A stretch of 64,000 nt of DNA from Rhodospirillaceae bacterium (GTDB taxonomy: Bacteria > Pseudomonadota > Alphaproteobacteria > GCA-2731375). The position numbers and the translations under genes were made by a program. The stretch lies in assembly GCA_002731375.1 (NCBI GenBank), contig PCBT01000054.1:61804-125803 (forward strand), read 5' to 3'. Positions 1 to 64,000 of this stretch are shown piece by piece. The notes under the pieces were generated by a model. It worked only from the letters and a program-made list of their open reading frames with translations. It ran no database searches and had not been told where the DNA came from. Position 1 is the stretch's first letter. The number at the start of each line of letters is the position of its first letter.

Positions 1-1080
1 GTGGGTGGCACTCACGGCAAGACGACGACCACTTCCATGGTCGCGGCGATTCTGGATCAGGCGGATTATGACCCGACGGTAATTAATGGTGGCATCATCA
101 ATGCCTATGGCACCAACGCCCGTCTCGGTGCCGGTGAGTGGATGGTGGTGGAGGCGGACGAGAGCGATGGCAGCTTCACCAAACTACCCGCGACCATCGC
201 CATCGTCACCAACATGGATCCCGAGCATCTGGATTTCTATGGTGATTTTGAGGCCGAGCGCGCGGCCTTCCAAACCTTTGTCGAGAACCTGCCGTTCTAT
301 GGCTCCGCCGTGATGTGTCTGGATCATCCGGAGGTTCAGGCCCTGATCGGGCGCATCTCCGACCGCCGCATCGTCACCTATGGCTTCAGTCCCCAGGCCG
401 CCGTGCGCGCCGTTGATCTTAATGCCTCGCCCACGGGCATGCATTTCGACGTGGCTTTGACGGACCGGGCCAGCGACGATACCAGGTTGTTGCGGGGATG
501 CCATCTACCCATGCATGGGGAGCACAATGTTCTGAATGCCCTGGCGGCGCTCGCCGTCGGTCTGGAAATGAAGATCGATGACGATGTGCTGCTTTCGGCA
601 CTGGCCGGTTTCGCCGGGGTCAAGCGCCGCTATGCCAAGACTGGCGAGGCCGGGGGCGTCACGGTAATAGATGACTACGGCCATCACCCGGTTGAGATTT
701 CCGCGGTGCTGCAAGCCGCCCGCGCGGCCTGTGAGGGCCGCATTATCGCCGTCGTCCAGCCCCATCGTTTCAGCCGCTTGCGTGATTTGTTCGAAGATTT
801 CTGCACCTGCTTCAACGATGCCGATGCGGTAATCGTGACCCATGTGCATGCCGCAGGCGAAGAACCCATCGAAGGCATTGACCGCGATGCCCTGATACAG
901 GGCTTGATGGCGCGGGGTCATCGCCGGGTGCTGGCCCTGGATGCGCCCGAAGATCTGCCGGCCACGATCGCGGCGGAGGCGGCGTCCGGCGACATGGTGG
1001 TCTGCCTCGGTGCCGGCAGCATCAGCGGTTGGGCCAATGCCTTGCCGGAACAACTGACCGACTTGGCGGGCGTCCCATGA
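1..1080 (+). CDS. murC: UDP-N-acetylmuramate--L-alanine ligase, 3' part
   Basis: Cytoplasmic Mur ligase that joins L-alanine to UDP-MurNAc with ATP, the first peptide step of peptidoglycan synthesis. The visible 359 residues open directly on the ATP-binding P-loop (GTHGKTTT, residues 3-10). The metal/ATP motif EADESDG (51-57), the [11 protein letters not shown] segment (71-81), HGEHN and the C-terminal-domain DDYGHHP motif follow. Full-length MurC is about 470 residues, so roughly 110 N-terminal residues lie left of the window; the GTG at base 1 is not the true start. The stop overlaps the murB start (ATGA), so the two are translationally coupled in the dcw operon. Identity is very secure. 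Confidence 0.96.
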
Positions 1081-2069
1081 TGGCAACCCCAGCGCACAAT
1101 AAAACATTGCTGTCCCGCTTGCCGGTGGTGCGCGGACGCTATATCGAGCATGTGGATCTTTCGGGCAGCACCTGGTTCCGCGTCGGCGGACCGGCGGACG
1201 TTCTGTTCCGGCCCGCCGATGCCCGGGACCTGGCGACGTTTCTGACCGAATGTCCGCGCGACATCCCGCGCACGGTGCTGGGTCTTGGTTCAAACCTGTT
1301 GATCCGTGATGGCGGCGTGCGGGGCGTGGTGATCCGCCTGGACGGCGCCTTCAATGAGATCGAGGTTAGCGGCACCACGGTCACCGCCGGCGCCGGCGCG
1401 TTGGACGTGAACCTGGCCCGGGTTTGCCGCGATGCCGGTCTGGTAGGTTTTGAATTCATGCGCGGCATACCAGGCACCGTTGGCGGCGGTCTGCGCATCA
1501 ATGCTGGCGCCTATGGCAGTGCCTTCGGGGATATTCTTGACTGGGCCGAGGCCGTGGATGGCACTGGCACCATGCACCGGGTTGGCCTGGACGAACTGGA
1601 GATGAGCTATCGCCATTGCGGCGCGCCCCAGGACTGGATATTCACCAGCTCGCAATTTCATGGCCAGCATGGCGATCAGTGGGAAATAAGTGCTCGCATG
1701 CAAGATGTCCGCCTGGCCCGCAAGGAAGGCCAGCCGATCAATACCCGAACCGGTGGCAGCACGTTCAAGAATCCCGGCAATGACATCGCCAATGGCGACT
1801 CCAGTGAGCTTAGGGCATGGGAGTTGATCGACCGGGCCGGCTGCCGGGGTCTGGCGCTTGGCGGGGCACAGGTGTCGCAGCTGCATTGCAATTTCCTGAT
1901 TAATAACGGCGCCGCGACCGCCGCGGATTTGGAGGCGTTGGGCGAGGAAGTCCGCCGCCGGGTTCATGCCCATAGCGGTGTCATGTTGGAATGGGAAATC
2001 TACCGCATCGGAGAGCACGACCCCGAGAACGATCTTCCCGAACTGGTCCTGGCGAAGGAAGCGCCATGA
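1077..2069 (+). CDS. murB: UDP-N-acetylenolpyruvoylglucosamine reductase
   Basis: FAD- and NADPH-dependent reductase that makes UDP-MurNAc from the enolpyruvyl intermediate. The start is ATG 1077, overlapping the murC stop; a second ATG follows at 1080. The 330 residues show the FAD-binding segments [11 protein letters not shown] (31-41), [11 protein letters not shown] (70-80) and GIPGTVGGG. The substrate-domain GGSTFKNP contains the catalytic serine, and a late E-E pair lies near the C-terminus. The lack of the Tyr loop extension and the length suggest a type II MurB. The stop overlaps the ddl start by ATGA. Confidence 0.96.
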
Positions 2070-2977
2070 GCAGCCATGTCGCGGTCCTGATGGGGGGACG
2101 TTCCGCCGAGCGTCCGGTTTCCTTGACCTCGGGCAAGGCCTGTGCCCAAGCCTTGCGCACGGGCGGCTACCACGTCACTGAAATCGATGTCGGTGCCGAT
2201 CTGGCGGCCCGTCTACTGGAAGTCAAACCCGACGTTGTGTTCAACGCCTTGCATGGGCGCTGGGGCGAGGATGGCTGCGTCCAGGGCCTGCTGGAATTGC
2301 TGGAACTACCCTACACCCATTCGGGCGTGCGGGCCTCCGCCGTAGCCATGTATAAGCCGTCCGCTCTGGAGGTTTTCCGGGCTCATGATATCCCATGCGC
2401 AGAAAGCTGCCTGTCCACCGTCGCGGCGGTGAATGAAAAGGACCCATTGGAGCGCCCCTATGTTGTGAAACCGCCTAGCGAGGGTTCCACCTTTGGCGTT
2501 CGGATCGTTTGGGCCGGTGATAACGAGCCACCAGTGGGCAGTGATTGGCACTATGGCGATGACGTTTTGGCGGAGCGTTATGTTCCGGGCCGGGAACTGA
2601 CCGTCGCCGTGATGGACGGCAAGGCCCTGGGCGTTACCGAGATTCTGACTGACGACGGCTTCTATGACTATGACGCCAAATACGCTGATGGTGGTTCGCG
2701 GCATGTGGTTCCGGCCTCGATCCATGCGGATGTTTACGCCGTGGCGCTGGAGTTGTCCGAGCGGGCGCACGCGGCATTGGGCTGCCGTGGTGTCAGCCGG
2801 GCGGATTTCCGCTACGACGATACCGGCGGCGAACCCGGCGCGCTGTATATGCTGGAGGTTAATACGCAGCCCGGCATGACACCGACCTCCCTGGTGCCGG
2901 AATTGGCTGCCCATAACAATATTGATTTTCCCGCCCTGGTGCGTTGGATGGTGGAGGACGCCGGATGTCCGCGCTGA
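2066..2977 (+). CDS. ddl: D-alanine--D-alanine ligase
   Basis: ATP-grasp ligase that forms the D-Ala-D-Ala dipeptide for the peptidoglycan stem peptide. The 303 residues begin [20 protein letters not shown], a family N-terminus with a Ser/Glu pair. NALHGRWGEDG, SGVRASAVAMYK and the ATP-grasp loop PPSEGSTFGV follow, then the metal- and product-binding EVNTQPGMTPTSL near the C-terminus. ATG 2066 overlaps the murB stop, fixing the start. The dcw location between murB and ftsQ is the usual alphaproteobacterial position for ddlB. Confidence 0.95.
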   Translation: MSSHVAVLMGGRSAERPVSLTSGKACAQALRTGGYHVTEIDVGADLAARLLEVKPDVVFNALHGRWGEDGCVQGLLELLELPYTHSGVRASAVAMYKPSALEVFRAHDIPCAESCLSTVAAVNEKDPLERPYVVKPPSEGSTFGVRIVWAGDNEPPVGSDWHYGDDVLAERYVPGRELTVAVMDGKALGVTEILTDDGFYDYDAKYADGGSRHVVPASIHADVYAVALELSERAHAALGCRGVSRADFRYDDTGGEPGALYMLEVNTQPGMTPTSLVPELAAHNNIDFPALVRWMVEDAGCPR

Positions 2978-3825
2978 TGAAATCCAAGAACAGTGTTACC
3001 CCGGCGCGCCGCCGGTCCGGCGGTTGGCCCCGGCGGCGGTATGTGGGCCTGTTGCTGGCTTGCGCCGTCATCATGTCGGGCCTGGGCGCTGGTGGTTGGT
3101 ATCTGTGGCACAACGGCATTGTCGGCAAGACCTTGGCCGTGGCCGGCGCGGAATTGTCAGCATGGGGCGATAAGCAGATTATTGGGGCCGGTCTGACCGT
3201 GCAGCATGTCTTTGTCACCGGGCGCGGCGAAACCAGCAAGGGTCAGGTACTGAATGCCATGGGCCTGCGTAGCGGCCAGTCAATCCTGTCCTTTGATCCT
3301 GATCAGGCCCGCCAGCGCCTGTTGCAACTGGGCTGGGTGGAGACGGCGCGGGTAGAACGCCGGCTGCCCGATACCATCGTCGTGCTGTTGCGCGAACGCA
3401 AGGCCTTGGCCCTGTGGCAGCACAAGGGCCGCCAGGTTCTGATCGATCATGGCGGCAAGGTGATCACCCGGAATAATCTTGCCCGTTTCGCCCATTTGCC
3501 CGTCGTCGTGGGCAAGGATGCGCCCAAGACGGCGGCGGCCCTGATCGAGATGCTGTCGCAAAAGCCGGTTCTGTTCGCGCAGGTCCAGGCAGCGGTGCGG
3601 ATCGGGGCGCGGCGATGGGATGTGCGTTTGAAGAACGGCATCAAGGTTCATTTGCCCGCGGACGATGCCTTTGGCGCCTGGAGCCGTTTGGCGGACCTGG
3701 CGGCGGAACATCGGATATTCGAACGGGATGTGGCGGCCATCGACCTGCGTCTGCCTGACCGCCTGGTGCTACGGCTGACACCGGAAGCGACGGCCAGAAA
3801 AAACAAGACCGGGAAGGACACCTGA
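2965..3825 (+). CDS. ftsQ: cell division protein FtsQ
   Basis: Bitopic inner-membrane divisome protein that links early FtsA/FtsZ assembly to the late FtsLB/FtsWI complex. The 286 residues start with a basic cytoplasmic tail (ARRRSGG). A single membrane segment follows near residues 25-45 (YVGLLLACAVIMSGLGAGGW), then a periplasmic POTRA-like domain containing VFVTGRGETSKGQVLNAM, then the conserved W-V-E/R-P-D-T region (WVETARVERRLPDTI). ATG 2965 overlaps the ddl coding end by 13 bases. It sits between ddl and ftsA, as expected. Confidence 0.93.
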   Translation: MSALMKSKNSVTPARRRSGGWPRRRYVGLLLACAVIMSGLGAGGWYLWHNGIVGKTLAVAGAELSAWGDKQIIGAGLTVQHVFVTGRGETSKGQVLNAMGLRSGQSILSFDPDQARQRLLQLGWVETARVERRLPDTIVVLLRERKALALWQHKGRQVLIDHGGKVITRNNLARFAHLPVVVGKDAPKTAAALIEMLSQKPVLFAQVQAAVRIGARRWDVRLKNGIKVHLPADDAFGAWSRLADLAAEHRIFERDVAAIDLRLPDRLVLRLTPEATARKNKTGKDT

Positions 3826-3826
3826 A

Positions 3827-5077
3827 ATGGCCGTGGGTAAAAATGATTTGATCACCGCCTTGGATATTGGCAGCACCAAGGTCTGTTGCTTTATCGCCCG
3901 GCCTGATGGCGCGGGCGGCATGCGGGTGATCGGCATCGGGCATCAAATTTCCAGGGGCATGCGCGCCGGCGCCGTGGTCGATATGGATGCGGCGGAGGAA
4001 GCCGTGCGTGGCGCCGTGGATGTGGCGGAGCGCATGGCCAAGGAACGGATCGACCGGGTCCTGCTAAGTTTCTCGGGCGGCCGGCCTGCTTCCCGCCTGA
4101 TCGATGTTGAAACCGATATTGCCGGCCACGAAATTGGCGAGCGTGATTTGAAACGGGCTCAGGCTCAGGCCCATTTGCTGGCCCAGCATGCCAGTGAGGG
4201 ACGGGAAATCCTTAATACCATTCCCGCCGGCTATAGCATTGACGGTACGCCCGGCTACCGCGAACCGCGCGGCATGTTCGGTACCCGCCTTGGCCTGCGC
4301 CTGCATGTGGTCTCCGCAGCCGTTGGCCCCCTGCGCAACCTAAAGCTTTTGGCGGAGCGCTGCCATCTGGAGATCGCCGTCCTGGTGGTCGCACCCTATG
4401 CCTCGGGCTTTTCTACTCTGGTCGAGGATGAAATGGATTTGGGCGTGACCCTGATCGATATGGGTGGCGGCAGCACCGATGTCGCGGTCTTTTATGACGG
4501 CCATATGATCCATACGGATCAGGTCCCGGTGGGAGGCAATCACGTTACCAATGATATCGCCCGCGGCCTGTCGACTTCATCGGCACATGCCGAACGACTG
4601 AAAACACTGCATGGCAGTGCCGTCGCGGGACCAGACGACGAACATGCCATGGTCAGCGTGCCAAGGGTGGGAGAGAGTGGCGCCGATGCGGTGCAGCAAA
4701 TCTCCCGCTCCATGCTGATCGGCATCATCCAACCCCGGATCGAGGAAACCTTGGAACTGGTCCGTGACCGCCTGCAGGCCTCGGGCCTGGCGCGGACGGC
4801 TGGCCGGCGCGCCGTGCTGACTGGCGGCGCGGCCTTGCTGACCGGGGTGCGCGAACATGCGGCCCGTGTCTTGGATAAACAGGTTCGGGTTGGCCGTCCC
4901 CTGGGTCTGCACGGTCTAGCCGAGGCTACCGAAGGGCCCGCTTTCGCCACCGCCGCTGGGTTGTTGGCCTATGCCGAGCGCGGGCCGGGCCAGAAACACA
5001 CGGAATATCTTGCTGAAGCCGCCTCTGGCGATGGCCGCATTCAACGTTTGAGCCGTTGGTTCAAGGAGAATTTCTAG
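3827..5077 (+). CDS. ftsA: cell division protein FtsA
   Basis: Actin-like ATPase that tethers the FtsZ ring to the membrane. The 416 residues open with the phosphate-1 motif ALDIGSTKVCCFIA and contain the phosphate-2 motif LIDMGGGSTDVAVF near residue 210 and an adenosine-type GGAALLTG motif near 340. The C-terminal peptide RIQRLSRWFKENF is amphipathic and matches the FtsA membrane-targeting sequence. It begins one base after the ftsQ stop. The 128-bp spacer before ftsZ shows no obvious gene. Confidence 0.96.
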   Translation: MAVGKNDLITALDIGSTKVCCFIARPDGAGGMRVIGIGHQISRGMRAGAVVDMDAAEEAVRGAVDVAERMAKERIDRVLLSFSGGRPASRLIDVETDIAGHEIGERDLKRAQAQAHLLAQHASEGREILNTIPAGYSIDGTPGYREPRGMFGTRLGLRLHVVSAAVGPLRNLKLLAERCHLEIAVLVVAPYASGFSTLVEDEMDLGVTLIDMGGGSTDVAVFYDGHMIHTDQVPVGGNHVTNDIARGLSTSSAHAERLKTLHGSAVAGPDDEHAMVSVPRVGESGADAVQQISRSMLIGIIQPRIEETLELVRDRLQASGLARTAGRRAVLTGGAALLTGVREHAARVLDKQVRVGRPLGLHGLAEATEGPAFATAAGLLAYAERGPGQKHTEYLAEAASGDGRIQRLSRWFKENF

Positions 5078-5205
5078 TCATGACGACTACGACATATTTT
5101 CAACCCACCGCAACTTCGACCCATCTCGAGTTTGCTTTTCAGTTTCAACCAAAGGCGCAATATCGCATTGCGCACCGGAGCCGCTAGGTAAAGGAGACCT
5201 GAGCC

Positions 5206-7005
5206 ATGACCATCAACCTAAATGCCCCGCAAATGACGGAATTAAAGCCTCGTATAGTTGTCATCGGCGTCGGCGGTGCCGGCGGCAATGCCGTCAACAA
5301 CATGATCTCGTCCGGCCTGGAAGGGGTCGAGTTCATTGTCGCCAACACGGACTCCCAGGCCTTGACGCAAAGCACGGCGGACCGCCGCATCCAGTTGGGC
5401 GCGGCCATTACCCAGGGTTTGGGCTGTGGCGCCCGTCCCGATGTCGGCCGGGCAGCGGCGGAAGAAGCCATTGATCAAATTCTCGATCATATGGCGGGTA
5501 CCCACATGGCCTTTATCACCGCCGGCATGGGCGGCGGCACCGGCACCGGCGCCGCGCCGGTTATCGCCGAAGCCTTGCGGGCCCAGGGCATTCTGACCGT
5601 GGGTGTGGTGACCAAGCCGTTCCAGTTTGAAGGCAGTCAGCGGCTGCTCTCGGCCGAGCGCGGCATTGAAGAGCTGCAGACCTTCGTCGACACCCTGATC
5701 GTGATCCCGAACCAGAATTTGTTTCGGATCGCCAACGAGAAGACCACATTCGCCGATGCCTTTTCCATGGCGGACGATGTGCTGCATTCCGGTGTCCGGG
5801 GAATCACCGATCTGATGATTAATCCCGGTCTGATCAATCTGGATTTCGCCGACGTTAAGACCGTGATGGCGGAAATGGGCAAGGCCATGATGGGCACGGG
5901 CGAGGCCGAAGGCGAAAAACGCGCGGTTGAAGCCGCCGAGGCGGCCATCTCCAACCCATTGCTAGACGATGTTTCCATGCAAGGTGCCCGTGGCGTCCTG
6001 ATCAACATTACCGGCGGCATGGATCTGACATTGTATGAACTTGACGAAGCTGCCAACCGTGTCCGCCAGGAAGTTGATCCCAATGCTAACATCATCGTCG
6101 GCTCCGCCATCGAAGATAGCCTGAATGGCCGCATGCGGGTTTCCGTGGTGGCGACCGGCATCGAGATCGGAGAAAATGCCCAGCGGCCGGTGATTACGCC
6201 GCGCCTGGCCGCCGTTTCGGGACAGCCCGTTAGCGCGCCGGCGGAAGCCGCACCTGCACAGCCCGCGGCCATGCAGCCCGAGCCCGCGCAGCCGGTCACT
6301 GTAGAGCCTGCGGCCGATTCCGCGATTGATAATGTACCGGAGATCGCCGGCGCTACAACGGCAATGGAGGTCGCCATGGAGGCACGGGTGCAAGCGGAGG
6401 AACCGCCGGCATTGCCGTTTACCTTTGGCGAGCGCGTTCCGGCTCCGAAACCACCCCAGGCGGAGCCCGAGTCCATGGCGCCCACGGCCTTGGGGAACCA
6501 GCGCAAAGCTGATGTCAGCATGGCCGAGGGCCCCTTCAGGGCACCGCCCGCAAGCCGGCCCGAGAAGGACCGTAGTCCACTGCTGCAGCCCGATCCCTTG
6601 GCCGAGGCGGAAGCCTTGAACCCAACCGACCAGCCAGCCAAGCGCAAGAGCCGGGGTTTCTCCCTGTTCAGGCGGAAACAAGCCCCTAAGGCTTCGGAAA
6701 CTGCCACTCCGGCGCCACAGCAGCCACGGCCGGAGCAACTAAGTCCGCGACGGATGCGCCAGGCGATCGCGGCGGATCTTCCAGCGGACATTCCTGCTGG
6801 CGCGCCTGTCGATGTAATCGAGGAAACGGCCCCTCCGGCCTCAGCCGTGATGCCGGAATATGTTGAGCCGGCCCACGCGGCGGTGTCCGAACCGGCCGCG
6901 CCGGAGCGAAGCCTGCCCCCTGAAACCGCCCAGCCGCTGGCGCCACCCCAGACTGAAGAGGACCTGCTTGAGATCCCTTCATTTCTGCGCCGCCAAGCCA
7001 ACTAG
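5206..7005 (+). CDS. ftsZ: cell division protein FtsZ with long C-terminal linker
   Basis: Tubulin-like GTPase that polymerises into the division ring. A strong AAAGGAG lies just upstream of ATG 5206. The GTPase core spans about residues 14-330, with [15 protein letters not shown] and the tubulin signature GGGTGTG (109-115). A low-complexity linker of roughly 250 residues rich in Ala, Pro, Glu and Gln follows. The protein ends in the conserved C-terminal peptide [10 protein letters not shown], which binds FtsA and other partners. At 599 residues it is much longer than the 380-residue enterobacterial protein, but long linkers are usual in Alphaproteobacteria. Confidence 0.97.
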
Positions 7006-7044
7006 GGCCAATTTGTGCAAACCAAGACCAGCTAGAAACCGCAC

Positions 7045-7089
7045 CGGCACCAATCTGATATGCCAAAATGGTTAATCAGATTGGCGCCG
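7045..7089 (+). other. hairpin in the ftsZ-lpxC spacer
   Basis: A perfect 10-bp inverted repeat (CCAATCTGAT at 7050-7059, ATCAGATTGG at 7075-7084) has a 15-base loop. After one mismatch it extends by four more pairs (7045-7048 with 7086-7089). No T-run follows, so it is not a standard intrinsic terminator. It could be an mRNA-end or regulatory structure separating ftsZ from lpxC. The rest of 7006-7304 is AT-richer and holds no gene that I can support. Confidence 0.5.
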
Positions 7090-7304
7090 TAATGAAATGT
7101 AATACAGTTTGATTTGAGCATCTTGGGAGCGCTTGCTAATAATATCGTACAAAGTACTCTTTTTTAAGGAAGATTCTGTTTTGCGCATTCGGCTCTTGGG
7201 ATCACCTTTGAGAATGCGGGAACGGAAAACGGCCTTGTGCAAGGCTTGCTTGATACAGAGTGCCTACGCGCGAGTTTAAGAACCGGTTTGAACGGATAGA
7301 AGAC

Positions 7305-8291
7305 GTGGCCAGTAAACAGCAATATACGCTGAAGAATGCAATCCATTGTTCCGGTGTGGCACTGCATCGCGGCATTAAGGTCGCCATGTGTCTACGTCCC
7401 GCGCTGGCGGATACGGGCATTGTTTTTCACCGTACCGATCTTCACACCGCAATGGAAACGCCGGCGACGGTGGCCACTGATGCAGACCTACCGGCGCGCT
7501 GGGATACGGTCAGCGATACGGTCATGTCGACGACGGTACAAAATGATGCCGGTATAAAAGTCGCCACGATCGAACATTTGATGGCCGCGCTCGCCGGTTG
7601 CGGTATCGACAATGTCCGGGTGGAATTGGATGGCCCGGAAGTTCCCATCATGGATGGCTCCTCCGCGCCGTTTGTATTCCTGATCGAATGCGCCGGCCTG
7701 CAGCTGCAACAAGCCTGCCGCCGCTCTGTCCGGGTTCTGCGCCGGGTCGAGATCGAGGATGGCGACCGCCGTGCCGCGCTGTTGCCCTCGAATGGTTTCA
7801 CTGTTGCTCTTGAGATTGATTTCGACAGCCCCGCGATCACCGAGAAAGCGGGTTATTTCGACCTGCACAATGGCGGCTTCAAACGGGATATCTGCCGCGC
7901 CCGGACCTTTGGCTTCGAGCGCGAGGTCAGCCGTCTGATGGAACTTGGTCTAGGCCAGGGCGGTTCCCTGGACAATGTCGTGGTGGTTGGCCAGGACGAC
8001 GAAATCATGAACGAAGGCGGTCTGCGCTATGGCGACGAATTCATCCGCCACAAAGTGCTGGATTGTGTCGGCGATCTTTACCTCGCTGGCGGACCGATCC
8101 TGGGCCATTTCGCGGGTCAGCGCACTGGCCATACCTCGAACAATCAAATTCTACGCAAGCTGTTCTCCGACCCCGCCAATTGGGAATACACCCATGATGT
8201 GCCGCAGCCTTCCATGGCTCCGATTCAGGCCTGGGCACGGCCCATGGCTGCCATGGGCCGTGACGATACGGTTGTCGCTGTGACGGCATAG
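7305..8291 (+). CDS. lpxC: UDP-3-O-acyl-N-acetylglucosamine deacetylase
   Basis: Zinc deacetylase that catalyses the committed step of lipid A synthesis, implying a Gram-negative LPS outer membrane. The family N-terminus (YTLKNAIHCSGVALHRG) begins shortly after GTG 7305, preceded by the purine-rich GATAGAAGA; a longer form from GTG 7260 is possible. Zinc and catalytic motifs are visible: IEHLMAALAG (first zinc His), HKVLDCVGDLYL (second zinc His and Asp) and the general-acid His in AGQRTGHTSNN. The 328 residues match the family length. It ends the dcw cluster. Confidence 0.95.
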   Translation: MASKQQYTLKNAIHCSGVALHRGIKVAMCLRPALADTGIVFHRTDLHTAMETPATVATDADLPARWDTVSDTVMSTTVQNDAGIKVATIEHLMAALAGCGIDNVRVELDGPEVPIMDGSSAPFVFLIECAGLQLQQACRRSVRVLRRVEIEDGDRRAALLPSNGFTVALEIDFDSPAITEKAGYFDLHNGGFKRDICRARTFGFEREVSRLMELGLGQGGSLDNVVVVGQDDEIMNEGGLRYGDEFIRHKVLDCVGDLYLAGGPILGHFAGQRTGHTSNNQILRKLFSDPANWEYTHDVPQPSMAPIQAWARPMAAMGRDDTVVAVTA

Positions 8292-8421
8292 AACACTTCC
8301 GCGCTTTACTGGCCACGGTTATTATTATCTCCGATCCGTATCTCGGGTCAGGCTGGAATGGGCCCATGCCGGTTTGCCTCTCGCCATGAATATTTGTCCT
8401 TAATCCGACTAGGAGTTTCCC

Positions 8422-8979
8422 TTGCCTTTAAGTGATCCGGCGCCGCGCACCCTCTCGCACACGCGTAATCTTGAACTGAAAGCCTACGAGCGCCAGGACG
8501 GCCTGTGGGACATCGAAGGTCATATTACCGACGTCAAGGAAGACGACTATTCCATGCTGGATAGCGAGCGCTCGGCGGACCAGCCGGTGCACGATATGTG
8601 GTTACGCCTGACCGTCGATATGGATTTGGTGGTGCGTGCGGCCGAGGCCCAGATGGACGTGGGCGCCCATGGTCCCTGTCACCTCGCTGCACCGAACTAT
8701 AGCCGCCTGGAAGGCTTGAAAATGGGGCCGGGCTGGAACCGCGCCATCCGCGAACGCTTGGGCGGGGTCGTCGGCTGTACCCACCTGAACGAGATGCTGG
8801 CGCAAATGGCGACGACCGCCATGCAGTCTTTGTTCGAAGTGGTGGAAAACATGGAAGACAAGGGCGACGGCAAACTTTTCCTTAGCCCCGGTTTGCGCAA
8901 TTCATGCTACGCCTATGCCCTGAACAGCACCTATGTGCGCGACTATTTTCCGGATTACTACCAGGCCGACATGCCCTGA
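8422..8979 (+). CDS. DUF2889 family protein
   Basis: A conserved proteobacterial protein of unknown function, 185 residues long, soluble by eye. Recognisable family features are RQDGLWDIEGHITDVKEDDY near the N-terminus, HDMWLRLTVDMDLVV in the middle and GCTHLNEMLAQMATTAMQ towards the end. The start is TTG 8422, set by a clear AGGAG six bases upstream. It stands alone between lpxC and the convergent ubiG; the 130-bp gap before it shows no gene. Confidence 0.82.
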   Translation: MPLSDPAPRTLSHTRNLELKAYERQDGLWDIEGHITDVKEDDYSMLDSERSADQPVHDMWLRLTVDMDLVVRAAEAQMDVGAHGPCHLAAPNYSRLEGLKMGPGWNRAIRERLGGVVGCTHLNEMLAQMATTAMQSLFEVVENMEDKGDGKLFLSPGLRNSCYAYALNSTYVRDYFPDYYQADMP

Positions 8980-9047
8980 AGTCAAGGGCCGGTTACGCCA
9001 CGGCGCCAATGCTTGTCCCGGCTATTCCTGATTTTTGTCTTGGCCGC

Positions 9048-9794
9048 CTATGGTGGCGCTGGCCGAACCGCATAGGCCAGATAGTTCACTCCGGCATCCC
9101 TGGACAGGCGCCATTCGTCTTGGCGGGGCCAATAGCGTATGCCGGTGACGTTGCGCAACTCGGCGCCGGCGCGGCGTAGGTGTCGGCCCAGTTCGGCGGG
9201 TTTGCGGAAACGGCTCCAGTCATGGGTGCCCGTAGGCAGCCAGCGCAGGACATATTCCGCGCCTAAAATAGCCGTCAGATAGGAGCGCGGCGTGCGGTTC
9301 AGGGTCGCCAGCAGCAGCGCGCCGCTTGGCCGGGTCAATTCGACCAGGGTCGCCATGAAGCCGGCTACATCGGCTACATGCTCGATCACCTCCATGGAGA
9401 CGATGGCGTCGAATTGTGCTCCCGTGGCCGCCAGTTCTTCTGCCGCTTCGGCGCGGTAATCCACTGCCACCCCTACCGCGCTTGCGTGCGCCTTGGCGGC
9501 GGCGATATTTTCCTCGCCGGCATCAATGCCGGTAATCATGGCGCCCATGCGCGCGAATGGTTCCGACAGCAGCCCGCCGCCACAACCCACATCCAGCAAT
9601 TTTAGGCCCGTTAGGGGCCGGGGAGAGGCGCTGTCGAGATCAAAATGGCTGCACAATCTGTCCCGGCTGTATTGCAGGCGGGGTGGGTTCAGGCGGTGCA
9701 GGGGCGCCATGGCGCCGTTCGTATCCCACCAATCGGCTGCCATTCGGGTAAAGCGGTCAATTTCGCCTGGGTCTATGCTGGCTGCCTGGGCCAT
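9048..9794 (-). CDS. ubiG: bifunctional ubiquinone O-methyltransferase UbiG
   Basis: SAM-dependent O-methyltransferase acting twice in ubiquinone biosynthesis. The 248 residues carry the UbiG N-terminus (DPGEIDRFTRMAADWWD), the SAM-binding motif I LLDVGCGGGLLSEPFARMG, the post-motif GIDAGEENI, and the family segments SMEVIEHV and LLATLNRTPRSYL. The C-terminal YLAYAVRP closes the fold. It is convergent with DUF2889 and divergent from the small gene at 9903; ubiG next to lysC is common alphaproteobacterial synteny. It implies a respiratory quinone system. Confidence 0.96.
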   Translation of the reverse strand: MAQAASIDPGEIDRFTRMAADWWDTNGAMAPLHRLNPPRLQYSRDRLCSHFDLDSASPRPLTGLKLLDVGCGGGLLSEPFARMGAMITGIDAGEENIAAAKAHASAVGVAVDYRAEAAEELAATGAQFDAIVSMEVIEHVADVAGFMATLVELTRPSGALLLATLNRTPRSYLTAILGAEYVLRWLPTGTHDWSRFRKPAELGRHLRRAGAELRNVTGIRYWPRQDEWRLSRDAGVNYLAYAVRPAPP

Positions 9795-9902
9795 GGCGGT
9801 CCTTTTTGCTACAACTGCATCATATTCTTGAATGATAGCACACTTTTAGAATTGGATTTTCGCCCCTTATCTTGGTGGAGAAGGAAATTTTAGGAGACCA
9901 CG

Positions 9903-10166
9903 ATGGGTATGGCGAATGCAGCGCTTGTTCTTGATCTGGTGCAGTGGGTTGCTGTACAGCCCCGGTCCTACGAGGATGTGATGGCGGCCGGGCGAACGTC
10001 ATGTCCGCGCCTGACGATACGGGAGGATGCGGTCGAGCAGAATCTGCTACGCCGCGAAAATCTTGACGCTTTGGGTGCCATGGTGCGGGTAACGCCAAGG
10101 GGGCTCATGTTTTTGTTGCTTCGGGGCGCCCGCCGGCAGGCTGATCGCCCTAAAATACGCTCTTAA
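9903..10166 (+). CDS. small conserved protein, winged-helix-like
   Basis: An 87-residue protein with a good site (TAGGAG, then seven bases to ATG 9903). The sequence LVQWVAVQPRSYEDVMAA, then SCPRLTIREDAV, then VRVTPRGLMFL, reads like a short winged helix: two helices and a TP-x-G wing. Small proteins of this type occur beside ubiG/lysC in related Alphaproteobacteria, as far as I recall. Function is unknown; DNA binding is only an inference. The tail after LLLRGARRQ is not recognisable and may be variable. Confidence 0.6.
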   Translation: MGMANAALVLDLVQWVAVQPRSYEDVMAAGRTSCPRLTIREDAVEQNLLRRENLDALGAMVRVTPRGLMFLLLRGARRQADRPKIRS

Positions 10167-10299
10167 GTATGTAAATCGTCCCTTCACTTGTAAGGATCCG
10201 GACCTTTGAGTATGTATAGCTGCGCCGGCGGCGGTAATGTGCCGCCTGGCGAGGGAAAAGTGGACGGCAACTCGTTACTGGGAGCCGCCAGGTGAGGTT

Positions 10300-11520
10300 A
10301 TGGCACGAATAGTAATGAAATTTGGCGGCACCTCTGTGGCCGATATAGAACGCCTGCGCCATGTCGCGGGCCGCGTGGCCAAGATCGCCGGCGAGGGTAA
10401 TCAGGTCGCGGTGGTGCTTTCCGCCATGGCAGGGACGACCAATCAACTAATTGAATGGACCCGGGAAATGAGCAGCCTGCACGATGCCCGGGAATACGAC
10501 GCCGTGGTCTCCACCGGCGAACAGGTCACCATTGGTTTGTTGGCCATGGCATTGCAGGAAAAGGGCATATCCGCCCGTTCCTGGCAGGGCTGGCAGGTTC
10601 CCATCCGCACCGATGACGTCCATGGGAGCGCCCGTATCCTGGAGATCGACGGGGCTGATATAATTCAGCGCATGGAGGCCGGCGAAGTTGCTGTCATTGC
10701 CGGTTTTCAGGGAATTTCACCCAAGAACCGCATTGCTACTCTGGGACGTAGCGGCTCCGACACCACGGCCGTGGCCCTGGCCGCCGCCTTGAGCGCGGAT
10801 CGCTGCGATATTTATACGGATGTGGACGGTGTCTACACCGCCGACCCCCGCATCGTGACGGCGGCGCGGAAACTTGATAAGATAACCTACGAAGAAATGC
10901 TGGAAATGGCGTCCCAGGGCGCCAAGGTGCTGCAAACTCGATCGGTCGAACTGGCCATGAACCACCGGGTGCGAGTGCAGGTGCTTTCCAGCTTCAATGA
11001 TACTCCCGGTACTTTAGTTGTTGACGAGGATGAAATCGTGGAAAAAGCGGTGGTCAGTGGCATTACCTATGCCTCCGGTGAGGCCAAGGTAACTCTTTTG
11101 CAAGTGTCCGACCGGCCCGGCGTGGCGGCGGCGGTCTTTGGCCCCTTGGCCGAGGCCAATGTCAATGTTGATATGATCGTGCAAAGTGCCTCGCCCGACG
11201 GCACCAGCACTGACATGACTTTCACGGTGTCGCGGGCCGATCTGCCCAGGGTTCGGGACATTCTGGCCCAGCATCGTGATGCCATCGGTTTTCAGGAAGT
11301 GATCGCGGACGGTGACGTGGTCAAGGTCTCGGTTATCGGCGTCGGCATGCGCAGCCATGCCGGCGTGGCCCAGCGGATGTTCGCGGCCCTGTCCGAGAAA
11401 GGCATAAACATTCATGCCATTTCAACCTCGGAAATCAAGATTTCCGTGCTGATCGGCGCCGAATATACGGAGCTTGCCGTGCGCAGCCTGCATTCCGCAT
11501 ATGGATTGGATTCCGCTTGA
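10300..11520 (+). CDS. lysC: aspartate kinase
   Basis: Phosphorylates aspartate with ATP, the entry step to lysine, threonine, methionine and diaminopimelate. ATG 10300 follows an AGGTGAGG site; the protein starts MARIVMKFGGTSV, the kinase signature. The catalytic domain runs to about residue 245 (GRSGSDTTAVALAAAL near 150, TDVDGVYTADPR). Two C-terminal ACT domains follow, with VSDRPGVAAAVFGPLAEANVNVDMIVQ and VGMRSHAGVAQRMFAAL, consistent with allosteric feedback by lysine and/or threonine. Length 406 is standard. ptsP follows on the same strand. Confidence 0.96.
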   Translation: MARIVMKFGGTSVADIERLRHVAGRVAKIAGEGNQVAVVLSAMAGTTNQLIEWTREMSSLHDAREYDAVVSTGEQVTIGLLAMALQEKGISARSWQGWQVPIRTDDVHGSARILEIDGADIIQRMEAGEVAVIAGFQGISPKNRIATLGRSGSDTTAVALAAALSADRCDIYTDVDGVYTADPRIVTAARKLDKITYEEMLEMASQGAKVLQTRSVELAMNHRVRVQVLSSFNDTPGTLVVDEDEIVEKAVVSGITYASGEAKVTLLQVSDRPGVAAAVFGPLAEANVNVDMIVQSASPDGTSTDMTFTVSRADLPRVRDILAQHRDAIGFQEVIADGDVVKVSVIGVGMRSHAGVAQRMFAALSEKGINIHAISTSEIKISVLIGAEYTELAVRSLHSAYGLDSA

Positions 11521-11557
11521 GCCTGCTTGGGCTCATGGTATCAATCCAAACCGCCGA

Positions 11558-13846
11558 ATGGCTCCGGCGGCGGAGGCGGGCGTGAATCCCGCCGGTCCAT
11601 CGGGTCCGCGTATCCTGTTACGTCGTTTGCGTGAGGTCATGGCCGGGTCCGGTGCGGCCCAGGAGCGCATGGATCAATTGGTCACGGCCATTGCCGCCAA
11701 CATGGTGGCTGAGGTTTGTTCGATCTATCTGTTGCGCGACGGTATGTTGGAGTTGTTCGCCACCGAAGGTCTAAAACGCGATGCCATTCATCAGACGACG
11801 TTGCGGGTCGGTGAGGGGCTGGTTGGCCAGATTGCGCAATTGGCCAGGCCCATAGCCTTGTCCGAGGCGCGCTCCCATCCCAATTTCGCGGCCCGCCCGG
11901 AAACCGGTGAAGAGGATTATCACTCCCTGATGGGGGTTCCAGTGCTGCGTGGTGGCCGGGTCGTGGGTGTGCTGGTGGTGCAGAACAAAACCAACCGAGA
12001 CTATGTGAACGACGAGATCGAGGTCATGCAGACCATCGCCATGGTCCTAGCAGAAATGGTTGGTGGTGCCCTGCAGGAGGAGGTGCCGGGCGTTGGGAAC
12101 ATCGGTTCCGACGGCCTGCCTCGGCGCCTGGCCGGGTTGGTGTTGAATGACGGGCTGGCCCGTGGGGTGGCGGTTCTGCACGAACCGCGTATCGTTGTTG
12201 AGCAACATGTCGCTGATGATGTTGATATGGAGGCTGAGCGACTGAACACCGCCATGGCGGAGTTGCGGGCCCAGGTCGATGGCATGTTGCAAGCGGCAAT
12301 AGCGGAGCCCGGCGGCGAGTCGCGCGACATTTTGGAAACCTATCGCATGTTTGCCCGCGACAAGGGCTGGATGGCGCGCATGCGTGAAGCAATCCAGGGC
12401 GGCCTAACGGCGGAAGCAGCGGTGGAACGGGTGCAGGTGGAAAACCGGACCCGCATGTCGGAAATCAGCGATGCGTATCTGCGCGAGCGCCTGCACGATC
12501 TAGAAGATTTGTCCAATCGCCTGATGCGCCATTTGACCACGAATGGCGGGCAGTTGAATGATGATGATCTGCCTGATCAGGCAGTGGTGGTAGCCTGGAA
12601 CATGGGACCGGCGGAATTACTGGACTATGACGTCGAGCGGATCAAGGCCCTAGTCCTGGAAGAAGGCTCGCCGACCTCGCATGTGGCGATAGTTGCCCGT
12701 GCCTTGCAGATTCCCGTCATCGGGCGGCTGGATCAATTGCTCGACATGGTCGAAGCCGGCGATGATCTGGTTGTCGATGGCGACAATGGACAACTGTTCG
12801 TACGACCCGGCGCGGATGCATTGGAAGCCTTTGGCGCCAATCTGGAATTGCGTCAGGCCCGTGCCGCCCGCTATGCCGCGATGCGGGACAAGCCGGCAGT
12901 GAGCAAGGATGGCACCCGTATTCATCTCAATCTGAACGCCGGGCTGCTGGCCGACCTGCCGCATCTGGGCGAAACCGGCGCCGATGGCATCGGTTTGTAC
13001 CGGACCGAGCTGCATTTTATGGTCCGGGCAACATTGCCAACCGTATCCATGCAGACCGAATTCTACAGCCGGGTGTTGGACCAGGCCGGCGAGCGTCCGG
13101 TGGTCTTTCGTACCCTTGATGTGGGTGGCGATAAGATGCTGCCGTATTTGACCCGCTATGACGACGAACAGAACCCGGCCATGGGCTGGCGTGCGATCCG
13201 TCTGTCTCTTGACCGGCCCGTGTTGCTGCGCATGCAGATCCGGGCCTTGTTGAAGGCAGCCTCCGGCCGGCCCTTGGCGATGATGTTTCCTATGATCGCC
13301 GAGGTCTCGGAATTCGTGGCGGCTCGCGCTCTGTTGGACCGTGAGGTCGAGCGCCAAAGCCGCATGGGCGAGGACGGGCCGTCATCGTTGCAGGTCGGCA
13401 CCATGTTGGAAGTTCCCAGCCTGGCCTGGCAATTGGCGGCTTTGTTGCCATTGGTTGATTTCATTTCCATCGGCAGTAACGATTTGATGCAATTTTTGTT
13501 TGCATCTGACCGGGGCAATCCGCGCCTTGCCAACCGGTATGACGAATTAAGCCCCTCGGCCCTATCAATCGTGCGCGACATTGTACAGCGTTGCGATGCC
13601 GCTGGCGTGCCGGTCAGCCTGTGCGGTGAAGCAGCTGGCCGGCCGGTCGATGCCATGGCCCTTATTGGTTTGGGCCTGCGTAGTATTTCCATGGGCGCGG
13701 CTTCCATCGGAGCAGTAAAAATGATGGTGCGGAGCCTAGATTTGGAAGCTTTGCAGGACTTTATGTATGATATTTATGAGTCTCCGGAGCATAGTTTGCG
13801 CGCCGCTTTGACTAAGTTTGCCCAAGATCATTACATTTTAATTTAA
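11558..13846 (+). CDS. ptsP: phosphoenolpyruvate-protein phosphotransferase PtsP (EI-Ntr)
   Basis: Enzyme I of the nitrogen-related PTS, which passes phosphate from PEP to NPr. A GAF domain (about residues 30-165, with SLMGVPVLRGGRVVGVLVVQNK) precedes the enzyme I core. The phosphorylated His is near residue 375 in GSPTSHVAIVARA. The C-terminal PEP-binding barrel shows DGIGLYRTELHFM, FRTLDVGGDKMLPY, SIGSNDLMQFLFASDR and the catalytic-Cys segment SLCGEAA. ATG 11558 gives 762 residues, the usual size. The GAF domain suggests control by a nitrogen signal such as glutamine. Confidence 0.94.
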   Translation: MAPAAEAGVNPAGPSGPRILLRRLREVMAGSGAAQERMDQLVTAIAANMVAEVCSIYLLRDGMLELFATEGLKRDAIHQTTLRVGEGLVGQIAQLARPIALSEARSHPNFAARPETGEEDYHSLMGVPVLRGGRVVGVLVVQNKTNRDYVNDEIEVMQTIAMVLAEMVGGALQEEVPGVGNIGSDGLPRRLAGLVLNDGLARGVAVLHEPRIVVEQHVADDVDMEAERLNTAMAELRAQVDGMLQAAIAEPGGESRDILETYRMFARDKGWMARMREAIQGGLTAEAAVERVQVENRTRMSEISDAYLRERLHDLEDLSNRLMRHLTTNGGQLNDDDLPDQAVVVAWNMGPAELLDYDVERIKALVLEEGSPTSHVAIVARALQIPVIGRLDQLLDMVEAGDDLVVDGDNGQLFVRPGADALEAFGANLELRQARAARYAAMRDKPAVSKDGTRIHLNLNAGLLADLPHLGETGADGIGLYRTELHFMVRATLPTVSMQTEFYSRVLDQAGERPVVFRTLDVGGDKMLPYLTRYDDEQNPAMGWRAIRLSLDRPVLLRMQIRALLKAASGRPLAMMFPMIAEVSEFVAARALLDREVERQSRMGEDGPSSLQVGTMLEVPSLAWQLAALLPLVDFISIGSNDLMQFLFASDRGNPRLANRYDELSPSALSIVRDIVQRCDAAGVPVSLCGEAAGRPVDAMALIGLGLRSISMGAASIGAVKMMVRSLDLEALQDFMYDIYESPEHSLRAALTKFAQDHYILI

Positions 13847-13997
13847 ACCTATGCATTTGCTTGATTTTTTAGATCTGGTAAAAAATTATCATTAAGTTAT
13901 CCATAGCGTCTCGCCATTAGCTTGAACGATGGCGTGCGGAATACTATGTACGGTGCGCGTTGTCTGGCCAGCGGGACTGAATCTGGAAGAAGATGTC

Positions 13998-14135
13998 ATG
14001 ACTGATCGAAAGATTGCGGATGAGCAGCCCGAAGACACGGGCCCCGGTGCACTGAACAGAAAAGGCGCCTGGCTGCGTGGGATCGCACGAGGGTTGCATT
14101 TGAAACAAATCGACGAGCAGGTTGATGCAGGTTGA
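13998..14135 (+). pseudogene. probable displaced N-terminus of RodZ
   Basis: ATG 13998 has a strong upstream GGAAGAAG and opens a 45-codon frame (MTDRKIADEQPEDTGPGAL and on) ending LKQIDEQVDAG-stop at 14133. A 10-bp direct tandem duplication (CAGGTTGATG, 14118-14127 and 14128-14137) sits at its end. Removing one copy joins this frame to rodZ as DEQVDDDAYDG. I therefore read it as the original rodZ start, separated by duplication or by an assembly error. An independent short peptide is the alternative. Confidence 0.6.
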
Positions 14136-14137
14136 TG
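14118..14137 (+). repeat. 10-bp perfect tandem duplication at the rodZ start
   Basis: CAGGTTGATG occurs twice back to back. Ten is not a multiple of three, so the duplication changes frame between the well-initiated upstream reading frame and the rodZ HTH domain. Confidence 0.95.
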
Positions 14138-15723
14138 ATGATGCCTATGACGGTATTGGCGCGGGTATGCGGGCCGAGCGGCAGCGCCGGAATCTTTCGA
14201 TAGCCGATGTCGCTGCCACGCTGCGTATCCAGCAGACATATTTGGTGGCCTTGGAAGAAGGCTGGACTGATGATTTGCCGGGCCCCACCTATGCCATAGG
14301 CTTTTTGCGTACTTACAGCGAATTTCTGGGCCTGGATGGCGAAGAGATTATTCGCCAGTTCAAGCGCGAGGCGGCCCTGAGCCCCGTGGAACGCCGCTTG
14401 GTCTTTCCCGAACCCTTGGAAGAGGCCCGGCGCCCAGGCTTGAGCCTGGCATTGATATCGCTTCTGGTGGCCGGTGCCGTTTATGGCGGTTGGATATTCC
14501 TCGAACAACGTGATCTTGCACCGATCGAGACGGTGGCCGAACCGCCACAGCGGCTGGAGCCCTATAAGGCAGCCACGGATGCGGAGAAGCCTGTCGAGGC
14601 CTCGCCGCGAGAAACAGCGGCGCTCACGACGACAACCACGACAGCGGAAACAAAAGCGGCAATGGCGCCACCTTCGCCGGAGGTCGGTGCCGGTGTGCCG
14701 CAAGCAGAGCAAAAGCTATCCGGGCCGAAAAATGCCGAAGCTGGTGAAGCTGATACAACGGCGCCGTTGGCATCCCTTGAACCCCAGAAAGATCCGCTGC
14801 AATCGGCAACTCAGGCTCCAATGCAGCCCCCCGGGCAAGCTTCTGGCCAGATATCGGAACAATCGTTTGATCAGGCTGCCGTGGAGGTGCAGGCAACGCC
14901 TAGTGAGGGTGAGCGCGCCGCCGCGGCCGATGTCAGCGGCCTTGCAAATACCGCTGACACGGCCGATGCGGCGGCGCAGTCAGATACCGCCGTCAGCATC
15001 GGTGAAATGCCAGTGACGGCGAATGCGGCCACGCAGGATAATGAAACCTCCACCGAAGGATCCGCCGCTGGGTCTGCCGAAATGGCATCAAATGACCGTG
15101 ATGATAGCGCCAAACCGGCTATTCAGGAGGAAACAGCGTCTGCCGTGACGATGGTCGAGCCCTCCAGAGCCCAGCCCAATGCGCTGGATGCCTCACCCTT
15201 GCCATTGCCCGCGCGTGAGGGCAGCGACGTGGATACCGCGCCCGCCATGCCGGCGATCCAGGCCTCCATCACGCCACCACCACCACCGGCAGCGCCCTCA
15301 GCACCGGAGCGACCGCATTTCGAATCGAGCGGTGAAGAGGCGTCCGACAATGGCGCCGGCGTCACCTCTCTGAAGGCCACGTCCGACAGCCTGGGTCATC
15401 GTCCGCAAACCTATGGCGCCTCCAACCGTGATGTCCGGGTGGTGCTGCGGGCACGGGCTGAATCCTGGGTGCAAATACAGGGCGCCAACAACGAACTGCT
15501 GCTGACCCGTATGCTGCGGCCGGGCGATAGTTATCAGGCGCCGAACCGCACCGATCTGGTCCTGATGACGGGCAATGCGGGCGCCATAGAGATCATGGTG
15601 GATGGCGAGGCCTTGGGCACGCTCGGTCCCATGGGGCAGGTGCGCCGCAACATCAAGCTGGATGCGGAGCAATTGCGCGGGCAAATGCAGGTAACGGAGA
15701 GCCCCCGAGAGGAAGGGCGTTAG
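14125..15723 (+). CDS. rodZ: cytoskeletal protein RodZ-like, HTH plus DUF4115
   Basis: Bitopic protein that couples MreB filaments to the elongation machinery. The N-terminal helix-turn-helix of the HTH_25 type covers about residues 10-80 (GAGMRAERQRRNLSIADVA, DDLPGPTYAIGFLRTYSEFLG). One membrane segment lies at about 105-126. A long Ala/Glu/Thr/Pro-rich periplasmic linker follows, then a C-terminal DUF4115 domain (VVLRARAESWVQIQGANNEL, GNAGAIEIMVDG). It is followed by ispG and hisS, the classic order. ATG 14125 is the first start in this frame, but its ribosome site is weak. The native start is probably ATG 13998, cut off by a 10-bp duplication. Confidence 0.85.
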   Translation: MQVDDDAYDGIGAGMRAERQRRNLSIADVAATLRIQQTYLVALEEGWTDDLPGPTYAIGFLRTYSEFLGLDGEEIIRQFKREAALSPVERRLVFPEPLEEARRPGLSLALISLLVAGAVYGGWIFLEQRDLAPIETVAEPPQRLEPYKAATDAEKPVEASPRETAALTTTTTTAETKAAMAPPSPEVGAGVPQAEQKLSGPKNAEAGEADTTAPLASLEPQKDPLQSATQAPMQPPGQASGQISEQSFDQAAVEVQATPSEGERAAAADVSGLANTADTADAAAQSDTAVSIGEMPVTANAATQDNETSTEGSAAGSAEMASNDRDDSAKPAIQEETASAVTMVEPSRAQPNALDASPLPLPAREGSDVDTAPAMPAIQASITPPPPPAAPSAPERPHFESSGEEASDNGAGVTSLKATSDSLGHRPQTYGASNRDVRVVLRARAESWVQIQGANNELLLTRMLRPGDSYQAPNRTDLVLMTGNAGAIEIMVDGEALGTLGPMGQVRRNIKLDAEQLRGQMQVTESPREEGR

Positions 15724-15811
15724 GGCCTTTTATCGACAGCAAATTATTGCTATTGCATCTCTGACCGGTCCACGGCTGTGTTGACCGGCCAGAAAATATG
15801 AGCGCCATTCC

Positions 15812-16918
15812 ATGAGCCTGCGTCCCTATCGCGATATTCACCGCCGCGCCTGCCGCCAAGTTATGGTCGGCGACGTTGCCGTGGGCGGCAATGCCCCGAT
15901 CACCGTGCAGTCCATGACCACGACGCTGACCCATGATGTGCCCGCCACCGTGGCGCAAATCCATGCGCTGGAAGTGGCTGGCGCCGATATTGTCCGCGTT
16001 TCCTGTCCGGACGAGGCATCCTCGGCGGCGTTGCACCAAATTGTCGATCAGACTACTGTGCCGATCATCGCTGATATTCATTTTCATTATCGCCGGGCAT
16101 TAGAGGCTGCGGACAATGGCGCGGCCTGTTTGCGCATCAATCCCGGCAATATTGGTGCCGAAAGCCGGGTGCGTGAAGTGGTCCATGCGGCGCGTGCCAA
16201 CGGCTGTTCCATGCGTATCGGCGTCAATGCCGGCAGCCTGGAAAAAGAACTGCTGGAGCGGTATGGCGAGCCCTGTCCGGAGGCCATGGTAGAAAGCGCC
16301 CTGAACCATGCCCGCTTGTTGGAAGACAATAATTTCGAGGATTTCAAAATCTCGGTCAAGGCATCGGATGTATTCCTTTCCGTCGCCGCCTATCAGTCCT
16401 TGGCCGAGGTCTGTGACTATCCCCTGCATCTGGGTATTACTGAGGCTGGTGCCCTGCGCGGCGGCACTGTCAAATCTTCGATTGGCCTGGGCCACCTGTT
16501 GTGGGCAGGAATTGGCGATACGATCCGGGTCTCGCTTTCCGCTGATCCGGTCGAGGAAATCCACGCCGGCTTTGAAATTCTAAAATCTCTTGGTCTGCGC
16601 CATCGTGGCGTTTCCATTGTCAGTTGCCCCTCTTGTGCCCGGCAAGCCTTCCCCGTGATCAAAACGGTGGAGGCGTTGGAGCAGCGCCTGGCCCATATCG
16701 CGACACCCATGACCCTGTCCATCATGGGCTGTGTGGTCAACGGACCGGGAGAGGCAAAAGAAACCGATATCGGCGTCACGGGTGGTGGCCGGGGCACCCA
16801 TATGGTGTATCTAAGCGGTGTCGCTGATCACAAGATCGGAGACGAAGGTTTTGTCGATCATGTGGTAGATCTGGTGGAAAAAAAAATCGCGGAATTGCAT
16901 GCCGCGGCGGCGGAGTAA
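15812..16918 (+). CDS. ispG: 4-hydroxy-3-methylbut-2-enyl diphosphate synthase
   Basis: Iron-sulfur enzyme of the non-mevalonate (MEP) isoprenoid pathway that converts MEcPP to HMBPP. The 368 residues show the TIM-barrel start [24 protein letters not shown], and the C-terminal cluster ligands in SCPSCARQ and [22 protein letters not shown]. Length is that of the bacterial short form. It lies between rodZ and hisS; the 6-bp gap to hisS implies co-transcription. Confidence 0.96.
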
Positions 16919-16924
16919 TTCAGT

Positions 16925-18172
16925 ATGGCGAAGATACAATCGGTGCGCGGCACCCACGATCTGGTCGGCGAGACGGCGGCTGCGCACAATTATGTTGTCG
17001 CGGCGGCGCGTGACTGCGCCCTGCGCTTTGGTTTCGAGGATATCGATCCGCCGATCTTTGAATTTACCCCCGTGTTCGTCCGCACCATGGGCGGGGGCTC
17101 GGATGTGGTGCGCAAGGAAATGTACTCCTTCACTGACAACGGCGGCGAGGATATCAGCTTGCGCCCGGAATTTACCGCCGGCATTTGCCGCGCCTTTATT
17201 TCGGGCGGTATGCAACAGAACCTGCCGTTGAAGTTTTTCGCCCATGGCCCGGCTTTTCGATATGAACGGCCGCAAAAAGGCCGGCAGCGCCAGTTCCATC
17301 AGATTGATGCGGAGATCCTGGGCGTGGAAGGCCCTGGCGCGGATATCGAGATCATCACCCTGGGTGCGGAAATTCTTCACGACCTTGGCATTCTGGGCGC
17401 CTGTGTGTTGGAACTGAATACCCTGGGCGATCCGGAAAGCCGGCTAGTGTACCGCGATGCCCTGGTGGCTTATTTTTCCGATCACAAGGATAAACTTTCC
17501 GAAGACAGTGTCGATAGGCTGGGCCGCAATCCGTTGCGTATCCTTGATTCCAAGGATGACGGCGACCGGGAAATCGCCGCCGGCGCCCCCTTGATGGCGG
17601 AATTCCTAAATCCCGCGTCCGCTGATTTCTTTGCCGCTGTTTGCGAGGGTCTGGATACGCTTGGTATCGGATATAATCTCAACCAGCACCTGGTGCGCGG
17701 CCTGGATTATTACACCCATACTACCTTTGAATTCGTCACCAATGCCCTGGGTGCCCAGGGTGCGGTGATCGCGGGCGGGCGCTATGACGGCCTTATCAAA
17801 ATGCTGGGCGGACCGCCCACGCCTGGAATTGGCTGGGCCGGGGGGATTGAACGCCTTGGCATGCTGGCAGCTCATGCACCCGCGCCTGTCCGTCCCATCG
17901 CGTTCGTGCCCATGGGGGATGCGGCGGAACGTCTGGCGCTGAAACTATGCCATGGCCTGCGCCGGGATGGTTTCACGGTGGATATGGCGTTTCGCGGCAA
18001 CCTTAGCCGGCGTCTGAAGCGGGCCAACAAGCAGAATGCAAGGGCAGCATTGATTCTGGGCGACGATGAAATCGCCAAGGGTGTCGTCACCCTGCGGGAT
18101 CTTGATGGCGGCGGCCAGCAGGACGTTGCCCTGGACGACATAGCCGTGCATCTGCGAAAATTAACCCCATGA
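16925..18172 (+). CDS. hisS: histidine--tRNA ligase
   Basis: Class II aminoacyl-tRNA synthetase charging tRNA-His. The 415 residues show [13 protein letters not shown] at the N-terminus, motif 1 around [13 protein letters not shown], motif 2 [14 protein letters not shown], the histidine-binding [15 protein letters not shown], and motif 3 [16 protein letters not shown]-terminal anticodon-binding domain begins near residue 325. The stop overlaps the prfA start by four bases (ATGA). Confidence 0.96.
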
Positions 18173-19248
18173 TCGGTGAAGAACAAATAGACAGCATCCT
18201 GAAGCGTCTGGCAGAGCTTGAAGCCACTATGGCCGAGGGTGGCGCGAGCGACGATTTCGTGCGCCTGTCGAAGGAATATGCGGAATTGTCGCCGGTCGCC
18301 AAGACGGCCCAGGCGGTGCGCGATCTGCGCATGGAAATCGCCGATTTGGGCGGCATGGTGGACGACCCTGACAGTGACGCCGAAATGCGAGAGCTGGCAA
18401 CGGAGGAAATGGCAGCAGCGCGGGAGCGGCTGCCCGCATTGGAAGGCGCTTTGCGAATCGCCATGCTGCCCAGGGATGCCGCCGACACCAAGAACGCCAT
18501 ATTGGAAGTACGGGCCGGCACGGGGGGCGATGAAGCAGCCCTGTTTGCGGCGGACCTCCTGCGCATGTATCAACGTTATGCCGAGATCAACGGCTGGAAA
18601 TTCGAGTTGATGGACATGAGCGAGTCCTATCTGGGCGGGATCCGCGACGCTGTGGCTTCGATCATGGGCCGGGGCGTGTTCGCCAAGCTGAAGTTTGAAT
18701 CCGGCGTGCACCGGGTGCAACGGGTGCCTGAAACCGAGTCCCAGGGCCGCATCCATACCTCCGCCGCCACCGTCGCCGTGCTGCCCGAGGCCGAGGAGGT
18801 GGATATCGAGGTCAATCCATCCGACCTGCGCGTGGATACCTATCGCGCCCAGGGCGCCGGCGGCCAGCACGTAAACAAAACGGACTCGGCCATTCGCATC
18901 ACGCATCTGCCGACCGGGGTCGTGGTGCAATGCCAGGATAACAAGTCGCAACACAAGAACCGGGCCAAGGCCATGAAGGTCCTGCGCGCACGCCTGTATG
19001 ATGCCGAACGGCAAAAGGTCGAGGGCGAACGTGCCTCATCCCGCAAGGAACAGGTTGGCAGCGGCGACCGCTCCGAACGCATCCGTACCTATAATTTTCC
19101 CCAAGGCCGGGTCACCGATCATCGTATCAATCTGACCCTGTATAAGCTGGAAAAGATGATGAGCGGCGAAGCGGTGGACGAAGTGGTGGACGCCCTGATC
19201 GCGGATCATCAGGCAAGTCTGCTGACCGATCTAGAAGATCATGGCTGA
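18169..19248 (+). CDS. prfA: peptide chain release factor 1
   Basis: Recognises UAA and UAG stop codons and triggers peptide release. The 359 residues contain the GGQ catalytic loop in [15 protein letters not shown], whose glutamine is methylated by the neighbouring PrmC. The upstream [19 protein letters not shown] is also typical of RF1. Its N-terminus overlaps hisS and its end overlaps prmC by 8 bases. RF1 does not read UGA, which matters for the proposed selenocysteine codon at 55206-55208; that UGA would compete with RF2. Confidence 0.96.
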
Positions 19249-20131
19249 TGACAACGAGTTTCCATCAGATTTAACCTTGCGCCAGGCCCTGGCTACGGCC
19301 GGCCGGAAATTGCGGGACGCCGGCGTCGAGGACGCCATGCTGGATGCTGCGCTCTTGTTGGCGCATACCGTCGGAGGCGACCGTCTGACCCTTGTCCGGG
19401 ATGCCGAGCGACGACTGAATGCCGTGGAAACCCAGACTTTTACAAAGCTGGTCACGGCACGCGCCGCGCGCCAGCCGGTTTCGCGTCTGTTGGGCCGGCA
19501 GCAGTTTTGGAGCCTGGATCTGGGCATTGGGCCGTCAGTGCTCGACCCCCGCCCCGACAGCGAAACCATTGTTGAAGCAGCCTTGGCGCAATTGCCTGAC
19601 AAGAATGCGCCGTATGAGATTGCCGATTTCGGCACTGGTTCGGGCTGTTTGCTGCTGGCCCTGTTGGTGGAGCGGCCACGGGCCCGTGGTCTGGGTATTG
19701 ATATCTCTCCCGCCGCCGCCGGCCAGGCCCGCTGGAATGCCTGCGCGCTGGGTCTTGCCGTTAGAAGCAGTTTCATGGCCGGTGATTGGGGCACGGGCTT
19801 GGCTGGGGGGCCTTGGGGGCGCTTTGATATGATAGTTTCCAACCCGCCCTACATCGCCTCCGCCGACATTGCCGGCTTGGCGCCCGAAGTGCGTTGTCAT
19901 GATCCATGCTTGGCGCTGGACGGCGGCGGTGATGGTTTGGCGGCCTACCGCGCCCTGGTGCCGGACCTGGGGCGGTTGCTGCGGCCAGGCGGGCGGGCGG
20001 TTCTGGAATACGGCCAGGGGCAGACTTCGGACCTGAAACAGATCCTGACAATGTCCGGCTTGGCCGTTGAAAGTTGCCATGCCGATCTGGCCGGGGTGGA
20101 ACGCTGCCTGGTTGTATCCGCCCCTGCGTAA
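19241..20131 (+). CDS. prmC: release factor glutamine methyltransferase
   Basis: SAM-dependent enzyme that methylates the GGQ glutamine of RF1 and RF2. The 296 residues have a helical N-terminal domain ([32 protein letters not shown]), the SAM motif [16 protein letters not shown], the substrate motif [10 protein letters not shown] near residue 200, and C-terminal [16 protein letters not shown]. It overlaps the end of prfA, matching its role and the standard operon. Confidence 0.95.
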
Positions 20132-20510
20132 AAGCGTATGTTAAAAAAAGGGTTGGTTTTTGTGTCGTCAGGGGCTAGGTTCACTGGTGAACGGCAAGGA
20201 ACGGCCATCGCGATCAGTTGGAACTCTGTCGTGACGGGACGGGCGGTTCCCAAGAGACATACCCACATTGCAGTCTGGAAATCTGAGGCCCATAATTTTA
20301 GGCCAGCATAATACAGACAACCTGAACGCAAATGGCATGTCTTATTTCGATTGAAGGCGTTGGCGAAAGATCCGCTGCTGGCAATCCAGCGGGTGGGTCG
20401 GGGTTGGAATACCTGTTTAAGATTATTTGCTTAAGACAACCCGGCTGATGTGTAGATCTTGGGAATCTTGAATTGGCGTTCGAATTGTAGACACAACTCA
20501 AGACGGTGCT
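20132..20510. other. 379-bp intergenic region before the DUF4167 gene
   Basis: No credible coding frame is seen on either strand. The sequence is AT-richer than the flanking genes and includes an A-run followed by TTGGTTTTTG just after prmC. Two weak inverted repeats are present: CCGCTG/CAGCGG around 20380-20400 and TTAAG/CTTAA around 20418-20436. It presumably carries the promoter of the DUF4167 gene, but I see no convincing -35/-10 pair. Confidence 0.4.
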
Positions 20511-21329
20511 ATGAGACAGAGCGGACCCCAAAGAAGGGGACGTGGCCGTCCCAGCGGTCGCAGGGGGTTTAACAACTCCCCAAATCGAAGCTATGACAGC
20601 AGCGGACCGGACATTAAGGTCCGGGGTACGGCGTCGGCGGTGTATGACAAATACATGGCGTTGGGCCGCGATGCGGTGTTGTCGGGCGATCGCGTCGCGG
20701 CGGAAAATTTCTTCCAGCACGCGGAGCATTATTACCGCCTGGTGCAGGCCAATAAACAGCAGCAGCAACAGGTTGGTGAAGGCGATCAGCAGCGCGACAA
20801 CCGGGGCCGGGGACAGCAGTCCCGCGGTGGCCGTGGCAACGATAATACGGCCACCGAGAGTGATGGCGGAAAAACCAACGGAGACGATGGCGCGGCGGAA
20901 GAAGAGGCAAAAGTTGTCGCCGCCACGGAAAGCCTGGACGACGATGGCGATACGAATACGGACGCCAATACGAGTTCTGGCGCGGAAGTAGTATCGACAC
21001 CTTTCGTAGGGGAAGCGCATTCCGGGGACGGCGAGGATCAACCTTCCGCACCCATGAACCCGGCGGAATTGGCGGCCATGTCGGAAAGCGGCCGCAAGGC
21101 GCGCGGCGCCAATGGCCGGGGCCGGCAAAGGAAAGACAATCAAGATAACGATGGCCCGGATGCCGCGCCTCGCCAGCGACCGCGCCGCCGCCCTGTACCG
21201 GCGCCTGAGGTCGCCGAATCCCCGGTATCCGAGGCAACCCCAGAAGCGGCCCCAGAAGCGATTGCCGCGGAGAGCGAAACGCCGGCTCCGGCTGGTGCCG
21301 TCGTCACTGAGGATGTCGAATCTAACTAA
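20511..21329 (+). CDS. DUF4167 domain protein, RNA-binding-like
   Basis: An alphaproteobacterial protein whose N-terminus is Arg/Gly/Ser/Asn-rich (QRRGRGRPSGRRGFNNS), then the conserved core PDIKVRGTASAVYDKYMALGRDAVLSGDRVAAENFFQHAEHYYRL, here split by me only for description (about residues 33-80). A long disordered tail follows: acidic first, then basic RQRPRRRPVPAPE, then Ala/Pro/Glu. The family function is unknown; the RGG-like start suggests nucleic acid binding (inference). Position between prmC and clpB is conserved in the class. Length 272. Confidence 0.85.
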   Translation: MRQSGPQRRGRGRPSGRRGFNNSPNRSYDSSGPDIKVRGTASAVYDKYMALGRDAVLSGDRVAAENFFQHAEHYYRLVQANKQQQQQVGEGDQQRDNRGRGQQSRGGRGNDNTATESDGGKTNGDDGAAEEEAKVVAATESLDDDGDTNTDANTSSGAEVVSTPFVGEAHSGDGEDQPSAPMNPAELAAMSESGRKARGANGRGRQRKDNQDNDGPDAAPRQRPRRRPVPAPEVAESPVSEATPEAAPEAIAAESETPAPAGAVVTEDVESN

Positions 21330-21341
21330 ACCACTTCCACT

Positions 21342-22115
21342 TTATTCTGCTGGTGTTACGGTGTTGCCAAGTTTGATGCTGCCGCCCTGGATGACTTCGA
21401 GATAGATGCCCATGTCCGCATGGCCGAACGCCTGTTGCAGTTGCAGCGGTATGTTGGCGTCACGGCTTGCGGTTTCCAGGTTCACATTGGTGGCGGCGCA
21501 GCGCTGGGTTCTGGAAAAAGCCCGAACCATGACCTCGTTACCGATCTTGATGTCCACGCCGCCGCCTTCCGCGCACCAATCGAACTCCTGCCAGGGCTGG
21601 CCGGTATCAAAATACAGATTGGCGCGAAAGCGCAACGGGTCCAGAGGGGTTTTCATCACTCGCTCCAACTCCCGCAGGCTGGAGATATTGATCAGCGAGA
21701 TGCAATGGCGCGGCATGTCGGAAAAGGTATGATTGCGCGCGCGCAACAATTTTGGACTGCCGCGCATTTCGTCGCCCATATAGGCCGCAAAAAACTGCTC
21801 GATCATCTGCCGTCCCACGGGCATATCAAGACGGCCGCGGGCCACCTGTTTGCCTTCCCGTTCGATGACCAACTCCTGGCTCTCGTCATGATAGCGGCAA
21901 CGCAGTGCGGCCAGGCGCTCATTCCGCGCCAGCATCAGGAATTTGCTCTTGGGCAGAAACTTCGGATTGACGGCATCGAACTGGGTCGAACCATGGGCCA
22001 AGGCAAAGGCCCGGTCTAACGGTATGGCCCGGCCCGGCGACAGTTCTGCCTTGGACATTGGCTCCGGGCTTAATCCCTTGACCGGATAACGGAAGATTTG
22101 GGCGATACGGCTCAT
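21342..22115 (-). CDS. MOSC domain-containing protein
   Basis: MOSC domains (molybdenum cofactor sulfurase C-terminal) bind sulfur carried by a conserved cysteine and act in molybdenum-cofactor or sulfide chemistry. The 257 residues begin MSRIAQIFRYPVKGLSPEP, the MOSC N-terminal beta-barrel signature. The conserved Cys is in FSRTQRCAATNVNLETA, and GHADMGIYLEVIQGG closes the domain. ATG 22115 is chosen because the upstream extension has no family similarity. It converges on the DUF4167 gene with a 12-bp gap and is divergent from clpB. Its partner enzyme is unknown; a molybdenum hydroxylase subunit is encoded elsewhere in the window. Confidence 0.85.
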   Translation of the reverse strand: MSRIAQIFRYPVKGLSPEPMSKAELSPGRAIPLDRAFALAHGSTQFDAVNPKFLPKSKFLMLARNERLAALRCRYHDESQELVIEREGKQVARGRLDMPVGRQMIEQFFAAYMGDEMRGSPKLLRARNHTFSDMPRHCISLINISSLRELERVMKTPLDPLRFRANLYFDTGQPWQEFDWCAEGGGVDIKIGNEVMVRAFSRTQRCAATNVNLETASRDANIPLQLQQAFGHADMGIYLEVIQGGSIKLGNTVTPAE

Positions 22116-22158
22116 AATTTTCTCAAATAAAAACTGTTGTTTTGCAACGTGATAGGGC

Positions 22159-22190
22159 CTTGTGTTGCGCGACGGCAACACCATATTCAG
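22159..22190 (+). promoter_or_regulatory. candidate heat-shock (sigma-32) promoter of clpB
   Basis: CTTG at 22159-22162 and CCATATTCAG at 22181-22190, 18 bases apart, resemble the sigma-32 consensus of Proteobacteria. A perfect 7-bp inverted repeat with a 6-base loop (GTGTTGC 22162-22168, GCAACAC 22175-22181) lies between the two boxes. clpB starts about 150 bases downstream. Seen by eye only. Confidence 0.4.
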
Positions 22191-22338
22191 AGTATGTTAT
22201 GGACTGCCGTGGTTGCTTCATAGAAGGACCGGGCATTGACTGCAAGGCGTTGATGGCAGGCTTGCCGATTGTATGTTCCCATATATGCGGGGTGTACGGA
22301 GAGGCTGCTCTGGGACGCGCTTGAAAGGAATGTAAAAA

Positions 22339-24939
22339 ATGGATTTCGAAAAGTATACCGAACGCAGCCGTGGCTTCGTGCAAGCGGCGCAAACTCTGGC
22401 CCAAAGATCCGGCCATCAGCAATTTACCCCGCAACATCTGCTCAAGGTTCTGCTTGATGACGAGGAAGGTATGGCTGCCTCGTTGATCGCGGCGGCGGGC
22501 GGTGATGTGAAGGCGGCGCGGACCGCCAATGAGGCCGTTCTGGACAAGATGCCCAAGGTCGAGGGAAGTGGTGCTGGACAATTGTACATGGCACCTGAAA
22601 TAGCCCGCCTGTTTGAAGCCGCCGAGCAAGTTGCCGATAAGGCCGGCGACAGTTTCGTTACCGCCGAACGGCTATTGTTGGCCTTGGCCCTGGCGACTTC
22701 CACACCAGCCGGCACGGCCTTGGAAAAGGCTGGCGTGACGCCACAAAATCTGAACACCGCCATCAATGAGCTGCGCAAAGGCCGTACAGCGGACAGCGCC
22801 ACGGCGGAAAACGCCTACGATGCCTTGAAGAAATATGCCCGTGATCTGACTGAAGCCGCGCGTGAGGGCGGGTTGGATCCGGTGATTGGCCGGGACGAGG
22901 AGATCCGCCGCACAGTGCAGGTGCTCTCACGGCGGACCAAGAACAATCCGGTGTTGATCGGTGAGCCGGGCGTGGGCAAGACGGCGATTGTCGAAGGCTT
23001 GGCAATCCGCATCATGAATGGCGACGTGCCCGAAAGCCTTCAGAACAAAAGCCTGCTGGTGCTTGATCTCGGCGCCCTGATCGCAGGTGCCAAGTTTCGC
23101 GGCGAGTTCGAGGAGCGCCTGAAAGCTGTCCTGGCGGATGTCGAGGCAGCGGAAGGCGAAATCGTCCTGTTCATTGACGAATTGCATACCCTGGTCGGCG
23201 CCGGTGCGGCGGAAGGCTCCATGGATGCCTCCAACCTGTTGAAGCCGGCCCTGTCGCGGGGAGAGTTGCACTGTGTTGGTGCCACCACGTTGGACGAATA
23301 CCGCAAGCATATTGAAAAAAATGCCGCCCTAGCCCGGCGGTTCCAACCCGTCATGGTGTTGGAACCAACGGTGGAGGACACTATTTCCATCCTGCGCGGC
23401 CTGAACGAGAAGTATGAATTGCATCACGGCGTTCGCATCTCGGACGGTGCCCTGGTGGCCGCGGCGACCCTGTCGAACCGCTATATCACAGACCGTTTCC
23501 TGCCGGACAAGGCCATTGATCTGATGGATGAAGCGGCCAGCCGCATTCGCATAGAGATGGATTCCAAGCCCGAGGAAATCGACGAACTCGACCGGCGCAT
23601 TATCCAGATGAAGATCGAACGCGAAGCCTTGAAGAAGGAGGATGATGATGCCTCCCGCGACCGGCTGGAGACGCTAGAGGGCGAGTTGGCGAATCAGGAA
23701 GAGCGTTCGACCGCCCTGACCGCCGCTTGGCAGGGTGAAAAGGATAAACTGGGCGAGGCGCAGGAGTTGAAGGAACAGCTCGACCATGCCCGCCTGGAGG
23801 CCGATACGGCACAACGCCAGGGCGATCTTGGCAAGGCGTCGGAGCTGACTTATGGCGTCATTCCGGACTTGGTCAAGCGTATTGAAGAGGCCGAGTCCGA
23901 CGGCAGCAATGGCAATTCAGCAATGCTGCGCGAGGTCGTGGGCGAAGAAGACATCGCCGCCGTCGTGGCCCGCTGGACAGGTATCCCGGTGGAGAAAATG
24001 CTGGCCGGCGAACGGGACAAATTGCTGGCGATGGAACGGCGTCTTGGCGGCCGCGTGATCGGTCAGGAGGAGGCGCTGTCCGCTGTCTCCAACGCCGTGC
24101 GCCGGGCCCGCGCCGGGCTGCAGGATCCATCCCGCCCCATCGGTTCCTTCTTGTTCCTGGGCCCCACTGGCGTAGGCAAGACTGAATTGTGCAAGGCCCT
24201 GGCGGAATTCCTGTTCGATGATGAAGTCGCCATGACCCGCATTGACATGTCGGAATATATGGAGAAGCACGCCGTGGCCCGCTTGATTGGCGCACCGCCC
24301 GGATACGTCGGCTATGATGAAGGCGGTGCCCTGACCGAGGCGGTGCGGCGGAGGCCCTATCAGGTGGTGTTGTTCGACGAGGTGGAAAAAGCCCACGCCG
24401 ATGTATTCAACGTGCTGCTGCAGGTGCTGGACGATGGCCGCATGACCGACGGTCAGGGCCGCACCGTCGATTTCACCAACACCATCATCGTTCTGACCTC
24501 CAACCTGGGCGCAGAGCATCTTGCCGCCTTGGGCGATGGCGAGGGTTCCGAGGCTGCCCGTGGCGATGTCATGGCCATGGTGCAGCATCATTTTCGGCCG
24601 GAATTCCTCAATCGCCTGGACGAGATCATTTTGTTCCACCGTCTGGCCCGCGAACACATGGGCGGTATCGTGGATATCCAGCTGCGTCATTTGGCCAGCC
24701 TGTTGGCCGACCGGCAGCTTGAGCTGTCCCTGGATACAGCGGCACGTGATTGGCTGTCCAAGGCCGGCTATGACCCGGTCTATGGTGCCCGTCCCTTGAA
24801 ACGGGCGATCCAGCGGCAGCTGCAAAATCCACTAGCCAATCTGATCCTGGAAGGTGCCATCGGCGACGGCGAGACCCTCAACGTTTCCGCCACCACGGAC
24901 GGTCTGACCATCAACGACCGCCTGATCGAAGCGGCGTAA
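22339..24939 (+). CDS. clpB: ATP-dependent chaperone ClpB
   Basis: Hexameric AAA+ disaggregase that works with DnaK to rescue aggregated proteins after heat stress. The 866 residues carry the double Clp N-domain (1-150), NBD1 with Walker [14 protein letters not shown] and Walker [14 protein letters not shown], the coiled-coil middle domain (about 405-525), and NBD2 with Walker [15 protein letters not shown]. The middle domain distinguishes it from ClpA. ATG 22339 follows AAAGGAAT. A strong terminator lies just downstream. Confidence 0.97.
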
Positions 24940-24957
24940 GGGGTATTCGAATGACTG

Positions 24958-24992
24958 CCAAGCCCGGCTATGTCCGGGCTTGGTGTCGTTTT
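24958..24992 (+). terminator. intrinsic terminator after clpB
   Basis: Perfect 10-bp stem (CCAAGCCCGG, 24958-24967; CCGGGCTTGG, 24974-24983) with a 6-base loop, followed by a T-rich tract (TGTCGTTTT). It lies between the convergent clpB and MFS gene ends and could serve both. Confidence 0.85.
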
Positions 24993-24995
24993 GAA

Positions 24996-26276
24996 CTATT
25001 TATCCCGCGGCGTCGATAGATGCGCGGCGGTGATTGTCATCAGCGACAGGATGGCGAAGGCGGCGGATAACAGGAAGACCATTCCCGGCATGTCGCCGTC
25101 CAGCAGCCAGCCGAACAGTACCGCCACGGCGCTGATGCCTACGGAGTAGCCGACAAAAACGAAGCCGAACACCTTGCCCGTATCGCCCGGAGGGATCAGC
25201 GCCCGCACCATCAGGTCGCGGGGCGGCAGGACAGCGCCCAGGCCGATACCGCTAAATACCATGATGGCCACCAAGACAGCGCCGCCTGGCGCCACCAGCG
25301 CCGGCAGCACGCTCGCTGCTGCCGCCAAAAGCATGGCGCCGGCGGCGGTCACATGATGGCGCGGGTAGCGGTCGGCAATGATGCCGGCCAGCAAAATGCC
25401 GCCCACCACGCCAAACAGATGTCCGGTCAGGGCGGCGCTGGCCAGATCAACGCTCAGGCCATGCAGGTTCATCAAGGCGCTAACCGTGAATGCCAACAAC
25501 CCGCCGCTGGCCATGCCGTAGAGAATATTGAAACAGAGAAACAAAAGCACCGGCGCCGTCAGCAATAAACGCAGCCCTGATGGTGCCTGCCCGGGTTGCG
25601 TCCGTGGCGCGCCATCCCTGGGTGCCCGACCGTCCGCCTGGGTTTCACCGCCCAGGACATCATGGCGCCATGCCATCGCCGCCAGAACGGCTAGCCCGGT
25701 CAGGCCAGAGACAATCAGCGCCGTGCGCCAATTAGTCAGGCTAGCCAGCGCCAAAATGGCAACCGGGACGCAGGCGCCGCCCAAGAAACCTGAAAATGTA
25801 TGCACCGAATAGGCACGGCCCAACCGCTTGTTATTGATGGAGACCGATAGAATGGCGTAATCAGCGGGATGGAAGACACTGTTGCCCAGACCCGCCAGTA
25901 CGGCCAGAACCAGCAACATCCAATAATGGCTAACAAAACCCATCAACAAAATGGCGGTGGCGATCAGGCCTAGGCCCGAGAACAGCACCCGGCGCGGGCC
26001 CAGGCGGTCAACCAGGAAACCCACTGGTGCCTGTACGATGCCGCCCAGCAATGCATAGGCGGTCATGGCCAGGCCAAGCTCCATGTAGCTGATGCCAAAT
26101 TCCGCTTTCAGCAAAGGGAACAACGGCGGCAAGGCCAGGCCATAGAAATGACTAAGATAATGGCCGGCGCTGATCAGGCCTAAGGTCCAGCGTTCCCGAA
26201 CCGGCCAGGCGCGTTCCGGTGCCTCGTTGCCGGGGCCTTCAAGCGATACGTTGGTGGTTTCGCTCCTATCCGACAT
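24996..26276 (-). CDS. MFS transporter, fosmidomycin-resistance (Fsr)-like
   Basis: A 12-helix major facilitator transporter of 426 residues. The segment SAGHYLSHFYGLALPPLFPLL and then EFGISYMELGLAMTAYALLGG matches the Fsr-like branch. The MFS motif A variant appears as GFLVDRLGPRRVL, and the family marker LGNSVFHPADYAILS follows. Substrate is unknown. It starts 15 bp after the carboxylase subunit gene ends, so it is the last gene of the acyl-CoA dehydrogenase/carboxylase operon. It may move the acid that the operon degrades (inference). Confidence 0.82.
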   Translation of the reverse strand: MSDRSETTNVSLEGPGNEAPERAWPVRERWTLGLISAGHYLSHFYGLALPPLFPLLKAEFGISYMELGLAMTAYALLGGIVQAPVGFLVDRLGPRRVLFSGLGLIATAILLMGFVSHYWMLLVLAVLAGLGNSVFHPADYAILSVSINNKRLGRAYSVHTFSGFLGGACVPVAILALASLTNWRTALIVSGLTGLAVLAAMAWRHDVLGGETQADGRAPRDGAPRTQPGQAPSGLRLLLTAPVLLFLCFNILYGMASGGLLAFTVSALMNLHGLSVDLASAALTGHLFGVVGGILLAGIIADRYPRHHVTAAGAMLLAAAASVLPALVAPGGAVLVAIMVFSGIGLGAVLPPRDLMVRALIPPGDTGKVFGFVFVGYSVGISAVAVLFGWLLDGDMPGMVFLLSAAFAILSLMTITAAHLSTPRDK

Positions 26277-26291
26277 ACGGCCTCGTCTTGC

Positions 26292-28289
26292 TCAGGGCGC
26301 CAGATCCAATTCCACGATAACGGCGCCGCGTTCCACGTTGCCGCCGACCTGGCAATGGATGGCCGTTACGGCGCCGTTGCCTGGCGCGGTGACTCGGATT
26401 TCCATTTTCATGCTTTCCAGCACCACCAGCACCTCACCTTTGTCGACCGTATCGCCGACCTTTGCCTGTACCGCCAGTACCTGGCCCATTAGGGGTGCTT
26501 CGACACTGCCGCCAAACGCGGCGGAGGCCGCCTGCCGGGCACTGTCCAGATAGGGCATAAGCCGCGCGGTAAAATTTCCGCCGCCATCATCCAGGGTAAT
26601 CCAGTCTTTCCCCTGCCAGGCCCTAACCGTACGGCTGCGGCCGTCCGTCGTGACCATGAATGCTGCATCATCCAGCGCCTCGACCCGCATGCGGCAGCCC
26701 TCGCCGCCAACACCGATCAACAGTGCGCCATCTCCGTCGCGGGGGCCGAAACTAATATCGAAAACATCGTCACCGATCCGTGCTCGCAGGATCGGCGCCA
26801 CCGTCATGGCCGCCGTGCCGTCGCTCAGTCGCCAGCCGGTTTGCCAGCCATCGCCTTGCCAGATATCCGCGCCGCCGTGCCGCCGCGTTTGGCCCAGCCA
26901 AATGGCTGCCGCCGTGGCGATGCGGACGCCCTTTGGGGTAGCCTCGGCCACCAATTCATCCAGCCGCCGGTCAATCAGGCCGGTATCGCCGGCGCCTATT
27001 TGTATCTCCGCGCAGCGCAACAAGACGCGGAGAAAGGTACTGTTGTCGCCCACGCCGGAGATGGAAAACTGATCCAACCCGGTGACGAGCTTGGTTAGCG
27101 CCGTTGCCCTGTCTTTGCCATGGGCGATCAACTTCGCGACCATTGGATCATAGTATGGCGTGATGGCCATGCCGGCGGCGATACCCGTGTCAATACGCAA
27201 TCCGTCATGGGGCAGGGAGAGTTGGTCTATATTGCCGGTCGAGGGCATGAAGTTTTGCGCCGGATCCTCGGCATAGATACGCGCTTCGATGGCGTGGCCC
27301 GAGGCTGTGATGTCATCCTGTGCCAGCGCGATGCCGTGCCCCGCCGTGGCCAGGATCTGCAATTCAATCAGGTCTAGGCCGGTGATCATTTCGGTCACCG
27401 GATGCTCCACCTGCAAGCGGGGATTAACCTCAAGGAAAAAGGCGCGCTCGTCCTTGACGATAAACTCGACCGTGCCCAGGCCCAGATAATCGACCGCGCG
27501 GCCCAGGGCCACGGCACTGTCCAGCAACTGCGCGCGCAAGGCAGGGGGCAGATTAAGGGCCGGTGCCTCCTCGATCACCTTTTGATGGCGGCGTTGTAGG
27601 GAGCATTCCCGCTCTAGCAGATGTAGAACCTTGCCCTGGCCGTCGCCCAGGATCTGTACCTCTACATGACGGGCATCGGGCAGAAATTCTTCGACCAGCA
27701 GGCGCCCATCGGCGAACGAATTTCGGCCTTCCCGCATGGCGGCTTCGATATCCGCCGCCGCCGCGTCTATATTCGTGACCACGCGCATGCCTTTGCCGCC
27801 GCCGCCACCCACGGCCTTCAAAAGCACGGGCAGGGTCATGCCCCGCAGCTCCGCCAGAATAGCGTCTGGATCTTCGCTGGCCTCCCCGCTGCCCGGCACA
27901 ACCGCCACGCCCGCGGCCACGGCGGCGGCCTTGGCGGCGGCCTTGTCCCCAAATTGGCGCAGAACTGCCGGCGTTGGGCCGATGAAGCTGATGCCGGCGG
28001 CGGTAACGGCTTCGGCAAAGACCGGATTCTCAGACAGAAAGCCATAGCCCGGATGGACGGCATCGGCGCCGGCGTCCATGGCGGCAGCGATCACGGCCTC
28101 GATATTCAAATAGCTTTCGGACGCTGGTGCGGCCCCAATATGGATGGACTCGCCGACCTCGCGCACGTGCAGGGCGCCCTGGTCCGCGTCCGAATGCACG
28201 GTGGCAGCGTTGATGCCTAGGCGTTGGCAGGTGCGCGCGATGCGGCAGGCGATTTCGCCGCGATTGGCGATCAGGATTTTCTTGAACAT
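26292..28289 (-). CDS. acyl-CoA carboxylase biotin carboxylase/BCCP subunit
   Basis: Biotin-dependent carboxylase alpha subunit of 665 residues, like the methylcrotonyl-CoA carboxylase alpha chain. Biotin carboxylase domain: MFKKILIANRGEIACRI at the start, AVHPGYGFLSEN, KAVGGGGGKGMR (ATP-grasp loop), RECSLQRRHQK and EVNPRLQVEHPVTE. The BCCP domain is at the C-terminus, with the biotinylated Lys at about residue 628 in VLESMKMEI. ATG 28289 is preferred over TTG 28298. The CT subunit is the gene before it and an acyl-CoA dehydrogenase precedes that. The substrate could be methylcrotonyl-, geranyl- or another acyl-CoA. Confidence 0.9.
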   Translation of the reverse strand: MFKKILIANRGEIACRIARTCQRLGINAATVHSDADQGALHVREVGESIHIGAAPASESYLNIEAVIAAAMDAGADAVHPGYGFLSENPVFAEAVTAAGISFIGPTPAVLRQFGDKAAAKAAAVAAGVAVVPGSGEASEDPDAILAELRGMTLPVLLKAVGGGGGKGMRVVTNIDAAAADIEAAMREGRNSFADGRLLVEEFLPDARHVEVQILGDGQGKVLHLLERECSLQRRHQKVIEEAPALNLPPALRAQLLDSAVALGRAVDYLGLGTVEFIVKDERAFFLEVNPRLQVEHPVTEMITGLDLIELQILATAGHGIALAQDDITASGHAIEARIYAEDPAQNFMPSTGNIDQLSLPHDGLRIDTGIAAGMAITPYYDPMVAKLIAHGKDRATALTKLVTGLDQFSISGVGDNSTFLRVLLRCAEIQIGAGDTGLIDRRLDELVAEATPKGVRIATAAAIWLGQTRRHGGADIWQGDGWQTGWRLSDGTAAMTVAPILRARIGDDVFDISFGPRDGDGALLIGVGGEGCRMRVEALDDAAFMVTTDGRSRTVRAWQGKDWITLDDGGGNFTARLMPYLDSARQAASAAFGGSVEAPLMGQVLAVQAKVGDTVDKGEVLVVLESMKMEIRVTAPGNGAVTAIHCQVGGNVERGAVIVELDLAP

Positions 28290-28307
28290 GTTATGCAAAC
28301 CGCCTCA

Positions 28308-29897
28308 TTACATCCGGAATACGCCGAAATTGGTTTCCGCGATCGGTGTGCGCGCGGCTACATCTAGCAATAGACCCAGGGCGTGCCGAGTTTCGGTTGG
28401 GTCTAAGACGCCGTCGACCCATAGATTGGCGGCGAAGTTGTAGGCATCGGCGAAGCGTTCGTATTCCGCCCGCAAGGGCGCCTTGAACTCCTCTTCCTCC
28501 CGCTCACTCCAATCCACGCCATTGGCTTCGAAGTTCTTGCGTTTGACCATGGCCAGGGTATTGGCCGCCTGTTCTGGGCCCATGATGGCGATGCGGCTGT
28601 GTGGCCACATGAACAGGGCACGTGGCTTAAACTGCCGGCTGCACATGGCCAGATAGCCGGCGCCATAGGCACCACCGGTGACAACGGTGTACTTCGGCAC
28701 TGCAGCCGAACTCATGGCGGTGACGAATTTCGCACCCGCCTTGGCGATGCCGCCGACCTCCGCCTCGCGCCCGACCATGAAGCCGGCCACATCCGAGAGG
28801 AATAACAGCGGAATATCCCGCTTGGTGCAGATATCGATGAACTGCGTGCCCTTCAATGCGGCCTCGGTGAAGAAGACGCCCTGGTTGGCCAGAATGCCGA
28901 TCTGAAAACCATGAATGCGGGCAAAACCGCAGACCAGAGTATCGCCGTAAAGCGGTTTGAATTCCTGAAACTCGCTGCCATCGACCATGCGCAGCAGAAT
29001 TTCCCGGTTGTCGGTGGGAATACGCGCATCCCGGCTGATCAGGCCGTAAATCTCGTTTGGGTCCAGGCGCGGCGGTTTGGACGGCTTGGGCGTCCAACGC
29101 ATGGGCGCAGCCTCGCCCAACTCCGCCATGATATCCCGGGTAATGGCCAAAGCATGCTCGTCGTTCTCGGCGATATAATCGGTGACGCCGGAGACGGAAG
29201 AATGCATCTGCGCCCCGCCCAGGGATTCACGGTCGATATCCTCGCCCGTCGCCGCCTTGGTTAGTTCAGGGCCGCCCAGATACATGAAGCCCTGGCCGCG
29301 CACGATCACCACTTCATCGCACAACGATGGGATATAGGCACCGCCGGCGGTGCATGGTCCCAGAACCACGGCGATTTGGGCAATACCCTCAGCGGACATG
29401 CCAACCTGGTTGTAAAAGATCGAGCCGAAATGCTGTTCGTCGGGATGAATATTTTCCTGATCCGGCAGGAAGGCGCCGCCGGAATCGACCAGGGTGATGC
29501 AGGGCAGGCGGTTTTCCCAGGCAATCCGTTGGGCCCGGGTATGCTTGCGCACGGTGGCGCCGAAATAGGTGCCGCCCTTGACGGTGGAATCGTTGGCGAT
29601 GATCATGCAGTGCCGGCCCTGCACCTGGCCGATGCCGGTGATCATGCTGCCGCCCGGCGGCACGCCGTCATAAAAGCCGTCCGCCACCAGCTCGGCCAGC
29701 TCTAGAAACGGCGAACCTGGGTCCAGCAAGGCATCGACCCGGGCCCGTGGCAGCATGCGCCCACGCTTGATATGGCGTTCCCGGCTGGCTTCGGAACCGC
29801 CGATGCGAGAACGTTGCCGCCGCCCGTGCAGATCGGCGATCCGCTCCAGATAGGCGTCCTTGTTGAGGTCGAATTCTTCGGGCGACAAGGCGTCCAT
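28308..29897 (-). CDS. acyl-CoA carboxylase carboxyltransferase subunit (MCC-beta-like)
   Basis: Carboxyltransferase that transfers CO2 from carboxybiotin to an acyl-CoA. The 529 residues show the paired crotonase-like halves: the N-half has KGGTYFGATVRKH and CITLVDSGGAFLPDQE, and the C-half has GILANQGVFFTEAALKGTQF, PLLFLSDVAGFMVG and GGAYGAGYLAMCSR. Size and the MVG-EAE segment fit methylcrotonoyl-CoA carboxylase beta rather than propionyl-CoA carboxylase. No enoyl-CoA hydratase or HMG-CoA lyase is adjacent, so a leucine pathway is likely but not proven. Spacing to the alpha subunit gene is 18 bp. Confidence 0.9.
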   Translation of the reverse strand: MDALSPEEFDLNKDAYLERIADLHGRRQRSRIGGSEASRERHIKRGRMLPRARVDALLDPGSPFLELAELVADGFYDGVPPGGSMITGIGQVQGRHCMIIANDSTVKGGTYFGATVRKHTRAQRIAWENRLPCITLVDSGGAFLPDQENIHPDEQHFGSIFYNQVGMSAEGIAQIAVVLGPCTAGGAYIPSLCDEVVIVRGQGFMYLGGPELTKAATGEDIDRESLGGAQMHSSVSGVTDYIAENDEHALAITRDIMAELGEAAPMRWTPKPSKPPRLDPNEIYGLISRDARIPTDNREILLRMVDGSEFQEFKPLYGDTLVCGFARIHGFQIGILANQGVFFTEAALKGTQFIDICTKRDIPLLFLSDVAGFMVGREAEVGGIAKAGAKFVTAMSSAAVPKYTVVTGGAYGAGYLAMCSRQFKPRALFMWPHSRIAIMGPEQAANTLAMVKRKNFEANGVDWSEREEEEFKAPLRAEYERFADAYNFAANLWVDGVLDPTETRHALGLLLDVAARTPIAETNFGVFRM

Positions 29898-29926
29898 GGA
29901 TGTATTTCCGTCTATGTGAATGACAA

Positions 29927-31090
29927 CTAGTAGGAGCGCGGCAGGCCCAGGACCTTTTCGCCGATATAGTTCAGTAGCATTTCCCGGTTCAGGGGTGCCG
30001 TACGTAGCATGCGGACGAAGGGGTACAGATCGAAAATACCATACTCATGAGTATAGGCATTGCCGCCAAAACATTGCACCGCCGTATCGACCGCGTGAAT
30101 GGCGGCTTCCGCGGCGTAGTATTTCGCCATGTTGGAATATTCCGCCGCCGGGCGGTCATTATCGAAGGCCCAGGCCGCCTTGTAGGTCATCAGGGTGGCG
30201 ACTTCGATTTCTGTCTTGGCCTCGGCCAAGGGGTGTTGCAGGCCCTGGTAGGAGCCGATGGGCGCATCGAAGACCTGGCGCTCGCAAGCATACTCAACCG
30301 CCTGGCCAATAGCATAGCGGCCCAGGCCGATCAGCATGGCGGCAAGGATGATGCGCTCTGGGTTCAAGGTGTCGAACAGGATGGAAAAGCCCTTGTCGAC
30401 CTCGCCGATCACGTCCGCCTTGGTCAAGGCCACATCCTCGAAGAATATTTCACACTGGCGTTCCGGGATCACGATGCTCATGTCCATGGGCTGGCGCGTC
30501 ACACCGGGCGCGTTCAGATTGACGATGAACAATGTGAAGCCGTCGGTTTTCTTGGCGGCGTCCTGGAAAGGCGTCGTCCGTGCCACCACCATGGCGTAAT
30601 CGGCCACGTCGGAACCAGTGATGAAGACTTTCTGACCGTTCAGCCTGAAGTCGCCGTCATCGGCGCTCTTGGCCAGGGTTGTAATCTTCATGCTATTGGA
30701 ACCCGCCGTGGGCTCGGTGATGGCGAAGCACCAGACTTCCTTGCCGGCGCAGGCAGGGGGCAGATAGCGCTGCTTTTGTTCCTCCGTGCCGTGGCGGGCC
30801 AGGTGGGCGAGACACATAGTCGGGCCAACGACGAGATGCTGCATGGGAATGCCATGATCGGCCATGCCCTCCATCAGCAGGGACATTTCCATCATGCCCA
30901 GGCCGGCGCCGCCATATTCCTCCGGCACCATCAGGCCGAGGAAGCCATCCTCGCCCATTTGCCGCCAAATATGCTCGGGGAATTCATGGCGCCGGGCATA
31001 ATCCAGCCATTGTTTGCGGTCGAAGCTCTCCGCTAGTTTGCTCCCGTAGTCGAGGATCATGCGTTGTTCATCGGATAATTCAAAATCCAT
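29927..31090 (-). CDS. acyl-CoA dehydrogenase
   Basis: FAD enzyme introducing a C2-C3 double bond into an acyl-CoA. The 387 residues show the family core: FLGLMVPEEYGGAGLG, CFAITEPTAGSN (FAD/substrate loop), LNGQKVFITGSDVADYAMV, and the C-terminal QCFGGNAYTHEYGIFDLYPFVRMLRTAPLN. The catalytic base is not obvious: the usual Glu of short-chain enzymes would lie near the HEYG region. It leads the operon with the carboxylase genes 30 bp downstream. The 117-bp gap upstream (31091-31207) presumably holds the promoter. Confidence 0.9.
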   Translation of the reverse strand: MDFELSDEQRMILDYGSKLAESFDRKQWLDYARRHEFPEHIWRQMGEDGFLGLMVPEEYGGAGLGMMEMSLLMEGMADHGIPMQHLVVGPTMCLAHLARHGTEEQKQRYLPPACAGKEVWCFAITEPTAGSNSMKITTLAKSADDGDFRLNGQKVFITGSDVADYAMVVARTTPFQDAAKKTDGFTLFIVNLNAPGVTRQPMDMSIVIPERQCEIFFEDVALTKADVIGEVDKGFSILFDTLNPERIILAAMLIGLGRYAIGQAVEYACERQVFDAPIGSYQGLQHPLAEAKTEIEVATLMTYKAAWAFDNDRPAAEYSNMAKYYAAEAAIHAVDTAVQCFGGNAYTHEYGIFDLYPFVRMLRTAPLNREMLLNYIGEKVLGLPRSY

Positions 31091-31207
31091 CGGTCGGCCT
31101 TTCCCGAAAATTTGTCATGGCTAGCCCAATCGTAGTCAATTTGTACTGCCTGGGTAATAGCTTCACCCTGTCAACTTGTGTGACATGATGTAGCTGCGGC
31201 GCTGATC

Positions 31208-31717
31208 TCAACTGATCAAATTCTCCGACTGCAACAGCGGGTAAATTCCGCCGGCCTTGAGGATGCGCAACAGCTGTGCTGGCATCGCGGTGGCGGCAAG
31301 AGTTTCGCTGTCAGCCTGATTGCTAATTTCGGCGGCCTCGAAATCGACCTTCGCGACGTCCCCCTCTTGAAACAAAGCCTTGATGCCAGGGGCTTCAAGG
31401 GCGGGCAGGGCGAAGTTGATGGCGTTGCGGTAAAACAGGCCATTGATGGATTCAGCCAGCAGACAGGCAATGCCAAGGTTCTTTAGCGAGCGCGCGGCGG
31501 GGCGGGAGGAACCGACCCCAAAATTGCCCCCGGCGATTAGAATGTCACCCGCCGCAACCTGATCGGACCATCCGGGACGGTTGGCGGAAAATACCCAGGC
31601 CGGTTGCTCCTCGATCGATAGATAATAGGCCTGGATCGGCAGCATCAAATCGGTGTTGATGTTGTCGCCCACTATCCAGACCCGACCCGTCATGGTCATG
31701 TTATCCGTGCGGCTCAT
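31208..31717 (-). CDS. aconitase-family hydratase small subunit (LeuD-like)
   Basis: Swivel-domain subunit of a two-part aconitase-superfamily hydro-lyase. The 169 residues show the substrate-loop segment VGDNINTDLMLP, then GGNFGVGSSRPAARSLKNLGI (the family G-x-G-S-S-R motif) and SINGLFYRNAINFALP. It overlaps the large subunit gene end by four bases. The partner lyases next door and the absence of leuA/leuB argue against leucine biosynthesis. A dimethylmaleate- or methyl-substituted-malate-type hydratase is likelier (inference). Confidence 0.85.
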   Translation of the reverse strand: MSRTDNMTMTGRVWIVGDNINTDLMLPIQAYYLSIEEQPAWVFSANRPGWSDQVAAGDILIAGGNFGVGSSRPAARSLKNLGIACLLAESINGLFYRNAINFALPALEAPGIKALFQEGDVAKVDFEAAEISNQADSETLAATAMPAQLLRILKAGGIYPLLQSENLIS

Positions 31718-32967
31718 TGGAAGTGCTCCAGCGGGCTGGCGATACAGCCTTGCAGGGCCGATGCGGCCACGGTGGCAGGTGAGGCCATATAGATCCTGGC
31801 CTCTGGATCGCCCATACGGCCCTTGAAATTGCGCGTGCTGGCGGTGATGCAGGTTTCGCCTGGCCCCAACACGCCTAAACTACCGCCGCCGCAGGCACCG
31901 CAGGTGGCGTTGGTGACAACACCGCCGGCCTCGGTGATGGTGAGGACATAGCCACGGCGCAAGGCTTCGCGGTAGATGTTCTGCGTCGCCGGGGTGACCA
32001 GTAGGCGGACGCCGTCATGGACCCGATTGCCCTTCAGCACGCGGGCGGCGACGGCCAGATCATCCAGGGTGCCGTTGGCGCAGGAACCGATAAAGGCTTG
32101 GTCGATGGCCTGGCCTGAAACATCGGCCACCGGTTTGGAATTGTTTAGAACCGCATCGGGCAGGGCCACCAGCGGTTCGATCTGGTCCAGGCGAATGACG
32201 CGCTTATCCGCATAGACGGCATCCTCGTCGGGCCAGACCGGCTGCAATGTCCTATCGGTGCGGGCCCGGACGAAGTCCAACATCACGTCATCGGGTTCAA
32301 AGGTGGCGAATTCCACGCTCAACTCGGCGCTCATGGTGGTTAATGTGCGCCGGGCATTCATGGATAGCCCGGCCAGGCCGGGACCACCGTATTCCACATT
32401 CAAGGTGGCATGATCGCCATAAGTACCCGCCAGGTGCAGGAAAATATCTTTGGCCGAGACGCCAGGGCGCAGTCCGCCCTCCAGCTCATAACGCACGGTT
32501 TCGCCGACCTGGAACCAGGTCTCGCCCTTGGTCACGGCGTAGGTCATGTCCGGCGCACCGACACCACGGGCGGCCAGGTTGAAGACGCCGGCGCTACACG
32601 TATGACTGTCGCTGCACAACAGTACCGTGCCCGGCAGGCCATAGCCGTAATCGGCCACGATAGCGTGGCTGATGCCTTGATCGAAGCCGATGTCGTGAAA
32701 GCGCGAAATGCCAAAGCGTTTTACGAATTTGCGGCCTGTCTGATGTGCCTGGGCGCTGAGCACATGCGAGGCAGGGGCACGGTGATCGAATACCACGACG
32801 ACTTTGTCGGGATCATGGACGTGGAGAATTTCCCGCCAGGTGGTGGCCATGAAATTGTTGTCGAACAGGATTGCGGTCTCGACCTTTGTCGTGACGATGT
32901 CGCTGGGCCGTATCTCCGCTTGTTCACTGTTACAGGCAAGTATCTTTTCAATCGTCGTCATGCCCAT
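31714..32967 (-). CDS. aconitase-family hydratase large subunit (LeuC-like)
   Basis: [4Fe-4S] catalytic subunit of an aconitase-superfamily hydratase, 417 residues, the short LeuC/homoaconitase type. Cluster ligands are visible in LCSDSHTCSAG and ATCGACGGGS (C-x2-C); substrate loops include FIGSCANG and the late TASTRNFKGRMGDP. ATG 32967 is chosen because GGAGG lies 8 bases upstream; ATG 32988 is an alternative. It follows three isocitrate-lyase-family genes, with its start just inside the end of the third. The pair resembles DmdAB dimethylmaleate hydratase in arrangement. Confidence 0.87.
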   Translation of the reverse strand: MGMTTIEKILACNSEQAEIRPSDIVTTKVETAILFDNNFMATTWREILHVHDPDKVVVVFDHRAPASHVLSAQAHQTGRKFVKRFGISRFHDIGFDQGISHAIVADYGYGLPGTVLLCSDSHTCSAGVFNLAARGVGAPDMTYAVTKGETWFQVGETVRYELEGGLRPGVSAKDIFLHLAGTYGDHATLNVEYGGPGLAGLSMNARRTLTTMSAELSVEFATFEPDDVMLDFVRARTDRTLQPVWPDEDAVYADKRVIRLDQIEPLVALPDAVLNNSKPVADVSGQAIDQAFIGSCANGTLDDLAVAARVLKGNRVHDGVRLLVTPATQNIYREALRRGYVLTITEAGGVVTNATCGACGGGSLGVLGPGETCITASTRNFKGRMGDPEARIYMASPATVAASALQGCIASPLEHFQ

Positions 32968-33871
32968 GGGCGCTTCCCTCCTGCTCATGTGCGTAGGTCT
33001 CGTCCAGGCCTGTCAGATGATCAAAACCGGTTAGTTTGTTAATCTCATCGAAGCCGACCAGCAGATCCGGCCGATCTACTGCTTCACCGCTGTCCAGCAT
33101 GTCCTCGAAGGCAGCAATGGCATTCATCATGCCGCGCACGGCGGCGGTGGACAAAAGGCGCGGATAGCTGACGGCGGCAACACCCATGGCCTGCAGCTTG
33201 GCGGGATGAATAAGCGGCGTCGTGGGGCGGGCGCGGATGCCCAGGCCCATGTTCACGGTCAGCGGCTTCGGCACGTTGCGGGCGACCGTCTCGATATCCT
33301 CGGCGCTCAACAGGGCGTCGGCGAACAGGGTGTCGGCGCCGGCCTCGGCATAGGCGTTCAGGCGGTCGATGGCGGCATTTAGGCCCAATGGCCCGGCGGC
33401 GTCGGTGCGCGCCCGGATGACGAAGTCATCGTCAATACGGGCATTACAGGCGGCTTTGACCTTCTCCACCATTTCGGCTTCGGTAATGACCTGTTTGCCG
33501 GCCATGTGACCGCAACGTTTGGGCCAGACCTGGTCCTCCAGCATGAGGGCGGCCACGCCTGCTGCTTCGAATGCCCGCACGGTGAAATGCACCGTGGTGG
33601 CGTTGCCATAGCCGGTATCGCCGTCAGCGATTAGCGGTAGTCCGGAAAAGGCGGCGATGGCGCGGCAGGCTTCAAGGTTATCCTTGAATGACATCACGCC
33701 CATATCGGCCCAGCCCAGATGAGATTCCGAGACACCGGCACCGGATATTGCGGCCACCGCAAATCCGGCGGCCTCTGCCAGGCGGGCGCTGTAGCCGTCA
33801 TAGATGCCCGGTATGACGAGAATTTCAGGTGCTTCCAACAGGGCCTTCAGGCGTTTGCTTCTCTCCGCCAT
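32948..33871 (-). CDS. isocitrate lyase/PEP mutase family lyase, copy 3
   Basis: TIM-barrel C-C lyase of 307 residues and the most divergent of the three tandem copies. The metal-binding DGDTGYGN and the catalytic-cysteine motif EDQVWPKRCGHMAGK are both intact, so it should be a lyase (2-methylisocitrate or dimethylmalate type) rather than a mutase. Glu and Arg of RARTDAAGPLG are also present. It lacks the NRTG segment shared by copies 1 and 2 and has NMGLGIRARP instead, suggesting a different substrate. It starts 2 bp after copy 2 ends. Confidence 0.87.
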   Translation of the reverse strand: MAERSKRLKALLEAPEILVIPGIYDGYSARLAEAAGFAVAAISGAGVSESHLGWADMGVMSFKDNLEACRAIAAFSGLPLIADGDTGYGNATTVHFTVRAFEAAGVAALMLEDQVWPKRCGHMAGKQVITEAEMVEKVKAACNARIDDDFVIRARTDAAGPLGLNAAIDRLNAYAEAGADTLFADALLSAEDIETVARNVPKPLTVNMGLGIRARPTTPLIHPAKLQAMGVAAVSYPRLLSTAAVRGMMNAIAAFEDMLDSGEAVDRPDLLVGFDEINKLTGFDHLTGLDETYAHEQEGSAHGHDDD

Positions 33872-33873
33872 GA

Positions 33874-34731
33874 CTATCCTTGGTCTTCGGCTTGCAGAAA
33901 ACGCTCCAGGCGGGCAGCTGGAGCGATCGGCGCTGTCGGTCCCTCGGGTTCGTCTAAATGATCCCACAGCGCCCGGCTGGAAGCGCGGAAGGCGCCAATG
34001 GCATTGGCCACCATGCGGACGCCCAGTTGTTCCAACTCGCCTAAGCTCAACATCGGTGATACGCCGGTACGGTTGTAACTAATGGGCACGTCAAGTTGCT
34101 CCACCATCTGGGCAATTTCATCGGTGGAGATCAGGCCTTCGGGAAAAATTATATCGGCGCCGGCATCGGCGTAGGCCTTGGCCCGGTCCAGGGATTCCTG
34201 AAAACTGCCGTCCAAGGCGCCGCGTCCGTCGGTCCGTGCCATCAGGATGACATCCGGATCGAGTTCCCTGCGCACCTTGTCGGCGGCGCGGATCTTGCCG
34301 GCTGCCTCATCAATGGATACCAGGCGCTTGCCTGCCACGTGGCCGCAGCGTTTCGGATCGACCTGGTCCTCGATGAATAACCCGCCCGCGCCCGCGTTGA
34401 TGATCTCGTCCACGGTGCGTATGACGTTGATAGCGTTGCCGTAACCGGTGTCCGCGTCCACCATCACCGGAATATCAACCGCATTGCAGATATAGCGGCA
34501 CATGCGCACTGTTTCGGTCAAGGTGATCAGGCCTACGTCGGGCTTGCCCAACAGCGAGACCGAGACTGCATAGCCGGACATGGCGATGGCCTTGAAGCCC
34601 GCCGCCTCAGCAATACGCGCCGATAGGGCATCATGGCAGCCGGGCCGTACAAAGGTCTCCGTGCCCTCTACCAGGCGGCGCATGGCGGTGGATGCCTTCA
34701 CCTTTGCGGCTTCATTTGATGAACCGCTCAT
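33874..34731 (-). CDS. isocitrate lyase/PEP mutase family lyase, copy 2
   Basis: A 285-residue relative of copies 1 and 3. Seen: PGCHDALSARIAEAAGF, metal site DADTGYGN, catalytic motif EDQVDPKRCGHVAGK, ARTDGRG and PISYNRTGVSP. The PISYNRTG segment and SGYAVSVSLLGKPDVGLIT are very similar to copy 1, so these two look like a recent tandem duplication. Its start overlaps the end of copy 1 by four bases. Likely a carboxyphosphonoenolpyruvate mutase-like / 2,3-dimethylmalate lyase-type enzyme. Confidence 0.87.
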   Translation of the reverse strand: MSGSSNEAAKVKASTAMRRLVEGTETFVRPGCHDALSARIAEAAGFKAIAMSGYAVSVSLLGKPDVGLITLTETVRMCRYICNAVDIPVMVDADTGYGNAINVIRTVDEIINAGAGGLFIEDQVDPKRCGHVAGKRLVSIDEAAGKIRAADKVRRELDPDVILMARTDGRGALDGSFQESLDRAKAYADAGADIIFPEGLISTDEIAQMVEQLDVPISYNRTGVSPMLSLGELEQLGVRMVANAIGAFRASSRALWDHLDEPEGPTAPIAPAARLERFLQAEDQG

Positions 34732-35663
34732 GGCTTGTAACCCAGGGAATTTGCATAGCGGGCGATGACGTCCTCCTTGGGCAGATAGGTTTCCTCCAAT
34801 TTGCGGATCTCGGGGAAGCCGACGAATTCATGCATGTTGCCCGTTGGGTGATCTTTAGTTTCTTCCAGGAAACGCAGAGCGTAGTCCACATCCTCCGCCG
34901 CGAAGCCTTTGAGATAGTCCCACATGCCCCGGGTCGCCGCACGCAGGGCGCCGGAGGCGTTGGAGACGATGGCGACGCCAAGTGCCTCCAATCTTCCCTT
35001 GCTCAGAAAGGGCGAGACGCCGGTGCGGTTATAGTGGATTGGCGCGTTGACTTCCTCGCAGACACGGATGACTTCCTCTTCCGTGATCAGGCCTTCGGGG
35101 AAGATCATGTCGGCGCCGCTTTCTACATAGGCATTGGCCCGGCGGATCACTTCGTCGACACTGCCGCCTTCGACGCCGCGGGCATCGGTGCGGGCGATCA
35201 AAAGGAAATCAGGGTCCATCTCGTCGCGGACATGGGCGCAGGCGGCGTATTTGCCTACCGCTTCCTCGATCGGAATGATCTCCTTACCGGCGACATGGCC
35301 GCAGCGTTTGGGCGCCACCTGATCCTCAATATGCATGCCGGCAGCACCGGCCCGGATGAACTCCTGCGTTGTCCGCATGGCGTTGATGGCATTGCCGTAG
35401 CCGGTATCGCCATCGGCCAGCAACGGCACCGAGGTGGCGGCGGTAATATAACGCGTGGTCGTAACCATCTCGTCCAAGGTGATCAGACCTACGTCGGGAT
35501 TGCCCAGCAACGAGGCCGAGACGCTATAGCCCGACAGTCCCATGATCGGAAACCCCGCCGCCTCGATTATCCGCCCGCTCATGGCATTGAAGGCGCCAGG
35601 CTTGACCAGAATGCCTGGTTCCGCCAGCCGCTCCCGCAGCAGGGTGGTCGTACGCTTACGCAT
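34728..35663 (-). CDS. isocitrate lyase/PEP mutase family lyase, copy 1
   Basis: First gene of the lyase-hydratase operon, 311 residues. Seen: KPGAFNAMSGRIIEAAGF, DGDTGYGN for the metal, EDQVAPKRCGHVAGK with catalytic Cys near residue 121, ARTDARG and PIHYNRTGVSPFL. A C-terminal extension after the barrel (HEFVGFPEIRKLEETYLPKE) is absent from copy 2. GGAGG lies seven bases before ATG 35663, supporting the start. Family members include 2,3-dimethylmalate lyase, 2-methylisocitrate lyase and oxaloacetate hydrolases; sequence alone does not decide. Confidence 0.88.
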   Translation of the reverse strand: MRKRTTTLLRERLAEPGILVKPGAFNAMSGRIIEAAGFPIMGLSGYSVSASLLGNPDVGLITLDEMVTTTRYITAATSVPLLADGDTGYGNAINAMRTTQEFIRAGAAGMHIEDQVAPKRCGHVAGKEIIPIEEAVGKYAACAHVRDEMDPDFLLIARTDARGVEGGSVDEVIRRANAYVESGADMIFPEGLITEEEVIRVCEEVNAPIHYNRTGVSPFLSKGRLEALGVAIVSNASGALRAATRGMWDYLKGFAAEDVDYALRFLEETKDHPTGNMHEFVGFPEIRKLEETYLPKEDVIARYANSLGYKP

Positions 35664-35727
35664 TGTTGGATCCTCCGAATTTTCCTCCAGTCTATATGAC
35701 AATGGCAGTCAACGCACCTTGGTGTCG

Positions 35728-35755
35728 AAACGTAACGTTTGACAGTACGTACTGT
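35728..35755 (+). promoter_or_regulatory. two adjacent palindromes upstream of higBA
   Basis: AAACGT-A-ACGTTT (35728-35740) is followed one base later by a perfect 14-bp palindrome, ACAGTACGTACTGT (35742-35755). A TTGACA (-35-like, 35739-35744) bridges the two. No good -10 box is seen. The arrangement suits autoregulation by the HigA antitoxin, as is usual in this family; it could also serve the divergent lyase operon. Confidence 0.5.
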
Positions 35756-35773
35756 TTTCCATTGCTACGGACG

Positions 35774-36055
35774 ATGATCAAGAGGTTCGCAGACAAGCGG
35801 TTGGCGGCCATATTCGCAGGCTATGCCGTTCGTGGCTTGTCTGTGCGACTGCAAAGGTGTGCACGGCTAAAGATGCTGATGATTGATGCGGCGTCGCAGA
35901 TTGGTGACCTACGTGTGCCGCCCGGCAATTGTCTGGAGGCGCTGCGCGGTAACCGGCACGGACAGCACAGTATCCGCGTTAACGATCAGTGGCGGATTTG
36001 CGTTGTCTGGTCGGATCATGAAGCCTTGGGTGTTGAGATTGTCGACTACCATTAG
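35774..36055 (+). CDS. higB: RelE/HigB-family toxin
   Basis: Ribosome-dependent mRNA interferase of a type II toxin-antitoxin pair. The 93 residues from ATG 35774 start MIKRFADKRLAAIFAGYAV and contain the conserved HigB segments IGDLRVPPGNCLEALRGNRHGQHSIRVN (read as two parts) and QWRICVVW, ending VEIVDYH. The toxin-before-antitoxin order is typical for higBA. The gene is strand-opposed to its catabolic neighbours and looks like an inserted module. Confidence 0.88.
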   Translation: MIKRFADKRLAAIFAGYAVRGLSVRLQRCARLKMLMIDAASQIGDLRVPPGNCLEALRGNRHGQHSIRVNDQWRICVVWSDHEALGVEIVDYH

Positions 36056-36066
36056 GGATTGGGACA

Positions 36067-36420
36067 ATGTCTATCAGACGCGAAGATATTGAAAGTCGCC
36101 AGATTGAATTTTCGGATGTTGGCACCGGTCGCCGGCTGCCGGCTGTGCATCCAGGTGAGATTTTGTGCGATGAGTTTCTGCAACCCATGGGTCTCTGCGT
36201 CTATGCTCTGGCAAATGCCATCAAGGTGCCGCGTTCGCGGGCCAACGATATTGTACGCGGGCGGCGCGCGGTAACGACGGATACGGCGCTGCGCCTCGGG
36301 CGGTATTTTGGTACCAGTGCGGCATTCTGGATCGCTTTGCAAGCCCAGTATGACCTTGACGTCGCGGAGCGTGGCCTGCGCAAGAAGATTGAGCGCGAGG
36401 TTAATCCCAGGGCCGCATAA
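36067..36420 (+). CDS. higA: HigA-family antitoxin, XRE helix-turn-helix
   Basis: Antitoxin and likely autorepressor. The 117 residues contain VHPGEILCDEFLQPMGL followed by an HTH (YALANAIKVPRSRANDIVRGRRAVT) and the family C-terminus RYFGTSAAFWIALQAQYDL. This is the HigA pattern found with HigB. An N-terminal extension of about 25 residues is somewhat longer than usual. It starts 11 bp after higB ends and converges on the acetoacetyl-CoA synthetase gene. Confidence 0.88.
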   Translation: MSIRREDIESRQIEFSDVGTGRRLPAVHPGEILCDEFLQPMGLCVYALANAIKVPRSRANDIVRGRRAVTTDTALRLGRYFGTSAAFWIALQAQYDLDVAERGLRKKIEREVNPRAA

Positions 36421-36431
36421 ATGGCGTGGCG

Positions 36432-38387
36432 CTATACCGCCAGTCCGGGCATGTTTTTGTACAGCTCCAGCGCTTCCGGGTTGGCCAAGGCTTCGCGGTT
36501 CTTGACCTCGCGGCCATGGATCACTTCCGTCACCGCCATCTCCGTGATCTTACCGTTTACCGTGCGGGGAATGTCGCTGACTTGCAGTACCTTGGCCGGC
36601 AGATGCCGGGGCGAGGCGCCGGTGCGGATCTGGTGCTTGATACGGCCGATCATGTCATCGTCCAGGGTAAAACCTTCGCGTAGGATAACGAACAGGATGA
36701 TGCGGGTATCATTGTCCCATTGCTGTCCGATCACCAGGCCTTCCAGCACTTCTTCCAACTGCTCCACCTGGCGGTAGATCTCCGCCGTGCCGATACGCAC
36801 GCCGCCCGCGTTCAGCGTGGCGTCGGAGCGGCCAAAGACCACCATGCCGCCGTGTTCAGTGAACGAGACCCAATCGCCATGGCGCCAGACGTTGGGATAA
36901 ACGTCGAAATAGGCGGCGTGATAGCGGCTGCCGTCAACATCGTTCCAAAAGCCGATGGGCATGCAGGGAAACGGTGCTGTGCAGACCAGTTCGCCCTGCT
37001 CGGTTGCCAGGGACTGGCCAGTGCTATCGAATACCTCCACTTTCATGCCAAGGCTAGGGGCCTGAATTTCGCCGCGCCAAACGGGCAGGATGGGCACCCC
37101 GCCCATGAAGCACGAAATAATGTCCGTGCCGCCGCAGATCGAGGCGAGATGGATCTCGTTTTTGATCTTTTCATAGACGTAGTCGACCCCCTGCGGCGAG
37201 AGGGGCGAGCCGGTGGAGAGCAAGGCGCGCAGTTTCGACAGGTCATGGCTGTCGATGGGGGCGATGCCGGCCTTGGCAATAGAATCCAGCCATTTGGCCG
37301 AGGTGCCGAAGTGGGTCGCCCTCGCGTCCTGAGCAAAATCGAACAGGATATTGCCGTCGGGATGAGCCGGCAGGCCGTCGAACAGCAGAATGGTTGCTTT
37401 CGAGGCCAGGGCGGAAACTAGCCAGTTCCACATCATCCAGCCGCAAGTCGTGAAAAAGAACACGCGGTCGCCGGGGCGAACATCGGCATGCAACTGGTGT
37501 TCCTTCAGATGCTGCAGAATGGTGCCGCCGACGCCATGCACGATGCATTTTGGCGCTCCCGTGGTGCCGGAGGAATACATGATATAGAGCGGTGCGTTGA
37601 AGGGCACCCGGGTATATTCGATCTCTCCAGCCGTATATGGCGCCAGGAAATCACCCAGCAATACGGCGGTTCTCAGGCCATCCAATGGCGGCGCGGCGCG
37701 CATATAGGGCACCACGACCAGCTGTTCGATACTGGGTAGCTGCGCGGTGATCTCCTTCACCTTGTCCAGGCAGTCGAATTCCTTACCACCATAAAAATAG
37801 CCATCCGCCACGAACAGCACCTTGGGTTCGATCTGGCCAAAACGGTCGAGCACGCCCTGGGTGCCGAAATCCGGCGAGCAAGAGGACCAGACTGCGCCCA
37901 ATGACGTCGCGGCCAGCATGGCGATCACAGTTTCGGGCAGGTTGGGCAGAAAGCCCGCGACCCGGTCACCAACGCCGACACCCAGCCCCCGCAAGGCCTG
38001 CTGCAGGCGCGAGACGGTGCCGTTCAGATCATCATGGCTTAAGTTACGCTTAACGCGGTCTTCACCCCAGAAAATGATCGCCGGCTCGCCACCGTCGCCG
38101 CGCAGCAGGTTCTCGGCGAAATTCAGCCGCGCCTCGGGAAACCATTCGGCGCCGGGCATGGCCTCGCCGTGGCGCAGGCCCACCTTACCCCGCGTCGCGG
38201 CGCGGACGCCGCAGAAATCCCACACCGTGGTCCAGAAATCCTCCCGCCGGTTGACGGACCATTGGTGCAGCGCGGCATAATCCGGAATGTCCTCGGTCCA
38301 GCGGTGCTCGGCCTCGGTCATGAAGCGGCCCATGTTGGTGGTTGCGGCCTGCAACTCGTTCGGTTGCCACAATGGGTTTTGGTTCAC
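36432..38387 (-). CDS. aacS: acetoacetate--CoA ligase (acetoacetyl-CoA synthetase)
   Basis: ANL-superfamily ligase that activates acetoacetate with ATP and CoA. The 651 residues begin at GTG 38387, seven bases after GGGAG, giving the family N-terminus [14 protein letters not shown]. Core motifs: [16 protein letters not shown] (phosphate loop), [26 protein letters not shown], and the catalytic-Lys region [14 protein letters not shown]. The family is closer to acetyl-CoA synthetase than to fatty acid ligases. It fits with leucine or ketone catabolism upstream, which ends in acetoacetate. Confidence 0.93.
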
Positions 38388-38567
38388 ATTACTCTCCCTC
38401 ATTCAGCATCTTAGTCTACGCTATCCCTAATTTCGCGGCCATGTTTAACCCTGGCCCATCGCTCTGACGCAACCCTGCCATGCGGGTTTGCTTCTGGTTT
38501 TATTAACCTCCCGGCACTAGTTTGCCGCCATGCAAATCAGATACGACTTATTTGGCGGGCCGCAACG

Positions 38568-39504
38568 GTGACCGTGGTGGAAATGCGAGCCCGCGTGTGC
38601 GGTCTCCTCGACAACACCCGCGGCGCCCTGTGGATCATCCTGGGCTGTGTCATGTTTTCCGCTATGACCACAGTGGTGAAACTGTTGGGCGGTTCGTTTG
38701 ATTCCTTTCAAATAGCCTTTTTCCGCGCCCTGTTCGGTTTATTCGCGGTGGCGCCGTTTTTCTGCCGCTTTGGCTTGGCGTGATCCGTACCCGGCGTCCG
38801 GGCTTGCAGTTGGCGCGCGCCTTTGGCGGCGCCTGTGCCATGTTGTGCGGCTTCAATGCAATCACCCATCTGCCTTTGGCCGATGCGGTATCAATCGGCT
38901 ACGCCCGCGCATTGTTCATTACCCCCTGGCGGTATTGTTCCTGGGTGAGGTGGTGCGGTTGCGCCGCTGGACCGCCACCGCCGTGGGTTTCGTTGGTGTT
39001 ATCATTATGCTGCGGCCTGGCGGCGAGATCGAACTGGCGACCCTGGTGGCGGTGCTGGGCGCATTTCTGGTCGCCTCGGTCACCATCATGATCAAGAAGG
39101 TATCGGCCACGGAAAGTCCGGAATCCATGCTGTTCTATTTCAGTGTCGTCTCCACCCCAGTGGCGTTGGGCCCGGCCTTGCTGGTCTGGCGGATGCCGAC
39201 GCTGCCCGAGCTGTCGTTTCTGATGGCGATTGGCGCGCTGGGTGCGGCGGGGCAATATTGCATGATCCGGGCCTATCGCATTGGCGAGGCGACGGCGCTG
39301 TTGCCGTTCGACTTTACCCGGCTGCTGTTTGCCGGTGCCATCGGCTTTCTGCTGTTCGCCGAGATCCCCGATAACTGGACCGTCACCGGCGCTATCATCG
39401 TTGTTGCGGCAACCTTGTACATCGGCATTCGCGAGGCCCGCCTGGGGCGCAAGGTGCGACCGTCGAAACCTGCCATTGATCCGCCCGCCGTGCCCAGGAA
39501 CTAA
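38568..39504 (+). pseudogene. EamA/DMT-family permease, two frameshifts
   Basis: Ten-helix drug/metabolite transporter (EamA) coding sequence spread over three frames. Part 1 (38568-38780) reads RGALWIILGCVMFSAMTTVV, then FQIAFFRALFGLFAVAPFF. Part 2 (about 38780-38925) reads ARAFGGACAMLCGFNAITHL, then ADAVSIGYARALFIT. Part 3 (about 38926-39504) reads PLAVLFLGEVVRLRRW to IGAMI-like EamA repeat 2, ending PPAVPRN. Each break is a loss of one base; the second is at a C-run (ACCCCCTGG, about 38920-38926). Either real decay or homopolymer errors. Restored length would be about 310 residues. Confidence 0.82.
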
Positions 39505-39860
39505 GCTTTGTCGAGGAAGTCCCGCGCCCGCTGGCGATGTTCGGGACAAATATACTGGCGCACCTTGTTGACCGCCATGTACAACACGACGGCATCATCA
39601 GTGAAGCCAAGGGCCGCGATGAAATCCGGCAGCAGATCCACGGGCATGATGAAATAGGCCAAGGCGCTTAACAGTATGGCCTTGGCCGCGGCCGGCGTGG
39701 CGGGATCGAGCGCACAATAATAGGCGGCGATCAGTTCGGAGGCGAAGGGAATGCGGCCCAGGACACGCCGGACTTTCGGCCAAAAGTCTCGGCGCACGCG
39801 GATTTCGTTGGAGCTTTTTCCATCATTATTCATGTGCGGCATATGGGCGGTCTGCTGCAT
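39501..39860 (-). CDS. YkvA family protein (DUF1232)
   Basis: Small membrane-associated protein of unknown function, about 119 residues. The DUF1232 core is visible: VRRVLGRIPFASELIAAYYC, then AKAILLSALAYFIMPVDLLPD and LGFTDDAVVLYMAVNKV. The P-x-D-L-x-P-D motif between two hydrophobic stretches is the family hallmark. The start is uncertain (ATG 39860, 39842 or 39833). Its end overlaps the permease pseudogene end by four bases on the opposite strand. Confidence 0.8.
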   Translation of the reverse strand: MQQTAHMPHMNNDGKSSNEIRVRRDFWPKVRRVLGRIPFASELIAAYYCALDPATPAAAKAILLSALAYFIMPVDLLPDFIAALGFTDDAVVLYMAVNKVRQYICPEHRQRARDFLDKA

Positions 39861-39935
39861 TTGCAACGATTGCTACCAATACCGGCTATCTGCTATGACG
39901 CGGCAACGGAATCTTGAAAACGGGAGTGGCACATC

Positions 39936-40697
39936 ATGCAAGTCGATGGACAGATAGCGATCATTACGGGCGGCGCCTCGGGCCTGGGTGAAGGAACCGC
40001 GCGGGAGCTGGCTTCGGCTGGCGCCAAGGTGGTGATCTGGGATATTCAGGAAGATAAGGGCATGGCGGTGGCCAGCGACATCAACGGAGTTTTTTGTAAA
40101 TGCGATGTCACCTCGGAAGACAGCGTCGGCGCGGCGATTGGTGAGACCAAGGAAGCCTTAGGCACGGCCCGCATCCTGGTCAATTGCGCCGGTACTGGAA
40201 CAGCGATCAAGACCACATCCCGTGGCGAAGCCCATCCGCTTGATCAGTTCGAACGGATCATCAAGATCAATCTGATAGGCACCTTCAATTGCATCCGTCT
40301 GGCCAGCACCGACATGGTGGCGTTGGAACCCATGGCGGATGGCGAACGGGGCGTGGTCATCAACACAGCATCAGTCGCTGCCTTCGACGGACAGATCGGC
40401 CAGGCGGCCTATTCTGCCTCGAAAGGCGGTATCGTTGGCATGACCTTGCCCGTGGCCCGGGATTTGGCCGACAAGGGTGTACGTGTCTGCACCATCGCGC
40501 CCGGCATATTCGAGACGCCCTTGCTGGGCACCTTGCCCGAGGACGTGCGCGCCTCGCTTGCGGCCAGCGTACCATTCCCGAAAAAGCTGGGCGTGCCCCA
40601 CGAATATGCCCAACTGGCCCGGCAGATTGTGGAGAACGTCATGCTGAACGGCGAAACCATCCGTCTGGACGGCGCCATCCGCATGGCGCCGCGTTAG
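39936..40697 (+). CDS. short-chain dehydrogenase, 3-hydroxyacyl-CoA dehydrogenase type-2-like
   Basis: NAD(H)-dependent SDR of 253 residues. Seen: cofactor motif [12 protein letters not shown] (residues 10-21), [21 protein letters not shown], and the catalytic Y-x3-K in AAYSASKGG. The C-terminal signature [20 protein letters not shown] and then [18 protein letters not shown] matches the HSD17B10/2-methyl-3-hydroxybutyryl-CoA dehydrogenase branch, which acts in isoleucine and branched fatty acid breakdown. That fits the acyl-CoA genes upstream but is not proven. Confidence 0.88.
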
Positions 40698-40722
40698 GTT
40701 TTGTCGTTCACGCTGGTGCGCC

Positions 40723-41103
40723 CTAGGGGCACATCGCTCCACTAGGGGCGGCGCCGTGCCGCCGTCGCGGTCTTAGGTAGCTGCGTCCACTGCCATCGCG
40801 TCGATAAGGCTGGCCAATGCTTAATTGCAGCGCTTTCCTGCTAGCCGATCGCCCATGGCGATATTTCGGACCAAAGGCTGTTGCCTCCGCCGCCTTGCGC
40901 AGCCAGGCTAGGCCGGCGTCAGGTTCCCTTTTTACGTCGATGCCATGCACCAGTATTAGGCCCAGACGGTAATGGCCATGCTGGCATTCTTTTCGCCATC
41001 GGCTTTCGTCTGTTCCCACCGCGCCCGCCGGCTGCGTATGCGCTAGGGCAGCCGCCAGCGTTAAGACTATCGCGGCAATTCGTCCACGGTCGTGTCTGAT
41101 CAT
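40723..41103 (-). CDS. secreted Sel1-repeat-like protein, possibly broken
   Basis: The 126-residue frame begins with a likely signal peptide (RIAAIVLTLAAALAHTQPAGA). One Sel1-like unit follows at about residues 45-75: YRLGLILVHGIDVKREPDAG, then LAWLRKAAEA. After that the sequence becomes Arg/Gly-rich and unlike Sel1 repeats, which suggests a frameshift or truncation near 40880. Functional status is unclear. It sits next to two frame-broken genes. Confidence 0.4.
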   Translation of the reverse strand: MIRHDRGRIAAIVLTLAAALAHTQPAGAVGTDESRWRKECQHGHYRLGLILVHGIDVKREPDAGLAWLRKAAEATAFGPKYRHGRSASRKALQLSIGQPYRRDGSGRSYLRPRRRHGAAPSGAMCP

Positions 41104-41138
41104 GGCATCGGCCCTATTGGCGGGTTAGACTGAGAGCC

Positions 41139-41538
41139 ATGGACAGCGGAGACCGTTTGGCACCGACCTTGGCCGAGATCGAGGATCTGGCACGGCTGGC
41201 CCTGGCCCGAATCCCGAGCTCTTGCGCCGGCAATTGATCGACGTGGTCATCCAGGTAGTGGATTTTCCCGATGATGAGACCATGCGCCAAATGGCCATGC
41301 GCTCGCCGTACGCTTTTCTGGGCATGTACTACGGCATCGATTTGCAGCAAAAAGTATCGGCATGGTGCCGGACGACATCGGCATGATCTTTCTCTACCGC
41401 CGGCCGTTGCTGGACTACTGGATCGAAAGCAGGGAAGACCTGAGCCATCTGGTGCGGCATGTCCTGATCCATAAAATCGGCCATCATTTCGGTTTTTCCG
41501 ATGCTGGCATGGCGACTATCGAAGATTCCGGCATTTAG
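41139..41538 (+). pseudogene. zincin-like metallopeptidase, two frameshifts and altered HExxH
   Basis: Fragments of a small neutral zinc protease are in three frames: MDSGDRLAPTLAEIEDLARL (from 41139), then LLRRQLIDVVIQVVDFPDDE to MYYGIDLQQK, then MVPDDIGMIFLYRRPLLDYW to the stop at 41536-41538. Each junction lacks one base (near 41216 and near 41355). The zinc motif, normally HExxH in this family, reads VLIHKIGHHFG, so the catalytic Glu is Lys. Frameshifts alone could be sequencing errors, but the substitution suggests true decay. Confidence 0.8.
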
Positions 41539-41546
41539 TTCTCCCA

Positions 41547-42089
41547 TTAATCTTCCTGGGCCAGCAGGTATTCGGCTTCCAGGGTATGGATGGCGCCGCC
41601 CCGCGACAGCTGGGAGGAGAATAAACAAAATCGATCCACGATGAAGGGCGGCGAAGCATATTCGCCGTAACGGGCGGCATAACCTTCGGCCTCCATTGGA
41701 TCCAGGCCAGATAGGCGGGCCAGGGTGACATGGGGGTGATAGCGGTGGCGTTCTGGCTCCAGACCGATGGCGGTCAGGCTGTGCTGAATTTTTTTGTGCA
41801 AATGCCGCAGCGCGGTGTCGTCTTCCACGCCAGCCCACAAAACGCGGGCCAGCTTGCGCTTGTTGAAAAAACCGGTTCTGCGCAAGATCAATGAAAAAGC
41901 CGGCGCTGAAATCTGATACAGCACATCGTCGATATCGTGGGCCACGGCGCCATCGACCTCGCCGATGAAACGCAGGGTCAGATGCAATTGACCGCGCTCT
42001 TGCCAGTGCGCGTCGTCAACGCCACCGCACATGGCGGTCAGGGTATCCTTGATAACTTCCGGCAACTGGATCGCCACGAACAGACGCAC
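41547..42089 (-). CDS. thpR: RNA 2',3'-cyclic phosphodiesterase
   Basis: 2H-phosphoesterase acting on RNA 2',3'-cyclic phosphates (formerly called 2'-5' RNA ligase). The 180 residues start MRLFVAIQLPE and contain both catalytic H-x-T/S-x motifs: LHLTLRFIGEV near residue 38 and YHPHVTLARL near residue 125. This is the normal family size. It lies 20 bp downstream of tesA on the same strand. Confidence 0.93.
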   Translation of the reverse strand: MRLFVAIQLPEVIKDTLTAMCGGVDDAHWQERGQLHLTLRFIGEVDGAVAHDIDDVLYQISAPAFSLILRRTGFFNKRKLARVLWAGVEDDTALRHLHKKIQHSLTAIGLEPERHRYHPHVTLARLSGLDPMEAEGYAARYGEYASPPFIVDRFCLFSSQLSRGGAIHTLEAEYLLAQED

Positions 42090-42109
42090 GCGTATACTCC
42101 CCCGCCCAC

Positions 42110-42745
42110 TTACTTATTGAGCAGTTCTAGCACATGCGGGGTCATGGAATCGACAATGACCTGAACCCCGGCGGCGTTGGGATGTAGTCCATCGGGCTGG
42201 TTCAGAGCCGCCTGTGCCGCCACGCCGTCCAGAAAAAACGGATACAGGGCAACGCCATGCTTTTTCGCCAGATCGGGATAGAGGTTGTTGTAATCCTTGG
42301 CATAGTCTGGACCCAGGTTCGGCGGCGCCAGCATGCCGGCTAGCAGCACGGGGATCTTGCGCTTTCGTAAGGCTGTCAGAATGGCATCCAAATTGCGGCG
42401 GGTCTCGCCTGGATCGACGCCGCGCAGACCGTCGTTGGCGCCCAGTTCCAATATCACCAGGTCCACCGGCCCGGACAATGTCCAGGCCAGCCGTGCCCGG
42501 CCCCCGGCGGTGGTATCGCCGGAAACGCTGCCGTTCTTCACAAGCACGGATTGTCCGCGGGCCCGCAGGGCGGCCTGCAGGCGGGCCACGTAGCCATCGG
42601 CTTCGGACAGGCCGTACCCGGCGGTCAGGCTGTCGCCAAAGGCCATGATCACCTTTTCCCCGGCCCAGGCCGGGTTGGCGGCGAAAAATAGTGTCAGCAA
42701 AAGGCCTACTGCCTTGACAAGGCGCGTGACGTAACCATCTGGCAT
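42110..42745 (-). CDS. tesA: periplasmic arylesterase/lysophospholipase TesA-like
   Basis: SGNH hydrolase acting on acyl esters and thioesters in the periplasm. The 211 residues have a signal peptide (LVKAVGLLLTLFFAANPAWA), block I FGDSLTAGYGLSEADGY with catalytic Ser, block III LELGANDGLRG, and block V DGLHPNAAG with Asp/His. ATG 42745 is preceded by AGGG. It is divergent from an ABC ATPase with only a short spacer between starts, the same tesA-ybbA layout found in enterobacteria. Confidence 0.93.
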   Translation of the reverse strand: MPDGYVTRLVKAVGLLLTLFFAANPAWAGEKVIMAFGDSLTAGYGLSEADGYVARLQAALRARGQSVLVKNGSVSGDTTAGGRARLAWTLSGPVDLVILELGANDGLRGVDPGETRRNLDAILTALRKRKIPVLLAGMLAPPNLGPDYAKDYNNLYPDLAKKHGVALYPFFLDGVAAQAALNQPDGLHPNAAGVQVIVDSMTPHVLELLNK

Positions 42746-42776
42746 GGATACCCTGGGAGAGGGAAATGGACGTTTG

Positions 42777-43487
42777 GTGACTTCTGACAACATAATGATC
42801 GACCTGGACGATGTGCATCTGACCCTGCCGAGCGAGGCCGGGCCGGTCGATATCTTACGTGGTGTCGGACTGTCTGTCGTCAAGGGCGAGGCGATTGGCC
42901 TGGTGGGTCCGTCGGGCTCCGGTAAATCCACCTTGATGGCGATTATCGCGGGCCTGGAACCGCCCAGCCGTGGCAAGGTCAGCGTCGCGGGGCATGATCT
43001 GCACCATATGGGGGAGGATGCTCTGGCACTGTTCCGCCGTGACCATGTGGGCATCGTGTTTCAGTCCTTTCATCTGATCCCGACCATGACGGCCTTGGAG
43101 AATGTCGCCATGCCGTTGGAGTTCGCCGGGCGCCGGGATGCCTCCGCCGGCGCGGAAGCGGCCCTGGCGGAAGTAGGACTGCAACATAGGCTGACCCACT
43201 ATCCGGCTCAGTTATCGGGAGGAGAGCAACAACGGGTTGCCCTGGCACGCGCCGTGGTGGTTAACCCATCAATCCTGTTGGCGGACGAGCCCACGGGTAA
43301 TCTGGATGGTGCCATGGGCGCGGCGATAATCGATCTGATGTTCCGCTTGCACCAGACAGCTAACAGCACCCTGATTCTGATCACCCATGATCAGGCTCTG
43401 GCGCAGCGCTGCGACCGCATCATCCATATGTGCGATGGTCGGCTGGAAGCCGTGGCGTCCACGAAGGGTCTTGGGGCGGCCGGTTAG
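42777..43487 (+). CDS. ABC transporter ATP-binding protein, YbbA-like
   Basis: ATPase of the LolD/MacB-like family, 236 residues. Motifs: Walker [11 protein letters not shown]-loop [19 protein letters not shown], signature [15 protein letters not shown], Walker [11 protein letters not shown] and H-loop LITHDQA. The start is probably GTG 42777; ATG 42744 would overlap tesA, and ATG 42795 is another option. The adjoining FtsX-like permease starts two bases after the stop, so the two form a transporter of unknown substrate. Confidence 0.9.
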
Positions 43488-43488
43488 C

Positions 43489-45999
43489 ATGCTGGCCCTG
43501 ACCATCGCCCGGCGGGAATTGCGCGGCGGTCTGCGCGGCTTTCGCATCTTTCTGTTTTGTGTGGCCCTGGGCGTTGGCGCCGTCGCCGGTGTCGGATCCT
43601 TGTCCGATGCCCTGGTCGAAGGTCTGCGCCGGGATGGTCGGCTGTTGCTGGGTGGCGATGTAGAACTGCGCCTCTCCCACCAGCCCGCCAGCCAGACGCA
43701 ACTGGACTATTTGCAGGCGGCGGGCCGCGTCAGCCAGGTGACCGAAATGCGCTCCATGGCCCGGCGACTAGATGGCCGCGAGCGCGGCTTGATCGAATTG
43801 AAAGGCGTGGACGGCCTCTACCCCCTTTATGGCGGGATGCAATTGGCGGGGGGCGGGGATCTCGCCGGCGCTCTAGCCATGCGGGACGGCCTGCCCGGTG
43901 CCGTGGCCGAGCCCGTGTTGTTGCGGCGCCTGAAGCTGAAACCCGGCGACCGCGTGCGGGTGGGAGAGGCGGCTTACCGTATCGCCGCCGCCATAAAGCG
44001 GGAGCCGGACCGGGGCTCCGATTCCTTCGTCCTGGGCCCGCGCCTGCTGGTGGCCAAGGCAACCCTGATGGCGACCAAGCTGGTCCGCGAAGGCAGCCAG
44101 GTGAAGTACCGCTACCGCATCGCCCTGCCGCCTGACACTGACGTGGCGGCCTGGACCGAGGGCCTGAAAACCCGCTTTCCCGATGCGGGCTGGCGCATCC
44201 GCGATGTGCGCAACGGCGCGCCGGGCCTGCGCCGTTTCATTGACCGCATGCGGCTGTTTCTGACCTTGGTTGGCTTGACCGCGTTGTTGGTTGGGGGGCT
44301 TGGCATTGGCAACGCGGTGCGCAGTTTCCTGGACGGCAAAACTGGCACAATTGCTACCCTGAAGTGCCTGGGCGCGCCGGCGCGGCTGATCTTTCAGGTC
44401 TATTTGCTGTTGGTATTGGCCCTTACAGGTGTTGGTATTATTGTTGGTTTATTTGTTGGTACTGGCATGCCCATGTTGTTGTCCGGGCTGTTGGCGGAAT
44501 TGTTGCCGTTTCAGGTGCAATTCAGCGTCCATCCTCTGCCATTGTTGCTGGCGGCCGCCTATGGTTTTCTCACCGCGCTGGCCTTTGCCATCTGGCCCCT
44601 GGCGCGGGCCCAGGGAGTGCCGGCGGGCGCCTTGCTCCGTGATCTGGCCGCCCCTATGGTCTACCGTCCGCCATGGCGTTATATCGCCCTGGCGGTCTTG
44701 ACCTTCGCTGTTCTGGCCGGCCTTGCGATCGTGACGGCGGATGAGCGCCGCTTTGCCATTTGGTTCGTTTGCGGCGCGGCGGCAGCCATGGGCGGCTTTC
44801 TGGCCGCCGGCCTGGGCATCGTCGATCTGGCCCGGCGCCTGCCGCGACCCCGCCACTCCATCCCGCGCCTGGCCCTGACCAATCTGTACCGTCCTGGTGC
44901 CGCGACCGTTCCCGTAGTGCAGTCCTTTGGTCTGGGGCTGTCGGTCCTGGTGGCCGTGATCGGTGTCGAGGGCAACATGAACCTGCAGGTCACCGAACGC
45001 CTGCCCGAGAAGGCCCCGGCATTCTTCTTCATCGATATCTTGCCCGAGCAGGTGGAGACATTCGATGCCATGGCGGATGCAGTTCCAGGCGTCGAGGATA
45101 TTCAACGGGTCCCCGCCATGCGCGGCCGCATCGTCAAGATAAATGGTCGGGATGCGGCCAAGGCCAAGGTGGCGCCCGAAGCTGCCTGGGCCGTGCGCGG
45201 CGACCGTGGTTTGACCTATGCCGGGGCCCTGCCGCCTGACGCCCATATCGTGGCTGGTGAATGGTGGCCGGCGGATTATGACGGCCCGCCGTTGATTTCC
45301 TTCGATGCGGCCATCGCCAGGGGCATGGGCATAGGTGTCGGCGACCGCCTGACCGTGAATGTTCTGGGCCGAGAGATCGAAGCGGAAATTGCCAATCTGC
45401 GGCGCATTGATTGGTCCACCCTGGGCATCAATTTCGTCATTGTTTTCGCCCCCGGCGCCCTGGAAGGCGCGCCGCATACCTTTATCGCAACGGCCAAGAC
45501 AACGGAGGCGGCGGAACTGCCGCTGCAGATGGCGGTAACCGATGCCTATCCCAATATTACCGCGATCCGTATCCGCGAGGCCCTGGAAGCCGTGAATCAA
45601 ATCCTGCGCAGCATTGGCGTCGCCGTCCGCTCCACCGCCACCGTGACCTTGGCCGCCGGGATACTGGTGTTGGCGGGTGCCATCGCCGCCACACACCGCC
45701 GCCGGGTTTATGATGCCGTGGTCCTGAAGGTATTGGGTGCGACCAGGGCCCGCGTCCTGGCGGCATATTTTTTGGAATATGCGCTTTTGGGGCTGATTAC
45801 GGCGCTTTTGGCGGCAGCTGTAGGCACGGCGGCGGCTTATGCGGTGGTGGCTCAGATCATGGGCATGCCCTGGTATTGGCTGCCCAATGGGGTCGCCATG
45901 ACGACGCTGATCTGCTTGTTCGTTACGATAGGCGCCGGCATGCTGGGAACCTGGCTGGCGCTGAGCCAGAAGCCGGCACCGCTTTTGCGTAATGAATAG
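43489..45999 (+). CDS. ABC transporter permease, YbbP/FtsX-like
   Basis: Large 836-residue inner-membrane permease paired with the YbbA-like ATPase. N-terminal helix near residues 19-40, a periplasmic domain, then FtsX-like helices near 255-390 (LFLTLVGLTALLVGGLGIGN, LLLVLALTGVGIIVGLFVG). A middle set of helices precedes a second periplasmic domain, and three C-terminal helices follow (VTLAAGILVLAGAIAATHRR, ALLGLITALLAAAVGTAAAY). The duplicated FtsX architecture matches YbbP. The substrate is unknown; lipoprotein or ester export next to TesA is only a guess. Confidence 0.9.
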   Translation: MLALTIARRELRGGLRGFRIFLFCVALGVGAVAGVGSLSDALVEGLRRDGRLLLGGDVELRLSHQPASQTQLDYLQAAGRVSQVTEMRSMARRLDGRERGLIELKGVDGLYPLYGGMQLAGGGDLAGALAMRDGLPGAVAEPVLLRRLKLKPGDRVRVGEAAYRIAAAIKREPDRGSDSFVLGPRLLVAKATLMATKLVREGSQVKYRYRIALPPDTDVAAWTEGLKTRFPDAGWRIRDVRNGAPGLRRFIDRMRLFLTLVGLTALLVGGLGIGNAVRSFLDGKTGTIATLKCLGAPARLIFQVYLLLVLALTGVGIIVGLFVGTGMPMLLSGLLAELLPFQVQFSVHPLPLLLAAAYGFLTALAFAIWPLARAQGVPAGALLRDLAAPMVYRPPWRYIALAVLTFAVLAGLAIVTADERRFAIWFVCGAAAAMGGFLAAGLGIVDLARRLPRPRHSIPRLALTNLYRPGAATVPVVQSFGLGLSVLVAVIGVEGNMNLQVTERLPEKAPAFFFIDILPEQVETFDAMADAVPGVEDIQRVPAMRGRIVKINGRDAAKAKVAPEAAWAVRGDRGLTYAGALPPDAHIVAGEWWPADYDGPPLISFDAAIARGMGIGVGDRLTVNVLGREIEAEIANLRRIDWSTLGINFVIVFAPGALEGAPHTFIATAKTTEAAELPLQMAVTDAYPNITAIRIREALEAVNQILRSIGVAVRSTATVTLAAGILVLAGAIAATHRRRVYDAVVLKVLGATRARVLAAYFLEYALLGLITALLAAAVGTAAAYAVVAQIMGMPWYWLPNGVAMTTLICLFVTIGAGMLGTWLALSQKPAPLLRNE

Positions 46000-46163
46000 G
46001 GCTGCGCAACGAATAATTCGATGCCGTCCGGAATAGCGCGCTGAAACTTCGGATCGCAGCTAAATACCTTGAAATTTAGAGCGTTTTCGACAATATTGAA
46101 GTTAGATGAATTCCCAATTTGAAACAGACATGACAACAATTCTAGCAACAAGGGGTTGGATCA

Positions 46164-46895
46164 ATGGCTTTGGATCCTAGAGGTTCGGTTTTCGCCCAGC
46201 AACGGGGGCAGGCGGGCGCGGCGGTCGATGCGACAATCGACGAAGGTCTGCGCGCCTATATGCTGAAAGTATACAACTACATGGGCTCGGCGCTGCTACT
46301 TAGCGGTATTATCGCCTATGCGGTGGCCCATACGCCGGCTCTGATGCAGGCGATCTTCGGCACCCCGTTGATGTGGGTGGTGATGTTGGCGCCTCTAGGC
46401 CTGGTGATGTTCCTCGGTGCCCGTATCAACAAGATGTCTGCCGGTGCGGCCCAGGCTACGTTCTGGATTTTCGCGGCCCTGATGGGTGCCTCTCTGGCCT
46501 CGATCTTCGTGGTTTACACTCAGACCTCCATTGTCCGGGTCTTCATGATTACGGCGGTGACCTTTGGTGCCATGAGCCTGTGGGGCTACACCACCAAGAA
46601 GGATCTGTCGGGCATGGGCAGTTTCCTGATGATGGGCCTGATCGGCATCATCGTCGCCTCTCTGGTTAATATCTTCCTGCAGTCTTCAATGATGCATTGG
46701 GTGATCTCGGTCATCGGCGTCCTGGTCTTTACCGGCCTGACCGCCTACGACACGCAAAAGATCAAGAACAACTATTACGAAGGCGACGGCGAAGCCGTCA
46801 TGGGCAAGAAGGCCATCATGGGCGCCTTGACCCTGTATTTGGACTTCATCAACCTGTTCCTGATGTTGCTGCACCTGTTCGGCAACCGCGAATAG
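46164..46895 (+). CDS. Bax inhibitor-1/YccA family membrane protein
   Basis: Multi-pass membrane protein of 243 residues. Seven hydrophobic stretches are visible, starting YMGSALLLSGIIAYAVAH and ending LYLDFINLFLMLLHLFG. Family markers include TQTSIVRVFMITAVTFGAMS, LWGYTTKKDLSGMGSFLMMG and GLTAYDTQKIKNNY. YccA modulates FtsH protease in E. coli; calcium-leak activity is described for relatives. ATG 46164 is preceded by AAGGGG. A strong terminator is just downstream. Confidence 0.92.
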   Translation: MALDPRGSVFAQQRGQAGAAVDATIDEGLRAYMLKVYNYMGSALLLSGIIAYAVAHTPALMQAIFGTPLMWVVMLAPLGLVMFLGARINKMSAGAAQATFWIFAALMGASLASIFVVYTQTSIVRVFMITAVTFGAMSLWGYTTKKDLSGMGSFLMMGLIGIIVASLVNIFLQSSMMHWVISVIGVLVFTGLTAYDTQKIKNNYYEGDGEAVMGKKAIMGALTLYLDFINLFLMLLHLFGNRE

Positions 46896-46921
46896 CCTGA
46901 CGAAATATCTGCTCTCGGAGA

Positions 46922-46952
46922 CGCCCGGCCCTGGTGCCGGGCGTTTTCTTTT
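46922..46952 (+). terminator. intrinsic terminator after the Bax inhibitor-1 gene
   Basis: CGCCCGGC (46922-46929), loop CCTGGT, GCCGGGCG (46936-46943), followed by TTTTCTTTT. Stem, loop and T-tract are all canonical. Confidence 0.92.
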
Positions 46953-46955
46953 GCT

Positions 46956-46988
46956 GTCCAAGCACATTTAATCTGAATGTGCTTGGAC
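46956..46988. repeat. perfect 13-bp inverted repeat
   Basis: GTCCAAGCACATT (46956-46968) and AATGTGCTTGGAC (46976-46988) are exact inverse copies around a 7-base loop, TAATCTG. It begins four bases after the terminator T-tract. No T-run follows. Confidence 0.9.
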
Positions 46989-46996
46989 TCCTTAAG

Positions 46997-47062
46997 ATAG
47001 AGCAATTGAACCAATCACTGAAGCTGCGTTCACAGCTTCAGTGATTGGTTCAATTGCTCTAT
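46997..47062. repeat. perfect 30-bp inverted repeat, 6-base loop
   Basis: The left arm 46997-47026 (begins ATAGAGCAATTGAACC) and the right arm 47033-47062 (ends GGTTCAATTGCTCTAT) are exact inverse copies with no mismatch; the loop is CGTTCA. It lies about 40 bases before the mlrC start and has no T-tract after it. It could be a protein-binding cruciform, a processed RNA structure, or a remnant of a palindromic mobile element. Confidence 0.93.
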
Positions 47063-47104
47063 GTTCATACGAAATGATTTGAAACATTCTCGAGAGGGTC
47101 AGTC

Positions 47105-48592
47105 ATGCGCGTGGTCATGGCCATGATGAAGCACGAAACCAATACCTTTTCCCCGGTGCCCACGCCCTGGTCCCGGTTCGAGGATTGGAGCGCCTGTTTT
47201 GGCGAGGATGTGATCCGCGCCTACGAACCCACCAATATGACCCTCTCGGCCTATATCAGGCTGTGCCGCGAGGTGGATGCGGAGATTATTTCCCCCATCG
47301 CGGCGGAGGCGATGCCCTCGGGCCCGGTCGCCGATGATGCCTATAACCACATGTCGGACAGTATATTGGAAGCCGTAGCCAAGGGCTGCGACGCCATCAT
47401 GTTGGACCTACATGGCGCCATGGTGACCGAGAGCACCCAGGACGGCGAGGGCACCCTGTTGGCCCGCGTGCGCGCGGCGGCGGCGAACACGCCGATCTGT
47501 GTCACTTGTGACTTGCACGCGAATCTGACCCAGGCCATGGTGGACAATTGCGATGCCCTGATCGGCTATAAAACCTATCCCCACACGGATATGTATGAAG
47601 TCGGCACCACCGTGGGCCAGATCCTGCTGGCCAAGGTACGGGGCGAGGCCGACCCGGTGATGGCCTGGGGCCGGGTACCGGTGTTGAGCCAGACTTTGCG
47701 CCAAGGTACGGACGATGAACCCTTCAAAAGCTTGATCCGTATGACGCGGGAAGCCGAGGCCTCCGGCGAGGTCATGGCGGCGACGGTGTTCGGTGGGTTT
47801 GCCCTGGCCGATATCCAGGACGCCGGTATTTCCTGCATTACCATCGCCGATGGCGACAAGAACAAGGCGGAGGCGGCTGTCGACCGCTTGCGGGCGGAGT
47901 TGTGGGAACAGCGGAGCGAGCATCTTTATAGCCACGAATCCCTGACGGATGCGGTGGCCCGGGCCAAGGACATCCCGGACGGCCCGACAATCCTGTTGGA
48001 TCATGCGGACAACACTGGTTCTGGCGGCAACCAGGACGTGATGACGGTGATCGAGGAAGTGATCCGCCAGGGTCTGGATGATGTTGCTGTCGGCGGCCTG
48101 TGGGACCCTGAAGCCGTACAGCAGATGCAGGCGGCGGGCATCGACGCCACGGTGACCGTTGCCCTTGGCGGCAAGACGGATATGCCCTCCATCGAGCGCA
48201 AGGGCGAGCCTTTGCTGGTCACGGGCAAGGTAACCGTGCTGACCAATGGCGAATGGACAGTGCGCGGGCCCATGTACAACGGTCTGGTGGTGCAGATGGG
48301 CCCGACGGCGGTCCTGGATACGGGTAAGATGCAGATCGTCGTGGTCTCCCGCCATCACGAGCCCTGGGATCAGGGGATATTTCTCTCGGTGGGCATCGAT
48401 CCGGCCTACAAACGATATGTGCTGTTGAAATCCCGCATCCATTACAGGGCTGGTTTCGCGCCCATCGCCAAGCACACTATTACCCTGGATGGCGTTGGTG
48501 TGACGACCTCAGATAACAGCCTGCTGGACTATCAGAATGTGCGCCGACCGATCTATCCCCTGGACAACATCAATGAACTGGGACCGCGCTGA
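47105..48592 (+). CDS. M81 family metallopeptidase, MlrC-like
   Basis: Zinc peptidase of the microcystinase C family, 495 residues. The N-terminus MRVVMAMMKHETNTFSPVPT and the segments LDLHGAMVTE, CDLHANLTQAMVDNCDALIGYKTYPH (in two parts) and LDHADNTGSGGNQD carry the usual His/Asp metal ligands. The C-terminal domain ends near YPLDNINEL. In microcystin degraders MlrC cleaves linear peptides, but most homologues act on unknown amide substrates. It overlaps the next gene by one base (TGATG). Confidence 0.9.
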   Translation: MRVVMAMMKHETNTFSPVPTPWSRFEDWSACFGEDVIRAYEPTNMTLSAYIRLCREVDAEIISPIAAEAMPSGPVADDAYNHMSDSILEAVAKGCDAIMLDLHGAMVTESTQDGEGTLLARVRAAAANTPICVTCDLHANLTQAMVDNCDALIGYKTYPHTDMYEVGTTVGQILLAKVRGEADPVMAWGRVPVLSQTLRQGTDDEPFKSLIRMTREAEASGEVMAATVFGGFALADIQDAGISCITIADGDKNKAEAAVDRLRAELWEQRSEHLYSHESLTDAVARAKDIPDGPTILLDHADNTGSGGNQDVMTVIEEVIRQGLDDVAVGGLWDPEAVQQMQAAGIDATVTVALGGKTDMPSIERKGEPLLVTGKVTVLTNGEWTVRGPMYNGLVVQMGPTAVLDTGKMQIVVVSRHHEPWDQGIFLSVGIDPAYKRYVLLKSRIHYRAGFAPIAKHTITLDGVGVTTSDNSLLDYQNVRRPIYPLDNINELGPR

Positions 48593-49944
48593 TGTTGATC
48601 GACGGCCAGGGCCTGGCGATGGCCACGGAACGGCCCGAGAATATCGCCGCCATCAATACCTTCGTCACCACGGCGCTGGCCTATGGCACCAAGTATCAGC
48701 CGATCGTCGATGCCGCCGAGGCCGATCCGGCCTGTGTCATGGTAGGTAGCCTGGCCGCTTCCCTAATGATGTGGATGGAGGCGGGGCAGTCGCCGCAATT
48801 GGCCCAGCCCTATCTGGAGCGTTGCCGGGCAGGCCTGGCAGCGGCGGAGCCACGTGAGGTGCTCTGGTTTCGGGCCACGGAGGCCTGGGTGGCGGGCGAC
48901 ATGGCCACCGCCATGGATCTGTTGGAGCAGATCACAGAGCGTTGGCCGCGCGATGTCTTTGCCATGAAGCTGGCGCAGTATCACTATTTCAATCTGGGCT
49001 GGTCGGAAAAGATGCTGGCCATCAATCAAAAGGTCCTGCCGGCCAACGAAGAAAATGGCTATCTGTACGGCTGCCTGGCATTTTGCCTGGAACAGACCCA
49101 CGACATGGACGGTGCGGAGGCGGCGGGCCGGAGGGCGGTGGAGATGAATCGAGCCGACCCCTGGGCCCACCATGCCGTAGCCCACGTGATGGAGATGCAG
49201 GGACGGATCGCCGACGGCGTGGCCTGGATGGAAGGTTTGTCCGATACCTGGGAGGGCTGTAACTCCTTCATGCTGGGTCATAACTGGTGGCATACGGCGC
49301 TGTTTTATCTGGATTTCAGCGATGTCCGGCGGGTGCGGCAGATCCACGATGATCATGTTTGGGGCCTGGATAAAACCTACAGCCAGGATCAGGCCAGCTC
49401 CGCCTCGCTGCTCTGGCGCATGGAAATTCGTGGCATTGACGTGGGCAACCGCTGGCAGGATCTGGCGGATCATGTGGAGGGACGCGTGGGCGAGCATGTG
49501 CAACCGTTCCTGGATCTACATTACCTCTACGCCCTGGCCCGCGCCGAACGCTGGAACAAGGTGGATGAAATGCTGGCTAGCATGGCGGCGCATGCGGCCA
49601 ATGCGCCGGCTGTGGCGCGTATGGCCTGGAACCAGGTCGCCGTACCCGCCGCCCGTGGCCTGGCCGCGTATGGCCGCGGCGACTATGAGGGCGCCTACGA
49701 GAGCCTAAACATTGCGACACCACGCCTGCAGGAAATTGGCGGCAGCCACGCCCAGCGCGATCTGTTCGTGCAAACCTGGCTGGATACCCTGTTGCGTACG
49801 AACCGTGGCGGCGAGGCGGTGGAGATCTTCGAGACCCGTGCCAAGGCCAGGCCTGCTGTGCCCTATGGGTTTGATCTGCTGGAGCGCGCGCGCCCAGATT
49901 TAGAGCATGTCGCGGCTGCTGGGCGAAACATCAAAAAACGGTAA
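48592..49944 (+). CDS. TTC38-like tetratricopeptide protein
   Basis: A 450-residue helical-repeat protein of the tetratricopeptide repeat 38 family. TPR-like units are visible across the protein, with the family stretch DPWAHHAVAHVMEMQGRIADG and then GHNWWHTALFYLDFSD in the middle. No enzymatic motif is recognised. The start overlaps the stop of the MlrC-like gene, so the two are co-translated; this pairing suggests a joint role. No signal peptide is seen. Confidence 0.85.
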   Translation: MLIDGQGLAMATERPENIAAINTFVTTALAYGTKYQPIVDAAEADPACVMVGSLAASLMMWMEAGQSPQLAQPYLERCRAGLAAAEPREVLWFRATEAWVAGDMATAMDLLEQITERWPRDVFAMKLAQYHYFNLGWSEKMLAINQKVLPANEENGYLYGCLAFCLEQTHDMDGAEAAGRRAVEMNRADPWAHHAVAHVMEMQGRIADGVAWMEGLSDTWEGCNSFMLGHNWWHTALFYLDFSDVRRVRQIHDDHVWGLDKTYSQDQASSASLLWRMEIRGIDVGNRWQDLADHVEGRVGEHVQPFLDLHYLYALARAERWNKVDEMLASMAAHAANAPAVARMAWNQVAVPAARGLAAYGRGDYEGAYESLNIATPRLQEIGGSHAQRDLFVQTWLDTLLRTNRGGEAVEIFETRAKARPAVPYGFDLLERARPDLEHVAAAGRNIKKR

Positions 49945-50129
49945 CAGACCGCTCTTGATCCAGTGCGGGCGTGCTATGTTATCGGCTAACGGATCCGATG
50001 TGTCACCGGAATGATTAGAAGGGCGCAAATGTGTTTATTGACATGGATATGGGTGGGCCTTCGGGAGCAGCTGTCTTCGAGGTGTCTGACACGCCTGTGC
50101 GTTCAGGGTAGCGAAGTCGAGGAAAGATC

Positions 50130-51425
50130 ATGAGCAGTCACTTGTTTGCCCCCTCCTACAAACCAGAGCCCTTTTGGTGGGAGCGCAGCCCACTTTGCGC
50201 TGAGCCAGAACCCGCCTTGCCCACCAGCGCCGATGTGGTGATCATCGGCTCCGGCTATACCGGACTTTGCGCGGCGATCCAGACCGCACGCGGCGGGCGG
50301 CATACGGTCGTCATTGAGGCAAACGCCATCGGCAGCGGTTGCAGCAGCCGCAATGGCGGGCAAGTTTCCACCTCGATCAAACCGCAATGCGGCGACCTTA
50401 GCCGCAAAGTGGGCGATAAACTGGCCTATGACATCATCAAGGAAGGCCATAACGCCCTGAAATGGATTGGCGAATTCGTCGAGGCCGAGGGCTTGAACTG
50501 CGATTTCAACGTCGTCGGCCGCTTCTATGCCGGGCACACGCCTGGTCAATTTGAAATTATCGCCAAATCCATCGAAAACCCGCCAAAGGGCCTGGAAACG
50601 GATGCCTATGTCGTGCCGAAGGCAGAGCAGCATGCGGAGATAGACAGCCCCGACTACCACGGTGGCGTCGTGTTTCCCCGCCATGCCTCTGTCGATCCCG
50701 GCGCCTATCATAAGGGCTTGCTTGGCCGGGCGCGGGAGGCGGGCGCTACGGTGATCGGCCATTGCCGGGCGGACGGCATGTCCGGTACCGCGGGCGACCT
50801 TACCATCACCACGGCTAAAGGGCAGATCAAGGCCCGCAATGTTATCGTCGCCACCAACGGCTACACGCGCGGCCTGTCGCATTGGCAGCGGCGGGTCATT
50901 CCCATAGGCAGCTACATGATCGCGACCGAACCACTAGAGCCGGGCTTGATCAAGCGCCTGATCCCGAAAAGGCGGGTTGTCAACGATACCAGAAAGCTGG
51001 TGGCCTACTACAGCACCGATCCCAAGGGAGAGCGCATCCTGTTCGGCGCCCGCGTATCGATAGCCGAAACCGATCCGACTGCTGCGACGCCCGCTTTGCA
51101 TGCCGAATTGGTCAAGCGGTTCCCTGATCTGGCTGGTACCTTAATCACCCACGCCTGGATGGGCTTTGTCGCCTATACGTTCGATGAGATGCCCCATTTG
51201 GGTGAGCGGGACGGCATCCATTACTCCATGGGCTATTGTGGTTCCGGCGTGTCACTCGCCAGCTATTTCGGCACCAAGATTGGGCAGCAGGTCTTGGGCC
51301 TGAAGGAAGGCGATAGCCCCCTATCGCAAATCGCCCCCCCAACGCGCCCCTATTATTGGGGTGAGCCATGGTTCTTGGCGCCCGCCGTTCGCTACTACCG
51401 CTGGAGAGATGAGCACTTGAGCTAA
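50130..51425 (+). CDS. FAD-dependent amino-acid/polyamine oxidase, DadA/PuuB-like
   Basis: DAO-type flavoprotein of 431 residues. The FAD-binding motif VVIIGSGYTGLCAAIQTARGG lies near residue 36, the conserved GSGCSSRNGGQVSTS follows, and the C-terminal FAD contact is MGYCGSGVSLASYFG. This matches gamma-glutamylputrescine oxidase-like proteins, which deaminate amines and give H2O2. A role in polyamine use would fit the class III aminotransferase at 56 kb, but they are not adjacent. The 185-bp gap before it has no gene. Confidence 0.87.
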   Translation: MSSHLFAPSYKPEPFWWERSPLCAEPEPALPTSADVVIIGSGYTGLCAAIQTARGGRHTVVIEANAIGSGCSSRNGGQVSTSIKPQCGDLSRKVGDKLAYDIIKEGHNALKWIGEFVEAEGLNCDFNVVGRFYAGHTPGQFEIIAKSIENPPKGLETDAYVVPKAEQHAEIDSPDYHGGVVFPRHASVDPGAYHKGLLGRAREAGATVIGHCRADGMSGTAGDLTITTAKGQIKARNVIVATNGYTRGLSHWQRRVIPIGSYMIATEPLEPGLIKRLIPKRRVVNDTRKLVAYYSTDPKGERILFGARVSIAETDPTAATPALHAELVKRFPDLAGTLITHAWMGFVAYTFDEMPHLGERDGIHYSMGYCGSGVSLASYFGTKIGQQVLGLKEGDSPLSQIAPPTRPYYWGEPWFLAPAVRYYRWRDEHLS

Positions 51426-51577
51426 AGGCCCGGCATCAGGAATCTGACTGAGCTGCTTGATCCTGGCCACGTCGTCGGCAAGGCCCGCTCTGCCGTGCCC
51501 CATGGCTTTATTTTATGGGAGCGGGCCCAGGCGCAGGTCTGAGTGCCGCTTGGCAAACCGCCATGATTAATTTGCTA

Positions 51578-51600
51578 TTCCCGCGAAAGCGGGAACCCAG
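51578..51600. repeat. REP-like palindromic repeat
   Basis: TTCCCGC-GAAA-GCGGGAA followed by CCCAG. This is the form of a dispersed palindromic repeat widespread in Proteobacteria; in one frame on the minus strand it reads WVPAFAG, a well-known translation of such repeats. It lies between two convergent genes (51425 and 51670). Confidence 0.6.
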
Positions 51601-51669
51601 ATGATGGCCAGCTTTACTTCGTTTCCTAAATATATCGCGCTTGCAACTAATAAAGTATGGCTCCGCCCG

Positions 51670-52581
51670 CTATATGGCGCGCCAGGCCGCATGAGCCGCG
51701 GACTTGGCATCCGCGATGGCGTGTACCACTTGACCGCCATGGTTGGTACGGGCGGCTCCGACGGCATAGAGTCCCGCCTGATCTGTCTGCATACCCGTAT
51801 CAACGATCAACCCGCCATCGTCATCCCGCGCGGCGTCTGCCGGCGCTAAGTTGGTTCGCGGCGCCAGGCCGATGAAGGGGAAGATAGCGGCAATCGATAG
51901 GGTTTCCTCGTCGCCGTTCTGTTCCGTTAGGCGCACCGCATCGACGCCGTCGCTGCCGATGATTTCCTGTACATCCGTGTTCCAGCGAAAATGCATATTG
52001 CTCAGATCGGCGGTCTGTCTGACAAACGCCGGGCGGGCCCTTGGTTTGCGCCCACGCAGGATCATGGTGACGTTGGCGCACAGTTCGGCCAGATGCAGCG
52101 CCTCTTGAAAGGCACCGTCGCCACCTCCCACCACGGCGACATCCTTGCCCTTGTAAAGTCCGCCGTCGCAAAAGGCGCATTGGGAGACACCCCGTCCGGT
52201 CAGCGCTTCTTCCCCCGGCACACCCAGGGTGCGCAACTCGGCCCCGGTGGCCAGGATGACCCGCAGGGCGGTGGCGCCGTTGCCTGGTAGGTTCCAATGG
52301 CTGCCCATGGATGCCAACTCGGTCACGGCGCCGGGCTGATAATCCACGCCGGCCTCCAGGGCTGCGCCCAACATGGTATTGACCAGATCGGCACCGGTGG
52401 CGCCTTCCGATCCCGGATGCCCATGCACGGCGGCGACATTGGTGATCAGGCCGCCCAGCCGGCCGTCATCGAATAGCGCGGTCTTCAGGCCGCAGTGGGC
52501 GGCCTCGGTCGCGGCGGCCAGGCCAGCGATGCCGGCGCCAATGACGGCCACTTGGTGAGTGGTTCGGGGCGCACGGGCCAT
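51670..52581 (-). CDS. thioredoxin-reductase-like FAD oxidoreductase
   Basis: Flavoprotein of 303 residues in the thioredoxin reductase fold. FAD site VIGAGIAGLAAA (14-25), redox disulfide CAFC (135-138) followed by DGGLYKGKDVAVVGGGDGAF (NAD(P)H site), and C-terminal FAD contact near LYAVGA. A bona fide C-x2-C supports electron transfer to a partner thiol or selenol. The ATG directly abuts the stop of the preceding gene, and that gene overlaps the proposed selenoprotein. It is therefore the natural candidate reductase for that protein (inference). Confidence 0.9.
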   Translation of the reverse strand: MARAPRTTHQVAVIGAGIAGLAAATEAAHCGLKTALFDDGRLGGLITNVAAVHGHPGSEGATGADLVNTMLGAALEAGVDYQPGAVTELASMGSHWNLPGNGATALRVILATGAELRTLGVPGEEALTGRGVSQCAFCDGGLYKGKDVAVVGGGDGAFQEALHLAELCANVTMILRGRKPRARPAFVRQTADLSNMHFRWNTDVQEIIGSDGVDAVRLTEQNGDEETLSIAAIFPFIGLAPRTNLAPADAARDDDGGLIVDTGMQTDQAGLYAVGAARTNHGGQVVHAIADAKSAAHAAWRAI

Positions 52582-53790
52582 CTAGTTTTCCGTATCTGGT
52601 GACCAGCCCTGGGGCAGGTCGACTTTCTTGGCAATGCGGCAACTGGGAAAGCCCCAGGTGGGCATATAGGCACATTGAGGTATGGGAATATCGCCGCCCG
52701 CGACGATAACCGTTATGTCCTCGGGTTTTTCCACCGCCGGGACCGCGCCGTTGGCGAGCGCCGCCCTGACCCACCGGGGCGCCTTGGTCTGGCTGGCCAG
52801 CCGCGAGGGTATCCAGGATTTTTCAAAATCCGCCGCCGGCATATGACTGTTTTCGTGCAGATAGGCCTTAATGTCGGCTTTGGATTTGCCCTCGTCCGCC
52901 AACAGCTTTGCCACGTAGGGGGCGACGATGACGGCCACCGCACCGCCGTGCAGACGGGAAAAGGAGGACGTGGCGGATGCCATGACGGATGCCAGATCAT
53001 CCAGGCCGCCGGTCACGTTGACCACGCTTTCGGCCCTTTGCACCACCAGAACATCGTCTTCCGACGCGAAACCCAGTTCCTCGCGCAGGCTTTCCCAGGG
53101 GTTGAATTCCTCGTCCTCGGCCAGGCACAGGGTATAGCGGCCCGGCTGCCCCAGTCCGGCGAAGGCGACGGCTGCTGGCCAACCGCCGCCCAGATTGTGC
53201 ATGATCAACCGCACGGCCCGGCCAATGGCGGCATTGGCCCGCCAGCCCGGACCCAGGGCGCCAAAGCGGCTGTTCATATGCATGGCCTTGGCGGCCGGTC
53301 CCGACAGCATTAGTAACGGCGCGACATTCTCGTCCGTGGTCTGAACGCCGCGCAGGTTGAACTCCGGTTCCAAAAGAGCCTGCGCGGCGGCTAGCACGAA
53401 CGGTAGATGGCTGTCCTCGCAACCGGCCATGACCGCGTTGATGGCGACCTTTTCCACCGTCACCAGGCCCTGTAGGGGCTGCGCCTCACCCAGCACTGTG
53501 TTGCGTGGCTGTCCGGCCCCGCGTAGCATGGCATCCACCCGTGCCATGGTGGGGGGCACGATTGGCAGGCCGTCGGTCCAGCCCCGGCGGTAAAACATCT
53601 CGTTCACCTGGCCGTCCGCATTGGGCCCGCGTACCACCTCGACCCGTTGTCGGGGAAAGGCGGCAACTTGGGTTAGCCGTTCCAGCAAGCCCTGTTCGTT
53701 GGCTCGGCTATGCAGGGTATCGTCAATCCATTCGCCCGATGCCCGCTGTCCCGTGGGCAGCAGTATCCACAGAGATTGCTTTTCACTCAC
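52582..53790 (-). CDS. paralogue of the C-terminal domain of the UGSC selenoprotein
   Basis: A 402-residue protein of unknown function. From about residue 60 on it parallels the second half of the preceding selenoprotein: MFYRRGWTDGLPIVPPT (66-81), VEKVAINAVMAGCEDSHLP, then GRAVRLIMHNLGGGWPA aligned with VGRWWRLYLRNVAG, and a later domain with GGAVAVIVAPYVAKLL. GTG 53790 overlaps the upstream TGA stop (GTGA), fixing a coupled start; an ATG at 53817 is less likely. It has an N-terminal part (residues 1-55) but no U/C-G-S-C motif. It is likely a partner subunit. Confidence 0.8.
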   Translation of the reverse strand: MSEKQSLWILLPTGQRASGEWIDDTLHSRANEQGLLERLTQVAAFPRQRVEVVRGPNADGQVNEMFYRRGWTDGLPIVPPTMARVDAMLRGAGQPRNTVLGEAQPLQGLVTVEKVAINAVMAGCEDSHLPFVLAAAQALLEPEFNLRGVQTTDENVAPLLMLSGPAAKAMHMNSRFGALGPGWRANAAIGRAVRLIMHNLGGGWPAAVAFAGLGQPGRYTLCLAEDEEFNPWESLREELGFASEDDVLVVQRAESVVNVTGGLDDLASVMASATSSFSRLHGGAVAVIVAPYVAKLLADEGKSKADIKAYLHENSHMPAADFEKSWIPSRLASQTKAPRWVRAALANGAVPAVEKPEDITVIVAGGDIPIPQCAYMPTWGFPSCRIAKKVDLPQGWSPDTEN

Positions 53791-55517
53791 CCCGCACCGG
53801 CCAACTTGTTTTTCCAATCATTCGGCAAACGGATCGCCCGTGCCGTGGGAAAGCCTAGAATGCCGTTGTGCGAGAACACCTGGGCGTTGGTGCGCCCAGG
53901 GTCGCCACTGACGACGATCTGAATATCCATCGGATCGCAGACGATAGGCACCAGGCGGTCGGGGTCCTTGGACTCGCCATAAAGCTCATTGGCTTTGCCC
54001 AGCTGCGCCAGTTCGAACATGGAGCGGCCACCGGAATAGAAATTGGTGAACTCGACGATATATTGCTCGAACTTCCAGGCCGGGATGCGGGCGTTCTCGA
54101 ACAGCCACTGGCGCACGTCATCCTTGGACCAGCTGGCCTTGGCCATGGTTTCGGCCAGGATGGGGGAGAGCACCAGCAAGGGCGTATAGCTGCCGTCCGC
54201 CATGCCAACCGTAAAGATCAACTGCCAGCCGGACTGGGAGATCAGGGCATCAGCCAGATAGGGCAGCATATCCTCGGGCTTTTGCCCGAATACCGAAGCG
54301 ATGACATCACCCCCCGTGAAGCGCGAGATGGTGACCACGTTGTCGCCGCGGGCGTGGCCGAAATCCGCTGCATGAGGCGGCCAGTCGATCCTGGCCAGGG
54401 CGTCTTCATTCTCGGCCAGGACTACGCGCCAGGTATTGCCGAAGGTGCCCTTATCGTTCTGATGCAGGATGAAGCCCGCAACATTGCGCAGATACAGCCG
54501 CCACCAGCGACCCACGGTGGTGTTGGCCATGAAGCCGTCACGCAAGGCACCCTGTTCGTAGTTGAACTCCAGATCCTTGATGATCGGCCCATTGATTGTG
54601 ATCAGGGTTTCCGCACCCGGCGTATTGCCGGAATGCTCCACGCCATAGCCGGGGTCGGCCATGGCCTCGGCCAAGGCAATCAGCACTGGCATGTATTGCG
54701 GCTTGCAGCCCGCCATGACGCCATTGACGGCGACGTTCCAGACCGTGGCTTCACGATTGTCGGGCAGCAGCTTGCCGATCACATGCTCTGCTGGCAGATC
54801 GGTGAAGGCCAGAAAGCTTCCGATCTTGGCCCTTGTTGGCGGCACGATTGGCAGGCCGTCGGACCAGCCGTTTTCATAGAAGAACCGATTGATCTCGTCG
54901 AAACTGCCCTCTATCACTATTTCCTGTGGACCCGGCTCCGGGATCATCACGGCAGCGGGTTGCGCCGCCGTCAGGTTCTCGATCACCGCCTTGACGGTGA
55001 CGGACGTTAGATTGTTGCGCAGTTCATTGTCGGTCTGTGTATCCACATGTCCCGGAACCTTGGCCATGGGTAGATTGGGCAGGCCTAGACCCACGGCAGT
55101 GGTCGCGCCCTGGCCCAAGAAGCCATCGCAGACTAGGGAGGATGATGGCACTCCGGCGGCTTCGGCGGCGGCTGAGGCCCGCAACACGGCGGGCGTACAG
55201 CTGCCTCAACAGCCCATGCCCGAGACGATGGCATCAACCTTGTGCTCGGCCAGAGTATCGGGCAGATCGGCGATGATCTGGCCTTCCCGGGGGCCATGGG
55301 TGGAGCCAAAGATGGTGTAGCCGACGAAATTCATGTTGGGATAGGCGGCTGAAAGCTCGGCCTCCAGAATGGGAAAGATCTCGTCGCCGCGGAATAGATA
55401 GTCCCACATGAAGGCGACGGTCTTGCCCTCCAGGGTATCCAGGCGCGGCGCCAGGGGCGCGATTTCCACGGTTTTCTCTCCGCGCGGCCATAGCGCAGAG
55501 TAGGTTTCCTCGCTCAT
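53787..55517 (-). CDS. UGSC-type selenoprotein with in-frame UGA (Sec104)
   Basis: GGAGGTG lies five bases before ATG 55517. The frame runs 103 codons to TGA at 55206-55208, then continues open in the same frame to TGA at 53787-53789, giving 576 residues if UGA is read as Sec. Context is GMGC-U104-GSC107-TPAVLRA, a redox-like C-U-x-x-C. Domain 1 (1-185) is UGSC-like; domain 2 (from about 198) starts near GWSDGLPIVPPT (217-228) and recurs in the next gene. A SECIS-like hairpin follows the UGA. As far as I recall, NCBI uses the name UGSC family (seleno)protein. Function is unknown. The fallback is a nonsense-broken gene. Confidence 0.87.
55173..55208 (-). promoter_or_regulatory. candidate bacterial SECIS element
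   Basis: Read on the mRNA from the UGA: GCCCGC and GCGGGC form a 6-bp upper stem around a 6-base loop CGUGUU. The loop starts 17 bases after the UGA and has G at its second position, as the bacterial SECIS consensus asks. UGAG at the base can pair with CUCA, closing the structure over 36 bases. Folding was done by eye. Confidence 0.7.
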
Positions 55518-55563
55518 ATTCACCTCCAATTTTTCATGCTTGGGGCTAGTCTAGCGTAGTTTT

Positions 55564-55998
55564 CTAGACCGCTTCAGCAATAAACACCGGAATTTTGCGG
55601 GCTGTTTTTTCTTGGTATTCGATATAGGGGGGAAAGACCGCCGCGCCGGCATCCCACAGGCGTTGGCGTTCCGGATCCTCCGTGACCTCACGGACGCGCA
55701 TTTTATGGACTTCGGTCTTGTCGCGGATTTTCACATCCCCGTTAGCCCGTAGATTATAGACCCAGACCGGATTTTTTTCCCGCCCGCCGTAGGATCCGAT
55801 CAGGACATAGTTGCCGTCCACTTCGACCCGCATCAGTGGAATTTTCCGGATGCCGCCGGTTTTATTGCCTATATGAGTGACGATAATGCAGGGCATGCCC
55901 GTATCCCGCAACGTCGAGCCCTTGGTGCCGCCGCTGCCTTCGTACAATTCAACTTGCTCGCGGACCCAATCCAAGGTGGGGGGAATATAGTCAGCCAT
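55564..55998 (-). CDS. deazaflavin-dependent nitroreductase (DDN) family protein
   Basis: A 144-residue split-barrel oxidoreductase of the F420-dependent nitroreductase type. The family core is visible: KGSTLRDTGMPCIIVTHIGNKTGG, then RKIPLMRVEVDGNYVLIGSYGG and NPVWVYNLRANGDV (written in parts). The Lys/Thr-rich K-T-G-G-x-R-K phosphate loop is the cofactor-binding hallmark. It lies 46 bp upstream of the selenoprotein start on the same strand and may open that operon. Family members in Proteobacteria may use F420 or flavin; the cofactor here is unknown. Confidence 0.87.
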   Translation of the reverse strand: MADYIPPTLDWVREQVELYEGSGGTKGSTLRDTGMPCIIVTHIGNKTGGIRKIPLMRVEVDGNYVLIGSYGGREKNPVWVYNLRANGDVKIRDKTEVHKMRVREVTEDPERQRLWDAGAAVFPPYIEYQEKTARKIPVFIAEAV

Positions 55999-56124
55999 GG
56001 GATTTTCCTATCTGTTTGAGTGCTTTCGTGCATTGATGATAGCATCATAGCGGCGGACCTATCCGTGATTTTTCCGCCATGCCCGTGCGGGTATTCTGCC
56101 CGGCGCCAATTGGGAGACAGTGAT

Positions 56125-57522
56125 TTGAACGACGCAGTTGAAGCAAACGCACCTGGAGTAAAATTCGGGCTCAACGAAGACGCACTGAAAGCGGCGGGCA
56201 GCGAACATCTATTTATCCATGCCTCGCCCTATCGTGCCCTCGCCAATGACGCGAGCAAACACATTCTCGTTGAAGGGGATGGCGCCATCGTCAAGGATAT
56301 TGAGGGCAAGGAATATATTGATGGGTTGGCGGGGTTGTGGCTGGTCAATGCCGGGCACGGGCGCCAGGAAATCGCTGACGCCTACGCCCGGCAGGCCGGC
56401 ACCCTAGCCTATGCCAGCTCTACCCAGGCGACGACCATTCCGGCGATCGAGCTGGCGACCAGGTTGGCGGAATTGACCCCGGGTGATCAGGCTACCGCCT
56501 TTTTCTGCTCTGGCGGCTCGGAGGCGGTTGAAAGCGCCATCAAGATCGCCCGGCAGTATCACTATTTCAATGGCGAGCCAAAACGTTCCAAGATCATTGG
56601 CCGGCGCGGTTCCTATCACGGTGCCACATACGGCGCCATGAGTGTCAGTGGTACCCGGCCCATGAGCGAGCCCTATCATAGCCCCTTCATGCATGGTGTG
56701 CTGCACGCATCCCCACCCTATTGCTACCGTTGCGATTTCCGTCACAGTCATCCCGGCTGCAATCTGCTTTGCGCCGATCAGATCGAGCAGATGATCAACT
56801 ATGAAAACCCGAAAACCGTCGCGGCGGTGATTGCCGAACCGATCTCCGCTTCCGGCGGCATCGTGGTGCCGCCCGACGGTTATTGGGCTCGATTGCGCGA
56901 AATCTGTGATCGTCATGGCATCCTGTTGATCACCGACGAGGTCATCAACGGCTTTGGCCGCACGGGCCGTATGTTCGCCTCGGAACATTGGGATCTGGTC
57001 GGCGACATCATGACCGTGGCCAAAGGTCTGGCCAGCGGTTATGCCCCGATCGGTGCCGTGATGTGCCGCCCCTACGTGGTGGAGGCCTTCGAGGGCGATA
57101 ACAAATTGTCGCATCTGCTGACCTATGGTGGCCATGCCGCGGCCTGTGCCGCCGCCCTGAGAAATCTCGAGATTTTCGAGCGTGAGGACCTAGTGGTGAA
57201 TTCCCAAGCCATGGGTGCTCGTCTGAAACAGGGCTTGGAAGGATTATCTGGGCACCCATGTGTTGGCGAGGTGCGCGGCCTCGGCCTGCTGGTGGGCCTG
57301 GAAATGGTCAAAGATAAGGACAGCAAGGAGAAGTTCGTGGAAGACGGCCCCGAACTGAAAACCCTGGGCGAGGGCTTGGCCGAACGTGGTTTGTTGACCC
57401 GCATCGGCGGCGTTTTGCCACTTTCCCCACCATTGTGCATTAGCGCCGAACAGGTTGACCGTGTGGTGGCCATCATCGACGACAGTCTGACTGAAATGGA
57501 AACCACGCACGGCATCGGCTGA
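56125..57522 (+). CDS. class III aminotransferase (omega-amino acid/amine type)
   Basis: PLP-dependent transaminase of 465 residues. The start is TTG 56125 with GGGAGA seven bases upstream. Motifs: FFCSGGSEAVESAIKIARQY, GSYHGATYGAMSVSG, cofactor Asp in LLITDEVINGFGRTG, catalytic Lys in TVAKGLASGYAPIG. An unusual YCYRCDFRHSHPGCN stretch contains three Cys. It resembles taurine/putrescine/beta-alanine-pyruvate transaminases; the exact substrate is unresolved. It is divergent from the DDN gene, and its stop abuts the end of the MetF-like gene. Confidence 0.9.
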   Translation: MNDAVEANAPGVKFGLNEDALKAAGSEHLFIHASPYRALANDASKHILVEGDGAIVKDIEGKEYIDGLAGLWLVNAGHGRQEIADAYARQAGTLAYASSTQATTIPAIELATRLAELTPGDQATAFFCSGGSEAVESAIKIARQYHYFNGEPKRSKIIGRRGSYHGATYGAMSVSGTRPMSEPYHSPFMHGVLHASPPYCYRCDFRHSHPGCNLLCADQIEQMINYENPKTVAAVIAEPISASGGIVVPPDGYWARLREICDRHGILLITDEVINGFGRTGRMFASEHWDLVGDIMTVAKGLASGYAPIGAVMCRPYVVEAFEGDNKLSHLLTYGGHAAACAAALRNLEIFEREDLVVNSQAMGARLKQGLEGLSGHPCVGEVRGLGLLVGLEMVKDKDSKEKFVEDGPELKTLGEGLAERGLLTRIGGVLPLSPPLCISAEQVDRVVAIIDDSLTEMETTHGIG

Positions 57523-58440
57523 TTAGGCGCCGAAGCCCCCTTCGCGCAGGGTCTCGGCGATCTGAGCCTCGGCCTGGTGCCCCATCAGGTGCACCCCGGC
57601 GACGCCCGGCATCGCCTTCAGGGCGTGGATCAGTTCGACGCAGATGCGCCGGCCTTCCGCCGCCGGATCCCCGGCGGCCTCCAGCCGGGCGATCAGTGCG
57701 TCGGGGATGATGGTGCCGAACAGGTTGTCGCGCATCCAGCGGGCCTGCCGTGCCGAGGCCAGGGGCGCCAAGCCGATCAGCATGGGCAGCCGGCTGGGAA
57801 TATCGAATTCTTTTAGCCTGGCGATATAGCGGCCAAGAATTTCGCAGTCGAAACAGAATTGTGTCTGCGCGAAATCGGCGCCGGTCTCCAGCTTGCTTAA
57901 CAATCTGGTCGGCTGCCAATCAGGGGTTGGGTCGATTGGCGTATCGGCCACGCCCACGAAATAGCGTGGAGCCGGCTTGATCTCCCGGCCCGAGGGCAAT
58001 TTGCCCTGATCCCGCATCGCGGTTGCCAGTTGTACCAAACCGCTGGCGTCCATGTCGTGAACGGCGCTGGCATCCGGTTCGTCGCCGTTTTCAAGCGGAT
58101 CGCCGGAAAGACACAGTATGTTGGGGATGGCGAAGCCGGAGACACCCAGCAGATCCCGTTCCAGCGCCAGCTTGTTGCGGTCGCGGGTGGTGAACTGCAT
58201 GACGGCTTCCAGGCCGTTCTCGGCCTGCATGAAATGGGCCGCGGCAAAGCTGGACAGATGCGCCTTGGCGCCCGCCCCGTCGGTCACATTGACCGCATGA
58301 ACCAGGCCCGTGAGGGGGGCGGTCCGCCGCGCCACCTTGGCCGAATCCGCGGTTAGTGGTGGCGTGGTTTCTGCGGTGATGGCAAAACCACCTTCCGAAA
58401 GGACGCGTTCAAGGCTGCCGGAACTCTTCCTATCTGTCAT
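57523..58440 (-). CDS. methylenetetrahydrofolate reductase family protein
   Basis: MetF-like TIM-barrel flavoprotein of 305 residues that would reduce 5,10-methylene-THF to methyl-THF. Seen: FAITAETTPPLTAD near residue 18, VNVTDGAGAKAHLSSFAAA, PNILCLSGDPLE, and FAQTQFCFDCEIL, which in MetF forms the substrate/FAD site. ATG 58440 is preferred. Similar stand-alone copies accompany demethylation or C1 operons in Proteobacteria, so it may be a second copy and not the housekeeping MetF (inference). It follows the molybdenum hydroxylase on the same strand with a 70-bp gap. Confidence 0.87.
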   Translation of the reverse strand: MTDRKSSGSLERVLSEGGFAITAETTPPLTADSAKVARRTAPLTGLVHAVNVTDGAGAKAHLSSFAAAHFMQAENGLEAVMQFTTRDRNKLALERDLLGVSGFAIPNILCLSGDPLENGDEPDASAVHDMDASGLVQLATAMRDQGKLPSGREIKPAPRYFVGVADTPIDPTPDWQPTRLLSKLETGADFAQTQFCFDCEILGRYIARLKEFDIPSRLPMLIGLAPLASARQARWMRDNLFGTIIPDALIARLEAAGDPAAEGRRICVELIHALKAMPGVAGVHLMGHQAEAQIAETLREGGFGA

Positions 58441-58510
58441 GGCGCGCATGCTAGTCAGATCGGTCTGGCGGGGCCAGCTCTTTTACCCGTCTCTTTTGCC
58501 GGTGCCAGTT

Positions 58511-60847
58511 TCAGCGTTCAGGGCCTCCCTTGGCGGCCTGGATCGCCCGCCACACGCGCTGGGGCGTTGCCGGCATGTCCACATGTTTGACGCCGAATTC
58601 CGAGAGCGCATCGACGATGGCGTTGATCAATAAAGCCAAGGCGGGCGTCGTGCCGCCCTCGCCCCCCGGACGGATGCCATGGGGGTGGGAACTAGCCGGC
58701 ACTTCCATGATCACGGTATTTAGAAACGGCATGGTATCGGCGCGCGGCATGGCATAGTCCTGGAACGAGCCGCTCAGAAGCTGCGCGCTCTCCGGGTCAT
58801 AGTGGATTTCCTCCAACAGGGCCTGGCCCAAACCCTGCATCACCGCGCCATGGGCCTGACCGTGCAGGATCAGCGGGTTGACCGCCAGCCCGACGTCATC
58901 GACGCCGGTCCAGGCGGCGATTTTTACCTGGCCGGTGTCCGGATCGACCTCAACCTCGCAAACATGGGTGCCGTAGGGATAGCCGCCGGCGCGATTGGTA
59001 ATATCACCAGCGCTTTCCAGGCTGCCGGCCGCACGCGCGGCCTCCCATAAATCCATACCGCCCCCGCCGGCCACGGTGAAGGCGCCGTCCGCGAAGACGA
59101 TATCATCCTCTGCCGCTTGCAATGTATGCGCCGCGATGGCCTTGCCTTTGGCCAGCAGCTCCTCCACCGCTTCGCCCAGGGCGATGGAGACCAGCCGCAT
59201 GGAGCGGCCCGAGTGCGAGCCGCCGCCAACCGTAACCCGCTCGGTATCGTTGGTGATGTAACGCACTTTTTCGAACGGTATCTGCAGCCATTCGCAAAGC
59301 AATTGCGGAAAGCTGGTTTCGTGACCTTGGCCGCTGCTCATGGTGCCGACTACCAGTTCGATGCAGCCGTCATCACACACTGTAAGTTCGGCGCGTTCCC
59401 TGGGAATGCCGGAGGTAATCTCTATATAGTTGGCAACGCCGATGCCCCGGCGCAGCCCGCGTGCGGCGGAGGCCGCCCGGCGGCTTGGAAAACCGTCCCA
59501 GTCCGCTTCGTACAGGGCCCGGTTCATGGCGGCCAGATAGTCGCCGCTGTCGTAGGTGGCGCCGACCCCGTTGGTATAGGGCATGGCGCCGGATGGGATC
59601 AGATTACGCCGTCTAAGTTCGACCCGGTCAAAGCCGCACCTGTCGGCGGCCAATTCGATCAGCCGCTCGATCATATAGATCGCTTCCGGACGGCCGGCAC
59701 TTCGATAGACCGCCGTTGGCACCGTGTTTGTCAGCACCGCATGGCCCTGAAAATGCACGGCGGGGATGTCATAGACGCTCTGTATCATGGACAGCCCCTT
59801 GCGCAGGGGCCAGAAAAATACGGTATAGGCGCCCAGGTTCATGGTATTGACGCCGCGCAGGCCTAGGAAGTTGCCCTCCGTATCCAGGGCCAGTTCGGCA
59901 TTCGAGGCCAGGTCGCGTGCCTGATAGTCGGAGAGGAAACACTCGGATCGGGTGGCGGTCCATTTGACCGGGCGGCCGATGCGCTTGGCGGCCCAGGGCA
60001 TCAAGGCATATTCGGGAAAAAAAGCATTGCGCGTGCCGAAATTGCCACCCATGTCGCCAAAGATGCAGCGGCAATTTTCCAGCGGAACGCCCAAGGTCGC
60101 GGCTAGGCGTTCACGGCTGCGCACCACACCGGCGCCGGAGCCCGTGCGCAGGGTATAGCGTTCCTTGAATGGATCATATTCGCCCACGACCCCGCGCGGC
60201 TCCATGGGGCTGCCAGTGACTCGGTGAATCCAGCCGTCGAACGCGACCACGTGGGCCGCCGCCGCGAATGCACGCTCGGTGGCGTCCCGGTCGCCAACTT
60301 CGCAGGTCAGCGCTAGGTTTTCCGCACAGCCCGGCCAAACTTGCGCCGCGCAGGGCGCCATAGCATCGCGGGCGTGTACCACCGCGGGCAACTCCTGATA
60401 ATCAACTTCGACCAATTCGGCGGCATCAACCGCCGCCGCCGCCGTCTCGGCCACCACCATGGCAACCGCCTCGCCCACATAACGCGCTGTATCGAGGGGA
60501 AGAGCATTGTTCTCGGCCACGAAGACGTCGAAGCCATCTGGTAGGCGCAGGGTGGCATCTGGCGGCCCGACCCAATCGGGATTGTGCGGTATGGGCCCCA
60601 GCCCGTCGGCTCCGGCGTCCGCGCCGGTCAGCACAGCAAGCACGCCGGGTACGGCCATGGCGCTGGTAACATCGATGGCGCGGATTTTCGCATGCGCATG
60701 CGGCGAACGCACCATGGCGGCATGGCAGATATCCGCCGTAGAAAAATCGCTTGAGAACTTCCCCTGGCCCACGAGAAGCCGGCGGTCTTCTACCCTGGCA
60801 AGCGGTGCGCCGATGCCATCGGCGCGGCTTGGACTCTGAACGGACAT
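58511..60847 (-). CDS. molybdenum hydroxylase large subunit (CoxL/XdhB-like)
   Basis: Xanthine oxidase-family molybdopterin-binding subunit of 778 residues. N-terminal IGAPLARVEDRRLLVGQGKF; Moco-binding segments include FGDMGGNFGTRNAF, VYRSAGRPEAIYMIERL near residue 370, and the catalytic Glu in PGGEGGTTPALAL near residue 727. VYRSAGR resembles the AYRGAGR form II CoxL motif and not the AYxCSFR motif of true CO dehydrogenase. The FAD and [2Fe-2S] subunits are not next to it, so it is an orphan large subunit here. Confidence 0.9.
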   Translation of the reverse strand: MSVQSPSRADGIGAPLARVEDRRLLVGQGKFSSDFSTADICHAAMVRSPHAHAKIRAIDVTSAMAVPGVLAVLTGADAGADGLGPIPHNPDWVGPPDATLRLPDGFDVFVAENNALPLDTARYVGEAVAMVVAETAAAAVDAAELVEVDYQELPAVVHARDAMAPCAAQVWPGCAENLALTCEVGDRDATERAFAAAAHVVAFDGWIHRVTGSPMEPRGVVGEYDPFKERYTLRTGSGAGVVRSRERLAATLGVPLENCRCIFGDMGGNFGTRNAFFPEYALMPWAAKRIGRPVKWTATRSECFLSDYQARDLASNAELALDTEGNFLGLRGVNTMNLGAYTVFFWPLRKGLSMIQSVYDIPAVHFQGHAVLTNTVPTAVYRSAGRPEAIYMIERLIELAADRCGFDRVELRRRNLIPSGAMPYTNGVGATYDSGDYLAAMNRALYEADWDGFPSRRAASAARGLRRGIGVANYIEITSGIPRERAELTVCDDGCIELVVGTMSSGQGHETSFPQLLCEWLQIPFEKVRYITNDTERVTVGGGSHSGRSMRLVSIALGEAVEELLAKGKAIAAHTLQAAEDDIVFADGAFTVAGGGGMDLWEAARAAGSLESAGDITNRAGGYPYGTHVCEVEVDPDTGQVKIAAWTGVDDVGLAVNPLILHGQAHGAVMQGLGQALLEEIHYDPESAQLLSGSFQDYAMPRADTMPFLNTVIMEVPASSHPHGIRPGGEGGTTPALALLINAIVDALSEFGVKHVDMPATPQRVWRAIQAAKGGPER

Positions 60848-60865
60848 TACCTGTACGTCCTTTTG

Positions 60866-62461
60866 TCAGCCGCCGACGGCATCGCCAATGCGGCTGCCGT
60901 GATAGGTCGCGCCGCCTGGAGTGGTGACATTCACCGTCGCCTCGACGCCGTCCCTCTGGAACCCAATGATGGATGGCCACACCTTCCAGCGAAACTGGCC
61001 ATCGGCGCAATAATGCAGGGGTACCTTGTAGGGCGGAAAGACCTCGCCGCTGGTGTCGTCCTGGCCGTCGGTGTAAAGGACGCCATCCTCGAAGAACACA
61101 TCCAGCGTATTGACGGCGGCTAGGAAGCCATGGATCACATAACGGCCGCTGAAGCCCGCCAGATCGCTGCCGCTATATTCGGTGGGCGGCGAATATAGAT
61201 AGCTGGGAATTTCGACCTCGCCCGTGGCAAGGGTCCGGTGGAACAGCAGGCAGTCCCAGGCATCTCCGGCACAGACCGGCTGATAGCGCAAGTTGGTACG
61301 GTCCGGGCGTTCGACCTTCAGCCAATCGGCGATGGGACCGCTTTGTGGTGCGGTGCGCAGATCCAGGAAATAGCAATCTGGCTTGACCTTGGCATAGGCC
61401 GCCTGGTTGCTGTCGGGGCGCGGCGCCTCACCCTTTAACGAGCGCTCCGAGGTGGTGCCGATGAATAGCGTGTCATCACGGCCAAAGCGCGAGGCGTAGT
61501 AGGAGCCCATGGAGGTCGCCTTTTGTACCCGCACGGGGTGCAGTTGTAGGTGCGTGTTGTGGGCGCCCAGCACCATGCCGGCGTCCGCGCCCTCGCGCTC
61601 CCTGATCCAGCGCACGGACTCCGCCATCGAAACGTCGCGCACATTCCAGAACTGACGGACGCCAACATCGAAGTCAGCCTCGGTCTGGGCCAAGGCTAGG
61701 AAGACATCGCGCATGATCTGGGCACAGCGCAGGGCCCAGTCGAAATCGTCGTGGGATGTGGCGGCGGTATAGGCCAGGCGCGCCTGTTCCATGCGACTGA
61801 TCATCAGGGACGCCGCACCGATTAGATCCCGGAACCTTTCAGGCGATACTTCGGTGCGGGTCTGCAGGGTGATCTCTTCGACGGCGGTTTCGAAATCCCA
61901 GGCGATGTCGTCGGCCAGGCCCTGGTCGGCTTTCCGTGTGAAGTCATGCACAGCCCGGTAGGCAAAGCGGGCCTGGCCCCAGTTGCCGGTGCCGTCCATG
62001 CTGTAAAAACGCAGCTCTCTCGGCCGGTCCGGGTTGGCATTCCACTCCCGCATCCAGCGTATCAGCTCATTCATTTCAGTCCAGACGCCCCAGACGTTGT
62101 TGATGCAGGGGGCGATGTCGTCCCATTCATCGTCGGCGCCGGCGACATAATCATGCACCCGCCGGCCTTCGACTAGGCCGGCTTCGAGCACGAAGGTGGT
62201 GAAACCATGTTCCAGCGCCAGGTATTTGAATAAGCGGGCCCGCCACCGGTTCCACTCACGCAGATAATGCGCGCTCTCGCCCACGGCGATGATGCGTTTG
62301 CCACCAATCACCTCGGCGATGAAGCTGAGATCGTTATAGTTGTCATCGTGGCGGGGAATGGACAGGGGAACCGCCCGCGCCTGGGCCCAGGCGACGAAGG
62401 CGCTGTCGGATGGCGGTTGTTCTGCTGCTCGCTCGGGTTCGTCCATATTGTTTCCACCCAT
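60866..62461 (-). CDS. erythromycin esterase family protein
   Basis: A 531-residue protein of the EreA/succinoglycan-biosynthesis-related family. Residues visible: IIAVGESAHYLREWNRWRARLF (His and Glu near 65), FVLEAGLVEGRRVHDYVAG, and the later MVLGAHNTHLQLHPVRVQKA, which provide the His/Glu set of the Ere fold. A C-terminal extension from about residue 400 (YLYSPPTEYSGSDLAGFSG and on) is unusual. Resistance to macrolides cannot be claimed from sequence alone. It lies 18 bp before the molybdenum gene start on the same strand. Confidence 0.82.
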   Translation of the reverse strand: MGGNNMDEPERAAEQPPSDSAFVAWAQARAVPLSIPRHDDNYNDLSFIAEVIGGKRIIAVGESAHYLREWNRWRARLFKYLALEHGFTTFVLEAGLVEGRRVHDYVAGADDEWDDIAPCINNVWGVWTEMNELIRWMREWNANPDRPRELRFYSMDGTGNWGQARFAYRAVHDFTRKADQGLADDIAWDFETAVEEITLQTRTEVSPERFRDLIGAASLMISRMEQARLAYTAATSHDDFDWALRCAQIMRDVFLALAQTEADFDVGVRQFWNVRDVSMAESVRWIREREGADAGMVLGAHNTHLQLHPVRVQKATSMGSYYASRFGRDDTLFIGTTSERSLKGEAPRPDSNQAAYAKVKPDCYFLDLRTAPQSGPIADWLKVERPDRTNLRYQPVCAGDAWDCLLFHRTLATGEVEIPSYLYSPPTEYSGSDLAGFSGRYVIHGFLAAVNTLDVFFEDGVLYTDGQDDTSGEVFPPYKVPLHYCADGQFRWKVWPSIIGFQRDGVEATVNVTTPGGATYHGSRIGDAVGG

Positions 62462-62607
62462 CTTTTCTAATTGTCCAAGGATGCTAGCGAATTGAGCAGG
62501 GCAAAGCTACCTGCTGCAGGACAACGAAACCTGACAGCAGGAATTGATCGCCAGATTGTGCTAGCAATCCACCCGTGCGCAACGATCAAGGACGATCGGC
62601 AGCGTTC

Positions 62608-63310
62608 ATGGCCAAAAAACCGGACAACTACTCGACTGCTACTGATGATCGGGGGCACGCCCCGCACAGTGCCGATGATTGGGAAGTGCTGTTCGAAGAT
62701 CCTCAAAATGGCCCGATCGCGATGATCGGGCAGGCCATGGCCCGGATGCCTCGGCGCGCGGTACCCGTTTGACGTTGAAGCAGCTGTTGATCCATGCGGA
62801 TGAGGCCGGCCGTCTGGCGGACTATGAACGGCGCTTGGCAGCCATTGTCACACCAGATGAACAACCACCTGATGTGGAGCAGGCCGGCTGCAGTTCATTG
62901 CGCTGCTGCGGCAGTTGAAGGAAGAAGGCAAGTGGGCAGCTGTGACGCCAATTGAAGAAAAACAGGCGGCCAATCAAACGATCGTTGACGAACGCTCGCC
63001 TGCGGAATGGGTCTAAATTCTAAGCAGTGGCGTCGTGGAAATTCGCGTCGGCACGTTTAGCGACAATCCCACTATATTGGCGACGGTAAAGGTGGGCGAC
63101 GTCTTCGGCGAATTAAGCTTGTTCGAAGGCTGCCCGTATGGCGCCGAGGCGGTTGCCACCGAACCCACCGAAGTTCTAGAAATTCCGCGCCAGGAATTCA
63201 TCAACCGCTTGAATGCGTCCCGCCCGGTCATGAAGACGATGGTCAACCATTTGGTTCGGCGGTTGCAAGAGATGACCGATGAATTGCAGGAGCGCGGGCA
63301 TGCGCTGTAG
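62608..63310 (+). pseudogene. cyclic-nucleotide-binding protein, frameshifted and interrupted
   Basis: Pieces of one protein in three frames. MAKKPDNYSTATDDRGHAPH (frame from 62608) leads into WEVLFEDPQNGPIAMIGQA; then RGTRLTLKQLLIHADEAGRL; then FIALLRQLKEEGKWAAV, SPAEWV and a TAA at 63014-63016. The same frame continues ILSSGVVEIRVG, VGDVFGELSLFEG, EIPRQEFINRL, the cNMP-domain core. The TAA sits where a Tyr would be expected (SPAEWV-Y-ILSSG), so one substitution explains it. Two junctions each lack one base. N-terminal unity of the gene is an inference. Confidence 0.65.
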
Positions 63311-63319
63311 CAAAGCGCC

Positions 63320-64000
63320 CTAAACCGAGACCGCGCCGCTTTCGATGGCCTCTAGTTTAAAGGCGGCGGCCATCAAGGCCTTGGTGTAATCGGTTCGCGG
63401 GTCGTCGAAAATTTGCTGCGCCGCGCCCTGCTCCATCACCTTACCGTTACGCAGCACGATAACCTCGTCGGCCAGGGCCCGGACGACCTTCAGGTCATGG
63501 GAGATGAACAGGTAGGCCAGGCGGTGGCGCTGTTGCAGATCGCGCAGTAGATCAACGATCTGCGCCTGTACGGAAACGTCCAAAGCCGAGGTCGGTTCGT
63601 CCAATACCACGAAGCGCGGTTGCAATACCATAGCACGGGCGATGGCGACGCGCTGGCGTTGGCCGCCAGAGAATTCGTGGGGGAAGCGGTCCATGGCGCC
63701 CGGCTCCAGGCCGACCTCCCGCAGCGTGTTGGCGATCAACTCGCGCCGTTCGTCATAGCCGCCGCCTTCACCGTGGACCAGCAGGCCTTCCTCGATGATC
63801 TGAGCGATGGACATGCGCGGGCTCAACGAAGAGAACGGATCCTGGAAGACGACCTGCATCTGCCGGCGCAATGGGCGCAGGATCTTGCGACCAAGATTTT
63901 CGATACGCTGGCCGTCGAAACTGATGGCGCCCTGGCTAGAGATCAGGCGCAGCAACGCCAATCCCAACGTGGTCTTGCCAGAGCCGCTTTCCCCCACCAC
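63320..64000 (-). CDS. peptide ABC transporter ATPase, YejF-like, partial
   Basis: The C-terminal ATPase half of a YejF-type tandem ATPase, cut by the right edge of the window just inside Walker A (VGESGSGKTTLGLAL). Seen: Q-loop FQDPFSSLSPRMSIAQIIEEGL, signature FSGGQRQRVAIARAM, Walker B FVVLDEPTSALD, H-loop FISHDLKV and the C-terminal tail DYTKALMAAAF. SLSPRMS and the tail are closest to YejF of the microcin C/oligopeptide uptake system. The N-terminal half lies outside. The gene ends 9 bp from the cyclic-nucleotide pseudogene. Confidence 0.9.
   Translation of the reverse strand: MVGESGSGKTTLGLALLRLISSQGAISFDGQRIENLGRKILRPLRRQMQVVFQDPFSSLSPRMSIAQIIEEGLLVHGEGGGYDERRELIANTLREVGLEPGAMDRFPHEFSGGQRQRVAIARAMVLQPRFVVLDEPTSALDVSVQAQIVDLLRDLQQRHRLAYLFISHDLKVVRALADEVIVLRNGKVMEQGAAQQIFDDPRTDYTKALMAAAFKLEAIESGAVSV

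What the first reader, a model, noticed from the sequence alone, without database searches (positions are those of the whole stretch)
53787..55517. UGSC-type selenoprotein with in-frame UGA and a C-terminal domain duplicated next door
Seen: two open stretches (codons 1-103 and 105-576) are in the same frame and separated only by TGA at 55206-55208, inside C-U-G-S-C. The start has a strong GGAGG. Coding signal continues to a GTGA overlap with the next gene, so the downstream part is under selection as one protein. Known: redox selenoproteins place Sec in U-x-x-C motifs, and a UGSC family (seleno)protein is named in NCBI annotation as far as I recall. Inference: the fused form, with a large domain shared with the neighbour, is a multidomain redox enzyme of unknown reaction.
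Basis: partly seen in the sequence, partly recalled or inferred. Interest (0 to 1): 0.93.

Follow-up and report, generated by a model that had tools for sequence, protein, structure and literature searches.

The report
Fused UGSC selenoprotein with reductase operon
A marine alphaproteobacterium reads an in-frame UGA "stop" codon as selenocysteine to make a two-domain redox enzyme of unknown substrate, encoded in one operon with a sister copy of its second domain and a thioredoxin-reductase-like flavoprotein, which suggests what this puzzling selenoprotein family does and makes it testable.

Summary
The genome has selA, selB, selD (itself Sec-coded) and a UCA-anticodon tRNA-Sec. All 28 fusion orthologues examined have TGA at codon 104. 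A fused homologue in a genome without selA has TGC there. Purifying selection is the same on both sides of the TGA. A SECIS-type hairpin follows it, with 5 codons from 104 to 113 frozen at every base.

It belongs to the UGSC family (PF24696), and a UGSC/"Unknown_1" fusion was reported from ocean metagenomes in 2008, so the kind is known. New here: (1) the C-terminal domain ("U1", about 320 aa, no Pfam, NCBIfam or PDB match) is an obligate partner: the same 38 of 385 alphaproteobacterial genomes carry UGSC and U1, almost always adjacent. (2) In the fused clade the operon is fusion, second U1, thioredoxin-reductase-like FAD protein (CAxC), and TrxR-like genes recur beside UGSC/U1 in an archaeon and in Variovorax. 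(3) The UGSC profile matches GrdB/PrdB (glycine/proline reductase) with the Sec sites aligned, rather than a thioredoxin fold.

Best explanation: an NADPH-driven, Sec-dependent small-molecule reductase; substrate unknown.

The parts
53787..55517 (-). Fused UGSC-U1 selenoprotein gene (576 aa, Sec at residue 104), TGA stop
   Evidence: PF24696 at 98.5 bits, cut-off 25; 28 orthologues
55206..55208 (-). In-frame UGA, codon 104, read as selenocysteine (C-U-G-S-C)
   Evidence: TGA in 28/28 fusion orthologues; TGC in fused L112
55177..55194 (-). Apical stem-loop of the bacterial-type SECIS element (GCCCGC-CGUGUU-GCGGGC); the whole folded element is 55164-55208
   Evidence: z = -2.73; loop at +20; codons 109, 110, 111 and 113 frozen in 28/28
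55523..55527 (-). Shine-Dalgarno GGAGG of the fusion gene
   Evidence: Sequence
54942..55517 (-). UGSC domain (residues 1-192), predicted Rossmann/flavodoxin-like alpha/beta with Sec between strand 96-102 and helix 107-120
53877..54914 (-). U1 domain, alpha copy ('Unknown_1' type), fused to UGSC
   Evidence: no Pfam, NCBIfam or PDB match
52582..53790 (-). U1 beta gene (GTG start inside the GTGA overlap); U1 domain at 52663-53628
51670..52581 (-). Thioredoxin-reductase-like FAD/NAD(P)H protein with SQCAFCD active site; start codon abuts the stop of the U1 beta gene
   Evidence: TIGR01292 at 229.9 bits, below its cut-off of 343; conserved next to the fusion; CAxC, GxGxAG and GGGDxA kept

Best explanation
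The locus encodes an NADPH-driven, selenocysteine-dependent small-molecule reductase built from three translationally coupled genes. SHOWN by computation: UGA 104 is read as Sec (SECIS-type hairpin, full Sec machinery, Cys at the site in a relative without selA). The protein is a UGSC domain fused to a U1 domain. U1 is the obligate genomic partner of UGSC. A second U1 and a CAxC TrxR-like flavoprotein share the operon in orthologues. The UGSC profile matches the Sec-bearing part of GrdB/PrdB with the U-x-x-C motifs aligned. INFERRED: the Sec selenolate, at the start of a helix after a beta strand, attacks a substrate held between the UGSC and U1 domains, as in glycine and D-proline reductases. 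The product leaves and a selenenylsulfide forms between Sec104 and Cys103 or Cys107. The TrxR-like protein reduces it with NAD(P)H through its CAxC pair. The alpha and beta U1 copies form a heteromer around the active site. The substrate is unknown; gene neighbours in relatives (transporters, CoA-transferases, dehydrogenases) point to catabolism of small organic molecules. The paralogous UGSC/U1 pairs of the same genome would be versions for other substrates.
For: Sec decoding: machinery; 28/28 TGA; 5 of the 8 fully identical codons among 282 fall in codons 104-113, hypergeometric P about 1e-6; hairpin loop with GU at +20 to +22 in 62 of 68 sites while stem sequences differ between clades; dN/dS on both sides; Cys homologues; G326 and G363, Cys-only, lack selA; 34 of 35 genomes with a TGA-UGSC have selA, the exception being 77% complete. 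Partnership: identical sets of 38/385 genomes, Fisher P about 2e-53; adjacency. TrxR-like partner. GrdB/PrdB relation: (hhalign probability 89.6%, P 1.9e-6, score 45 against at most 15.7 in 40 column shuffles; UxxC aligned on UxxC). Not a thioredoxin fold: (pLDDT 83.5, pTM 0.87).
Against: No biochemistry. P0001 has no PF07355 hit in Pfam, so the GrdB/PrdB link is remote and rests on about 68 aligned columns. Glycine and proline reductases need a pyruvoyl subunit; no such subunit was found here. U1 has no recognisable fold relative. TrxR-like genes were not found near the unfused UGSC/U1 pairs of this genome, so those would use another donor. Neighbours of UGSC/U1 loci vary widely, so the substrate cannot be read from context.
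Confidence: 0.5

Rival explanations
1. A general thiol/selenol antioxidant enzyme: the vicinal GCUG and UGSC motif reduces peroxides or protein disulfides, recycled by the TrxR-like partner, with U1 as scaffold.
For: U-x-x-C and C-U motifs with a TrxR-like partner also fit thiol oxidoreductases; the literature groups UGSC with Trx-fold redox selenoproteins (PMC2398784; PMC13188914).
Against: The model is Rossmann/flavodoxin-like, not Trx-fold. The profile relation is to substrate reductases. The obligate 320-aa partner and the seven-fold paralogy fit substrate diversity better than general defence.
Confidence: 0.25
2. UGSC/U1 is a selenol-based binding or transfer protein for a metal, metalloid or sulfur/selenium species, and the TrxR-like partner resets it.
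For: Conserved vicinal C-U plus C107 could bind soft metals; TrxR-like reductases also serve metal detoxification (general knowledge).
Against: No metal-resistance genes among the families recurring near UGSC/U1 loci or in the annotated plasmid loci read.
Confidence: 0.15
3. UGA is a true stop (pseudogene, sequencing error, or two separate proteins), and the downstream part is translated on its own.
For: A GTG start exists downstream of the UGA (466-aa ORF), and annotation pipelines would call it; on the Acidovorax sp. T1 plasmid the annotated CDS ends at the UGA.
Against: 28/28 orthologues have TGA and none has TAA or TAG; Cys at the site in fused L112; frozen SECIS codons; full Sec machinery.
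Confidence: 0.02

Closest known systems
UGSC-containing (seleno)protein family (PF24696; NF041046); Zhang and Gladyshev 2008, PMC2398784
   Same: Same domain and U-x-x-C site; PF24696 at 98.5 bits against a cut-off of 25. A fusion of UGSC with 'Unknown_1' was already noted there from GOS metagenomes.
   Different: The window protein scores only 45 bits against the NF041046 cut-off of 125. It has C-U-G-S-C-T-P-A-V in place of the common D-U-G-S-C-x-x-C-x-H-D, and carries a second U1 gene and a TrxR-like gene in its operon.
Glycine reductase selenoprotein B (GrdB, PF07355) and D-proline reductase PrdB
   Same: The U-x-x-C at the end of a strand and start of a helix, followed by E-x-x-G-[IV]-P, aligns with UGSC at hhalign probability 89.6%. 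Glycine reductase also draws on thioredoxin-type electrons (general knowledge; PMC13188914).
   Different: No direct PF07355 hit for the window protein; no GrdA, GrdC or pyruvoyl GrdE/PrdA partner; the partner is U1, without a known fold; the setting is a marine alphaproteobacterium rather than a Stickland-fermenting anaerobe.
Thioredoxin reductase (TIGR01292)
   Same: FAD and NAD(P) motifs and the CAxCD active site at residues 135-138; 229.9 bits.
   Different: Below the TIGR01292 equivalog cut-off of 343.45; linked to the UGSC/U1 genes rather than to a thioredoxin.

Membership tests
UGSC selenoprotein family (PF24696) | Pfam gathering score reached over the whole domain | tested here: met
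   98.5 bits vs 25; residues 9-183 on profile 3-171/172
UGSC selenoprotein family (NF041046 equivalog) | NCBIfam curated cut-off of 125 bits | tested here: not met
   45.3 bits; a divergent, fused subfamily
Selenoprotein (SelB/SECIS-decoded UGA) | selA, selB, selD and tRNA-Sec in the genome | tested here: met
   tRNA-Sec with anticodon UCA
Selenoprotein (SelB/SECIS-decoded UGA) | Hairpin just 3' of the UGA with a G/U-bearing loop, conserved beyond the amino acids | tested here: met
   no Rfam family matches it
Selenoprotein (SelB/SECIS-decoded UGA) | Cys at the Sec position in homologues, especially where Sec machinery is absent | tested here: met
   L112 TGC, L113 TGC, L114/L115 TGT; G326 and G363 lack selA
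Selenoprotein (SelB/SECIS-decoded UGA) | Sec present in the protein | not testable with these tools
   Needs 75Se labelling or mass spectrometry
GrdB/PrdB (PF07355) | PF07355 gathering score | tested here: not met
   No PF07355 hit for P0001 at E <= 0.1
GrdB/PrdB (PF07355) | Remote profile similarity with U-x-x-C sites superposed | tested here: met
   hhalign P = 1.9e-6, probability 89.6%; shuffles score at most 15.7 against 45
GrdB/PrdB (PF07355) | Pyruvoyl-forming partner subunit | tested here: inconclusive
   U1 has no Pfam or NCBIfam match; cleavage cannot be tested here
Thioredoxin-fold selenoproteins | Trx fold (beta-alpha-beta-alpha-beta-beta-alpha with CxxC/UxxC at the first helix) | tested here: not met
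   Predicted order is beta-alpha repeated five times, Sec after the third strand
Thioredoxin reductase (third gene) | FAD and NAD(P) motifs and redox-active CxxC | tested here: met
   GxGxAG, GGGDxA and C135-A-x-C138 conserved in 17 sequences; below the TIGR01292 cut-off

The most novel reading that the evidence does not exclude
UGSC plus U1 is a widespread, undescribed class of selenocysteine-dependent substrate reductases, an aerobic counterpart of glycine/proline reductase. Its catalytic subunit is remotely GrdB/PrdB-like, its partner U1 has a fold without known relatives, and in the fused clade electrons come from a dedicated TrxR-like protein. Paralogous pairs within one genome handle different substrates.
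Probability: 0.35. Interest if true: 0.8.

Novelty: new variant of a known kind. Interest (0 to 1): 0.52.

Why it matters
UGSC proteins are among the most abundant selenoproteins in aquatic metagenomes (255 sequences in GOS, PMC2398784) and their role was still listed as uncharacterised in a 2026 review (PMC13188914). The operon names concrete partners: U1 alpha and beta, and the TrxR-like protein. It also suggests a mechanism class, Sec-based substrate reduction, that can be tested by reconstitution. It would also explain why one marine alphaproteobacterium keeps seven UGSC selenoproteins, and it gives U1, a large unannotated protein family, its first functional context.

Tried and rejected
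Viral contigs gave no relatives. PDB sequence profiles gave nothing significant for UGSC (best E 0.031, a designed P-loop protein) or for U1. Foldseek against the PDB had no hit at E <= 0.001. A single-sequence model of the UGSC domain alone was poor (pLDDT 51) and was not used. Rfam had no SECIS match. A first hhalign run with badly trimmed PrdB-like sequences was weak (probability 31%) and was repeated with cleaned sequences; reversed, TrxR and U1 controls gave P of 0.2-0.75. Gene-neighbourhood families around UGSC/U1 pairs gave no common substrate. Considered and rejected: stop codon/pseudogene, sequencing error, thioredoxin fold.

Full report
Observation. The reading frame at 55517..53787 on the minus strand is as described: 103 codons, TGA at 55206-55208, 472 codons, TGA. 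GGAGG precedes the ATG, and the stop overlaps the next gene as GTGA. The next gene (53790..52582) is a paralogue of the C-terminal domain (29% identical), and its stop is followed at once by the ATG of a third gene (52581..51670). The three genes look translationally coupled.

The UGA is read as selenocysteine. The same genome (4.55 Mb draft in 115 contigs) has selA (580 bits), selB (426 bits) next to it on one contig, selD (381 bits) which itself carries a Sec UGA in GGGUGCK, and tRNA-Sec with anticodon UCA. Nineteen orthologues from other assemblies, and further ones from class relatives, make 28 fusion genes with the window's own, all with TGA at this codon. Purifying selection is alike before and after it. 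Among 282 codons with conserved amino acids only 8 are identical in every sequence, and 5 of these are codons 104, 109, 110, 111 and 113 (P about 1e-6). They form a hairpin with loop CGUGNU beginning 20 nt after the U of UGA (z -2.73). Across 68 distinct UGSC genes a hairpin with a GU-containing loop sits at +20 to +22 in 62, while the stem sequences differ between clades. Cys stands at the site in fused L112 (TGC), L113 (TGC) and L114/L115 (TGT). Of the genomes with only Cys forms, two lack selA (G326, G363) and one has it (G246); 34 of the 35 genomes with a UGA form have selA, the exception being 77% complete.

What the parts are. The N-terminal domain is UGSC (PF24696, 98.5 bits), although it fails the NF041046 equivalog cut-off. 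The C-terminal domain, here called U1, matches nothing in Pfam, NCBIfam or the PDB. Zhang and Gladyshev (PMC2398784) reported a UGSC fusion to 'Unknown_1'; I take U1 to be that domain, but their Figure S1A could not be read here. In 385 alphaproteobacterial genomes UGSC occurs in 38 and U1 in exactly the same 38, and the two genes are adjacent in nearly every locus examined (L083/L133 is an exception). The window's genome has seven UGSC genes, all with UGA. A tree groups the fused forms in one clade, which also takes in an unfused haloarchaeal pair; a Vibrio fusion lies outside it and is independent.

The third gene is a thioredoxin-reductase-like flavoprotein with CAxC, FAD and NAD(P) motifs. 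It follows or neighbours the fusion and the second U1 in about 20 loci at 41-87% identity. TrxR-like genes with CxxC also lie beside UGSC/U1 genes in Haloterrigena (an archaeon) and in two Variovorax plasmids. This recurrence across domains of life is the best evidence for the electron donor.

Fold and distant kinship. AlphaFold (pLDDT 83.5, pTM 0.87) gives the UGSC domain five beta-alpha units with Sec between strand 96-102 and helix 107-120. This is a Rossmann/flavodoxin-like order, not the Trx fold suggested in the literature. Foldseek found no confident PDB match. A search with PF07355 (GrdB) found short PrdB-like proteins, several with in-frame UGA in V-P-V-U-P-x-C, in this and related genomes. 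Profile comparison aligns UGSC with them at probability 89.6%, P 1.9e-6, score 45 against at most 15.7 in 40 shuffles, with U-G-S-C on U-P-x-C and the following E-x-x-G-I-P in register. GrdB is the substrate-binding Sec subunit of glycine reductase and PrdB its homologue in D-proline reductase (PMC13188914).

Mechanism. From these facts I infer a Sec-dependent reductase. Sec104 acts on a small molecule at the UGSC/U1 interface and is then re-reduced from a selenenylsulfide (with Cys103 or Cys107) by the TrxR-like protein using NAD(P)H. The UGSC, U1 and TrxR-like associations are shown; the chemistry, the electron path and the substrate are inferred. Confidence that this is a true selenoprotein is about 0.97; that it is a TrxR-recycled substrate reductase about 0.5.

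Novelty. The family and a fusion of it are known. The obligate U1 partnership, the three-gene operon, the TrxR-like link across archaea and bacteria, and the GrdB/PrdB relation were not found in the papers searched. I rate it a new variant of a known kind.

Noticed in passing
Own genome G000: C73, C12, C5, C52, C42, C26 and C54 (loci L030-L036): Seven UGSC selenoprotein genes with in-frame UGA in one genome, nearly all beside a U1 gene; an unusually UGSC-rich selenoproteome.
   Followed up: yes
Own genome C46:36447-36806 (L141) and six further PF07355 matches: Seven short PrdB/GrdB-like matches, at least one with in-frame UGA (VPVUPNC), in a bacterium that is probably not a Stickland fermenter; role unknown.
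   Followed up: partly
Own genome C46:47029-47955 (L018): SelD is itself Sec-coded (GGGUGCK). A second SelD-like match at C53 lies in a 756-aa frame and may be a fusion.
   Followed up: partly
L160 (NZ_CP021650.1, Acidovorax sp. T1 plasmid p2-T1) 7929-8477: UGSC gene with in-frame UGA on an IncP plasmid near IS1071; the annotated CDS stops at the UGA (mis-annotation). The neighbours look catabolic, with a tricarboxylate transporter protein and an isocitrate lyase/PEP mutase family protein.
   Followed up: partly
L166 (Vibrio europaeus plasmid) 7992-9677: Fused UGSC-U1 protein with Met at the Sec position (LADMGTS), possibly a redox-dead homologue.
   Followed up: no
window:55564-55998 (-): F420H2-dependent quinone reductase-like / deazaflavin nitroreductase family protein upstream of the operon; absent from most orthologous loci.
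   Followed up: partly
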